Below, one piece after another: positions 1 to 46,084 of a DNA stretch of 46,084 nucleotides (its first letter is position 1; every line of letters starts with the position of its first letter). Source of the stretch: Prolixibacteraceae bacterium (GTDB taxonomy: Bacteria > Bacteroidota > Bacteroidia > Bacteroidales > Prolixibacteraceae). The DNA lies in contig JAFGVJ010000203.1 of NCBI GenBank assembly GCA_016938055.1, forward strand, positions 1 through 46,084. The letters run 5' to 3'. Below the pieces are notes generated by a model. The model was not told the DNA's origin. It was given only the letters and a program-made list of their open reading frames with translations, and did no database searches. A program made the translations under genes and the position numbers.

Positions 1-1401
1 GATGAATACATTGCCCGCGATGGATATGCTGCCCTGGGAAAAGTCCTTTCGGAAATGACACCCGAAGCGGCCATCAAAATCATTAAAGACTCAGGATTAA
101 GGGGCCGTGGTGGCGGTGGTTTTCCAACCGGCCTGAAATGGGAAATTACCAGTAAAGAAAAAAACAATCAAAAATACGTGGTTTGTAATGCAGATGAGGG
201 TGACCCCGGGGCATTCATGGACCGTTCCATTCTCGAAGGAGACCCACACTCAGTGATCGAAGCCATGGCCATATGCGGGTATTGCATTGGTGCCAACAAG
301 GGCTTAGTATACATCAGGGCCGAATATCCGCTGGCCATCGATCGATTAAAAACTGCCATCAAGCAGGCCCGTGAATATGGCTTGCTCGGTACGGAAATTC
401 TTGGCAACAATTTTGATTTCGACCTGGAATTGCGTTACGGTGCCGGAGCTTTTGTTTGCGGCGAAGAAACTGCCTTGATCCATTCCATGGAAGGCCTTCG
501 CGGTGAGCCAACTTTTAAACCACCTTTCCCGTCAGTATCGGGTTATCTGGGGAAACCTACCAATGTTAACAACGTGGAAACCTTTGCCAACATTCCGGTG
601 ATCATCAACAAGGGAGCCGAATGGTTTAGCAGCATTGGAACTGAAAAATCGAAAGGTACCAAGGTATTTGCCCTGGCCGGAAAGGTCAACAATGTGGGTT
701 TGATAGAAGTTCCCATGGGCATTACCCTGCGGGAAGTAATTTTCGACATCGGTGGTGGAATCCGTAACGGGAAGAAATTTAAATCTGTTCAAACCGGAGG
801 ACCTTCCGGTGGCTGTTTAACAGAAAAAGACCTGGATACCCCCATCGATTACGACAATCTCATTGCCTCTGGTTCCATGATGGGATCGGGTGGTATGATT
901 GTAATGGATGAAGACGATTGCATGGTGTCAATTGCCAAATTCTACCTGGAATTCACCCTTGAAGAATCATGCGGAAAATGCACACCTTGCAGGATAGGAA
1001 ACAAGCGTTTGCATGAAATTCTGGAGAAAATCACCCAGGGTAACGGAACCATGGAAGATTTGGAGCGCCTTCGCTTATTGGCAAATGTAATTAAGGATAC
1101 CTCCCTATGCGGACTTGGACAAACTTCCCCAAACCCTGTGCTATCTACTCTCGACAATTTTTATGATGAGTATGTTGCGCACGTAACTGAAAAGATTTGT
1201 CCGGCTGGACAGTGCAAGGCTTTGATCAGGTACGAAATCAACAACGATTTATGTACCGGATGTACCCTTTGCTTTAGGAATTGCCCGGTAGGGGCCATTT
1301 CGGGCGAGCGTAAAGCACCTCATTACATCAATCAGGAACTATGTATCAAGTGTGGTGTTTGCCTCGAAAAGTGCAAGTTTAAAGCAGTCAGTATTGTTTA
1401 A
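1..1401 (+). CDS. hydB: NAD-linked [FeFe] hydrogenase, NuoF-like beta subunit (5' partial)
   Basis: The reading frame is open from base 1, so the gene starts before the window; the ATG at 55 is internal. The 466 visible residues carry the FMN/NADH-binding glycine-rich segment ([14 protein letters not shown]), the [14 protein letters not shown] segment, the [10 protein letters not shown] [4Fe-4S] site, and a C-terminal two-[4Fe-4S] ferredoxin domain ([12 protein letters not shown] and [11 protein letters not shown]). The extra ferredoxin tail separates HydB from complex I NuoF. In this family the subunit oxidises or reduces NAD(H) and passes electrons to HydA in the cytoplasm. It lies 23 bp upstream of hydA and is clearly in the same operon. 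An N-terminal thioredoxin-like [2Fe-2S] domain, usual for HydB, would lie outside the window. Confidence 0.92.
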
Positions 1402-1424
1402 CGGTTCCTTAAAGTCTTTAAAAA

Positions 1425-3197
1425 ATGAATACGATTAAATTAACCATCGATAACAATGAAGTGGAAGTAGCAAAGGGAACCACTATTCTCGATGCTGCCA
1501 AAACCATAGGGGTGCATATTCCCACGCTTTGTCACATGAAGCTGCACGACATGGGCATAGAAAACAAGCCCGGAGGCTGTCGTGTTTGTGTGGTAGAAGT
1601 CAAAGGCAGAAAAAACCTGGCTCCCGCCTGTGTTACCGAAGTCAATGAAGGTATGGTGGTCGATACACACAACATCCGTGTGATCAATGCCCGACGCACC
1701 GTTACCGAACTCATTATTTCCGATCATCCTTTCGAATGTCTTACCTGCGCCAAATCAGGCGATTGCGAATTGCAGGATCTTGCTCATCAAATGGGCATCC
1801 GTGAAATCCACTTCGAGGGTGAAAAATCAACCTATCGTGAGGATACCTCACCAGCCATCATCCGCGACATGGACAAATGCATCATGTGCCGCCGTTGTGA
1901 AATGATGTGCAACGAAGTACAAACCGTTGGAGTACTCTCAGCCATCAACAGGGGATTCAGGGCAGTGGTTTCACCACCGTTTGAAGAAAACCTCGATCAC
2001 TCGGTATGTACTTATTGCGGACAATGTGTAGCAGTTTGCCCTACAGGTGCTTTAACTGAAGTAAACCATACCCCTGCTGTGATCAGGGCCTTGTCCGATC
2101 CCTCCAAAACCGTGGTGGTTCAAACAGCTCCTGCAGTTCGTGCAGCACTTGGTGAAGAATTCGGCCTTGAACCGGGTACGCTGGTTACCGGAAAAATGGC
2201 AGCTGCCTTACGCCGTTTGGGTTTCGACTTTGTATTCGATACTGATTTTGCTGCCGACCTCACCATTATGGAAGAAGGCACAGAATTGCTCTCGCGTTTA
2301 ACCCGCTTTCTCGCAGGTGATCAAACGGTGAAACTACCTATGCTCACTTCTTGTTGCCCTGCCTGGGTAAAATTCTTTGAACACCAGTTTCCCGATCTGA
2401 TGGACATTCCGTCCAGTGCAAAATCGCCGCAGCAAATGTTTGGTGCCATCGCGAAGAGCTATTTTGCAGAAAAGCAAAAAATCAATCGCAAGGACCTGGT
2501 AGTGGTTTCCATTATGCCCTGTGTGGCCAAGAAATACGAATGCAGCCGTGAAGAATTTACTGTTGATGGTAACCCCGATGTTGATTATGCACTGACAACC
2601 CGCGAGCTGGCAGCTTTGATCAAATTGGCCAACATCAACTTTAACTCACTGCCTGATGAAGATTTTGACAAGCCACTGGGTGAATCTACCGGAGCTGCAG
2701 TTATTTTTGGAACCACTGGTGGGGTGATAGAGGCAGCTGTTCGTACAGCTTACGAGTTACACACCGGCAAATCACTCGATAAAGTTGATTTTCTACAACT
2801 TAGAGGAATGGAGGGAGTCCGCGAAGCCACCATCGATTTCAACGGTCTGCCCATTCGCATTGGGATTGCTCACGGTCTGGGAAATGCCCGTAAATTATTG
2901 GAAGACATTCAAAGCGGAAAATCACAATTCCATGCCATCGAAATCATGAGTTGTCCCGGTGGTTGCATTGGCGGCGGAGGTCAGCCTTATCACCACAGCA
3001 AATCTGAAATCCTTAAAAAGCGGCAAATGGCCATTTACAACGAAGATGAAATGAAGACCATACGGAAATCACACGAAAATCCTTACATCTTGAAATTGTA
3101 TGAGGAATTCCTGGGTAAACCCATGAGCGAGAAGGCACATCACTTGCTGCATACCAGTTATTTCGACCGGAGTAAAAAATCAATCATGGAAGATTAA
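1425..3197 (+). CDS. hydA: [FeFe] hydrogenase catalytic subunit
   Basis: This 590-residue protein has the full modular order of a group A hydrogenase. A plant-type [2Fe-2S] domain comes first (Cys36, 52, 55, 69), then the His-ligated [4Fe-4S] site (HPFECLTCAKSGDC, His101/Cys105/108/114), then two ferredoxin clusters (Cys152-162 and Cys195-205). The H-cluster domain follows with all three signatures: L1 TSCCPAW near residue 308, L2 MPCVAKKYE near 363 and L3 EIMSCPGGCIGGGGQP near 505. The double Cys in L1 includes the proton-transfer cysteine, so the enzyme should be a standard active type rather than a sensory one. It reversibly produces or consumes H2. Sitting between NuoF-like and NuoE-like subunits, it fits the trimeric HydABC class that couples to NAD(H) and often to ferredoxin; bifurcation itself is inference. 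Confidence 0.96.
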   Translation: MNTIKLTIDNNEVEVAKGTTILDAAKTIGVHIPTLCHMKLHDMGIENKPGGCRVCVVEVKGRKNLAPACVTEVNEGMVVDTHNIRVINARRTVTELIISDHPFECLTCAKSGDCELQDLAHQMGIREIHFEGEKSTYREDTSPAIIRDMDKCIMCRRCEMMCNEVQTVGVLSAINRGFRAVVSPPFEENLDHSVCTYCGQCVAVCPTGALTEVNHTPAVIRALSDPSKTVVVQTAPAVRAALGEEFGLEPGTLVTGKMAAALRRLGFDFVFDTDFAADLTIMEEGTELLSRLTRFLAGDQTVKLPMLTSCCPAWVKFFEHQFPDLMDIPSSAKSPQQMFGAIAKSYFAEKQKINRKDLVVVSIMPCVAKKYECSREEFTVDGNPDVDYALTTRELAALIKLANINFNSLPDEDFDKPLGESTGAAVIFGTTGGVIEAAVRTAYELHTGKSLDKVDFLQLRGMEGVREATIDFNGLPIRIGIAHGLGNARKLLEDIQSGKSQFHAIEIMSCPGGCIGGGGQPYHHSKSEILKKRQMAIYNEDEMKTIRKSHENPYILKLYEEFLGKPMSEKAHHLLHTSYFDRSKKSIMED

Positions 3198-3215
3198 CCT
3201 CAAAATCAAGAAGAC

Positions 3216-3710
3216 ATGCCAAAAGTAAAATTATCAGAATACGCTACACAACTCATTAAGGAGATTTGTGCCAGCTTCAACAATCAGGAAGGTGAGTTGA
3301 TCAACGTGCTGCATCAAGTTCAGCATCAATTGGGATATTTGCCGGCCGAAGTCCAGGAATTGATTGCCCGTGAGCTTAAAATGTCGGCAGCCAAAGTTTA
3401 TGGTGTGGTTACCTTTTATTCTTTCTTTACCATGGTTCCACAGGGTGAACATCCTATTTCTGTTTGCATGGGAACAGCCTGCTACGTCAGGGGTGCTGAG
3501 CAAGTTTTGGATGAACTCAAACGACAATTGAAAATCAAAGTCGGGGAAACAACAGGCGATGGAAGGTTTTCACTCAGTGCACTACGTTGCGTTGGTGCCT
3601 GTGGTTTAGCACCTGTTGTGATGGTGGGCGATAAGGTATTTGGCCGTGTTGCTCCTTCCGACGTGAAGAAAATCCTGGAAGAATACAAAGAAGGGTGTAT
3701 GGCTGAATAA
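3216..3710 (+). CDS. hydC: NAD-linked hydrogenase, NuoE-like gamma subunit
   Basis: The 164-residue protein is a thioredoxin-fold [2Fe-2S] protein with the four expected ligands: Cys84 and Cys89 (CMGTAC) and Cys125 and Cys129 (CVGAC). Length and motif spacing match NuoE/HydC. It passes electrons within the HydABC trimer. The ATG lies 18 bp after the hydA stop. The gene order hydB-hydA-hydC puts the NuoE-like gene last, whereas in the well-known Thermotoga arrangement it comes first. A strong hairpin terminator follows directly, so this is the end of the operon. Confidence 0.94.
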   Translation: MPKVKLSEYATQLIKEICASFNNQEGELINVLHQVQHQLGYLPAEVQELIARELKMSAAKVYGVVTFYSFFTMVPQGEHPISVCMGTACYVRGAEQVLDELKRQLKIKVGETTGDGRFSLSALRCVGACGLAPVVMVGDKVFGRVAPSDVKKILEEYKEGCMAE

Positions 3711-3737
3711 GTTATCAGCAAATTGATTCATTGTATG

Positions 3738-3779
3738 AAAAAAAACAGGCAAGTTCGAAATGAACCTGCCTGTTTTTTT
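3738..3779. terminator. Bidirectional intrinsic terminator between hydC and the peroxidase gene
   Basis: A 13-bp stem with one mismatch (AACAGGCAAGTTC against GAACCTGCCTGTT) closes a five-base loop. It is flanked by A8 on the left and T7 on the right, so it can stop transcription in both directions. The convergent genes end at 3710 and 3795. Confidence 0.9.
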
Positions 3780-3794
3780 CTGAAAATATGAAAA

Positions 3795-4328
3795 TTATTC
3801 TTCAATCCATTGAATGATTTTCTCATCATCGGGTTTGGTACGCGGACTAAAAACACCGACGACCTCACCATTTTCATCGATCAAAAATTTTTGAAAATTC
3901 CAGCTCACTTCACTGTCCATTTTGGTTGTTAACCACTGATATAAAGGGTGAATATCATCACCTTTTACCGATATTTTTGACATCATCGGGAAAGAAACAC
4001 CATAGTTCTTCTGGCAGAACTCTGCAATTTCATCATTGCTGCCGGGTTCCTGCTGCATAAAATTATTGGCCGGAAAGCCAATGATCACAAAATTCTGATC
4101 CTTGTATTGCTGGTAAAGCTTTTCAAGAATTTCGTATTGTGGCGTTAACCCGCATTTTGAAGCAGTATTTACCACCATTACTTTTTTCCCTTTCATTTGT
4201 GAAAGTGAATAATCATTGCCTTCAATATCTTGTACAACAAACTGATGCAGATTTTTTGGACTTTCGGCAAAAGTCAAAAAGGCAGCCAATAACATGATCA
4301 ATATCAAGGGTACTTGTTTCATTTTCAT
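3795..4328 (-). CDS. Glutathione peroxidase-family thiol peroxidase, exported
   Basis: Starting at the ATG at 4328 gives 177 residues; longer in-frame extensions upstream have no family similarity. Residues 1-21 form a signal peptide (LILIMLLAAFLTFA). The catalytic motif NTASKCGLTPQY has Cys59 (TGC codon) where animal enzymes carry selenocysteine. GFPANNF and the WNFQKFLI segment with its conserved Trp are also present, and a second Cys in EFCQKNYGVSFPM could be the resolving cysteine. Bacterial Cys-type members generally use thioredoxin rather than glutathione to reduce peroxides; that is family knowledge, not shown here. The exported form would act in the periplasm. It is convergent with the oxygen-sensitive hydrogenase operon, but a functional link is only a guess. 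Confidence 0.9.
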   Translation of the reverse strand: MKMKQVPLILIMLLAAFLTFAESPKNLHQFVVQDIEGNDYSLSQMKGKKVMVVNTASKCGLTPQYEILEKLYQQYKDQNFVIIGFPANNFMQQEPGSNDEIAEFCQKNYGVSFPMMSKISVKGDDIHPLYQWLTTKMDSEVSWNFQKFLIDENGEVVGVFSPRTKPDDEKIIQWIEE

Positions 4329-4433
4329 TTTTTTTAATTCAACTCTACTTTGAACACGAATGTAGGCAAATTGTTTAAGCAATGTTATGATAGATCCATC
4401 CCGATTGAAATGTTGATAAGTTGGGGAAAATGG

Positions 4434-4466
4434 TTTCAGGTTTTTGGCACACATTTTTTATCTTTG
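4434..4466 (+). promoter_or_regulatory. Bacteroidota-type promoter for dnaX
   Basis: A TAtcTTTG -7 element lies at 4459-4466, with a TTTC -33-like element at 4434-4437 (gap 21). The dnaX ATG follows 20 bp downstream at 4487. Confidence 0.6.
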
Positions 4467-4486
4467 AGTTCAAATTAAAATGCCGG

Positions 4487-5590
4487 ATGAACGAATTCAT
4501 AGTTTCTGCTAGAAAATACAGGCCTTCGACCTTTGTATCAGTGGTTGGCCAGCAATCCATTACTGCTACGCTTAAAAATGCCATTAAAAACAACCAGATG
4601 GCACATGCTTACCTGTTTTGTGGCCCCCGGGGAGTGGGGAAAACAACCTGCGCCCGTATTTATGCAAAAACTATCAATTGCCAAAATATTTCAGCCGATT
4701 TTGAACCCTGTAACCAGTGCGAATCATGCATGGCCTTCAACGAGAACCGGTCGTACAATATCCATGAACTGGATGCAGCCTCGAACAACTCTGTTGACGA
4801 CATCCGAACGTTGATCGATCAGGTCAGGGTGCCCCCGCAATTGGGACATTACAGTGTATACATCATCGATGAGGTTCACATGTTGTCCTCTTCGGCCTTC
4901 AATGCTTTTTTGAAAACCCTTGAAGAACCACCCAAACACGCAATTTTTATACTGGCAACCACCGAAAAACACAAGATTCTGCCAACCATCTTGTCTCGTT
5001 GTCAGATTTTTGACTTTAACCGGATTAAAATTGCCGACATTTCGGGATACTTGAACTTTGTTGCCGAAAAAGAAAGTATTGCCATCGAAGAGGCCGGGGT
5101 GAATGTGATTGCCCATAAAGCCGATGGTGCCATGCGCGATGCCCTCTCCATCTTCGATCAAATCGTCAGTTTCTCAGGAAAGAACATCACCTATCACGAT
5201 GTAATTTCGAACCTGAACGTGCTCGACTATGATTATTACTTTAAATTGACCGACTACTTTTTGAAAAATCAGATTCCGGAAATCCTCCTCACTTTCAGTG
5301 ACATCCTGGACCATGGTTTTGATGGCCACCATTTTATTTCAGGCCTGAGTTCACATTTTCGCGATTTGCTGGTTTGTAAGGATCCGGCAACCATCAAGTT
5401 ACTTGAAGTAGGGGGCGAAATTCAACAAAAATATGCCATACAGTCTCAGCAATGTTCTCATGATTTTTTGCTCGATGCGCTTGACATTGCCAACCAGTGC
5501 GACCTGAATTATAAAATGAGTCAAAACAAGCGTTTGTTGGTTGAATTGAGCCTGATTAAAGTTGCCCAGCTTGGGCAAAAAAAAAAGTAG
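4487..5590 (+). CDS. dnaX: DNA polymerase III gamma subunit (zero-frame product of dnaX)
   Basis: I chose the ATG at 4487 (MNEFIVSARKYRP) because it aligns with the usual DnaX N-terminus; the 22 codons upstream are not conserved-looking and contain the promoter. The 367-residue zero-frame product has the clamp-loader AAA+ core: Walker A GPRGVGKTT (46-54), the zinc site Cys65/75/78/81, Walker B VYIIDEVH (124-131), the LEEPP segment and the SRC sensor (LSRCQIFDF). It ends at a TAG at 5588, immediately after an A10 run. The -1 frame then stays open for 204 more codons that resemble a DnaX C-terminus, so the full-length tau form would be about 570 residues (4487-6198). The short form would be gamma. 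A sequencing error in the homopolymer is the alternative. Confidence 0.93.
   Translation: MNEFIVSARKYRPSTFVSVVGQQSITATLKNAIKNNQMAHAYLFCGPRGVGKTTCARIYAKTINCQNISADFEPCNQCESCMAFNENRSYNIHELDAASNNSVDDIRTLIDQVRVPPQLGHYSVYIIDEVHMLSSSAFNAFLKTLEEPPKHAIFILATTEKHKILPTILSRCQIFDFNRIKIADISGYLNFVAEKESIAIEEAGVNVIAHKADGAMRDALSIFDQIVSFSGKNITYHDVISNLNVLDYDYYFKLTDYFLKNQIPEILLTFSDILDHGFDGHHFISGLSSHFRDLLVCKDPATIKLLEVGGEIQQKYAIQSQQCSHDFLLDALDIANQCDLNYKMSQNKRLLVELSLIKVAQLGQKKK
5562..5590 (+). promoter_or_regulatory. dnaX slippage site: hairpin, A10 run and stop codon
   Basis: TTGCCCA-GCT-TGGGCAA forms a perfect 7-bp stem with a three-base loop at 5562-5578. Its last two bases are the first two of an A10 run at 5577-5586. 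The zero frame reads CAA AAA AAA AAG TAG; the -1 frame reads AAA GTA GCT and stays open to 6198. The last TGA in the -1 frame upstream is at 5542-5544, so the frame change must occur between 5545 and 5587, which brackets this site. The run contains the A AAA AAG heptamer used by E. coli dnaX for -1 ribosomal frameshifting. It also resembles the long A run used for transcriptional slippage in Thermus dnaX. Confidence 0.75.
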
Positions 5591-6198
5591 CTGACTATGA
5601 ATCCGACGCTTTAGAACCCTTATTTCCCGAACAAACGATTGCTGACACTTCTTCGATAGTAATACCTGAAAAAGTAGTTACACCACCGCCTCCAAAAGCT
5701 CCTAAAACCGTTCAGAAGATCAAGGCCAATGATATGGGTACTCCTTCGATCCGGAAAGCATTGAACGGTCAGTTTGAAGAAAAAGAAGAAAAAGTGATAA
5801 GCCCGGAAGCCTATGCCCGGGTTGTCAATCAGGTGGATGAACCATTTACCCAAAACGATTTGAATGCCGTTTGGCCCGAATTCATAGAAAACTATACAGA
5901 ACAGGTGCATCTTTACAATACCATCATGATTTTACCAGTTTTAAAAGACAAGCATCTGGTGGTAATAACGGTGGAGAATTCAGTTCAATTTGATCAATTA
6001 CGCCAAATAAAGCCCGAAATCATTGGTTTTTTGCACAGAAAACTGAAAAATTCCAGTATTGAAGTTCAAATAGAAATTAACAGAATCGCCAACGAAAACA
6101 GGATACTGACCGATGAACAAAGGTTGCAGGCCATGTTGAAGAAAAATCCTGCTCTTGCTTTGTTCAAAAACACCTTTAACCTCGATTTTAACGGTTAA
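5587..6198 (+). CDS. dnaX: DnaX tau-specific C-terminal region (reached by frameshift)
   Basis: This is the -1 frame continuation after the A10 run: about 203 residues with a linker rich in Pro, Glu and Lys (for example VVTPPPPKAPK), then a folded-looking domain. That domain includes WPEFIENYTEQVHLYNTIM, which resembles the C-terminal domain of Bacteroidota gamma/tau subunits. In tau this part contacts the replicative polymerase and helicase in general; the details for this phylum are not known to me. The first ATG in this frame is at 5734, in the middle of the linker, and has no clear start signals. Independent translation from there is therefore less likely than frameshifting from dnaX. Confidence 0.8.
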   Translation, partial: VADYESDALEPLFPEQTIADTSSIVIPEKVVTPPPPKAPKTVQKIKANDMGTPSIRKALNGQFEEKEEKVISPEAYARVVNQVDEPFTQNDLNAVWPEFIENYTEQVHLYNTIMILPVLKDKHLVVITVENSVQFDQLRQIKPEIIGFLHRKLKNSSIEVQIEINRIANENRILTDEQRLQAMLKKNPALALFKNTFNLDFNG

Positions 6199-6269
6199 AT
6201 AATATGAATTTGATTTCTTTTTCACTACAGGTTTGTTAACTTGATGGCAAATAACAAAAAAAAATAACC

Positions 6270-6785
6270 ATGTTAAAAGAAAAAATGCAAAATGCTCTGA
6301 ATGAGCAAATAAACAAAGAATTATATTCTTCGTACCTCTATCTGTCAATGAGTGCCTATGCACAATCGATGGGTCTGCAAGGAGTTGCCAACTGGATGAA
6401 AATTCAGGCTCAGGAAGAATTGACCCATGCTAACAAATTCTTCGATTACATTCACGAAAGAAATGGAAAAGTGATCCTTAAGGCCATCGATGCTGTAGAA
6501 ACAGAGTTTGGCAATGTGATCGACCTTTTTAAACGTGTATTGGAACATGAAGAATATGTTACTTCGCTGATTAACAATTTGGTGGATATTTCTATCGAAG
6601 TGAACGATCATGCTACCCGCAGTTTGCTCATGTGGTTTGTTGATGAACAGGTAGAAGAAGAAGCCTCAGTTCAAGAAATTATCGACAACCTGAAAATGGT
6701 AGAAGGTAAGGGACAAGGCCTTTTCATGATCGATAAGGAATTGAGTACCCGTGTATTTGTTGATTCAACTCAAAAAGGCAAGTAA
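6270..6785 (+). CDS. ftnA: Bacterial non-haem ferritin
   Basis: The 171-residue protein matches E. coli FtnA in length and in its iron ligands. The ferroxidase centre is complete: Glu17 (NKELYSSYLY), Glu50 and His53 (QEELTHA), Glu94 (EHEEYV), with Glu126, Gln127 and Glu130 (DEQVEEE). It should form a 24-subunit cytoplasmic shell that oxidises Fe(II) and stores Fe(III). It lies 71 bp downstream of dnaX and ends in its own terminator, so it is probably expressed alone. In an organism with many Fe-S enzymes, such as the hydrogenase upstream, iron storage is expected. I saw no clear Fur box in the short upstream gap. Confidence 0.95.
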   Translation: MLKEKMQNALNEQINKELYSSYLYLSMSAYAQSMGLQGVANWMKIQAQEELTHANKFFDYIHERNGKVILKAIDAVETEFGNVIDLFKRVLEHEEYVTSLINNLVDISIEVNDHATRSLLMWFVDEQVEEEASVQEIIDNLKMVEGKGQGLFMIDKELSTRVFVDSTQKGK

Positions 6786-6809
6786 CAATTTGTTGACAAC
6801 TACATAAGA

Positions 6810-6835
6810 AGCGATCCTTGCCGGTCGCTTTTTTT
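6810..6835 (+). terminator. Intrinsic terminator after ferritin
   Basis: AGCGATC pairs with GGTCGCT (one G-T pair), closing a six-base loop, followed by a run of seven T. It lies 24 bp after the ferritin stop. Confidence 0.8.
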
Positions 6836-6874
6836 GTGCCTGCAATTTCGTATTTTACTGCCTGTTAGAAATCT

Positions 6875-9757
6875 ATGATCATGCTGAAGAATTGGATCCT
6901 GTTTATTCTACTTTTTAGTACCCTTGCCGTTTCGGGTCAGTATTATAATGGCGGACAAGATCGTGCTGCCTTGAAATGGAAAAAAATTGATTCACAAAAT
7001 TTCGAGGTAATTTTCCCTGAAGGTTTTGAAAAACAAGCAGAAAAGGTTGTACAACTGCTTGAAAAATCATACACAGTCACTACCAAAACCCTGAACCATC
7101 AGCCCAAACATATCTCGGTTGTTTTACATACCGAAACAGTTAAATCCAACGCCTTTCTAGGTTGGGCACCCAGCCGGATCGAAATGTTTACAACACCACA
7201 TCAGGGAATTTACGCGCAGGATTGGTTGGAACAACTGGCCATTCACGAATACCGCCACATGGTACAACTTAGTAAATTGGAATCGGAAATGCCAAGGCTG
7301 CTTCGCATTTTGTTTGGCGAGCAAGCTGCAGCCATGCTAACGGCCATGTACCTGCCTTTTTGGTTCATCGAAGGGGATGCTGTTGCGGTAGAAACCGGAC
7401 TGAGCACTTCAGGCCGGGGACGATTGCCTGAATTTCATCGCGAATTACGTGCCCAGACCCTCGAGAAGGGCATTTTTTCATATGACAAGGCCTATTTGGG
7501 CTCCTACAATGATCATGTAGCCAATCACTACCAAATGGGCTATTTTCTGGTAGGAGGTACGCGTGCCATGTTCAGCGATAGCGTTTGGAGTGATGTACTG
7601 CAACATGTTGCTCAAAAACCCTTTTCGTTGAATGCTTTCGACCGGGGTCTGAAAAAAACCATTGGAAAAAAGAAAGTAGCACTTTACGATACGGTATTTC
7701 AAACATTTCAAACAGAATGGATGAAACAGGATCAACTAATCGAACCCTCACCAAATCAAGTACTTTCACCAGTGCCAAATGTTTATACCGATTACCGTTT
7801 CGTTTATCCGCTGACTGACAGCACCTATTTTGCTGAAAAAATATCGATGGATGATGTTGACCATTTTGTAATCATTGACCAAAGGGGACTCGAAAAGAAA
7901 ATTTTCACACCCGGATACCATTTTGAAGAATCAGTGGGAGTGAGGAAGCATCAGCTTGCCTGGGTAGAACGTATGCCGCATGTACGTTGGTTCCATGCCG
8001 ATTATTCGTTGCTGAGAATCTTTGATCTGGAACAAAAAACATTGCGTGAATTCAAGATGAGAACCAAATTGTTTGCACCTTCATTTTCACCTGATATGAA
8101 GCATTTGGCAGTTATTGAAGCCGATGAGTTGTATCAATTTTTTCTGACGATTATAGATGCTGAAACCGGGAAGATTGTTAAAAGAATCAAAACTCCCGAC
8201 AATGATTTCCTGATCACCCCTTCCTGGTCTTCGCAAATGCACGAAGTATTGTTGGTGGCATTGCGAAACAACCAAAAAGGTATTTTAAAAATCAATACTG
8301 AAAACCAGCAGATTGATGTGGTATTGCCCTTTGGTCACTACGAAATCAAACGGCCAGTCCAACAGGATGACCATATCTATTTTATTGCTGGATTTGAGGG
8401 GATTGATCACATTTATCGAGTGAATAGCGAGGGCCTTTGTGAAAGGGTGATTCAATCTCGTTTCGGCATTGGCGATCATGCATACCGTTCAGGCAATGTT
8501 TATTACAGTAATTATACTGCTAATGGTTTTCAGTTTGTTATGAGCTGCTTAGATTCCCTTAACATTGAAAAAGTCAATTTGAATAATGTCGAAATGCCTT
8601 TCCCGCTTGCTGAAATATTGACCGAACAAGAAGGGGGACCTGCTATTTTCAATGAGCGTGAGACCGGAAATTATCGGCTTGAGCCATACAACAAAGGGCA
8701 AAATCTTTTTAATATCCACAGTTGGGCACCTTTGGCCATTCAGCCATCCACTTACTCTGTCTATCCCGGTGTTTCGCTAATGAGCCAAAATATGTTGAGC
8801 ACCAGTGAGCTAACTGCCGGATACCGATATCGATGGCAGGATGAACAGGGGGAATTCTATATGAACTATACTTACCTTGGTTGGCTTCCCCTTATCGAAG
8901 TTGAAACATCAACCGGAAGCCGTGATTCTTATTACTATGAATTGATTCATTATCGCGATGCCAACAATCAGTTGATTCAGGTTGATACCCTGCAAAAGGA
9001 CTTTAAATGGAGGGAAAGTAATTTTCTCCTAAGAGCATCGCTGCCCATCAACCTTAGCAAAGGAAAGCATTACAGGCGTTTGCAGCCACGATTGAAATAT
9101 CAGTTTTCCAATATTGCCGCCGATGAACGGGCTCATGCCAACTTCCCCAAGGGAAATTACCAAAGCCTGGAAGCAGGGCTCTATTATCATCATTTATTAC
9201 AAACTGCGGCACAGGATATTCAACCTGATTTTGGATTCATGATTGACATGAGCTACAATAGTTCATTGGCCGGAGTCATCAATTTTGGCTCTCTGTTCGC
9301 AGTATCCAACCTGATTTATTTGCCAGGCATTCAAAAAAACCATGGAATAACTGTATACAATGGCTACCAATCCAAAAGTGACACAGAATATGGATTTTCT
9401 GACAGAATCAGATTTCCGAGGGGGCATCAGCATATCATGAACAAGCAAATGTATAGTGGCGGTATCGACTATGAGCGGCCCGTGTGGTACCCCGACAAAC
9501 AACTTTTAGGGTTGATTTACCTGAAACGTATGAGGCTGAAAGGATTTTATGATCAATCCTGGTACCGTGGCAGCAGCACCATTGATCAAGAACAGTTTCC
9601 CTACAGTGGCACACTAAGATCAACCGGAGTGGAAATAGCTTTTGATTCCCATTTGTTTCGGTTCATTGCTCCGGTAGAGTTGGGTTTTCGCACCAGCTAT
9701 CTCTTCAACCAACAGTTCAAGTTTGATTTTCTTTTCAACATCACATTTACTTTGTAA
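6875..9757 (+). CDS. Secreted MA-clan zinc peptidase-like protein with beta-propeller and barrel-like C-terminus
   Basis: The 960-residue protein starts with a signal peptide (WILFILLFSTLAVSG). A gluzincin-type active site follows: HEYRH at 124-128 (HExxH) and WFIEGDAVAVET about 40 residues later, supplying the probable third ligand Glu. The middle third contains TolB/WD40-like blade motifs such as LFAPSFSPDMKHLAVIE. The last 300 residues are rich in alternating aromatic/polar strands and end in FKFDFLFNITFTL, a typical outer-membrane beta-barrel terminus. This suggests a peptidase and propeller anchored in the outer membrane. I recognise the peptidase and propeller parts but know no characterised member; substrate and role are unknown. 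An alternative ATG lies at 6881. It appears monocistronic. Confidence 0.82.
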   Translation: MIMLKNWILFILLFSTLAVSGQYYNGGQDRAALKWKKIDSQNFEVIFPEGFEKQAEKVVQLLEKSYTVTTKTLNHQPKHISVVLHTETVKSNAFLGWAPSRIEMFTTPHQGIYAQDWLEQLAIHEYRHMVQLSKLESEMPRLLRILFGEQAAAMLTAMYLPFWFIEGDAVAVETGLSTSGRGRLPEFHRELRAQTLEKGIFSYDKAYLGSYNDHVANHYQMGYFLVGGTRAMFSDSVWSDVLQHVAQKPFSLNAFDRGLKKTIGKKKVALYDTVFQTFQTEWMKQDQLIEPSPNQVLSPVPNVYTDYRFVYPLTDSTYFAEKISMDDVDHFVIIDQRGLEKKIFTPGYHFEESVGVRKHQLAWVERMPHVRWFHADYSLLRIFDLEQKTLREFKMRTKLFAPSFSPDMKHLAVIEADELYQFFLTIIDAETGKIVKRIKTPDNDFLITPSWSSQMHEVLLVALRNNQKGILKINTENQQIDVVLPFGHYEIKRPVQQDDHIYFIAGFEGIDHIYRVNSEGLCERVIQSRFGIGDHAYRSGNVYYSNYTANGFQFVMSCLDSLNIEKVNLNNVEMPFPLAEILTEQEGGPAIFNERETGNYRLEPYNKGQNLFNIHSWAPLAIQPSTYSVYPGVSLMSQNMLSTSELTAGYRYRWQDEQGEFYMNYTYLGWLPLIEVETSTGSRDSYYYELIHYRDANNQLIQVDTLQKDFKWRESNFLLRASLPINLSKGKHYRRLQPRLKYQFSNIAADERAHANFPKGNYQSLEAGLYYHHLLQTAAQDIQPDFGFMIDMSYNSSLAGVINFGSLFAVSNLIYLPGIQKNHGITVYNGYQSKSDTEYGFSDRIRFPRGHQHIMNKQMYSGGIDYERPVWYPDKQLLGLIYLKRMRLKGFYDQSWYRGSSTIDQEQFPYSGTLRSTGVEIAFDSHLFRFIAPVELGFRTSYLFNQQFKFDFLFNITFTL

Positions 9758-10494
9758 AAATTTCTTTTCATGCAGATTTGAATCAGTTTTACTTTCCAGC
9801 TAAATAGTATGTAATCAATATATTACCTCATTATTTTGCGTGTTTTAATTGCTTCAGAATTGCATAAAAGCAAAACATCGGCAATTGATACGGGAAAACT
9901 CAATAGAAAAGGGTATAAGGATGGCATTTCAATTTTTCATTGGAATGGAAATCGATTCCGATATGAAAAGTTATGCTGTTATGCTTTTGGTCAGTTTCTT
10001 CTCCTTTATTTGAATGAAACATTCACATTTAAAATTCCGTTAGGGTATTTCACATTTGTAGCCAAGCACACCTTCTTTGTAAATAAACATTTGTAAAGTG
10101 TATTTTATTTGGGGATGATTAAATAATTTAACAATGTACATTAAAAACTGCAGTTGATAGCGTTACATATGTAACTTAAATCAATTAAGATGAAAACAGA
10201 AAATCATACTTCATAGGAAGTATTTAATCTTTTGATATCCAATACTTAATAAGCGCTTATCGAAAGTTTATATTCAAATTTTTATCTACCAATGTGAATT
10301 ATTGATAAATTTTTCATAACATAATGCAATATTCGGAATGTAATAGCTTATTATCCAGTTATTTGATTATTTTATTAGTAAGTATTACTTTAATAATAAG
10401 GAAATGAAGTAAGGTGCTGCTAATCTGTGTTTTTACTTTTTATTCATGATACAAACATGGTGACATTTGTAATCAGTATTTTACACAGGTCTCA
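9758..10494. other. AT-rich intergenic region with several palindromes
   Basis: No convincing gene, tRNA or known RNA is visible in this stretch. It is clearly richer in A and T than its neighbours. It holds three short perfect inverted repeats: GTTACATATGTAAC (10162-10175), ATACTTC-ATAG-GAAGTAT (10206-10223) and ATAAGCGCTTAT (10249-10260). They could be operators for the downstream regulator or remnants of something lost. A possible 86-codon frame at 9836-10096 starts with TTG and resembles nothing I know. Confidence 0.6.
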
Positions 10495-10526
10495 GTTGGA
10501 ATTTGTAATTCAATATCGTACATTTG
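10495..10526 (+). promoter_or_regulatory. Bacteroidota-type promoter for the XRE regulator
   Basis: GTTG at 10495-10498 and TAcaTTTG at 10519-10526 are spaced by 20 bp, a good -33/-7 pair. The ATG at 10566 lies 39 bp downstream, which argues against the in-frame TTG at 10524 as the start, because that codon is inside the -7 element. Confidence 0.65.
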
Positions 10527-10565
10527 TATTATCTGCAAAGTACTTACAATATTGTCGACAAGACC

Positions 10566-11021
10566 ATGAAAGAAAGGATCATCAAGTTTATTGAAGCAGA
10601 GAATTTAAGTGCAGCTGAATTCGCTGATCGCATAGGCGTTCAAAGATCCAGTGTTTCACATGTGCTTAACGGAAGGAACAATCCGGGATTTTCTTTTATA
10701 CAAAAGATTTTGGATCAGTTTCCAAAACTGGATGCCCGATGGTTATTAACAGGTGAAGGCCGGATGCACAGGCTAATTGACCCCCCGGCTTCAAAGAATT
10801 TACCTGCTGACAATTTGTTCAATTTTAATCAAACCGATGAGTTACAAACATCTCAAAAACAACCCGAAAGCAAAATAGACCCAACCATTGTAAAGGATAA
10901 ACGACTTGAGAATTCACCAGCAATGCCCGTCACGAATGCTCAGAATGAGGAAAAAAAGGTAAGTCGGGTGTTGATATTTTATGAAGATCATACTTTTGAA
11001 GATTTTCGTCCTGCAAAATAA
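10566..11021 (+). CDS. XRE-family helix-turn-helix regulator
   Basis: The ATG at 10566 gives 151 residues (MKERIIKFIEAENLSAAEF). The N-terminal 65 residues are a Cro/C1-type helix-turn-helix: AEFADRIGVQRSSVSHVLNGRNNPGFSFIQKILDQ, with the typical recognition helix Q-R-S-S-V-S-H. WLLTGEGRM follows, as in many Bacteroidota regulators of this class. The rest is a low-complexity, charged linker and a short C-terminal segment (VSRVLIFYEDHTFEDFRP). No peptidase or ligand domain is visible. It lies 35 bp upstream of pyrK but pyrK has its own promoter. Its target is unknown; autoregulation through the upstream palindromes is a guess. Confidence 0.85.
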   Translation: MKERIIKFIEAENLSAAEFADRIGVQRSSVSHVLNGRNNPGFSFIQKILDQFPKLDARWLLTGEGRMHRLIDPPASKNLPADNLFNFNQTDELQTSQKQPESKIDPTIVKDKRLENSPAMPVTNAQNEEKKVSRVLIFYEDHTFEDFRPAK

Positions 11022-11035
11022 TTGTACTATCTTTG
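11004..11035 (+). promoter_or_regulatory. Bacteroidota-type promoter for pyrK-pyrD
   Basis: TTTC at 11004-11007 and TAtcTTTG at 11028-11035 are spaced by 20 bp. The pyrK ATG lies 21 bp further on. The -33 element overlaps the end of the XRE gene. Confidence 0.65.
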
Positions 11036-11056
11036 CGCTCAAATTGAAATGGCGCG

Positions 11057-11833
11057 ATGGACAAAAAGGTTTGTGATTTACTCATAATCAGGAATATAAA
11101 ATTAAATCACGACAATTATCTGCTGGAATTGGAATCGGATGAGCTACTTGGTACGATCGTCCCGGGGCAGTTTGTCAATGTATTGGTTCCGGATGCTCCT
11201 TCAACCTTTCTTCGTAGGCCCTTTTCCATTCACGAAACAAATATTTCAAACAATCGATTCAGCATTCTGGTTAAAGTGGTTGGTGAAGGTACCCGTAAAT
11301 TGGGGCTGTTACAACCCGGAAATCATCTCAATGTAATTTTTCCCCTTGGGAACGGCTTTTCACGCCCTAAAAACTACGAGAAAATCCTGTTGATTGGCGG
11401 TGGTGTGGGAATTGCTCCCATGATGCACATGGCTCGTGAATCGAAAGAACTGGGTGCCGAAATACACATTTTACTGGGGGCCCGGACCGATAAAGACCAC
11501 ATCTTGATTGAAGATTTCAGTAAGCATGGACCAGTTTATCTGACCACCAACGATGGTTCGCTAGGGGTACATGGTTTTGTCACTCACCATCCGGTGTTTT
11601 CTGCTGATCATCACTTCAACCGTATTTATTGTTGCGGGCCTGATCCCATGACGCATGCAGTTGCCGCAAAAGCTGCCCAATTAGATATCGATTGTGAAGT
11701 ATCCCTTGAAAACATGATGGCCTGTGGTTTTGGTGTTTGTCTTTGCTGTGTAACCAGTACTACCAGTGGCAATCAATGTGTGTGTACCGAAGGACCTGTA
11801 TTCAATACCAAACAATTAAAATGGCAGATCTAA
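11057..11833 (+). CDS. pyrK: Dihydroorotate dehydrogenase B, electron transfer subunit
   Basis: The 258-residue protein has the ferredoxin-reductase fold of PyrK. RRPFSIHE is the FAD-binding motif near residue 54, and [14 protein letters not shown] starts the NAD-binding half. A C-terminal [2Fe-2S] cluster motif is built from Cys223, Cys228, Cys231 and Cys241 or Cys243 ([10 protein letters not shown] then CVC). It hands electrons from dihydroorotate, via PyrD, to NAD+ in pyrimidine synthesis. Its last 13 bases overlap the start of pyrD in another frame, which indicates translational coupling and fits a tight heterotetramer. Confidence 0.95.
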
Positions 11834-12732
11834 GTGTAAAAATACATGATCTTGAACTGAAAAACCCTGTGATGACAGCATCGGGGACTTTTGGTAACGG
11901 AGTTGAATTTGACGACTTTATTGACATCAATAAGCTGGGAGGAATCCTGCTTAAAGGAACCACCCTGCATCATCGCGAAGGCAATGATTATCCCCGGATG
12001 GCAGAAACACCTTCAGGTATGCTCAATGCTGTTGGTCTGCAAAACAAGGGTGCGCAATATTTTTGCGAACATATTTATCCTAAGGTTGCCCGATACAATA
12101 CGAAAGTGATTGTCAATGTGAATGGTTCTACCATTGAAGAATATATTGAACTGACTCAGCAAATTGCTGAATTGGAACACATTGCAGCCATTGAATTGAA
12201 CATTTCCTGTCCAAATGTGAAAGAGGGCGGGATGGCCTTTGGAACCAGTTGCCCCATGGCAGAGCAAGTCACCAGGGCTGTACGGAAAGTTTATCCCAAG
12301 ACCTTGATCGTAAAACTTTCTCCCAATGTTACCAATATTGTAGAAATAGCCAGGGCAGTGGAAGCCCAGGGTGCAGACAGTATCTCTTTGGTCAATACTT
12401 TCTTGGGAATGGCCATTCACGCAGAATCACGTCGCCCTGTATTATCGACCATTACCGGAGGTCTATCGGGCCCTGCCATCAAACCCATTGCCTTACGAAT
12501 GGTGTGGCAGGTTGCACAGGCTGTTAAAGTTCCCGTCATTGGAATGGGAGGTATCATGAATGCCACCGATGCCATTGAATTCATGATTGCAGGAGCATCG
12601 GCAGTACAGGTAGGTACCGCCAATTTTATTGATCCATTGATCACGATGAAAATCATTGCAGGTATTGAAGAATATCTAAATCGACATAAAATGTCCTCAG
12701 TCAATGAATTAATTGGTAGTTTACAAATGTGA
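11821..12732 (+). CDS. pyrD: Dihydroorotate dehydrogenase B, catalytic subunit
   Basis: The ATG at 11821 ([25 protein letters not shown]) matches the class 1B N-terminus; longer in-frame starts lie inside pyrK. The 303-residue TIM barrel has the catalytic Cys130 in [10 protein letters not shown], where class 2 enzymes carry Ser. FMN-binding segments include [21 protein letters not shown] and VQVGTANF. It oxidises dihydroorotate to orotate in the cytoplasm and works with PyrK. Class 1B with NAD+ as acceptor suits an anaerobic lifestyle, because it does not need quinones or oxygen. Confidence 0.96.
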
Positions 12733-12756
12733 ATTTAGCATAGATAGTAGGGAATA

Positions 12757-14070
12757 ATGAAGAAGATATTAACAATCAAACACCTCATTCTTTTATCGGT
12801 ACTGGTGCTTTATGCGCCATTTTCCCCCGATAAAGCCATAGGTCTTGAACTGTTTTCTTCTTATGAAATGAACAGACCACTCAATCAGCGCATCAAAAAT
12901 TACCAGACTGAATTTGAATACTCTCCCTACATCGATCAACAGGTAACACGTTTTATGGAACGTTCTGCACTCAAAGGTGTTTCGATAGCCATCATTGAAA
13001 ACGAAAAGTTGGTTTTCAATAAATCATATGGATTTGCCGATGAAACTTCTATGATAGCAGCCACTCCCGAGCATCTTTACCGAATTGCAAGTGTGTCAAA
13101 GCTCATCACTGCAATCACTGTTATGAAACTGGTTGAAGAAGGAAAAATGCAACTCAGTGATCCGGTATTCGGCCCCAAAGGATATTTTAACGAACCTGAA
13201 TATCTAGATATCCGTGATCGGCAACTGTTGGATATTGAGGTGCTGCATTTATTAAATCATACATCAGGCTGGACGCAACGCTATGGTGATCCTATGTTTT
13301 TACCTATCGACATTGCAAAAATTGTTGGAGATGAACCACCGGCAAGCATCGATACCTATGTAAAATATGCTATTAGCCGGCGTTTGCATGCTAAACCGGG
13401 TTCCATGTACAGTTATTCAAACATGGCTTATGCCTTTATGGGGGCCATCATTGAAAAAGTGTCGGGAATGCCTTACGAAGATTACGTCAAATACCATATC
13501 CTGTATCCCAATGGCATTTTCGACATGCATATTGGCCGCAACCTCTATGAACAACGACGGTCCAACGAAGTACGTTATTATGAGCAGGATGGTTCGAACC
13601 TGGTACCAGCATTCACTGGTGATAGTCTACTCTTGCCCAAGACCTATGGAGGTAACGATATTGAATTACTGGGGGCAGCCGGTGGGTGGATAGCATCAGC
13701 TCCTGAGTTGGCTAAATTATTGACCCTGGTTGATGGTTTCGATAAAGTACCTGACATTCTGAGTCCTGAATCAATTGCTCTGATGACACTTGAAGATAGA
13801 AAAGCCCTTGGTTGGCGTGATGTCAAAGAAGGAATCTGGATCAGAACCGGCAGCTTTGCTGGGACTTCGGCCATGATTGTCCGTCGCCCTGATGGCCTGC
13901 AATGGGTCTTTCTCACCAACACCAGCAACTGGCAGGGCTCCAGGTTCACTTATGATATCAATCAACTTATGAACAGAATTACCAATCGGGTCGATAGCTG
14001 GCCTGATATGGATCTCTTCGGATACTACGATACTGAAATCCTTTCTAGTTATACACTGCCTTTTGATTAA
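12757..14070 (+). CDS. Exported serine beta-lactamase-like hydrolase (class C / esterase family)
   Basis: The 437-residue protein has an N-terminal hydrophobic export signal (HLILLSVLVLYAPF). The beta-lactamase/transpeptidase-like fold follows: SxxK as Ser112-Val-Ser-Lys115 (RIASVSKLITAITVMKLVEEGKM), a YSN motif near 219-221 (SYSNMAYAFMGAIIEKVSG), and GTSA near the C-terminus in the place of the third KTG/HTG box. This family includes class C beta-lactamases, D-aminopeptidases and esterases, and sequence alone does not tell them apart. Action on cell-wall peptides or esters in the periplasm is likely. It lies 24 bp after pyrD on the same strand and may be co-transcribed, but the pathway link is unclear. 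Confidence 0.85.
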   Translation: MKKILTIKHLILLSVLVLYAPFSPDKAIGLELFSSYEMNRPLNQRIKNYQTEFEYSPYIDQQVTRFMERSALKGVSIAIIENEKLVFNKSYGFADETSMIAATPEHLYRIASVSKLITAITVMKLVEEGKMQLSDPVFGPKGYFNEPEYLDIRDRQLLDIEVLHLLNHTSGWTQRYGDPMFLPIDIAKIVGDEPPASIDTYVKYAISRRLHAKPGSMYSYSNMAYAFMGAIIEKVSGMPYEDYVKYHILYPNGIFDMHIGRNLYEQRRSNEVRYYEQDGSNLVPAFTGDSLLLPKTYGGNDIELLGAAGGWIASAPELAKLLTLVDGFDKVPDILSPESIALMTLEDRKALGWRDVKEGIWIRTGSFAGTSAMIVRRPDGLQWVFLTNTSNWQGSRFTYDINQLMNRITNRVDSWPDMDLFGYYDTEILSSYTLPFD

Positions 14071-14093
14071 CATTCAGTTATCAACTTTTTTTT
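14063..14093 (+). terminator. Probable terminator after the beta-lactamase-like gene
   Basis: TTGAT-T-AAC pairs with GTT-ATCAA (8 bp with one bulged T) and is followed by C and T8. The hairpin overlaps the stop codon. Confidence 0.5.
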
Positions 14094-14316
14094 ACAATAG
14101 CAAATCTTATACTTCTTCTCAAAAAGATGTAATAGGGTTAACAGTATACTTTCCTGTATTTATTGCTTAAAAAGACTGCATACAAAATTGTTATTTGAAC
14201 ATTTTTATTGAAGTTTTAAGAATTGTAATTCAGCGTATTATATAGAATTTTACTTTTTTGAGAACATTCAGTAAAGGTTGCTGTTAATATGTTAAGAATT
14301 TTAAATGTAATAGAAG

Positions 14317-15630
14317 ATGTCTGAATTTAAAGTGCTCATGCCCAAAATGGGTGAAAGTGTACAGGAAGCTACCATCACCAAATGGTTTGTGAAAGTTGGC
14401 GACAAGGTGGAGGAAGATGACTTGTTGTTTGAAATTGCAACTGAGAAAGTCGATTCAGAAATACCCTCCCCGGTAGATGGTGTTATTTCCAAAGTATTGT
14501 TCGATGTTGACAGTGTTGTTCCTGTAGGTGAAATTGTTGCCTATATCAATACATCTGATGATCAGGATGATGCACCAACTGAAGAACAAAAAGAAGTAAA
14601 ACCTGCAGAAAAAGTCGATGAAGCTATCAGAAAGGATGACGGAAGTGTTGAAACTGTATCAGTAAGTGATGAAAGCAATGTTGAAGCTACGCGTTTCTAT
14701 TCACCTTTGGTACGTTCTATCGCTAAAGAAGAAAAGATTTCCTTGGCCGAATTGGAAGCAATTCCAGGAAGTGGTGCCCATGGAAGGGTTCAGAAAAACG
14801 ACATTCTGAATTATTTGAAAAACAGAGGGCAGAATAAAACCACTTCAACCGTTTCAAAAAAAGAGGTATCAACTGATCGACCTGCTGCATCGGTAAACAA
14901 AGTAAGTGTTTCAATTGGTTCCGGTGACCAGATCATGGAAATGGATCGAGTTCGGAAACTCATTGCCGATCACATGGTCAATTCAGTGAGGGTAGCTCCC
15001 CATGTTACTTCAGTGGTTGAAGCTGATGTGAGCAACCTGGTGCTTTGGCGAAACAAGGTGAAAGATGAATTCACCAGCAAATACAATCAGAAACTCACCT
15101 TTATGCCCATATTCATCGAAGCTGTTGCGGCTGCTTTGCGTGAATTCCCGATGGTAAATGCATCAGTCGATGAGGATCGTATCATCCTTCGTAGCAAAGT
15201 GAATGTAGGGATTGCTGTTGCAAAACCCGATGGAAACCTGATTGTTCCAGTCATTAACGATGCCGATCAAAAAAATTTAGTAGGCATTACATCATCGCTG
15301 AACGACCTGGCAGACAGAGCCCGAACCAATAAACTCAAACCCGACGAAATTTCTGGCGGAACTTTCAGTATTACCAATTTTGGTTCCTTCAGGAATATCA
15401 TTGGTACTCCAATAATTAATCAGCCTCAGGTGGCCATTTTAGCCACCGGAAGTATCGAAAAGAAGCCGGCTGTGATGGAAACACCAACTGGTGATGCCAT
15501 TGTGGTAAGACACAAAATGTTCCTCTCACTCTCGTACGACCATCGTATTGTGGATGGCGCTTTGGGAGGAGCTTTCCTGCGACGGATTGCCGACCTGTTG
15601 GAAGAATTTGATATCAACCGAAAAATTTAA
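14317..15630 (+). CDS. 2-oxoacid dehydrogenase E2, dihydrolipoyl acyltransferase
   Basis: The 437-residue protein has one lipoyl domain with Lys44 in EIATEKVDSEIPSP as the lipoylation site, and an acidic linker. A peripheral-subunit-binding domain lies near 128-165 (YSPLVRSIAKEEKISLAELEAIPGSGAHGRVQKNDIL). The catalytic acyltransferase domain ends in SYDHRIVDG with His409 and Asp413. It forms the core of a cytoplasmic multi-enzyme complex. The E2 gene sits 7 bp upstream of a fused E1, so they are partners. Substrate could be a branched-chain 2-oxoacid or pyruvate; the E1 resembles the branched-chain type more. No E3 (dihydrolipoamide dehydrogenase) is encoded nearby and must come from elsewhere in the genome. 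Confidence 0.93.
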   Translation: MSEFKVLMPKMGESVQEATITKWFVKVGDKVEEDDLLFEIATEKVDSEIPSPVDGVISKVLFDVDSVVPVGEIVAYINTSDDQDDAPTEEQKEVKPAEKVDEAIRKDDGSVETVSVSDESNVEATRFYSPLVRSIAKEEKISLAELEAIPGSGAHGRVQKNDILNYLKNRGQNKTTSTVSKKEVSTDRPAASVNKVSVSIGSGDQIMEMDRVRKLIADHMVNSVRVAPHVTSVVEADVSNLVLWRNKVKDEFTSKYNQKLTFMPIFIEAVAAALREFPMVNASVDEDRIILRSKVNVGIAVAKPDGNLIVPVINDADQKNLVGITSSLNDLADRARTNKLKPDEISGGTFSITNFGSFRNIIGTPIINQPQVAILATGSIEKKPAVMETPTGDAIVVRHKMFLSLSYDHRIVDGALGGAFLRRIADLLEEFDINRKI

Positions 15631-15637
15631 TGTAACC

Positions 15638-17683
15638 ATGAGTAATAGTTATCCTAAAATCTATTCAATTAAGAATGTTGAAAAGGAAGTTTTGGAACAA
15701 TGGTATACCACACTGGTTGTGGGTAGAAAATTGGATGAAAGAGCTCCAAATTACCTCAAGCAAGCCATAGGTTGGTCGTACCATGCTCCCTATGCTGGCC
15801 ACGATGGTATTCAGTTTGCCATCGGCCAACATTTTGACCGTAAAACTGATCATCTTTTTCCGTATTATCGCGACATGATGACCTGTTTTTCTGCTGGCTT
15901 AACTGCCGAAGAAATCATTTTGAACGGTATTTCCAAAGCAACCGATAAAGCTGGTGGCGGTCGTCACATGTCGAACCATTTTGCAAAACCTGAATGGAAC
16001 ATTCACAATGTTTCGTCAAGCACTGGAAACCACGATTTGCATGCAGTGGGTGTGGCACGGGCCATTAAGTATTACAAACAAAAAGGAGTGGCCATTACTT
16101 CGCATGGCGAATCTGCCACATCCGAAGGCTACGTGTACGAAGCTATCAATGGGGCTTCGCGCGAAAAACTACCAGTTATTTTTGTGCTGCAGGACAATGG
16201 ATATGGCATTTCGGTACCAAAACATATGCAAACGGCCAATCGCAAAGTGGCTAACAACTTTAGCGGATTTAAGAATTTAAGGATTATCCATTGCAATGGC
16301 AAAGATATTTTTGACTCAATGAATGCCATGGCCGAAGCCAAGAAGCATGTATTGGAAGTTGGGGAGCCTGTCATTCTACAAGCAAACTGTGTCAGGATGG
16401 AATCTCATTCCAACTCCGATCGACATGAATTGTACCGCAATGAATACGAGCGAACTTACGTCAAAGAATACGATCCCTTGGCCAAATTCCGCCGCCTGTT
16501 AACCCGTTACCACCGGTTTAACGAAGAGGAATTATTGGCCATTGAGGAAAAAGCGCAATTAGTGGTAAAAGATGCGCATAAAAAGGCCTTGAAAGCTCCC
16601 GATCCTGATCCTGCATCCATCTACGATTTTGTAATGCCCGATGCTTATCCGGCCGAAAAGTATCCCGAAGGAACGCATGAATTCGAAGGAGAGAAGATCA
16701 AACTGGTTGATGCCATCAATCAAACTTTGAAACAAGAATTCCGGCACAATCCAGATACTTTTATTTGGGGACAGGATGTGGCGAACAAAGATAAAGGGGG
16801 TGCCTTTAATGTCACCAAAGGTATGCAGCAAGAGTTCGGTGAAGATCGTGTTTTCAGTGCTCCCATAGCTGAAGATTTTATTGTAGGAACTGCCAATGGA
16901 ATGAGCCGCTTCGATAAGAAAATCAGGATCGTTATTGAAGGAGCTGAGTTTGCTGATTATTTTTGGCCGGCTATGGAACAATTTGTTGACTCTAGCCATG
17001 ATTACTGGCGATCAAACGGTCAGTTCGTTCCAAACATGACCATTCGCCTGGCATCAGGAGGCTATATCGGTGGTGGCTTGTATCATTCCCAAAACATTGA
17101 GGGGGCTTTATCTACCTTACCTGGAGTTCGAATTGTATATGTTTGTTTTGCTGATGATGCAGCCGGATTGTTACGTACTTCCATGCGTTCGCCTGGCATC
17201 ACTGTTTTTATGGAACCAAAAGCTTTGTACAATTCACCTCAGGCAGCAGCAGCTTACCCCGATGATTTTGAAATCCCTTTTGGGAAAGCCCGCATTCGCC
17301 GTCCCGGAAAAGATTTGACCATCTTAACATATGGTAATACACTGATTCACTGCCTCGAAGCAGCAGGTATACTGGAAGGGGAAGGCATTGACACCGAAGT
17401 GATTGATTTACGCTCATTGATTCCTCTCGATAAAGAAGCCATTCTCAACTCGGTAAAAAAAACCAACAAAGTGTTAATTGTTCACGAAGACAAAGTATTT
17501 GCCGGTTTTGGAGGAGAATTGTCCTCCATCATCATGGAAGAAGCTTTTGAATATCTCGATGCACCTGTAAAACGGATTGGTTCTCCATTTACCCCGGTTG
17601 GATTCAACAGGATACTTGAAAAAGCCATCCTTCCAGATACCGAAAAAATCGTCGATGCTGCGAGAGCAATGATCAACTATTAA
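15638..17683 (+). CDS. 2-oxoacid dehydrogenase E1, fused alpha and beta subunits
   Basis: Start at the ATG at 15638 (MSNSYPKIYSIKNVEKEVLEQW); further upstream the frame overlaps E2. The 681 residues are an E1 alpha half (about 1-340) joined to a beta half (about 355-681). The alpha half holds the thiamine-diphosphate motif as HGESATSEGYVYEAIN with LPVIFVLQDNGYGIS; the usual GDG is GES here. The beta half has FIWGQDVANKDKGGAFNVTKG, EDFIVGTANGMS and the C-terminal transketolase-like domain (LTILTYGNTLIHCLEAAGILE). It decarboxylates a 2-oxoacid and loads the acyl group on E2. Fused E1 proteins of this length are common in Bacteroidota and most resemble branched-chain 2-oxoacid dehydrogenase; the substrate is not proven. 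Confidence 0.92.
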   Translation: MSNSYPKIYSIKNVEKEVLEQWYTTLVVGRKLDERAPNYLKQAIGWSYHAPYAGHDGIQFAIGQHFDRKTDHLFPYYRDMMTCFSAGLTAEEIILNGISKATDKAGGGRHMSNHFAKPEWNIHNVSSSTGNHDLHAVGVARAIKYYKQKGVAITSHGESATSEGYVYEAINGASREKLPVIFVLQDNGYGISVPKHMQTANRKVANNFSGFKNLRIIHCNGKDIFDSMNAMAEAKKHVLEVGEPVILQANCVRMESHSNSDRHELYRNEYERTYVKEYDPLAKFRRLLTRYHRFNEEELLAIEEKAQLVVKDAHKKALKAPDPDPASIYDFVMPDAYPAEKYPEGTHEFEGEKIKLVDAINQTLKQEFRHNPDTFIWGQDVANKDKGGAFNVTKGMQQEFGEDRVFSAPIAEDFIVGTANGMSRFDKKIRIVIEGAEFADYFWPAMEQFVDSSHDYWRSNGQFVPNMTIRLASGGYIGGGLYHSQNIEGALSTLPGVRIVYVCFADDAAGLLRTSMRSPGITVFMEPKALYNSPQAAAAYPDDFEIPFGKARIRRPGKDLTILTYGNTLIHCLEAAGILEGEGIDTEVIDLRSLIPLDKEAILNSVKKTNKVLIVHEDKVFAGFGGELSSIIMEEAFEYLDAPVKRIGSPFTPVGFNRILEKAILPDTEKIVDAARAMINY

Positions 17684-17705
17684 TCATGAACTCAATTAAT
17701 TTATT

Positions 17706-18212
17706 ATGAAGAAAATAGGAGTTTTTTACAGTTTCAATTCCAACAAAACTGCCAAAGCTGCGGAAAAAGTTATCGAAGCATTTGGAAAAGAACTGGTGGA
17801 GGTCGTCAATGTAGAAGAAGCCCATGACAAAGATTTTGTCCCTTTTAAAAACATCATTGTAGGCGTTCCAACCTGGTTCGATGGTGAATTGCCTCAATAT
17901 TGGGATGAATTGGTTCCGGCACTCGAAGACATGGACCTGAAAGGAAAGCGTTTTGCCATTTTTGGATTGGGTGATCAAAAAGGTTATCCTGAGAATTTTA
18001 ACGACGGTGTGGGAATTTTTGCCGATTTGGTGATGAAACAAGGAGCCGAAGTAGTTGGATATACATCCACCGAGGGATATTCATACGAACATTCTGTAGC
18101 TCAGCGTGGTGATCAGTTCTGTGGCTTATGTCTCGACCAGGAAAACCAGGCACGACTCAGCAAAGCCAGGATCGAATCCTGGGTTGAACAACTTCGTGAG
18201 GCTTTTTATTGA
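17706..18212 (+). CDS. Flavodoxin with atypical phosphate-binding loop
   Basis: The 168-residue protein has the length and the aromatic FMN-binding segments of long-chain flavodoxins (VPTWFDGELPQYW, AIFGLGDQKGYPENFNDGVG). Its FMN-phosphate loop at residues 9-15 reads S-F-N-S-N-K-T rather than the usual S-x-T-G-N-T, so the glycine is missing. It should be a small cytoplasmic one- or two-electron carrier. It begins 22 bp after E1 and ends with a terminator, so it is the last gene of the E2-E1 operon. That suggests it might serve the same pathway or a ferredoxin-like role under low iron; this is inference. Confidence 0.9.
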   Translation: MKKIGVFYSFNSNKTAKAAEKVIEAFGKELVEVVNVEEAHDKDFVPFKNIIVGVPTWFDGELPQYWDELVPALEDMDLKGKRFAIFGLGDQKGYPENFNDGVGIFADLVMKQGAEVVGYTSTEGYSYEHSVAQRGDQFCGLCLDQENQARLSKARIESWVEQLREAFY

Positions 18213-18238
18213 TTCATTTACATTTATATTCTTATAAG

Positions 18239-18272
18239 AAGGGGTTGTTAATTGATAACAGCTCCTTTTTTT
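18239..18272 (+). terminator. Intrinsic terminator after flavodoxin
   Basis: A 12-bp stem with two G-T pairs (AAGGGGTTGTTA against TAACAGCTCCTT) closes a five-base loop and is followed by T7. It ends the E2-E1-flavodoxin unit. Confidence 0.85.
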
Positions 18273-18344
18273 ATATTGATAATGATTTAATTAATGATAT
18301 CATACTGATAGAATGAGATTTCCCGTTTTCACGATGGAAAGCAT

Positions 18345-18376
18345 CTTGCAATCAGACGGAGATCTTCTTATATTTG
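18345..18376 (+). promoter_or_regulatory. Bacteroidota-type promoter for the glucosaminidase gene
   Basis: CTTG at 18345-18348 and TAtaTTTG at 18369-18376 are spaced by 20 bp. The possible starts at 18400 and 18415 lie just downstream. Confidence 0.6.
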
Positions 18377-18399
18377 TCGTTCATTGAAACAAGTTGTTT

Positions 18400-19284
18400 G
18401 TGCGAAAAACTGAGATGATTCTTCTGCTTTGTGCAACTGTGGTGATTTTATTTTCATGGCTCGATGAAATTGAAATTAAAACAGAGCTTAATATTCAACA
18501 TGTTCACCTCGACAGTATCCACAAAGTCATTCCCATAATAGATTCGTTGGTCGTACCTGTTCTATATGATTCTTTGATTATTCAAAAATTTGTTACCTCA
18601 GAAGAAAGAAAGCAACAGTTTATTAACCAAGTACTTCCTGCCATTCTAATTGTTAAATACCAACTGGAGAACAATGGCAGGGAAGTCCATCAGATCATCG
18701 AAAAAATTGAAAAGAGTGAACCTTTGGATCCAAATGAATTGGCCTTTGCTGACAGCCTGATGATCCGTTTTAGGGCTAAGACATATGAGAACCTCTTAAC
18801 TCGTCTGAAACCACACCCTGTAAGTCTTGTTTTGGCGCAGGCTGCCGTTGAGTCGGGCTGGGGGAGTTCCCGTTTCGCACTTGAAGGCAACAATCTGTTT
18901 GGAATTTGGACCACCCCAAGCGATCCAAGTATGATGAAATCACGTTTTAAACGCGATGAACAACCTATATATGTAAAAAAGTATCTGACTGTAGCCGAAT
19001 CAATTGATCACTATTTTTTAACAATTGGGCGTCATAACGCGTACCGCCAATTCAGGAATAAAAGATACGAAGAAGCCAATGTTTTTCAATTGCTTGAAAC
19101 CCTTGACCGTTATTCCGAGAAAGGAGAAGACTATACCTTTCAGTTACGAAAGATGATTGAATGGAATGATCTGCAGGTATATGATTATTATGTAATTGAT
19201 CCAAAGTATATTGTTGAAATGTCATTTCTTGACAGGAAAATTCGCGACTTTTCTAAACACATCAAACGAATAATCAAGGATTAA
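18400..19284 (+). CDS. Membrane-anchored glucosaminidase-domain protein (GH73/Bax type)
   Basis: The start is uncertain: TTG 18394, GTG 18400 or ATG 18415. I prefer the GTG because it supplies the positive residues (VRKTEM) before the hydrophobic signal/anchor segment ILLLCATVVILFSW; no strong ribosome site decides it. The domain has the GH73-type motif SLVLAQAAVESGWGSSRFALEGNNLFGIW, with the catalytic Glu in AVESGWG, then SIDHYFLTIGRHNAYRQFR. It should cleave peptidoglycan glycan strands, facing the periplasm. It precedes the leucine-rich-repeat lipoprotein by 41 bp and the two may be co-transcribed. Length near 295 residues agrees with Bax-like proteins. Confidence 0.87.
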   Translation: MRKTEMILLLCATVVILFSWLDEIEIKTELNIQHVHLDSIHKVIPIIDSLVVPVLYDSLIIQKFVTSEERKQQFINQVLPAILIVKYQLENNGREVHQIIEKIEKSEPLDPNELAFADSLMIRFRAKTYENLLTRLKPHPVSLVLAQAAVESGWGSSRFALEGNNLFGIWTTPSDPSMMKSRFKRDEQPIYVKKYLTVAESIDHYFLTIGRHNAYRQFRNKRYEEANVFQLLETLDRYSEKGEDYTFQLRKMIEWNDLQVYDYYVIDPKYIVEMSFLDRKIRDFSKHIKRIIKD

Positions 19285-19325
19285 TGATCCTATTATCAGA
19301 ATATTAATCACTTCAACTTTTATAA

Positions 19326-20741
19326 ATGAATTATTTCACGAAATTTATCCTTCCAACAACGATTGTCGTTCTTTTGTTGCAATCCTGTTCAACAAATATG
19401 AAAATTTTAACAGCTGAGGAACTGCAAAAACAAACCATGTTTACCAGCCTCGAAGAAGCAGCATTGAATCCCCCGGGTGTTTATATACTCAATCTCGAGA
19501 ATGACCAATTGATGGAAATCCCCACTGACATTAAAAAATTTAAGAATCTTCAAACACTGTATATTGGTTATAATCAAATCAATGAAATCCCAAAGGAATT
19601 ATTTGAGCTTAAAAAACTACAAAATTTATACCTCAGACACAACCAATTCACGAATATTCCAAAACAAATTGGTCAATTGAGTGAACTCAGGTTTCTTGAT
19701 TTAAATGCCAATCATCTGACAGTTATTCCAAAAGAATTGTATGAATGCATTAATCTTCAAATACTTAAACTTGCAGAAAATCAAATTGTATCATTACCCG
19801 ACAGTATTTCTAAACTCCAGCATCTCATTGAATTAGATCTTTTTTCTAATCAATTAGAGGCATTACCTGAAGACATTGGTATGCTTAAAAAATTGCAAAT
19901 GATAGATGTTGACAGGAATCAATTGGAACATTTACCGTCAGGATTTGGAGGCTTAACTAGTTTGCGTGTATTGAAAGCTGAAAAAAATAAATTGATCACC
20001 TTACCCGAAGATTTTGGACAGCTGCATTCATTATCAGAATTGAAACTAAATGACAATCAACTAATCAGTTTGCCAGAGCAAATTGGTAATCTACAAGTTA
20101 TTACACATTTAAATTTAACAGGAAACCAATTATCAGGTCTTCCTGCATCATTAGGGGAGATGCTACAGTTGGAAACACTGAATCTTTCAAAAAATAGATT
20201 GACAACCATTACTGATTTCAAAAAATTAACCCGGCTTACGTCAATAAATTTATCCAACAATTTACTTCGCACCATTGACTTTTCATTATTAAGTGCACCT
20301 GTTTTAAAAGAATTAAATTTAAGCATCAATCAACTTCAGTATTTTAAAGGTGAGTTTACAAATGGGAACTTAATTGAATATATTGATTTTGAGTTAAATA
20401 ACATTGTTGAAATACCTTGCCAAATTGGTGAATTAACAAATGTAATCCGCTTGAATCTGTCCAGAAACAAAATTACTATGGTCACCGAAGACCTCAATAA
20501 AATGCTCCATCTTCAAGAACTTGATTTATCTGGTAACAAAATTGATTTATTTGCCAAGTCATTGTCACAACATCCGTCATTGCAGATTATTGATCTTTCT
20601 GACAATTCCGTCAAATTGATACCATTGGAGTATGCACAAATCAAATCACTGAAATTCATTAATCTTACTGGAAATCCATTGTATTCATGGCATTTGAAAC
20701 AACTTGATAAAAGTTTCCGTCCTGGTGTTGTAAAGTATTGA
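19326..20741 (+). CDS. Leucine-rich-repeat lipoprotein
   Basis: The 471-residue protein has a lipoprotein signal peptide ending in LLLQSC, with Cys21 as the lipidated residue. Nearly all the rest is made of about 18 tandem leucine-rich repeats of 22-24 residues with the pattern LxxLxLxxNxLxxLPxxIGxLxx. The later repeats are more degenerate, and some lose the LPxxI half. It should be a curved, solvent-exposed binding scaffold attached to the outer or inner membrane; a Ser follows the Cys. No catalytic domain is present and its partner is unknown. The gene looks more AT-rich than its neighbours, which may simply reflect the Asn/Lys/Ile-rich repeats. Confidence 0.9.
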   Translation: MNYFTKFILPTTIVVLLLQSCSTNMKILTAEELQKQTMFTSLEEAALNPPGVYILNLENDQLMEIPTDIKKFKNLQTLYIGYNQINEIPKELFELKKLQNLYLRHNQFTNIPKQIGQLSELRFLDLNANHLTVIPKELYECINLQILKLAENQIVSLPDSISKLQHLIELDLFSNQLEALPEDIGMLKKLQMIDVDRNQLEHLPSGFGGLTSLRVLKAEKNKLITLPEDFGQLHSLSELKLNDNQLISLPEQIGNLQVITHLNLTGNQLSGLPASLGEMLQLETLNLSKNRLTTITDFKKLTRLTSINLSNNLLRTIDFSLLSAPVLKELNLSINQLQYFKGEFTNGNLIEYIDFELNNIVEIPCQIGELTNVIRLNLSRNKITMVTEDLNKMLHLQELDLSGNKIDLFAKSLSQHPSLQIIDLSDNSVKLIPLEYAQIKSLKFINLTGNPLYSWHLKQLDKSFRPGVVKY

Positions 20742-20965
20742 TTGAAGTGCTTGCATTGGATATTGACAAAATAACAACTAAGTACTTGTATCATAAAATA
20801 CAACATCAATTTTTCTGGAAAATTAACGCGCTGAGAATGGCATATTTATTTGCATCCTTTGTACTGGTTAAAAATATGATCATTCTAGCTGCTTAATAAC
20901 CCTTTATTAGAGATAAAACAGTTCAAATCTCTTGTCTCATAATTCATATTATGATAAATATAACG

Positions 20966-21005
20966 TTTCACAGAAAACCGGATTCAATTCCGGTCTTCTG
21001 TGAAA
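20966..21005. terminator. Long near-perfect hairpin at the 3' end of the TPR gene
   Basis: A 17-bp stem with one mismatch (start TTTCACAGAA, end TTCTGTGAAA) closes a six-base loop. It lies 6 bp beyond the stop of the minus-strand TPR gene. No T run follows on either strand, so it may act as an mRNA 3'-end stabiliser rather than a classic terminator. Confidence 0.65.
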
Positions 21006-21011
21006 TATTCC

Positions 21012-22184
21012 TTACTTCAAGTTTTGCATTTTTGTATTGATTTCATTGTATTTATCTATCATCTTTAAACGATAATAAATCTGCTTCAATGATTCCATGA
21101 TGGCAACTTCTGTTGAATCAAGTTCAAACGATTTCTCAATGTATGGTAATGCTTTGCGCATATTGTCGTTGCCTTTTTCATTCAACTCATCAAATTCTTT
21201 AGTAGCACTTGGTGGCAGTTGATTTGCTTCATTCAAAGAATTGACACCACGATTATAATAGATTACGCCAAGGTTATAATACGATGTGTATTGACTTTTA
21301 TCTTTATCGATGGCTTGCTTGTACTGCTCAATGGCTTCATCCTCACGTCCAAGACGCTCCAATGTTTGTCCTTTGGCAGTATAATATGAAACGTTATCTG
21401 GTTGTTTAGAGATTGCCAGGTCCAGATAACTGATGGCATCGTTGGGCTTACCCGCGGCTATGTAATAATTAATCAATTCAACAATCAGTGTCTCATTGTC
21501 AGGATATTTTTCGAAGCTTTCCTTGAGATAAGCAATGGCTGAAACAGTGTCTCCTTTCTCCTCCATGGCTTTGAAAGCATAATAACTGCTAACTGGTCCA
21601 TTGTACTCATTGTCAGATGATTTCTTGAAATACTGAATGGCCTTATCCCAGTTCTCTGCTTTGTAAGCTGCTAATCCGGCATTGTAAATGATGGCTGTGT
21701 CCACCACTTCGCCCGAGGTCGTATTCATTACTGGAATATTAGAAATCAGCATAAAACTTTCGAAACATTTCAAGGCTACATCAAATCGCTCAGCTTCATA
21801 AGCTGTGATGGCATAATTTGAAAAATCGGTTTGAAGGAAAGTCAGGTCAACCATCAGGCTTTTACCAAACTTGTTATCTGCATCGATTTTGATTGCTTGT
21901 TGATAAGCTTCAAGTGCTTCAAACAAAGGTTCTTCTACAATTCCTTTTTTCCCTGTTCTGAAAATTTCTTGCAGAATCTCCCCTTTAACTTGCCATGCTC
22001 TTGGCCAGGTCAATGATTTCTCTGCTTTTTCGTTGTTTGGATCAAGCGCTTCCTGGATCACTTCATACGCTTTCGCAAGTTCTCCCGATTCTTTATACCC
22101 CAAAGCGCTGGTTACCTTTCCCCTTTGGGCAAAGATGGCTGTTGTTATAAACAATAATGATAGCAGTGTTACGATTCTCTTCAT
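21012..22184 (-). CDS. Exported tetratricopeptide-repeat protein
   Basis: The 390-residue protein starts with a signal peptide (RIVTLLSLLFITTAIFAQ). Several TPR-like helical repeats follow, clearest at AIIYNAGLAAYKAENWDKAIQYFKKS, NDAISYLDLAISKQPDNVSYYTAKGQTLERLGREDEAIEQYKQAIDKDKSQYTSYYNLGVIYYNRG. It should be a periplasmic scaffold or adaptor; no enzymatic motif is present. It lies downstream of gyrA but has its own promoter in the 61-bp gap and is probably independent. Proteins of this layout are common in Bacteroidota and none close to this one has a function known to me. Confidence 0.88.
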   Translation of the reverse strand: MKRIVTLLSLLFITTAIFAQRGKVTSALGYKESGELAKAYEVIQEALDPNNEKAEKSLTWPRAWQVKGEILQEIFRTGKKGIVEEPLFEALEAYQQAIKIDADNKFGKSLMVDLTFLQTDFSNYAITAYEAERFDVALKCFESFMLISNIPVMNTTSGEVVDTAIIYNAGLAAYKAENWDKAIQYFKKSSDNEYNGPVSSYYAFKAMEEKGDTVSAIAYLKESFEKYPDNETLIVELINYYIAAGKPNDAISYLDLAISKQPDNVSYYTAKGQTLERLGREDEAIEQYKQAIDKDKSQYTSYYNLGVIYYNRGVNSLNEANQLPPSATKEFDELNEKGNDNMRKALPYIEKSFELDSTEVAIMESLKQIYYRLKMIDKYNEINTKMQNLK

Positions 22185-22205
22185 AGTTGTTAATATTTTT
22201 TTTTA

Positions 22206-22236
22206 CAAATTTAATATATTCCCAATTCTCTACAAC
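22206..22236 (-). promoter_or_regulatory. Bacteroidota-type promoter for the TPR gene
   Basis: On the minus strand GTTG (22236-22233) and TAaaTTTG (22213-22206) are spaced by 19 bp, 21 bp before the ATG at 22184. Confidence 0.6.
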
Positions 22237-22245
22237 GACCTGTAA

Positions 22246-24759
22246 TTATTCAATTGCTTCATCCTGTATGCTTGATTCTTCTGAATCATCAACCTCAAGG
22301 TTGCTTTCCGGTATTTCATCCTCACTTCTTCCAACACGCGTAACTGAAGCGATGGTATCACTATCTTTCAGATTGATTAAACGAACACCTTGTGCAGCAC
22401 GTCCCATCAGTCTGACAGAATCAACAGCCATGCGTATGGTCATTCCACTTTCGGTGATAATCATCAAATCGTCGTTATCCGTCACGCTTTTTAAAGCAAC
22501 CAATGCACCTGTTTTTTCAGTGATATTGATGGTTTTAACTCCTTTTCCTCCCCGGTTGGTTACGCGGTAATCTTCAATCCTGGAACGCTTACCATATCCG
22601 TTTTCGGATACCACCATAACGTCTTCTGATTCATTTTCTACACATATCATGCCAATTACTTCATCGCTGCTGCTCAGTGAAATACCCCGAACTCCTGATG
22701 CAGTTCGGCCGATGGCACGAACAATTTTTTCATTGAATCGAATGGCTTTTCCTGTACGGACAGCCAACATAATTTCATTGTTCCCATTGGTTAAACGGGC
22801 TTCTAAAAGTTGATCACCATCACGCACAGTGATTGCATTTACCCCATTTTGTCGTGGCCGAGAATATGCCTCCAGAGATGTTTTTTTAATGATCCCTTTT
22901 TTGGTGCACATAATGATGAAATTGTTATTGATATACTCTTCATCGAGCAAAGTTTTTACATTGATAAAGGCTTTAACTTTATCATCCTGTTCAATGTTGA
23001 GCAGGTTTTGAATGGCCCGGCCTTTTGAAGTTCTTGACCCTTCTGGGATTTGATAAACCTTCAGCCAGAAGCATTTTCCCTTTTCGGTGAAAAGCAAAAG
23101 CGTGTTGTGCATCGAAGCAGAGAACATGTGCTCCAAAAAGTCTTCGTCGCGTGTAGCTCCACCTTTGGAACCTACTCCCCCCCTGCCCTGGGTTCTAAAT
23201 TCAGTGAGCGGGGTTCTTTTAATATACCCCAAATGTGATATAGTAATCAGCATGGCCTCATCGGCATAAAAATCCTCGGGATTAAACTCTTCGGCATTGG
23301 GAACTACTTCGGTCCTTCGGCCTTCGGGATATGCCAGCTTTAACTCATTGAGTTCCTCCTTGATGATGTCCATGCGCATCCACTCATTTTCGAGGATCAG
23401 TTTTAAGTGTTCAATGGTTTTTTGTAATTCTTCGTATTCAGCCCTTAATTTCTCTTGTTCCAGTCCAGTCAGTTGACGTAAGCGCATTTCAACGATGGCC
23501 TTTGATTGGATTTCCGATAATTCAAAGCTTTCCATTAATCGTTCCCGGGCAATATCCGGACTTGATGACGAACGGATAATGCGGATGACTTCATCGATAT
23601 TGTCGCTTGCGATGATCAAGCCTTGCAGGATATGAGCCCGTTTTTCGGCTTGTTCCAATTCATATTGAGTGCGCCTGGTGACCACATCGTGGCGATGATC
23701 AACAAAATATTTGATCAACTGCTTGAGGTGCAACATCTTTGGACGGCCTTGCACCAATGCAATGTTATTCACACTAAACGCTGACTGCAGCTGGGTGAAT
23801 TTATAAAGTTTGTTCAGTACTACATTGGATATCTCATCCTTTTTGATATCAATGACAATACGCATTCCGTTTCGGTCCGATTCGTCGTTGATATTCGAAA
23901 TGCCTTCCAATTTCTTTTCATTGACCAGCTCAGCTATTTTTATGATCAATTCAGCTTTGTTCACCATGTAGGGAATCTCGGTCACAATGATCTTTTCACG
24001 ACCGTTGCCGCTTGTCTCAATATGAGCTTTCCCCCTGACTACAATACGACCTCTGCCAGTGAGGTATGACTCACGTACTCCCTGATAACCATAAATAATG
24101 CCACCCGTTGGAAAATCAGGCGCTTTAATGATTTCAATTAGTTCCTCTGGCTCAATTTCATGATTGTTTATGTATGCAATGATCGCATCAACTGTATCGA
24201 CCAGGTTATGAGGTGGCATGTTGGTAGCCATCCCCACGGCAATACCCGATGCTCCGTTCACCAATAAGTTGGGAATTCGGGTAGGTAATACGGTGGGCTC
24301 GGTGAGCGATTCGTCAAAGTTAGGTTGAAAATCAACGGTATTTTTATCAAGATCGGCCAAGGTTTCTTCGGCGATCTTCGACAAACGGGCTTCGGTATAA
24401 CGCATGGCCGCCGGGCTATCACCATCGATGGATCCAAAGTTACCCTGTCCGTCAACCATGGGATATCGTAAGGACCAGTACTGAGCCATCCTAACCATGG
24501 TCATGTACACAGAGGAATCTCCGTGGGGATGAAATTTACCCAACACCTCCCCTACAATACGGGCCGATTTTTTATATGGTTTATTGGAGGTAGTCCCCAA
24601 TTCATTCATGCCAAACAAAACCCTCCGATGCACAGGTTTCATTCCATCCCTCACATCGGGTAAAGCTCGTGAAACAATCACCGACATCGAGTAATCGATG
24701 TAGGCTGATTTCATTTGCTCTTCAATATTAATCTTAATAATTCTTTCGTTTTCAGACAT
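22246..24759 (-). CDS. gyrA: DNA gyrase subunit A
   Basis: The 837-residue protein is a full-length GyrA. It has the N-terminal breakage-reunion domain with catalytic Tyr121 ([11 protein letters not shown]), the [13 protein letters not shown] segment, and the [20 protein letters not shown] quinolone-resistance region. A C-terminal beta-pinwheel contains the gyrase box-like [12 protein letters not shown], which favours GyrA over ParC. With GyrB it introduces negative supercoils. At the position equal to E. coli Asp87 it carries Met86, while the Ser83 equivalent (Ser82) is kept. The last 40 residues are acidic. It is divergent from clpC. Confidence 0.96.
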
Positions 24760-24803
24760 ATTTATATCCTTTCATTAGGTCACTAAAAAAACGGTTAAAA
24801 ATA

Positions 24804-24811
24804 CAAAAATA
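24804..24811 (-). promoter_or_regulatory. Possible -7 element for gyrA
   Basis: TAttTTTG on the minus strand, 44 bp before the gyrA ATG. I see no clear -33 element at the usual spacing. Confidence 0.4.
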
Positions 24812-24972
24812 CCATTATTAATACGCCTACTTTGATCCCCCTTTCTTAAAAAATTAACATAGTTGATGATTCTTTCAACAATCGTTTCTTTCAATTGTCT
24901 TATTAAAAAAATCTGTGGGGAAAATATGTATATTAGCTCCACTATTTAGTCAGTTTTATCACGATATATTCT

Positions 24973-27480
24973 ATGGATTCGAAATTTTCGCCTAAAATAA
25001 AGGACGTTTTAACTTACAGCCGTGAAGAAGCCATTCGTTTGGGTAATGATTACATCGGACTGGAACACATTTTTCTGGGTATCTTGCGGGATGGTGAAGG
25101 AGTTGCCATCGATTTACTGAACAATATGGGTATCGATCTTTTTGGTTTAAAAAAAGATGTTGAAAAAGAAGTTCGGGAAGACAAAGCCCTGGATGCAAAT
25201 TCCTCTGTTCAGCTTTTGAAAGAAGCTGAAAAATCATTGAAAATTGTTTACCTGGAGGCCAGGGCAATGGGAGGTCCAACCATCAACACCGGTCATTTGT
25301 TGTTGGCTTTGCTTAAAGATGAAAAATCATTGATTGCCAAAATATTACGAGAACACAACATCAGTTATTACATCATCAAATCGCATCTTGAGGAGTATAC
25401 CCACAAGCAAACTGAAGCCAAATCGGATTATCCGGGTGACAGTGACGATGATTCAGGTGATTTTTTCCAGCCTAAGCCTCCTTCATCGGGCAATCAACCT
25501 TCAGCTGGAAAATCTGAAACCCCTGTACTTGACAATTTTGGCATAGACATCACACAAGCTGCTGAAGAAGGAAGTCTTGACCCGATTGTGGGACGTGATA
25601 AAGAAATTGAACGCCTGGCCCAGATTCTGAGTCGCCGTAAAAAGAATAACCCGATACTGATTGGTGATCCTGGCGTTGGTAAATCAGCCATAGCTGAAGG
25701 ACTGGCCATCAGGATTATCGAGAAGAAGGTTTCAAGAGTTTTGTTCGACAAAAGGGTGGTTTCACTCGATTTGGCATCTATTGTTGCTGGAACCAAGTAC
25801 AGGGGACAGTTTGAAGAACGCATGAAAGCAATTTTGAATGAATTGACCAAGGTGCATAACGTCATCCTGTTCATCGATGAAATTCACACCATTGTTGGTG
25901 CAGGAGGAGCTACAGGCTCGCTCGATGCCGCGAACATGCTAAAACCCGCACTTGCCCGTGGCGATATTCAATGCATCGGAGCAACTACGCTTGATGAATA
26001 CCGGCAGAATATTGAAAAGGATGGCGCTTTGGAACGCAGATTCCAGAAGGTAATGGTTGAACCAACCTCCATTGACGAAACCATCCAGATTCTGAACAAC
26101 ATAAAAAGCCGTTACGAAGATCACCACAATGTAAACTATAGCGAAGAGGCCATTGCCGCCTGTGTAAATCTTACTGCGCGCTACATTACCGATCGTCATT
26201 TGCCCGACAAAGCCATTGATGCCCTTGATGAAGCAGGCTCACGTGTACACATTGCCAACATCAATGTTCCTCAAGCCATTATCAAGCTGGAAGAAAAGAT
26301 TGAATCTACTCGTGAAGAGAAAATACAGGCTGTTAAAAGTCAAAATTTTGAGTTGGCAGCATCTTACCGCGACAAAGAGAAGAACCTGATTCAATTGTTG
26401 GAAAGAGAAAAGGAAGATTGGGAAAGGGAATTGATCAACCATCGTGAAGTGGTCACCGAAGACAAAGTTGCCGAGGTAGTGGCCATGATGTCGGGTATTC
26501 CTGTTCAGCGCGTAGCGCAGGCCGAAAGTAAAAAACTCCTGAACATGGCTGCCGACATCAGAGGATCAGTTGTGGGTCAGGATCCTGCCATCGAAAAAAT
26601 TGTCAAAGCAATTCAACGCAACCGAGCCGGACTGAAAGATCCCAACAAGCCCATCGGTACTTTCATTTTTTTGGGACCAACCGGTGTTGGAAAAACCCAG
26701 TTGGCAAAAGTATTGGCCAAATATCTTTTCGATTCAACCGATTCATTGGTTCGCATTGATATGAGCGAATACATGGAAAAATTTGCTGTTTCCCGTTTGA
26801 TTGGTGCTCCTCCCGGATATGTAGGCTATGAAGAAGGTGGCCAATTAACCGAACGCATCAGACGGAAACCATATTCAGTGATCTTACTTGATGAAATTGA
26901 AAAAGCACACCCCGATGTATTCCACATCCTGTTACAGGTGATGGATGAAGGCCGCTTGACTGACAGTTTAGGAAGACGTGTTGATTTTAAGAATACCATC
27001 ATCATCATGACTTCCAACATCGGATCGCGACAGCTGAATGAATTCGGACGAGGCGTTGGTTTTACTACTCCTGCCGATGTAACCGATACTGAACATGCCT
27101 CATCGGTGGTGCATAAGGCCATGAAAAAGACCTTTGCCCCTGAATTCCTTAACCGTATAGATGACGTGATCATGTTCAGTCCCCTGACCCAAAAAGACAT
27201 TCATCAAATTATTGATATTGAATTGAAAGGACTTTTTGAAAGGGTCAGAAACCTGAATTATCATTTTAAAATTTCATCGACAGCCAAAGATTTTATTGCT
27301 CAAAAGGGATTTGATCCTCAATATGGTGCACGCCCCCTGAAAAGGGCCATTCAGAAATTGCTGGAAGATGAAATGGCTGAAGCCATTCTGAAAAGTGATT
27401 TAAAGGAAGGCGATACCATTTCTATTGGATTGGACAGTAAAAAGGAAAAAATAAAAATAAAAATTATTTCCGGAAGCTAA
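24973..27480 (+). CDS. clpC: ATP-dependent Clp protease ATPase subunit ClpC
   Basis: The 835-residue AAA+ protein has a Clp N-domain with two repeats (1-145), a first ATPase domain with Walker A GDPGVGKSA (231-239) and Walker B VILFIDEIHT, and a short middle domain with a UVR-like coiled segment near 437-485 (EEKIQAVKSQNFELAASYRDKEK). The second ATPase domain has Walker A GPTGVGKTQ (568-576) and the C-terminal D2 small domain. The short middle domain rules out ClpB, and a VGF tripeptide in GRGVGF near 695 is the loop that docks on ClpP. It should unfold proteins for ClpP in the cytoplasm. The gene is divergent from gyrA with a 213-bp gap; no CIRCE element was seen there. Confidence 0.95.
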   Translation: MDSKFSPKIKDVLTYSREEAIRLGNDYIGLEHIFLGILRDGEGVAIDLLNNMGIDLFGLKKDVEKEVREDKALDANSSVQLLKEAEKSLKIVYLEARAMGGPTINTGHLLLALLKDEKSLIAKILREHNISYYIIKSHLEEYTHKQTEAKSDYPGDSDDDSGDFFQPKPPSSGNQPSAGKSETPVLDNFGIDITQAAEEGSLDPIVGRDKEIERLAQILSRRKKNNPILIGDPGVGKSAIAEGLAIRIIEKKVSRVLFDKRVVSLDLASIVAGTKYRGQFEERMKAILNELTKVHNVILFIDEIHTIVGAGGATGSLDAANMLKPALARGDIQCIGATTLDEYRQNIEKDGALERRFQKVMVEPTSIDETIQILNNIKSRYEDHHNVNYSEEAIAACVNLTARYITDRHLPDKAIDALDEAGSRVHIANINVPQAIIKLEEKIESTREEKIQAVKSQNFELAASYRDKEKNLIQLLEREKEDWERELINHREVVTEDKVAEVVAMMSGIPVQRVAQAESKKLLNMAADIRGSVVGQDPAIEKIVKAIQRNRAGLKDPNKPIGTFIFLGPTGVGKTQLAKVLAKYLFDSTDSLVRIDMSEYMEKFAVSRLIGAPPGYVGYEEGGQLTERIRRKPYSVILLDEIEKAHPDVFHILLQVMDEGRLTDSLGRRVDFKNTIIIMTSNIGSRQLNEFGRGVGFTTPADVTDTEHASSVVHKAMKKTFAPEFLNRIDDVIMFSPLTQKDIHQIIDIELKGLFERVRNLNYHFKISSTAKDFIAQKGFDPQYGARPLKRAIQKLLEDEMAEAILKSDLKEGDTISIGLDSKKEKIKIKIISGS

Positions 27481-27492
27481 GTTTTCCGGAAA
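27467..27492. terminator. Possible hairpin terminator between clpC and the phosphatase gene
   Basis: TTTCCGGA pairs with TCCGGAAA around a 10-base loop that contains the clpC stop codon. The two convergent genes are only 21 bp apart. The T tract on the plus strand is poor, so confidence is limited. Confidence 0.4.
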
Positions 27493-27501
27493 AATCATTG
27501 A

Positions 27502-29028
27502 TTAACCCCGCTGATGGTATTTGAGCATTAACATGGTCAGATCGTCAGCGGGGTCAACGTTTCCGCGAAAAACCTTCACATCGTGCTGAATTTTTGAAAT
27601 CACTTGCTCAGGCTCCATAAACCATGCTCCCATCAAATTGTATTTCAGCACATCTACCGAGAAAGACATATTGTTTTCATCTTTTACATCCACTAATCCG
27701 TCGGTATAAAGGAACAACTGATCGTTGTGTGACAGTTGAATTTTTGAGGAAGAAAACTCTTTGTTTGAATATATTCCCAGCGGAATTCCGTGGGTATCGG
27801 TCAATTCTTCAATTTCACCGTTTGATCTGATTACCAATGGATAATTATGGGCGGCATTGCAATATTCGATGGTTCCATCTTTTGTGTCCATCACACCGAT
27901 GATCATGGTGATAAATAAATCACTGACACTTTCCTCAATCAACCGTTTGTTCAGATTGCCTGCAATTTCAGCGACCGAGAATCCCGATGCAACAATAGAA
28001 CGCAGCAAGGTGTGGGTAAAAATCATGTAAAGCGAAGCAGGGATTCCTTTTCCGGCAATATCGCCAATCACAAAAACCAAATGTTGATGGTCCAAAAGAA
28101 AATAATCATAAAAATCACCGCCTAACTCAAATGCAGCCTCCGAAATGGCATCAATACTAAAATCAGTACGGCTCATAATTTCAGGTACCCTTTGTGGCAG
28201 AATATTGCTTTGCAGTTTACGGGCTATTTCCATATCCTTGTCAAATTTCATGTGTTCCGACTTTGACTTTTCGAGGTTTTTCACATAAAATTCTAACTGG
28301 TTCTGAATGGAATCAATGTATCGTTGAATGGTGATGGCCTCATCGACCTGCAAGCCTGTTTTGGATTGCAGGTGATTATTATTAAGAAGGTTTTTAACAA
28401 TTCCCGTGATTGAATGAGTGTACTTGTAGTTGGTGCGCATTACCATCATCAACATGAGCATTAATGCTATGATAAATAGAATAGAGATGATCACCGGATA
28501 ATTACCTAAACTTCTCAATAAAGTTGCCCTTGGATGGTACACAATGGCATACATTCCAGGAAATTGCAAATGTTGAAATGCAGCCAGATAGGTTGTATCA
28601 TCATTCAGAAATAAGAAGGTTTTTTTGATGCTGTTCTGTACTTTGGCTTGTTGCAGATATTTTGAATTAAAAAACTCTTGATTCGCATATTTTGTGGTAT
28701 CGAAATGATATATCAACGTATCCCCTCCTCCCAAAATCATGAATGAAAATGGAGCATCGATTTGGATGCTGTCTAAAAACTGAAAATCAACAAGTTTTCT
28801 GAATGAATAATTTGTTTCAGCAGAAGCATTCATTGGACGAAGAATTGCTTCTTGCTGATATTGTTGCTCGATGATCTGTTCTATTAAAATCGCTCGTTGT
28901 CGGGCCTGTCGGAGCAGGTTGTCGTTGTTGATTTCACGCAAAATGAAAAAGTGGATAACAAAAAAAAAGGTGAACAACAGGCTGAGATGAATGGAATGGA
29001 CGATATTGAGTTGATGGGTAATTTTCAT
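27502..29028 (-). CDS. Membrane sensor with SpoIIE/PP2C-type serine phosphatase domain
   Basis: The 508-residue protein has a transmembrane helix at about 13-30, an extracytoplasmic sensor region of about 145 residues, a second helix at about 178-197, and a helical linker with the MEIARKLQSNILPQ motif typical before RsbU-like domains. The phosphatase domain (285-505) carries ELGGDFYDYF with Asp305, IGDIAGKGIPA with Asp323, and a terminal ADDLTMLMLKY with Asp495/Asp496 as metal ligands. It should dephosphorylate an anti-sigma-factor antagonist or similar Ser/Thr-phosphorylated protein on receipt of an external signal. No anti-sigma or antagonist gene lies next to it. The sensor domain is not one I recognise. 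Confidence 0.9.
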   Translation of the reverse strand: MKITHQLNIVHSIHLSLLFTFFFVIHFFILREINNDNLLRQARQRAILIEQIIEQQYQQEAILRPMNASAETNYSFRKLVDFQFLDSIQIDAPFSFMILGGGDTLIYHFDTTKYANQEFFNSKYLQQAKVQNSIKKTFLFLNDDTTYLAAFQHLQFPGMYAIVYHPRATLLRSLGNYPVIISILFIIALMLMLMMVMRTNYKYTHSITGIVKNLLNNNHLQSKTGLQVDEAITIQRYIDSIQNQLEFYVKNLEKSKSEHMKFDKDMEIARKLQSNILPQRVPEIMSRTDFSIDAISEAAFELGGDFYDYFLLDHQHLVFVIGDIAGKGIPASLYMIFTHTLLRSIVASGFSVAEIAGNLNKRLIEESVSDLFITMIIGVMDTKDGTIEYCNAAHNYPLVIRSNGEIEELTDTHGIPLGIYSNKEFSSSKIQLSHNDQLFLYTDGLVDVKDENNMSFSVDVLKYNLMGAWFMEPEQVISKIQHDVKVFRGNVDPADDLTMLMLKYHQRG

Positions 29029-29119
29029 TGCTGAGCCTTTCGCTTATTTTGGATAAAGAGTGATGAATTAGAAAAGCTAATTTACGAAAATTGACTTGAT
29101 CTGAAACAAGCATCAGCAT

Positions 29120-29998
29120 TTAACCAAAATCAATTGCATCATTGGTGAAAAGCTGCAAGTTTTCCTTTGTCATCCACTGGTGTGTGCCTTTGAATTGGAC
29201 CGAATAGGTGGCAAATTTTGAAGCCAATCTCAAAGCAAGTTCAAAAGATTTGTTTTTCAGCATATACCAGCAAAAAGCGCCATGCAACACATCGCCGGCT
29301 CCCAAAGAATCGATGGCATTAACTGCAGCAATTTCAATGGTTCCAAAATCAGCAATTATTTGCTTCTCCCCTTGAGACACAGCGACATGTTTGACACCTG
29401 ATTGTTTTAAAAAATTCGTCACATCAAGGGTATTAACGCATGCAGGCGGGAGAAAATTTGCTGAACAAATGGCGATGTCTACTTCATTCAAAATGGCAGG
29501 AAGGTGTGACTTCCAGCTTCCACCGTCAAAAACTACGGGAATCCCATTTGCCCTGGCCTGAATGATGATCGGGAGGCTTAATTCAGGATAAAATCCATCG
29601 ATGAAAATCAAATCATAATCTATAACCTTAATGTCTTCATTGGCTGGTAAAAGTTTCAATTCATGGGGATGATGTGTAAAAATGGTTCTTTCGCTGTTTC
29701 CGGTGGTCACAATGGTCGCAACAATCGGATCGAAGGGTTTGTCCTGAAAATGATCAATGACCTTAAGTCCAAATTTATGCAGATCATTGTTAACAATTCC
29801 TGAAAATGTATTGACTCCAATGCAGGTATAAAAAACTGCCTGGCCACCTAATGCAGCAAAGGTGATGGCAGCATTGGCTGCCGGACCCCCTGCAGCCATA
29901 AGGGGTGCATCGGTTTTGATCTTGGTGTTTGCATGAGGATACTCATCCACAAAATATTGAATATCAAGGGTGCTTAAACCAATAAAGAGCGCTTTCAT
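29120..29998 (-). CDS. PfkB/ribokinase-family carbohydrate kinase
   Basis: The 292-residue protein has the family's N-terminal glycine motif (AAGGPAANAAITFAALGG) and the C-terminal active-site motif DSLGAGDVLHGAF, with Asp236 as catalytic base (the usual DTxGAGD reads DSLGAGD). It should phosphorylate a sugar or nucleoside-like alcohol with ATP in the cytoplasm; the substrate cannot be told from the sequence. The start codon lies only 19 bp after a strong terminator hairpin that ends fabG, so expression needs either readthrough or a promoter overlapping that hairpin. Confidence 0.9.
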   Translation of the reverse strand: MKALFIGLSTLDIQYFVDEYPHANTKIKTDAPLMAAGGPAANAAITFAALGGQAVFYTCIGVNTFSGIVNNDLHKFGLKVIDHFQDKPFDPIVATIVTTGNSERTIFTHHPHELKLLPANEDIKVIDYDLIFIDGFYPELSLPIIIQARANGIPVVFDGGSWKSHLPAILNEVDIAICSANFLPPACVNTLDVTNFLKQSGVKHVAVSQGEKQIIADFGTIEIAAVNAIDSLGAGDVLHGAFCWYMLKNKSFELALRLASKFATYSVQFKGTHQWMTKENLQLFTNDAIDFG

Positions 29999-30017
29999 AG
30001 ATCAATGATGTTAGACG

Positions 30018-30045
30018 AAAAATCCCGCTTTTTGGCGGGATTTTT
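30018..30045. terminator. Intrinsic terminator between fabG and the PfkB-family gene
   Basis: A perfect 11-bp stem AAAAATCCCGC / GCGGGATTTTT closes a six-base loop. On the minus strand it follows the fabG stop by 17 bp and precedes the kinase ATG by 19 bp. It is symmetrical and could also act on the plus strand. Confidence 0.85.
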
Positions 30046-30062
30046 CAGGAAGTATTGAATGT

Positions 30063-30809
30063 TTATGTATTCATTGCTCCACACACGGTGATGACTTGTC
30101 CGCTCACATAACTGGAAAGATCTGAAGCCAGAAAAGCAGCCACTTTGGCTACTTCAACAGGTTCACCACCACGTTTCATTGGGATCATAGCTTCCCATGC
30201 TTTACGCGCATCTTCTGGAATTTTGGCAGTCATTTCAGTAATGATAAAACCAGGTGCAATGGCATTTGAACGAATTCCTCTGGATCCCAATTCCTTGGCT
30301 ATTGATTTGGTAAAACCAATGATACCTGCCTTCGACGCAGCGTAATTTGACTGTCCGGCATTTCCACTAACTCCTACCACCGAACTCAGGTTAACAATGG
30401 AACCAGAACGCTGTTTCAGCATGGTTTTTTGGACAGCTTTGGTAAAATTGAATACAGATTTCAGGTTGACATTGATGACGGCATCCCATTGATCTTCAGT
30501 CATGCGCATCAGTAAGGTGTCCTTGGTGATCCCGGCATTATTCACCAGGATATCGACCACACCAAAATCTTCAACTATCTGATCAACTACCTTTTGGGTT
30601 TCTTCAAATTTACTTGCATCAGATGCATACCCTTTGGCCTTCACACCCATTGCGGTAATTTCGTCCGAGGTAGCCTTCATGTTATCATCGTCAAAAAGAT
30701 CGGTAAAAGCAATGTTACACCCTTGTTCTGCAAAATAAAGTGCGATTGATTTGCCAATTCCACGGGTTGCACCGGTGATGATTGCTGTTTTTCCTTCGAG
30801 TAACTTCAT
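30063..30809 (-). CDS. fabG: 3-oxoacyl-[acyl-carrier-protein] reductase
   Basis: The ATG at 30809 gives 248 residues (MKLLEGKTAIITGATRGIG), the normal FabG length; eight extra in-frame codons upstream are not needed. It is a short-chain dehydrogenase with the TGATRGIG nucleotide-binding motif (12-19), NNAG at 90-93, catalytic Ser142/143 (NLSSVVG), Tyr156 and Lys160 (SNYAASK). It reduces 3-oxoacyl-ACP with NADPH in fatty-acid elongation. Other SDR functions are possible, but the length and the C-terminus (SSYVSGQVITVCGAMNT) fit FabG well. No other fatty-acid genes are adjacent. Confidence 0.93.
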   Translation of the reverse strand: MKLLEGKTAIITGATRGIGKSIALYFAEQGCNIAFTDLFDDDNMKATSDEITAMGVKAKGYASDASKFEETQKVVDQIVEDFGVVDILVNNAGITKDTLLMRMTEDQWDAVINVNLKSVFNFTKAVQKTMLKQRSGSIVNLSSVVGVSGNAGQSNYAASKAGIIGFTKSIAKELGSRGIRSNAIAPGFIITEMTAKIPEDARKAWEAMIPMKRGGEPVEVAKVAAFLASDLSSYVSGQVITVCGAMNT

Positions 30810-30840
30810 GATATTACGGTTTAAATTAATCAAGTGCCGA

Positions 30841-30848
30841 CAAAAGTA
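30841..30848 (-). promoter_or_regulatory. Probable -7 element for fabG
   Basis: TActTTTG on the minus strand, 31 bp before the fabG ATG. The -33 side is weak (no TTG at the best spacing). Confidence 0.45.
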
Positions 30849-30936
30849 ACAAATCCCAACAATTTCGCAGAATAACGATAAACATTGTTCGTCAAATCAT
30901 CTTTTTTTTCACAAATTTGCGGGAACAATACTTAAC

Positions 30937-31752
30937 ATGAGCGGTGTAAGTGGTACAAAAATTTTAGTTTTTCATTATAAAAACGGGCAGCCATATCCCG
31001 CTTTACCCTGTTATGTTCATATTTGGGCAGGCAAAAATAAATCAGCTCAAGTATCTTCACTCATTGGTGATGATACCTACTTGAACATTTCTCATAAGAA
31101 CAAGTACTACAGCGAATTAACCGGTTTATATTGGTTTTGGAAAAACCAAGGGGCCGATATCGTTGCTACCTGTCACTATCGGCGTTTTTTCACGGCCAAA
31201 CAAATTCCCTGGCATTATCGGATTCAACAATGGCTCTATTTCCCAATTGGCCTAAAAAGGAAACGAAAGGGGTTAATTTATTGCCAGCAAAACAACTTTT
31301 GGACCAAGCGCATTATCAATGCTGCTGAGATTGAGCAATTAATGCTGGAATATGATGTAATTCTTCCACAGCCACGATCCTTTAAATATACCCTCGAAGA
31401 GCATTTTAACCGTTATCATCAAAAAAATGACCTGGTATTGTTGCAAGAGATCATTGCAGAAACAGCCCTCCCCTTCCTCCCTGCTTTTAACAACATGCTG
31501 AAACAAAAACAGCTGTATGCCAACAACATGTTCATCATGCGATCATCTGATTTTGAACAGCTTGCAACCTGGCTGTTTTCCATCCTGGAAACTTTCGAAA
31601 AGCGGGTCAATCTTGGCGAATACCACGATTATCAGGAAAGAATTATGGGCTTCTTATCGGAACGCCTCATCACCACCTGGATTTTACACCACCAGGAATA
31701 CCGGATCAAAACTTTACCTTTGATTTACATGAAACATTTGAAAAAAGGATGA
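30937..31752 (+). CDS. DUF4422 glycosyltransferase-like protein
   Basis: The 271-residue protein has the DUF4422 pattern: a short N-terminal strand (KILVFHYKN), then DDTYLNISHKNKYYSELTGLYWFWKN and VATCHYRRFF, then the HFNRYHQKNDLVLLQEII and NNMFIMRS segments, and HDYQERIMGFLSERLITTWI near the end. Members of this family are found in polysaccharide clusters and are thought to be GT-A-like glycosyltransferases; none is well characterised to my knowledge. Its last four bases overlap the mnmE start (ATGA), so the pair is translationally coupled, an unexpected partner for a tRNA-modification gene. No polysaccharide genes lie nearby. Confidence 0.85.
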   Translation: MSGVSGTKILVFHYKNGQPYPALPCYVHIWAGKNKSAQVSSLIGDDTYLNISHKNKYYSELTGLYWFWKNQGADIVATCHYRRFFTAKQIPWHYRIQQWLYFPIGLKRKRKGLIYCQQNNFWTKRIINAAEIEQLMLEYDVILPQPRSFKYTLEEHFNRYHQKNDLVLLQEIIAETALPFLPAFNNMLKQKQLYANNMFIMRSSDFEQLATWLFSILETFEKRVNLGEYHDYQERIMGFLSERLITTWILHHQEYRIKTLPLIYMKHLKKG

Positions 31753-33143
31753 CAGATCAGCAAACCATTTGTGCCATCAGTACCGCACCCGGTATGGGTG
31801 CAATTGCCATCATCCGACTATCGGGTCATGAGACATTTTCCATGATCGATCGGATTTTTAGACCTGCAGCGAAAAAAACAGCATTAAAACTACAAAAGGC
31901 CAATACCATAGTTTATGGTACAATCATCAAAGAAGGGGCTGTACTTGACGAAGTGCTGGTTTCAATATTCAAAGCACCCCATTCGTTTACAGGCGAAGAT
32001 ACTATTGAAATAGCTTGTCATGGCTCGGTATTTGTCCAGCAAACACTTTTGCAGCTGCTGATTGAGCAAGGTGCACGAATGGCAAAGCCGGGAGAGTTTA
32101 CACAAAGGGCCTTCCTCAATGGTAAAATGGATTTGGCACAATCTGAAGCAGTTGCCGATGTGATTGCAGCAGCTTCGGCTTCGGCCCATCGCATTGCACT
32201 TCAACAAATGCGGGGCGGTATTTCCAAAGAGATTCAACAGCTGAGACAACAATTGTTGACCTTTACCTCATTGATTGAACTTGAACTTGATTTTAGTGAG
32301 GAAGATGTGTCTTTTGCCAATCGCGATGAACTATTCAAGCTATGTAACAATATCCATCATTTAATCAACCGTTTATCAAAGTCGTTTCAATTGGGGAATG
32401 CCCTGAAAAATGGCGTTCCGGTAACGATTATTGGGGATACAAACGTTGGAAAGTCAACTTTATTGAATGCCCTGCTGAATGAAGATAAGGCCATTGTATC
32501 GGACATTGCCGGAACAACCCGTGATGTAATTGAAGATGTGGTCATCATTGAAGGTATTCAATTTCGATTCATCGATACAGCTGGAATCCGTGCGACTAAT
32601 GATACCATTGAAAACATGGGTATTGAAAGGTCGTATCAAAAAATTGCGCAAAGCGATATTGTTCTCACCATGGTAGATGCCAGTCGTTCATTGAATGACA
32701 TCATCATTTTTCTGACCAGTATGAGTGACAAACTGCACGAGAAAAAATCGGCATTGATCATCAACAAAATTGATATTGCCCCTAAAGAACAAATTGAAGA
32801 GCTGATGAGCTTGGGCGAAGAAATGCAGTTGCCGGTGATTCTCCTTTCTGCAAAAGGAAAAACCAATATGGATCAATTGATCAACTTCCTCATTCATTCG
32901 GTTCAAAGTGGGACTTATAACGACAATGATGTACTGGTGAGCAATGTTCGCCATTACGAATCACTGAAAAATGCAGGAGCTGCCATCGAAAGAGTTTTGG
33001 ATGGAATGCAATTGAGTATATCGGGCGATTTTCTTTCGCAGGACATCCGCGAGTGCCTTTATTACCTGGGCGAAATTACCGGTGAAATCTCCACCGATGA
33101 AGTTTTGGGGAATATATTCAAGAATTTCTGTATCGGAAAGTGA
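31749..33143 (+). CDS. mnmE: tRNA modification GTPase MnmE
   Basis: The 464-residue protein has the N-terminal tetrahydrofolate-binding domain (TICAISTAPGMGAIAIIRLSG, and GEFTQRAFLNGKMDLAQSEAVADVI), the inserted GTPase domain with G1 GDTNVGKS near 228-235, G2/G3 region AGTTRDVIED and DTAG, G4 NKID, and the C-terminal Cys-containing CIGK tail. It acts with MnmG to place 5-carboxymethylaminomethyl groups on wobble U34 of some tRNAs. The first G1 residue pair is GD rather than the usual GxPN, a small variation. It overlaps the DUF4422 gene by 4 nt. Confidence 0.96.
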   Translation: MTDQQTICAISTAPGMGAIAIIRLSGHETFSMIDRIFRPAAKKTALKLQKANTIVYGTIIKEGAVLDEVLVSIFKAPHSFTGEDTIEIACHGSVFVQQTLLQLLIEQGARMAKPGEFTQRAFLNGKMDLAQSEAVADVIAAASASAHRIALQQMRGGISKEIQQLRQQLLTFTSLIELELDFSEEDVSFANRDELFKLCNNIHHLINRLSKSFQLGNALKNGVPVTIIGDTNVGKSTLLNALLNEDKAIVSDIAGTTRDVIEDVVIIEGIQFRFIDTAGIRATNDTIENMGIERSYQKIAQSDIVLTMVDASRSLNDIIIFLTSMSDKLHEKKSALIINKIDIAPKEQIEELMSLGEEMQLPVILLSAKGKTNMDQLINFLIHSVQSGTYNDNDVLVSNVRHYESLKNAGAAIERVLDGMQLSISGDFLSQDIRECLYYLGEITGEISTDEVLGNIFKNFCIGK

Positions 33144-33147
33144 GTGA

Positions 33148-33260
33148 GACCAGCTTTTCAGAAGCGAAGCGAACTGAAAAGCTGTGGTCGAACTCATACC
33201 GATGAACAAAGCGGTTCGAGCTAACGAAATGCAACAAAAAAACATGTATCGGCAAAGAAT
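33148..33260. other. Structured intergenic region after mnmE
   Basis: A strong hairpin pairs GACC-AGCTTTTCAG (33148-33161) with CTGAAAAGCT-GT-GGTC (33174-33189), enclosing a loop AAGCGAAGCGAA. Just after it TCGAAC and GTTCGA form a second possible stem, and CCGAT and ATCGG a third. No T run follows, so it is not a typical terminator. It does not fold as a tRNA. It may be a small RNA, an mRNA 3'-end element or a member of a dispersed repeat family. Confidence 0.5.
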
Positions 33261-33352
33261 TCTTTCACCGAATGTTTGAAAATCGACAGAAGCCTTTAAT
33301 TTTAACACTAAATTGCTCATGATATCGAATCAAACATTAAAAACCTAAAAAT

Positions 33353-34264
33353 ATGCAATCAAATCAAACCCGCCGCGATTTTTTTAAAATATCGGCTGCC
33401 AGCGCCCTTGGCTTAATGATATTAGGGCCAATGGCTTGTAAAACAGCTATTGCCGACCGTAAGAGCTTTGGTGTAGGCCTGCAATTGTACAGCATCCGTG
33501 ATGCCATGACAGCCGATGCATTAGGCTCATTGAAGAAAGTAGCAGCTATGGGCTATAAGAACCTGGAATTGGCTAATTATGCCAACGGAAAGTTTTACGG
33601 TTATGCTCCTGTTGAATTTAAGAAAATTGTCAATGACCTTGGAATGGACATCATCAGTAGTCATGCTGCAGTTGAAGCAGCCGGAATTACCATTGAAAAT
33701 GCCCGCAAGATGGCTGATGACCATGCCGAACTGGGAGTGAAATATTGTATTCAACCCTGGGTCAATGATCAGGACCGGACTGTTGAAACATACAAACGTA
33801 TGATTGGTGACTGGAACAAAGTTGGAGGAATCATGAAGGAAGCAGGCATTCAGTTTGGCTATCACAACCACAACTTTGAATTTGCACAGCTCGATGGAAT
33901 TGTTCCTTTTTTCGATCTTTTCATGCCCGAAATGGATCCCGATCTCATTACTTTTGAACTGGATTTATTCTGGGCAACCAAAGCCGGCCAGGATCCGGTA
34001 GAACTATTTAAACGTTATCCCGGTCGTTTCCAGTTGCTTCATCTGAAGGATATGGCTCTTGATAACGGACCTTATTTTGAAGTGGTGAAAGATGACATCA
34101 CCTCAGTTGGTGCGGGGTTGATTGATTTTAAAACAATTTTACAAAGTCGCGACATTGCAGGCACAAAATACCTTTTTGTAGAAGATGACAATCAGGGAAA
34201 CGGCCAACCTTTCGAAGCCCTGGAAGTGAGCATCAGCAATATTACCACCAAAATACTGGTGTAA
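33353..34264 (+). CDS. Exported sugar phosphate isomerase/epimerase-like protein (xylose isomerase-like TIM barrel)
   Basis: The 303-residue protein begins with a Tat-type signal (TRRDFFKISAASALGLMILGPMAC), in which Cys29 could be lipidated although the lipobox is imperfect. The rest is an AP-endonuclease-2-type TIM barrel: GVGLQLYSIRDAM, GYKNLELANY, HAAVEAAG, FGYHNHNFEF, FELDLFWATKAG and LHLKDM, with His and Glu residues that normally bind metal. Proteins of this type occur in sugar and polyol degradation in Bacteroidota. The substrate is unknown. It appears to be transcribed alone and ends in a bidirectional terminator. Confidence 0.88.
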   Translation: MQSNQTRRDFFKISAASALGLMILGPMACKTAIADRKSFGVGLQLYSIRDAMTADALGSLKKVAAMGYKNLELANYANGKFYGYAPVEFKKIVNDLGMDIISSHAAVEAAGITIENARKMADDHAELGVKYCIQPWVNDQDRTVETYKRMIGDWNKVGGIMKEAGIQFGYHNHNFEFAQLDGIVPFFDLFMPEMDPDLITFELDLFWATKAGQDPVELFKRYPGRFQLLHLKDMALDNGPYFEVVKDDITSVGAGLIDFKTILQSRDIAGTKYLFVEDDNQGNGQPFEALEVSISNITTKILV

Positions 34265-34309
34265 TCAGAAAATTGAAAGTACTCAATCACTAAAATTGAG
34301 CTCCACAAA

Positions 34310-34347
34310 AGAAGGTCCTTCCTGAAATTTAGGGAAGGACCTTTTTA
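34310..34347. terminator. Bidirectional intrinsic terminator
   Basis: AAGGTCCTTCC (34312-34322) pairs perfectly with GGAAGGACCTT (34333-34343), loop of ten bases, with A and T flanks. It serves the isomerase gene (plus) and the CBM48 gene (minus). Confidence 0.88.
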
Positions 34348-34351
34348 CTTT

Positions 34352-34663
34352 TTAAACGCTTGTTTTCAGGATCGAGTTTTCCTCACCCAATCCATTCTGG
34401 GCATAAGCATCGGCTTCGGGATCATTGATCCATTGGGTGTCGTTGAGCAAATAACGGAATTCATATTCCTGGTTTACAGGAAGACTCAGCGTAAGGGTGA
34501 AATCACCCGATTTCAGGGATGACATCAATTCAGATTGGGTATTCCAACCATTGAAAGAACCAGCAAGGTTAACCTTTTCTGCATTGTTGGTGTCGGCTTT
34601 CGACAAGCGAAATGTTACTTTACAAACATCGCTGCTTTTGAGAAATTGTTTTTTTAAACTCAT
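34352..34663 (-). CDS. Stand-alone CBM48 (isoamylase N-terminal/glycogen-binding) protein
   Basis: The 103-residue protein is almost entirely one carbohydrate-binding module 48: CKVTFRLSKADTNNAEKVNLAGSFNGWN, then FTLTLSLPVNQEYEFRYLLNDTQWINDPEADAYAQNGLGEENSIL. The motif NLAGSFNGWN with the later EFRYLL and W-I-N-D-P is that of AMPK-beta-type glycogen binders and starch branching/debranching enzymes. No catalytic domain or signal peptide is present, so it should bind glycogen or another alpha-glucan in the cytoplasm. Whether it regulates a partner enzyme is unknown. Confidence 0.87.
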   Translation of the reverse strand: MSLKKQFLKSSDVCKVTFRLSKADTNNAEKVNLAGSFNGWNTQSELMSSLKSGDFTLTLSLPVNQEYEFRYLLNDTQWINDPEADAYAQNGLGEENSILKTSV

Positions 34664-34791
34664 AATCTATTCACTTTTAAGAACTTCACTAAACTATGGC
34701 GAAGGTAATCTTTCCAATTAAGATTCCTTTATACAACATAAATCAGCGCTCGTTTTTTAATAATAACTTAAAAGTCAAAGAGATATTGGTT

Positions 34792-35382
34792 TTATAGAAA
34801 TTCACGCACATCGGTCACCATCATACCTGCCGCAAGGGCTGCATCAATGCCGGGCTGTCCATCTTCAAACACCTGACAAAGGACCGGTTCAATTCCCAAT
34901 AATTTGGCACAAAGCAGAAAAGTATCCGGCGCGGGTTTTCCATGTTGCACATCATCGCAGGTAACCAGGGCATCCACCATTGGGCTTGCGCCAATCACTT
35001 CCAGCGTTTTGGTAGCGATACGCCTATCGCCTCCGGTTCCACAGGCGATGGGTAAAATTCCAGAATAGGCTTTCATCACTTCGAAAACCTGATGAATGGC
35101 TTGCATTTCACCTATGGTTTTAAAGTATTCATCCTCTTTCTCTTTGGCTACTTTCTCGGGAATAAAACCTTTGGGTTGGTATTGTTCCAGGAACATGTAC
35201 ATTTGAGGCAATACAGGTATACCAGCAATCGACTGAAACAATTCAGGACTCATATTGATTCCATATCGACCCAATACTTTTCGAAATGCGGCAAAATGAG
35301 CAGGCATGGTGTCTGCCAATGTTCCGTCAATATCAAAAATCAGCGCTTTGGCTTTGGGGTCAACCATTATCTTCTTTTTCAT
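34792..35382 (-). CDS. HAD-superfamily phosphatase/phosphomutase-like protein
   Basis: I chose the ATG at 35382 (MKKKIMVDPKAKALIFDIDGTL), though an ATG at 35367 is also possible; the ORF runs further upstream without family similarity. The 196-residue protein has the nucleophile motif FDIDGTLADTMPAHFAAF with Asp17 and Asp19, a helical cap, a GTGGDRR second motif, and GKPAPDTFLLCAKLLG with FEDGQPGIDAALAAGM at the end. This is a subfamily IA, beta-phosphoglucomutase or fructose-1-phosphatase-like enzyme (YqaB type). The substrate is probably a small sugar phosphate; not proven. It is on the minus strand with no adjacent partner. Confidence 0.88.
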   Translation of the reverse strand: MKKKIMVDPKAKALIFDIDGTLADTMPAHFAAFRKVLGRYGINMSPELFQSIAGIPVLPQMYMFLEQYQPKGFIPEKVAKEKEDEYFKTIGEMQAIHQVFEVMKAYSGILPIACGTGGDRRIATKTLEVIGASPMVDALVTCDDVQHGKPAPDTFLLCAKLLGIEPVLCQVFEDGQPGIDAALAAGMMVTDVREFL

Positions 35383-35738
35383 TGCTTCGAATAAGGTTGC
35401 AATTTTAATGAAATTTGAAGTTTTGGCCTCTATAAGCAACATCAACAAACCATTAAATTCTGGCTACAAAGCCTAATGGCAGCGTCATCGATCAATTTTA
35501 TCCCCATAAAAAGATAATTTGACCTACCTGATTCCGCATTTTAAGGTTTAATTTTATGTTTTTCGATAGGAAAGCCATAAATTAGTTAGGCAATAAATCC
35601 AGCATTTAAAAGGGAAAGCAACATTTGCCCCCCCTGAATGAATACGATTAACCAACAAAAAAATAAGAATTTTAAGGAATATTGATTATTCAAATTATCA
35701 TCTATCATTTTCAAATTAATCACTAATAATTTTTAACT
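35383..35738. other. AT-rich intergenic region before the T9SS protein gene
   Basis: This divergent gap of 356 bp lies between the HAD gene and the T9SS cargo gene. I see no RNA gene, repeat or riboswitch. No TAnnTTTG promoter at the right spacing was found, so the start of transcription is unknown. Confidence 0.5.
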
Positions 35739-38216
35739 ATGAGACTTCTAATTTTTACTCTTTTACTCAGTATGTTGTCACTCAGTTCGCTTTTTGCGGA
35801 CGTACGCGAGTGGAACATCAGTAATGATGAATTCAATGCTTTGGGTGAAATTTCAGCCACAACAACCGTAAATGGCCTGACTATTTATGCCACTGCCGAT
35901 AAAACTGTGGTTGTAGAACCCAATGGCAAAACACTGGATGGAATGGAATTTACTACCCGCATGAAATTGGGTGGTGCAGGTAGTCTGGAAGCTGGTGCCG
36001 AATACCGTGCTGTATCCATCGACGTAACCGGTAATACTACGATCTCTGTTGCTGCAATTTCATCGAGCAGCAGTGCCGACCGTGAGTTCTTGTTTATCAA
36101 TGCAGCCGGCGACACCCTGCATACGGCTCCGGTTTATGGTGCCAATATTGACTGGGCTGTTTTCGACTATGTGGGTGAGGCCACCACCATTTACATGGCT
36201 TCCAAATCGAGCGGCATCAACATTTACTACATCAAGGCCGAAGGTGAAGGCGGTGGTGGTGAAGAACCTCCCGTTGTTTCCGATCCATTGGCTATTTTCG
36301 ACCCTGCTACCGTAGATCCGGCCGACTTGAAACCAGGTATGGAAATTGTTGAAATTGGTGGCAAAAAGTACCTTCAGGTTGTAGTTGACGCCTGGAACTC
36401 CATTTTGGATGTTCCTGCCTTCAAATTTGAACCGGGAATGACTGCATTTACTGAATTCAAGTATGTGGTTACACAAACTGAATATACTGCCGCACAGATC
36501 AATGCAACCGTTCAATTGATTGACACAGTTAATTTGATGAAACCATCATGGTCAAATGACTCAGTTTCAACTACTACCGGTTTAGTACAATCGAATCCTG
36601 ACGGAACATTTAAGAAAGTTTCGGCAGGAGCTGCCGCTACCTCAAAAGTGGTACATCAGGTTCAATTCTTTGGACAGCAAAACGTAAGCTGGGGAGCTGT
36701 TGTGGGTGACACCCTTTGGGTAGGTAAAGTACGTGCCTATGTGAAAGATGATGCTTCAACCATTGCTAACCCTGAAACCTACGATCCTTCAAATTTGCCA
36801 GCCAACTGGGAAATTGTGGATGTTGAAGGTGCTAAATACTTCAAAGTTCATTTGGAAGGCTGGAACAACGTGCTTCCTGTAACTGAGTTTAGCATCCCTG
36901 CCGGTGCTACCGATTACAGTGCCATGATCAAGTTTGATAAAGGTACTTCAACCTACGAAATGAGCCAAGTAAACACTTTCTTCAAAATTGCCAATGTTGT
37001 AGGCGAAACCTGGACAGAACTGGGTGCTGGTGGTGCTGCCAGTAGTGCAACTTTCAAAAAGTATTCATTTGCCATTAAAGATGCCACCAAAACAGTCAGT
37101 GTTGTACAGGTTGCCGGACAAGAAACTTCTGGTTGGGGAGCCATCACCGGTGATTACCTGTACATTGGAAAAGTAACGGCTAACGTTACCATTCCACCGG
37201 ATCCGGACGCCATTCTTGACCCTGCAACTTTTGATGCAGCAAACCTGAAAGCTGGTTGGGAGATTGTGACCATTGGTGACAAAAAATACTTTAAAGTTCC
37301 GCTCGACGGTTGGAGCACATGGATGAATGTTCCTGAATATAAATTCCCTGCCGGACGCAACGCTTTCAGGGCTGAAGTGAAATACGAAGCCGGTACCTCT
37401 GGTGCTGCGTTGGACGGGCTGGGTGCATTCCTGAAGTTTTCTACTTCGGGTTGGGCCGAAATCGGAGCTGGCAGAACCGCTGTTGGTACCGAATTTGCCG
37501 AACAAGTTGTGACCATGGCTGCCAACGAAGGCAATGTAGCTGGTGTATTCCAGATTGCTGTTCAGGATGCCAACAATGGCTATTCCGCACTTGTTGGTGA
37601 TTTCCTATACATTGGTAAAATTTCGGCCTGCACAACTGCTCCTGTTACCTTCACCATCGACGATACCAAATTCAAAGCATACGATGGTTTTGTGATTCGT
37701 GGTAGTTGGTTGACCAAAAGTGGTATTTTCGATTCAGCCTGGAATGGTGGTGTTGACCATGCAGAATTTACCGACAGTGTATTGGTTGATGCTGAAAACG
37801 AAGTTTGGGAAGTGGACAACATTTGGGAGTATACCGTGAACCTGGTGGCCGATGGTGGCACCAACACCTGGAAATGGGGTTTCCTCGATCTCAATGGCAA
37901 CTGGAAAGTGACTGGTGCTGACCCAACATTCCAGGTTAGCGACTGGACCCCACAAACCATTACCTACACCATTGGTGGAACAAGTGTTGAAGACCTTTCT
38001 TCAAAACTGAAAATTTACCCGAACCCCGTGGTTAATATACTGAATGTGACAGGCATGGACATTGAAAGTGTTTCAATTTACAACCTGACCGGTGCAAAAG
38101 TTCATACCGGTACTTCCAACAGCATTGATGTTTCCAACCTTTCAAAAGGAACTTATGTTGTAAAAGCGATTGATCAAAATGGTGAAGTTGCCATCAGCAA
38201 ATTCTCAAAGAATTAA
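35739..38216 (+). CDS. Secreted multi-repeat protein with T9SS type A sorting domain
   Basis: The 825-residue protein has a signal peptide (LLIFTLLLSMLSLSSLFAD) and an N-terminal domain of about 150 residues (VREWNISNDEFNALGEIS...), resembling the carbohydrate-associated domains found in polysaccharide lyases. Three repeats of about 150 residues follow, near 187-340, 342-490 and 491-635, each opening with a D/NPxTxDxxNLxxxWEIVxIGxKKYFKVxLDGW pattern. A Trp-rich domain follows near 636-750. It ends in a T9SS type A sorting domain (KLKIYPNPVVNILNVTG... STYVVKAIDQNGEVAISKFSKN). It should be exported through the outer membrane and attached to the surface or released. The repeats are not a family I know; carbohydrate or polymer binding is inference. 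Confidence 0.9.
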   Translation: MRLLIFTLLLSMLSLSSLFADVREWNISNDEFNALGEISATTTVNGLTIYATADKTVVVEPNGKTLDGMEFTTRMKLGGAGSLEAGAEYRAVSIDVTGNTTISVAAISSSSSADREFLFINAAGDTLHTAPVYGANIDWAVFDYVGEATTIYMASKSSGINIYYIKAEGEGGGGEEPPVVSDPLAIFDPATVDPADLKPGMEIVEIGGKKYLQVVVDAWNSILDVPAFKFEPGMTAFTEFKYVVTQTEYTAAQINATVQLIDTVNLMKPSWSNDSVSTTTGLVQSNPDGTFKKVSAGAAATSKVVHQVQFFGQQNVSWGAVVGDTLWVGKVRAYVKDDASTIANPETYDPSNLPANWEIVDVEGAKYFKVHLEGWNNVLPVTEFSIPAGATDYSAMIKFDKGTSTYEMSQVNTFFKIANVVGETWTELGAGGAASSATFKKYSFAIKDATKTVSVVQVAGQETSGWGAITGDYLYIGKVTANVTIPPDPDAILDPATFDAANLKAGWEIVTIGDKKYFKVPLDGWSTWMNVPEYKFPAGRNAFRAEVKYEAGTSGAALDGLGAFLKFSTSGWAEIGAGRTAVGTEFAEQVVTMAANEGNVAGVFQIAVQDANNGYSALVGDFLYIGKISACTTAPVTFTIDDTKFKAYDGFVIRGSWLTKSGIFDSAWNGGVDHAEFTDSVLVDAENEVWEVDNIWEYTVNLVADGGTNTWKWGFLDLNGNWKVTGADPTFQVSDWTPQTITYTIGGTSVEDLSSKLKIYPNPVVNILNVTGMDIESVSIYNLTGAKVHTGTSNSIDVSNLSKGTYVVKAIDQNGEVAISKFSKN

Positions 38217-38247
38217 GTTTGAATTAAATAGATTTCATTAGTTTAGG

Positions 38248-38284
38248 AAAAGTCGGTAGGCGAAAGTTTACCGACTTTTTTTAT
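38248..38284. terminator. Bidirectional intrinsic terminator between the T9SS and exosortase-like genes
   Basis: AAAAGTCGGTA pairs with TACCGACTTTT around a ten-base loop, with A and T flanks. It ends both convergent transcripts. Confidence 0.88.
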
Positions 38285-38811
38285 TTTTTCAGGTTAGAGA
38301 ACCAAAACCATAAACCGAAAATTGCCAGGTAAATGAAGCCCTGAAATACAAAATGATGAAGAAAATCGAGTTGTTGATAACAGCATTCCACCACGATGGT
38401 TAAAGCAGCCATACGCATGGAATTCAGCAGAAAAATGATAAAAAAACCCAAGGGGATGAACCAGGCCTTGGTCCTCAAACTGCCAGGGTAAGCCAATAAA
38501 AAGATCAGAAAAACAAAGAAGAGATTGACACCCAGACAATCATACACTACTTCCACAGCCTGATCGGAACCTGTCAGCCACATCTTTCGCTCAGCGTAAT
38601 TGACCGAAACATCATGTTTAAACAATTTGAGAAAAGCAAGGCCTGTCTTCAGGTATAGGGTAGAAGCCAGTTGAGTAAAGTCAGTGTATTGTCCGTGAAG
38701 GATCATCCATTTTCTGAAAACCCTCCAAACAATAAACATTGATGCGCCTTTGATTAAAAAGCGATTCAGATCAGTAGTTTGTTGGTACTTATCAATGAAT
38801 TTACGAAACAT
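38281..38811 (-). CDS. Exosortase/archaeosortase-family transmembrane protein
   Basis: The 176-residue polytopic membrane protein has the three catalytic positions of the exosortase family in order: Cys92 in YDCLGVNLFFVFLIFLLAYPG, Arg133 in NSMRMAALTIV and His152/His153 in FLHHFVFQGFIYLAIFGLWFW. Spacing and flanking hydrophobic helices match the short Bacteroidota exosortases. The subtype is not decided by eye. Family knowledge: these are transpeptidase-like enzymes that cut a C-terminal sorting signal (motif, membrane helix, basic tail) from exported proteins. No protein with such a C-terminus is visible in the window. Its ATG directly follows the stop (TAG) of the tonB-like gene, so it is almost certainly translated from the exbB-exbD-tonB transcript. 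Confidence 0.85.
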   Translation of the reverse strand: MFRKFIDKYQQTTDLNRFLIKGASMFIVWRVFRKWMILHGQYTDFTQLASTLYLKTGLAFLKLFKHDVSVNYAERKMWLTGSDQAVEVVYDCLGVNLFFVFLIFLLAYPGSLRTKAWFIPLGFFIIFLLNSMRMAALTIVVECCYQQLDFLHHFVFQGFIYLAIFGLWFWFSNLKK

Positions 38812-39756
38812 CTAATTTAACACAAACCGATAAGTAATGGTCCCGGTTTGGAATGCGGGAGCATTTTTATCCTGGTTGAAACGGGTAGAAAGGGCTGCAC
38901 GTTTGGCAGCATTCAACAAGCCCGTATCGAGCGAGGTTGAACCTCTGACCCCTGCTTCAGCCTTGGTAACCACACCGTTTTGATCAACGGTTACCTGAAC
39001 CACCACAATGCCTTCTTCCTGCCCGGGATAAGTGGGTTTTGGCAGCGTTTCGGCCGATCGACCGGACAGGTTAAAGGTAATCCCTTCGCCTCCTCCTGCG
39101 CCATACTGGTTTGCACCCGGAGTTCCGCTCCCGGAACCTTGATTACCTGGTTCGTAAGTTACACCCTGCCCCGATGACTCTGAATTGGTCTGCCCTGCTC
39201 CGCCTCCACCAAACACATTTTGAGCTCTTTGGTTGATTGCAGCAATCCTTGCTGCCTCCTGAGCTCTGCGAATACTATCTTGTCGTTGTATTTCCCGCAA
39301 ACGTCGCTGCTCTGCCAGACGTTCCTGTTCAATTTTTTGACGGGCTTCTTCTTCGCGGCGTTTTTGTTCCTCGGCGGCTTTTCTTATACGGGCTTCTTCT
39401 TCCAGTTTCTTTTTATTTTCTTCCTCCAACTTCTTTTTTCCTTCATCGATGGCTACCGTTTTCTCAAAGTTCTGGGTCACCACTTCTTCTTTTCCCTGGT
39501 TTTGAACAGGTTTTGAGGCAGCAACAGGAGGTGGAGGAGTTGGGGCAGCTTGTTTAATTTCCTGCTGCTGTGGTTGTGGCGCGGGTTCTTGTTGTCCCAT
39601 TCCAACGTTCGAGCTACCAAAATCAACCAGTATTCCTTTGTCTTCGGGGAGTGGCAAGGGTGTAAAAAACCCCAGTTTCATCAACAGGAGTAACAATGCC
39701 ACATGAAACAGCATTGTCAACAAAAGACCTTCTTTATGTTTTTTGAAGTAGCTCAC
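38812..39756 (-). CDS. TonB-family energy transducer
   Basis: The 314-residue protein has an N-terminal membrane anchor (LLLTMLFHVALLLLLMKLGFF), a Pro/Gln/Lys-rich periplasmic region (APTPPPPVAASKPV), a long Glu/Lys/Arg coiled stretch near 100-170 (KKLEEENKKKLEEEARIRKAAEEQ), a Gly-rich linker and a C-terminal TonB-like domain of about 80 residues (GIVVVQVTVDQNGVVTKAEAGVRGSTSLDTGLLNAAKRAALSTRFNQ). With ExbB and ExbD it carries proton-motive force to outer-membrane transporters. The length and coiled region also recall TolA, so it could serve a Tol-like or envelope role instead. No TonB-dependent receptor gene lies nearby. Confidence 0.88.
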   Translation of the reverse strand: MSYFKKHKEGLLLTMLFHVALLLLLMKLGFFTPLPLPEDKGILVDFGSSNVGMGQQEPAPQPQQQEIKQAAPTPPPPVAASKPVQNQGKEEVVTQNFEKTVAIDEGKKKLEEENKKKLEEEARIRKAAEEQKRREEEARQKIEQERLAEQRRLREIQRQDSIRRAQEAARIAAINQRAQNVFGGGGAGQTNSESSGQGVTYEPGNQGSGSGTPGANQYGAGGGEGITFNLSGRSAETLPKPTYPGQEEGIVVVQVTVDQNGVVTKAEAGVRGSTSLDTGLLNAAKRAALSTRFNQDKNAPAFQTGTITYRFVLN

Positions 39757-39765
39757 AAACTGTGT

Positions 39766-40173
39766 TTATTTTTCAGGACTGGTAGCCAGAATCATTTTGT
39801 ACTCGTTCCTACGTGCAATGTTCATAATTTTTACCACTTCCTCGATTGGAACTGTTTGATCGGCATGCAGGGAAATGTACATATCTTCTTCAGGCACAAT
39901 GGTTCTTTGCAAAAAAGGTTCTATGTCGTTGAATTGCACTTGAAGTAGTTTACCGTTTTCATTCACAAAGTAACGCAAGTCACTGGTTATCGATATGGTC
40001 GTCAGCGGTTTGGCCTGTGTTTGATTGCTGCTTTGCGGTAACAACAGCTTCAGTGCATTGGGTGCAATGAGGGTGGACGTTACCATGAAAAAGATGAGCA
40101 ACAGGAATACAATGTCAGTCATGGACGACATGCTGAACGAGGCATCAATTTTATTTCTTTTTTTCAGTGCCAT
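39766..40173 (-). CDS. exbD: ExbD/TolR-family proton channel subunit
   Basis: The 135-residue protein has one N-terminal membrane helix (MTDIVFLLLIFFMVTSTL) with Asp20 as the proton-carrying residue, and a periplasmic domain of about 90 residues. It is the standard length for ExbD/TolR. It lies 9 bp after exbB and 9 bp before the tonB-like gene, all on the minus strand, so the three form one motor operon. Confidence 0.93.
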   Translation of the reverse strand: MALKKRNKIDASFSMSSMTDIVFLLLIFFMVTSTLIAPNALKLLLPQSSNQTQAKPLTTISITSDLRYFVNENGKLLQVQFNDIEPFLQRTIVPEEDMYISLHADQTVPIEEVVKIMNIARRNEYKMILATSPEK

Positions 40174-40182
40174 AAGTCATCT

Positions 40183-40872
40183 TTAGGATGCAGGTTCATT
40201 CAACAAATCCATGAATTCAGTTGTTGAAGCTTCCATTTTGAACACAACGCTCTCGACGCGGGCCACTAGAATGTTGTAGGCGAAGTAGGCAATAATTCCC
40301 ACGATAAGACCGGCAACGGTAGTGACCATGGCCTGATAGATTCCTGATGAAAGCAAGGTTACATCAATGTTGTTACCGGCATTGGCCATATCGTAAAAGG
40401 CCTGAATCATTCCCATAACCGTACCTAAAAACCCAATCATGGGAGCACCACCAGCCACACTGGCCAGCACAGGTAAACCCTTTTCAAGTTTAGAAACTTC
40501 CAGATTACCCACAGTTTCGATGGCTGTACTCACATCGTTTAAGGGGCGTCCAATGCGGGAGATTCCTTTTTCAATCATCCGGGTGATGGGCAGATCTTTT
40601 GACCGGCACAAAGCCAGTGCGGCATCAATTTTACCCTCCTGGATGTTGATCCTGATCTGATTCATCAGGTTGGGATCTACTTTCGATGCTTTCTGAATAG
40701 CAACATAACGATCACCGAAAATGTATACCCCAATGATGGATAGCAAAACAATCGGGATCATGATCCACCCTCCTTTTAATGCCAAACCCAAAAAATCAAG
40801 GGTGATACCCTGAGGTTCCATGGCCAGCACATCGGCTGCGGTATTTACTTGTAAAATGAAAAATGATAACAT
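40183..40872 (-). CDS. exbB: ExbB/TolQ/MotA-family proton channel subunit
   Basis: The 229-residue protein has the expected three membrane helices (WIMIPIVLLSIIGVYIF near 35-51, then a pair in the second half: IGFLGTVMGMIQAFYDMA and MVTTVAGLIVGIIAYFAYNIL) and a cytoplasmic loop between the first and second. It is the first gene of the exbB-exbD-tonB-exosortase operon. The motor uses the proton gradient across the inner membrane. No clear promoter was found in the 105 bp to the tamB-like gene. Confidence 0.93.
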   Translation of the reverse strand: MLSFFILQVNTAADVLAMEPQGITLDFLGLALKGGWIMIPIVLLSIIGVYIFGDRYVAIQKASKVDPNLMNQIRINIQEGKIDAALALCRSKDLPITRMIEKGISRIGRPLNDVSTAIETVGNLEVSKLEKGLPVLASVAGGAPMIGFLGTVMGMIQAFYDMANAGNNIDVTLLSSGIYQAMVTTVAGLIVGIIAYFAYNILVARVESVVFKMEASTTEFMDLLNEPAS

Positions 40873-40977
40873 ATGCTTCTGTTTTAACTGCTACTAAAAA
40901 CGTTTGAATTGCTGATTTATTTCAATGGATTAAACCGACTACAAAATAAAGAAAGAATTTGTAAAGCGCCGTTCACT

Positions 40978-43900
40978 TTAGTTAGTTTCTGGTGGATCTT
41001 CAGATTTATTCCGTTTAAAGGTACGTTGAATAAATGTTTTGAACCTTTCGGGCAATTCCTTGAAATTGTTAAACTCTTCACGATATGAAAGCCCAATTCC
41101 CCAGGTGTTCGGTTCTGTCATGTAAATGATGTTGTCGTTAGCATGATTGTAGGCTTTCAATTGCAATTTACCATTGTCGGTGAGCTTCACATTCACGTCG
41201 AAATCTCCTACCACATTATTGTTGGTAGCATTGGGATTGGCATTGTTTCCAATATTTCCGTCAATGGTGACGCGATCGTTCAGAATTTGGGTGCTCAGGG
41301 CCAGTTCAATTTGATCGTTTGAAATCTCATTTCCGGGGCGGTAATTGAAGCCCAGGTCCCAAACATCGCTAATTTTTGACAACCAGTTGCTCAACTGATT
41401 GGAAAAAAGCTCACTGGCCGTTGTTCCGAACAATTCGGCACTGGTTTCTGTAGTGGGGCGTCCGGCAAAAAATTCAGGGGTGTAAAACCGTCCCAACATC
41501 AACAACGAGATAAACTGCTTATTGATGTCTTCGCGGGTTACAATCAATTGGCTGACTTCATCTTTGATCCTCTCTTCCACGGTAGGCAATTCAATGGTGA
41601 AATCAATTTTGGGGGTCATGAGGTTTTCAGTGAGTTGAATAATGCAATCGACAGGAATTCTGCGTGAAAGGTCAATATCCTGATAATCGCCTACGAACAA
41701 GTCGTACAATGATGTTTTCACTTTGTAAACCGCTTTGATATTGATTAGGGCGTCATAGGGATCACCCACCCACTCCATGGTGCTTCCGCTTTGAATGGTA
41801 AAGCGTTTGTTGATCACATTTTGAAGTGTGAACAAGTAATCTCCTTCGTTAATCACATAATTTCCGTAAATGTTGATGTTGTAATTCCGGTCGACCCTGA
41901 TTTGCAGATTTCCCGAACCAGTTCCTTTGATTACATCACCCACCTGTGAATTGAAAATAATCTGGATTTTGGCCTCGGGCGTGAGTTCAACATCAAAATT
42001 CATATCGAGCCCTGTGGTATTGACCTGGTATTTGGGCATTTCTTTCGATTCGGTACGGTGATTAATGAACTCAATAAAATCATACTGTTCAGCATTTTCA
42101 CCACTTTCGTAAGGGATATATAGGTTGCTGCCTTTCTGGCTGCGCAAATCACCCGCGAGCAAAATATTGCTTCCCTCACCTGTGATGTCTAAATTACCAC
42201 TGATGAAGGCTGTACCATAAAAATAATTGTTATCGGCCGCTGTGGTATTCAGTGCCAGCAGGTTGTTACTCACCACTTGCATGTTGTATACCATGTTGTT
42301 AAAGGTTTGATGTTTCAGGCTTCCGGAAAAAAATCCGCTATTGCCCAATTCATCATTGAACCTTATATTTCGGAAAATGATGGAATCACCTTCAAAATAG
42401 ACCGGATCGGAAAAGAAATAAGTGGTATTTAAGTACGAAAGCCCAATGGATGCTTCATGAACCGGGGTTAATACACCATCGTGTTTGATGTGGTAAGTTT
42501 TACCATGCAAATGAACTTGTCCATTGACATGTCCTTGCTGATTATTGAAGGTAGAAGGCATGAAAACCTGTAAAAATGAAACCGGTGAATTATCAAATAA
42601 CAGGTTCATATCCATTTGATTGTTCAATGGATCGATGTTGCCGCTCGCCTTAAAGATGGTTCTGTTGTTGTTCAATAAAGTGATGGCTGAATTGAGGTTT
42701 TCCTGTTGGTTGTCCCATTTGCTAGAAACGGCAAGTTCTCCCAGATAACTCCCGTTGTACGACAGCTCATCAACCAAAAGGTCGAGATCCAGCATTATTT
42801 TTTCATAGGCATCGGACAAACGCAAGTATCCGTTCAGCTTTCCTCCAAAATATGAACTTCCCATAAAAGGTTCGAAAAGCAGCAAATCGATGTTTTCAAT
42901 TTTAGCCTGTAAAATTGCTGTTTCATCTTTAGAAATGATCCCTTCAACATGCAACCTTTGGTCGTTATGATGAAAATCAAGTTTGTTGACCCTGATTGTT
43001 GATGAGTCGATTGAGATGTGGGTCTCATTCAGGGTCCAGATTGAATCGGAAAAATAAAACGCCGACGGCTCAATTAAAATTTCCATGGAAGGATGCCTGC
43101 TTTCAGTTGCTTTGAAGCGAGTATGAGTTTTCAGTTTTCCGCTGAAAGTTTCTTCCCCGTAATTGTTCCAGAAAACGTTCACATCCAGTTGATCGTTTCT
43201 GCCATGCGATTCTACCGAAACATTGTAAAGGTTGAAGCGCTCTCCTATGCTGAATTTGTCGGTTTTCACACGGGCCAGGAGATTCTCCCTGTTCCCGGTT
43301 ATATTCAGTCTGATTTGCTCCATCCGCCGATTGGCATATTGAACCATCGGGATGGTTGAAGTGCAAAACACAGAATCTTTCAGCGGTTTATAATAACCTT
43401 CGACATAAAAATCAGGTTCAACAGACAATTCAGGTACAACTAATTTACTCAATGAATTCACGTCCTTGATATGGAAACGATAGGCAAAATCATTCTGTTC
43501 ATCGATTGTAACCGTTGGCATAAGCGACGATGATGGCAAATATTGCTGGTAAAATGCAATGAATGATTTTCCAATACTCATCAGCTTGTATTGTCCCGTG
43601 ATATGCCCATCAAGCCAGTCACTTTCAATGGTTAATACATTTTCTCCACCACGATAGGCATTGTTCAATTGCAAGCTTTGCAATTGAAATTCATCAATTT
43701 TATTTTGATATAACACATTGGAAAGGGAAAGATTTCCACGGACATTGTCAATGTTGCTGCCTTCGAAATTAGCATCCACATCCATGCGTACAATGGCTGC
43801 TTCATCGTCGAGTAAATGCAATTGAAAAAGGTTGGCATGTTCAACGTTTGAGACAAATTCAAAGACCGGCAATTCAGGTGAAAGATCCAGTTTTCCGGAA

Positions 43901-45414
43901 AAGGTCATGTGCAAGTTTGGATCTGCGATCGCAAAATCGCCATTGAAACGGCTATTCTGAATTCTTCCGGCCAACTTGATATGATGATAGCTGTATTGGT
44001 TAAAGTCAATAGAATCAACCACTCCATCGAAGGTAAGGTCGTAATTTGAGTGATAATCAACAGTACCATTTACTTCACCCGATAGTGATAGCTGGTCGAG
44101 CCGCTCGTGACCAAAAATCCTGCCAATGTGCAAATTTTCGGTGGCGATGTGCCCATTCACTTTAATCCTCTCGTGCTCCACAGGTTTGAAAGAAATATCG
44201 CTGGTGATAATACCCAGGTTACTGTATGCAGTGCCGTAAGCAACAAAATCATCGATAAAACCGGTAAAATTCCCCTGATAACTAAAAGTCCCGACATTAT
44301 CGAGAAATTTGGGCAGGTTGTCAATGGCCTGTTGAATACGGGGCGGAAGATCGAGGTTCCTGATTTCATTCAAATTGGCGTAGGATTCATTCAAATCCAG
44401 AAAAATATAGGCCGAACGTAGCTCTGATAAATCATTGATATAAAAATCACCGTTCAGGTGTGTGAAGTTTTCAACTGACAATTTGAAATCCTTTCCCCTG
44501 AAATTGAAAACATCCCCCTGGATTCGGCCTGAAATTTTTGAACGAAGATCCTTATCGTATCCAGGACCGAGAAAACAGGCCAGGTCACGCATGTTAAAAT
44601 CCAGTTCATGAATATCCAGCATAATTTCCAAATCATTCAGTTTTCCTGTTTGAATGAAACGGTTCATATGCAATACCAAACTATCCACTTCCAGACTCGA
44701 ATGAGCTGAAGCTCCCTGAATATTGGCTATACTGAGTGTTGAATCAGCATAAGCCAGCGAAGCGGAGCAATTGTTCAGTAAAAATTCGTTTTCGCTCGCA
44801 AAAGAAAGGGTTTCAAGGTGGACCGAAAGTTGTTGTTCCCTGTTGAGCCTGAAATCATCGAGGGTAAGGTTGAATTGTTCCATGGTGAGCCATTGGTTAA
44901 AAACCATGCTTTGCCTGGCATCATTCATCAGCAGGTGGCCATTTTTCAATTCAAAACGGCTGCAATTGAATCGCCAGTTTTCCGATGTTGGAGTTTCACC
45001 TGTATTCAACAATTCCAACAGAAAATTAAAATTATACCCGCTGCTGTCATTGGCCTGTATGTGCAAATGAGGCTCATTGAAACGGATCGATTTAAAATGG
45101 ATCTTTTTATTTCGGAACGAAAGAGAATCGATGCTGGCCATCAATTTGGGTACATAAAAAAGGGTATCTTTCTGCTGGTCGCTAAGGTATACTTCTTCCA
45201 AAATGATTTTCCTGAAAAGTGCGATGTCTACTTTGCCAATGGAAACATCGGCATTGGTTTCCTGTGAGATTCGTTTTGAAATGGACGAAATGATACGGGT
45301 TTGAACAATACTGCTCTGGAAAACGAAATAACCAGTCACACCGGTAATGATGATCATTGAAATCATTACCAACAGAATATTGATCGTTTTTTTAATATTT
45401 TTGCCCTCCATCAT
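40978..45414 (-). CDS. TamB-like translocation and assembly module protein
   Basis: The 1478-residue protein has one N-terminal membrane anchor (INILLVMISMIIITGVTGYFVF) and a very long, beta-strand-rich body with AsmA-like segments near the start (IVQTRIISSISKRISQETNADVSIGKVDIALF). The C-terminal 400 residues match the TamB domain: QKGSNLYIPYESGENAEQYDFIEF, YIPYESG-type and NYVINEGDYLFTLQNVINKRFTIQSGSTMEW, then TVEERIKDEVSQLIVTREDINKQFISLLMLGRF. Such proteins bridge the periplasm and are tied to outer-membrane assembly or lipid transport. No TamA/BamA-type gene is adjacent. The ATG at 45414 is followed by a second Met, either of which may be used. Confidence 0.93.
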   Translation of the reverse strand: MMEGKNIKKTINILLVMISMIIITGVTGYFVFQSSIVQTRIISSISKRISQETNADVSIGKVDIALFRKIILEEVYLSDQQKDTLFYVPKLMASIDSLSFRNKKIHFKSIRFNEPHLHIQANDSSGYNFNFLLELLNTGETPTSENWRFNCSRFELKNGHLLMNDARQSMVFNQWLTMEQFNLTLDDFRLNREQQLSVHLETLSFASENEFLLNNCSASLAYADSTLSIANIQGASAHSSLEVDSLVLHMNRFIQTGKLNDLEIMLDIHELDFNMRDLACFLGPGYDKDLRSKISGRIQGDVFNFRGKDFKLSVENFTHLNGDFYINDLSELRSAYIFLDLNESYANLNEIRNLDLPPRIQQAIDNLPKFLDNVGTFSYQGNFTGFIDDFVAYGTAYSNLGIITSDISFKPVEHERIKVNGHIATENLHIGRIFGHERLDQLSLSGEVNGTVDYHSNYDLTFDGVVDSIDFNQYSYHHIKLAGRIQNSRFNGDFAIADPNLHMTFSGKLDLSPELPVFEFVSNVEHANLFQLHLLDDEAAIVRMDVDANFEGSNIDNVRGNLSLSNVLYQNKIDEFQLQSLQLNNAYRGGENVLTIESDWLDGHITGQYKLMSIGKSFIAFYQQYLPSSSLMPTVTIDEQNDFAYRFHIKDVNSLSKLVVPELSVEPDFYVEGYYKPLKDSVFCTSTIPMVQYANRRMEQIRLNITGNRENLLARVKTDKFSIGERFNLYNVSVESHGRNDQLDVNVFWNNYGEETFSGKLKTHTRFKATESRHPSMEILIEPSAFYFSDSIWTLNETHISIDSSTIRVNKLDFHHNDQRLHVEGIISKDETAILQAKIENIDLLLFEPFMGSSYFGGKLNGYLRLSDAYEKIMLDLDLLVDELSYNGSYLGELAVSSKWDNQQENLNSAITLLNNNRTIFKASGNIDPLNNQMDMNLLFDNSPVSFLQVFMPSTFNNQQGHVNGQVHLHGKTYHIKHDGVLTPVHEASIGLSYLNTTYFFSDPVYFEGDSIIFRNIRFNDELGNSGFFSGSLKHQTFNNMVYNMQVVSNNLLALNTTAADNNYFYGTAFISGNLDITGEGSNILLAGDLRSQKGSNLYIPYESGENAEQYDFIEFINHRTESKEMPKYQVNTTGLDMNFDVELTPEAKIQIIFNSQVGDVIKGTGSGNLQIRVDRNYNINIYGNYVINEGDYLFTLQNVINKRFTIQSGSTMEWVGDPYDALINIKAVYKVKTSLYDLFVGDYQDIDLSRRIPVDCIIQLTENLMTPKIDFTIELPTVEERIKDEVSQLIVTREDINKQFISLLMLGRFYTPEFFAGRPTTETSAELFGTTASELFSNQLSNWLSKISDVWDLGFNYRPGNEISNDQIELALSTQILNDRVTIDGNIGNNANPNATNNNVVGDFDVNVKLTDNGKLQLKAYNHANDNIIYMTEPNTWGIGLSYREEFNNFKELPERFKTFIQRTFKRNKSEDPPETN

Positions 45415-45487
45415 TTATGAATCGCAAATTAATGCATTTTGAACCAATTTTATTGCCGCATTCTCTTAAAAATAAAGGAAAGTAAGC

Positions 45488-46084
45488 ATGCCAACCAAAC
45501 AAAATATCATCATCTTGGGTATTGAATCAAGCTGCGACGACACTTCGGCAGCTGTGATTGAAAACGGGATTATCCGGTCAAATATTATTGCCAGCCAAAA
45601 AGTTCATGAACTGTATGGAGGTGTTGTCCCGGAACTGGCTTCACGGGCGCATCAGCAAAATATTGTACCGGTGGTAGATCAGGCACTGAAACAAGCAGGT
45701 TTAAAACCAGGCGATGTCACGGCCATTGCTTTTACCAGGGGGCCTGGGCTGCTTGGATCATTGCTGGTGGGGACTTCATTTGCCAAAGGTCTTTCTTTGG
45801 CACTGAACATTCCCATGATTGAGATCAATCACCTGCATGGACACGTTTTGGCACATTACATCAAAGAACATGAAGATGACACGATAAAGCCAAGGTTTCC
45901 TCACCTTTGTTTATTGGTTTCGGGAGGTAATTCACAAATTATTCTGGTTCATGATTACCTGAAGATGGAAGTTATTGGGCAAACCATTGATGATGCTGCC
46001 GGTGAAGCTTTTGACAAATGCGCCAAGGTGATGGGCTTCCCTTATCCGGGCGGACCTTTGGTTGACAAACTTGCCAAAGAAGGC
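45488..46084 (+). CDS. tsaD: tRNA N6-adenosine threonylcarbamoyltransferase (3' partial)
   Basis: The frame is open from the ATG at 45488 (MPTKQNIIILGIESSCDDTSAAVIENG) to the window's right edge, giving 199 codons of an expected 330-340. The visible part has the GIESSCDDTSAAV start of the ASKHA fold, ELASRAHQQN, AFTRGPGLLGSLLVGTSFAKGLS, the metal-binding HLHGHVLAH (HxxxH), and LLVSGGNSQIILV with DDAAGEAFDKCAK. It makes the t6A modification at position 37 of ANN-decoding tRNAs, with TsaB, TsaE and TsaC. It is divergent from the TamB-like gene with a 73-bp gap. Confidence 0.95.
   Translation, partial: MPTKQNIIILGIESSCDDTSAAVIENGIIRSNIIASQKVHELYGGVVPELASRAHQQNIVPVVDQALKQAGLKPGDVTAIAFTRGPGLLGSLLVGTSFAKGLSLALNIPMIEINHLHGHVLAHYIKEHEDDTIKPRFPHLCLLVSGGNSQIILVHDYLKMEVIGQTIDDAAGEAFDKCAKVMGFPYPGGPLVDKLAKEG

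Follow-up and report, generated by a model that had tools for sequence, protein, structure and literature searches.

A tonB-linked exosortase of Prolixibacteraceae and candidate mini-protein substrates mostly encoded beside T9SS cargo genes

Exosortases are sorting enzymes in which Cys, Arg and His residues have catalytic roles, and dedicated sorting enzymes are frequently encoded beside their target. Sorting through the T9SS is a distinct route, with PorU. The PEP-CTERM/EpsH system combines a membrane-embedded exosortase with a tripartite C-terminal tail, as described in the available text of PMC7468200. In Flavobacterium johnsoniae, the gene for the short Bacteroidota exosortase XrtF and T9SS genes both emerged as surface-colonization genes, and the available part of that study leaves the substrates of xrtF for future research (PMC10936215). 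Among the papers listed by literature searches, none linked the T9SS to exosortase mini-proteins.

In this study, an exosortase-family gene (xrt) was analyzed within a window of 46,084 nt, which is the whole stretch of DNA considered (contig JAFGVJ010000203.1, assembly GCA_016938055.1; its own genome is labelled G000) and derives from a Prolixibacteraceae bacterium, a member of a little-studied branch of the Bacteroidota. All genes of the apparent operon lie on the minus strand, with a tamB-like gene (40978..45414; PF04357, 196.2 bits; also identified by synteny) located 105 bp upstream of an exbB/tolQ-like gene (40183..40872, 229 aa). This is followed by an exbD/tolR-like gene (39766..40173, 135 aa), a tonB/tolA-like gene with a GTG start (38812..39756, 314 aa) and finally xrt (38281..38811, 176 aa). 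The ExbB and ExbD domains scored above the gathering scores (PF01618, 103.6 bits; PF02472, 84.1 bits), and the product of the 314-aa gene is best termed TonB/TolA-like from its sequence, as its C-terminal domain was below the cut-offs of PF03544 (16.2 versus 24.6 bits) and TIGR01352 (24.7 versus 27.1 bits) and its match to the TolA model TIGR02794 (44.3 bits) was below the cut-off of 59.45. The initial annotation gave 9-bp gaps between exbB, exbD and tonB and no gap before xrt, which the sequence bears out, the TAG of tonB standing immediately 5' of the ATG of xrt. The term 'fused' in its title was loose, as exbB, exbD, tonB and xrt are four separate reading frames that are adjacent without gene fusion. 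Convergent with xrt lies an 825-aa T9SS type A cargo gene on the plus strand (35739..38216; TIGR04183, 38 bits against a cut-off of 23; also supported by synteny), homologues of which also adjoin xrt in two relatives (G296 and G316). Its product was considered as an xrt substrate and rejected, since it ends in a T9SS domain and has no hydrophobic tail. A terminator-like hairpin of 18 pairs with a T run lies between the two genes (38244..38283) and is consistent with xrt as the end of the apparent operon; it comes from a consensus scan that gave four such sites in the region versus a mean of 3.4 in shuffles. A promoter scan of the region gave no signal over shuffles (three sites versus 5.3), and an Rfam search of the window returned zero matches.

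The xrt product appears, from its sequence, to be an intact exosortase-family membrane enzyme of a distinct clade. It scored 53.4 bits against the exosortase/archaeosortase model TIGR04178 (cut-off 23), so that the family assignment of the initial annotation held for this model, whereas Pfam PF09721 (Exosortase_EpsH) remained below its gathering score (21.5 versus 25.7 bits) and every named exosortase subtype was below its cut-off. The Cys92/Arg133/His152-153 pattern read earlier in this 176-residue protein was recovered (residues 92, 133, 152 and 153 are C, R, H and H), and C92, N130, R133 and H152 are invariant in six aligned sequences, namely the window protein and five orthologues; position 153 is Q in one of the six. 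An AlphaFold2 model built from a 7-row alignment was mostly helical (pLDDT 83.8). A PDB sequence search with the protein gave zero matches, as did a Foldseek search of the model against the PDB and BFVD at E <= 0.001.

Samples of 100 genomes from the family and 295 from the order, both drawn from larger groups, were then compared. An xrt gene of the window type was present in seven of the 100 Prolixibacteraceae genomes (G000, G296, G304, G308, G312, G316 and G348), and in all seven it adjoins tonB, on the same strand in six, with a tonB-xrt spacing of -1 to 6 bp, and convergently in one. As this adjacency holds in 7/7 of the sampled xrt-bearing genomes, the linkage exceeds chance. The order exbB-exbD-tonB-xrt, proposed for comparison among relatives, is present, all on one strand, in five of the seven, and the arrangement tamB-exbB-exbD-tonB was also seen again in relatives by synteny. 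In the tree, the seven tonB-linked xrt rows cluster together (support 96/87) and join a 24-row XrtX-like group at 99/99 support, so that the tonB-linked gene is, by sequence, a clade of its own that is sister to the XrtX-like exosortases; the sole TIGR04178 match of G356, a 95-aa frame, was left out of this tree. The XrtX-like group contains all 12 of the loci, among 39 order-level xrt homologue loci, in which a PID-CTERM-like mini-gene lies directly upstream of xrt. These 12 were picked by eye from the output of a pattern that also matched unrelated frames, and their tree labels were assigned by hand (L033, L034 and L047 in; L064, a false match, out).

The initial annotation saw no cognate substrate; a candidate class was found in five of the seven xrt-bearing genomes, whereas none was found in the other two, the window genome G000 and G308. 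Its members are exported mini-proteins of 52-93 residues whose PVPxG-type motif is followed by a hydrophobic stretch and, at the end, basic residues. At E < 1e-5, profile A2 matched at least seven such proteins in G296, three in G316, two in G348 and one each in G304 and G312, these counts being lower bounds with at most 63 candidates scored per genome. Among the candidates scored at this threshold, mini-proteins occur in 5/7 genomes with a tonB-linked xrt versus 0/93 without, and by genus in 4/4 xrt-bearing versus 0/19 other genera; the genomes compared are related, and because A2 was built from matches in G296, G316, G348 and G304 and not G312, an independent test of the correlation comes from G312 and the negative genomes alone. 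Across the order, an xrt match was present in at least 41 of the 50 genomes with a mini-protein match versus 65 of the remaining 245, with exceptions on both sides (9/50 mini-bearing genomes lack an xrt match and 65/106 xrt-bearing genomes lack a mini-protein match), the mini-protein counts again being lower bounds with at most 21 candidates scored per genome.

The signal peptide of the mini-proteins ends in AQ and is followed by a proline-rich segment with the consensus QPLPPxxPxGxPVP. Counted from the Q, where signal peptidase probably cuts, through the last residue of the motif, the segment has 14 residues in 12 of 14 mini-proteins, 15 in one and 18 in one; the motif is PVP in ten, KVP in three and PTP in one, and two of the 14 (L128 and L137) are near copies. 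In the retrieved tonB-linked loci the mini-genes are not adjacent to xrt. The next gene upstream of the mini-gene matched TIGR04183 at E <= 0.01 in ten of the 14 loci, and the other four upstream neighbours had no T9SS model match. As a control, TIGR04183 occurs in at most 3/54 other ORFs of the same loci, a bound set by its absence from 25 listed families of three members each; these 54 are mechanical ORFs of at least 150 aa, a few of which are perhaps not genes, so the control rate may look too low. Of ten partners picked by eye, nine matched TIGR04183, seven of them at or above the cut-off of 23 bits. For 21 of the best 30 order-level mini loci the end of the upstream gene was scanned, and 16 of these ends were of T9SS type (L215 and L234 were left out because the mini frame was not found). 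A candidate substrate class can now be proposed, whose product is predicted to be about 14 residues long, whose cut is predicted beside PVP and whose recurrent partner is a T9SS cargo gene.

What the tonB neighbour means can be read in several ways. The initial annotation suggested that the exosortase and the ExbB-ExbD-TonB motor work together, for example in placing or energizing a surface protein, and such a physical partnership would agree with the constant tonB neighbour and the tight same-strand spacing. However, in G304 xrt is on the opposite strand and convergent with tonB, with a 26-bp overlap; exbB and exbD matches are absent beside tonB-xrt in the retrieved locus of G312; exbB-exbD-tonB stands without a downstream xrt in G356 and G325, two genomes of the window's genus (G363 and G337 were not scored as lacking xrt, since their contigs stop just past or inside tonB); and an ExbB, ExbD or TonB match was found in none of the 39 order-level homologue regions. 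A motor-enzyme complex was rejected on the orientation in G304, the locus of G312 and the order-level regions, and we regard joint action as quite unlikely; the tonB position seems mainly a matter of gene order and a marker of a distinct exosortase clade. That xrt cuts TonB, ExbD or another product of its own operon would fit both the frequent placement of sorting enzymes beside their target and the fact that tonB is the sole constant neighbour of xrt. This is nevertheless highly improbable, as the window TonB, ExbD and ExbB, inspected by eye, have no C-terminal hydrophobic stretch with a basic end, and the N-terminus of TonB is similar in genomes without xrt behind tonB, such as G356 and G325.

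The missing mini-proteins of G000 and G308 bear on whether xrt is an orphan or decaying in the window genome, its substrates lost or altered past recognition and the gene kept by the conserved operon. No mini-protein was found in either genome with profiles A2, A3 and A5 and the tail profile A6. The top G000 match to A5 (L191, E 0.0015) spans the signal peptide alone. Ten of the G000 and G308 matches were inspected and proved to be signal peptides, to sit within frames or to have no motif (L260 there belongs to G325); L274, a G000 frame, has a hydrophobic stretch and KRRKHA at its end but no PVP motif. The two genomes of the genus without xrt behind tonB point the same way. Against this, xrt has kept an uninterrupted reading frame and the invariant residues, and the absence from G000 is weak evidence because that assembly is incomplete (80.7% complete; G308, 91%); the orphan state is rather unlikely, if a serious alternative. 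It is much less probable that the mini-proteins belong to a second exosortase. Both exosortases are indeed present in G296, G316 and G348, but G304 and G312 have mini-proteins with the tonB-linked exosortase only (above the TIGR04178 cut-off), whereas G325 and G363 carry the second type alone without a mini-protein, and the assignment was rejected on this distribution. In addition, G316 and G325 each have a single example of a different kind of tail, which may fit the second enzyme.

The sequences establish to which family the enzyme belongs, its catalytic residues, the linkage to tonB, the clade, the co-occurrence with mini-proteins and the pairing of genes. We consider the chances slightly in favour of xrt cutting mini-proteins of this kind, with tonB merely supplying a housekeeping operon. 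If the mini-proteins are its substrates, the tonB link would reflect placement in the housekeeping envelope operon tamB-exbB-exbD-tonB rather than a motor-enzyme complex. In this mechanism Sec would export the mini-protein, signal peptidase I would cut before Gln (the Q-rule) and the membrane-bound exosortase would form a thioester via Cys92 near the junction of PVP and xG, either releasing a short proline-rich peptide or transferring it to an acceptor. The peptide would probably serve the surface display of T9SS cargo, because most mini-genes follow a T9SS cargo gene. A broader proposal, tentative and on balance doubtful, is that exosortase and T9SS are joined through this peptide in Bacteroidota: many large T9SS surface proteins would be made with a mini-protein, and signal peptidase and exosortase would cut this down to a short proline-rich peptide capped by pyroglutamate, which in this lineage would have 14 residues. 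As an anchor or tag, the peptide would then be transferred by the exosortase either to the cargo or to a carrier in the membrane. The pairing itself is seen across the order (16/21), and one lineage has its enzyme within the tonB operon.

Among known systems, exosortase X (NF046081) is the closest subtype. It scored best of all subtypes both with the window protein (112.5 bits) and with the five orthologues (91.8-117.2 bits), in agreement with the XrtX-like sister clade, although all six are below the cut-off of 170. The order-level homologue loci differ in arrangement, with a mini-gene just upstream in 12/39 and Ton genes in 0/39. XrtF (TIGR04128) of Flavobacterium is likewise a short Bacteroidota exosortase, but the window protein scored 50.5 bits against its cut-off of 90. 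The mini-proteins share a tail motif, a hydrophobic stretch and a basic end with PID-CTERM proteins (NF046080), which matched six of 12 weakly at E <= 1 (best E 2.8e-4); over 12 genomes none exceeded the cut-off of 26 bits (best 21.1), below-cut-off matches also occur in 8/14 control genomes, and most of the mini-proteins carry PVP[IVA]G in place of the PIDGG motif. The PEP-CTERM/EpsH system is similar in its membrane-embedded exosortase and tripartite tail, whereas its motif differs and the window enzyme scored only 9.7 bits with TIGR02602 (cut-off 105.55). Finally, most mini-genes (10/14) directly follow a gene with the C-terminal sorting domain of T9SS type A (TIGR04183), and the mini-protein reading, if true, would connect two surface-sorting routes, that of the exosortase and that of the T9SS.

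Five neighbouring genes lie on the reverse strand of the window: a tamB-like gene (40978-45414), exbB (40183-40872) and exbD (39766-40173), both of which score over their Pfam cut-offs, a tonB/tolA-like gene (38812-39756), the TonB-like product of which scores under the TonB and TolA cut-offs, and the exosortase-family gene xrt (38281-38811), with successive spacings of 105, 9, 9 and 0 bp. The initial annotation had described xrt as fused into the Ton operon; the adjacency holds, whereas the genes are separate neighbours rather than a gene fusion. A type IX secretion system (T9SS) cargo gene (35739-38216, forward strand) is convergent with xrt, and a terminator-like hairpin lies between the two, the count of such sites being about that in shuffled sequences. 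Homologues of this cargo gene also adjoin xrt in the relatives G296 (L082) and, in the other orientation, G316 (L080). At 55-3710 (+) the window carries an NADH-dehydrogenase/iron-hydrogenase-like cluster, by eye NuoF-, hydrogenase- and NuoE-like.

A score of 53.4 bits against the exosortase/archaeosortase signature TIGR04178 (cut-off 23) confirmed the assignment of xrt to the exosortase family, while the product scored under the cut-offs of Pfam PF09721 and of every named exosortase subtype listed, the top subtype being XrtX (112.5 bits; cut-off of 170 unreached). Cys92, Asn130, Arg133 and His152 are invariant among six aligned sequences. In a tree of 53 rows, the seven tonB-linked enzymes form one clade (support 96/87) that joins a group of 24 XrtX-like rows at 99/99, and a second exosortase of these genomes (seven rows) stands apart (100/100). 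A fairly confident AlphaFold2 model from a seven-sequence input (pLDDT 83.8, pTM 0.75) is helical with a short strand pair; it had no PDB or BFVD match at E ≤ 0.001, and the sequence matched no PDB chain.

A second exosortase-family gene occurs in the window's own genome (L060, G000:C231) at 22-510 (+) and overlaps by 4 bp a downstream gene (507-1028, +) for a 173-residue membrane protein with no NCBIfam family at E ≤ 0.01; a similar pair is found in L086 (G308). Two frames, one of 258 residues ending VPVPLIASLLG...RKRKKK (L144, G316:C73, 856-1629, -) and one of 225 residues ending VPISIIASLFG...RRKRKKA (L260, G325:C119), are perhaps substrates of this second enzyme, which is present in both genomes.

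Matches to xrt at E ≤ 0.01 were obtained in seven of 100 sampled family genomes, and comparison of gene order bears out the linkage first read from the window, as tonB adjoins xrt in all seven. The two genes share a strand in G000, G308, G348, G316, G296 and G312, at 0, 1, 2, -1, 3 and 6 bp, respectively; in G304 they converge and overlap by 26 bp. The whole exbB-exbD-tonB-xrt order on one strand is found in five of the seven (G000, G308, G348, G316 and G296); the fetched G312 locus contains tamB, tonB and xrt, with no match to exbB or exbD. In G356 and G325, of the same genus, exbB-exbD-tonB is followed by an opposite-strand ORF without xrt; G363 and G337, in which the contigs end there, were left out of the judgement of absence. 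At order level, 106 of 295 sampled genomes matched xrt, the window's own counted and the others weaker. Matches to ExbB, ExbD and TonB were absent from all 39 best-scoring order-level regions, the window's excluded (tblastn, E 1e-3; some regions short), and the tonB link is therefore a trait of this lineage and not of the enzyme kind.

At 12 of these 39 loci (L033-L037, L040-L043, L047, L048 and L051), a small gene directly upstream of xrt encodes a product with a C-terminal tail made up of a PIDGG- or PLDGG-type motif, then a hydrophobic segment, then basic residues. The NCBIfam model for such tails, PID_CTERM (NF046080), gave only sub-cut-off matches over 12 family genomes; two of these matches, in G296, are to 78-residue proteins of the same layout. 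With one of these proteins as the query, relatives were found at E < 0.001 in G296, G316, G348 and G304; G000, G308 and G312 yielded none, nor did the genus members G356, G325, G363, G337 and G370. Profile A2 was built from 12 of these relatives, all from the four positive genomes.

The 14 mini-proteins collected (52-93 residues; two are near copies) begin with a signal peptide ending AQ, to which a proline-rich segment is joined (consensus QPLPPxxPxGxPVP). Next come, in most of them, [IVA]G, and then a hydrophobic stretch and a terminus rich in K/R. The proline-rich segment ends in PVP (10), KVP (3) or PTP (1); counted from the glutamine to the motif end, it spans 14 residues in 12 of the 14, and 15 and 18 residues in the other two. 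Its length varies in order-level relatives. The glutamine following the predicted signal peptidase site fits the Q-rule of Bacteroidetes (PMC5837995, PMC10653852). If both ends were cut, a proline-rich peptide of ∼14 residues would be left. A similar PVPI-type tail ends a 519-residue frame directly downstream of a mini-gene (L179, G348:C607, 4652-6211, -), so candidate substrates are not all tiny.

The nearest same-strand upstream ORF matched the T9SS type A sorting domain TIGR04183 at E ≤ 0.01 for 10 of the 14 mini-genes; recN, rlmD and a response-regulator gene are among the four neighbours without a match. Among 10 partners picked by eye (300 residues scanned), nine matched and seven reached the cut-off. 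TIGR04183 is absent among the 25 families listed, of three members each, for 54 further ORFs taken from these loci as controls, and thus occurs in at most three of them (10/14 versus 3/54, Fisher p = 8e-7, kinship of genomes ignored). Of the best 30 order-level loci for a further profile, A3, 21 have a same-strand upstream ORF within 350 bp, which carries TIGR04183 in 16 (kinship ignored). Mini-genes without a T9SS neighbour in G296 (L185, 4777-4971, -) and G348 (L189, 3382-3540, -) each have a yaaA-like gene (by eye) as their immediate downstream neighbour and recN- and rlmD-like genes upstream.

Across the 100 family genomes, A2 matched at E < 1e-5 in G296 (7), G316 (3), G348 (2), G304 (1) and G312 (1), that is, in five of seven genomes with tonB-linked xrt versus none of 93 without; the strongest match in an xrt-less genome (E = 2.1e-4) lies inside a long frame. 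By genus, presence was 4/4 with xrt versus 0/19 without (genome kinship ignored). Since G296, G316, G348 and G304 supplied A2, the independent evidence consists of G312 and the negatives. G304 and G312 have no further exosortase over the TIGR04178 cut-off. Profile A3 matched 50 of 295 order genomes, and xrt was matched in 41 of these versus 65 of the other 245 (kinship ignored). Candidate substrates, of which the initial annotation saw none, are thus present in five of the seven xrt genomes, whereas four profile searches gave no mini-protein in G000 or G308. As these assemblies are 80.7% and 91% complete, respectively, mini-proteins there may have been missed, lost or changed, and the mechanism is accordingly argued from relatives.

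The initial annotation proposed that the exosortase and the Ton motor act together. A direct motor-enzyme complex is possible, and the one point in its favour is the adjacency of the genes; the 0/39 order-level regions with a Ton gene match speak against joint action. Most likely, the xrt product belongs to an XrtX-like sorting system with the mini-proteins, made beside T9SS cargo, as its substrates, and the position behind tonB reflects genomic housekeeping. A mutant-validated surface-colonisation screen in F. johnsoniae found both xrtF and T9SS genes, and that article leaves exosortase substrates to future research (PMC10936215). A T9SS study speculates that T9SS C-terminal conjugation parallels exosortase systems (PMC7468200). 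Among the papers listed in searches of titles and abstract beginnings, in which subscription journals are little covered, none concerned a tonB-linked exosortase or T9SS-paired mini-proteins.

Among known systems, the mini-proteins resemble PID_CTERM proteins in tail layout but score below that model's cut-off, and XrtX is the best-scoring known subtype for the enzyme, yet its cut-off is likewise not reached. The nearest tie found between an exosortase and metal uptake is an Anabaena exoprotein of the PEP-CTERM type that mediates zinc uptake and is probably an exosortase substrate (PMC10957091).
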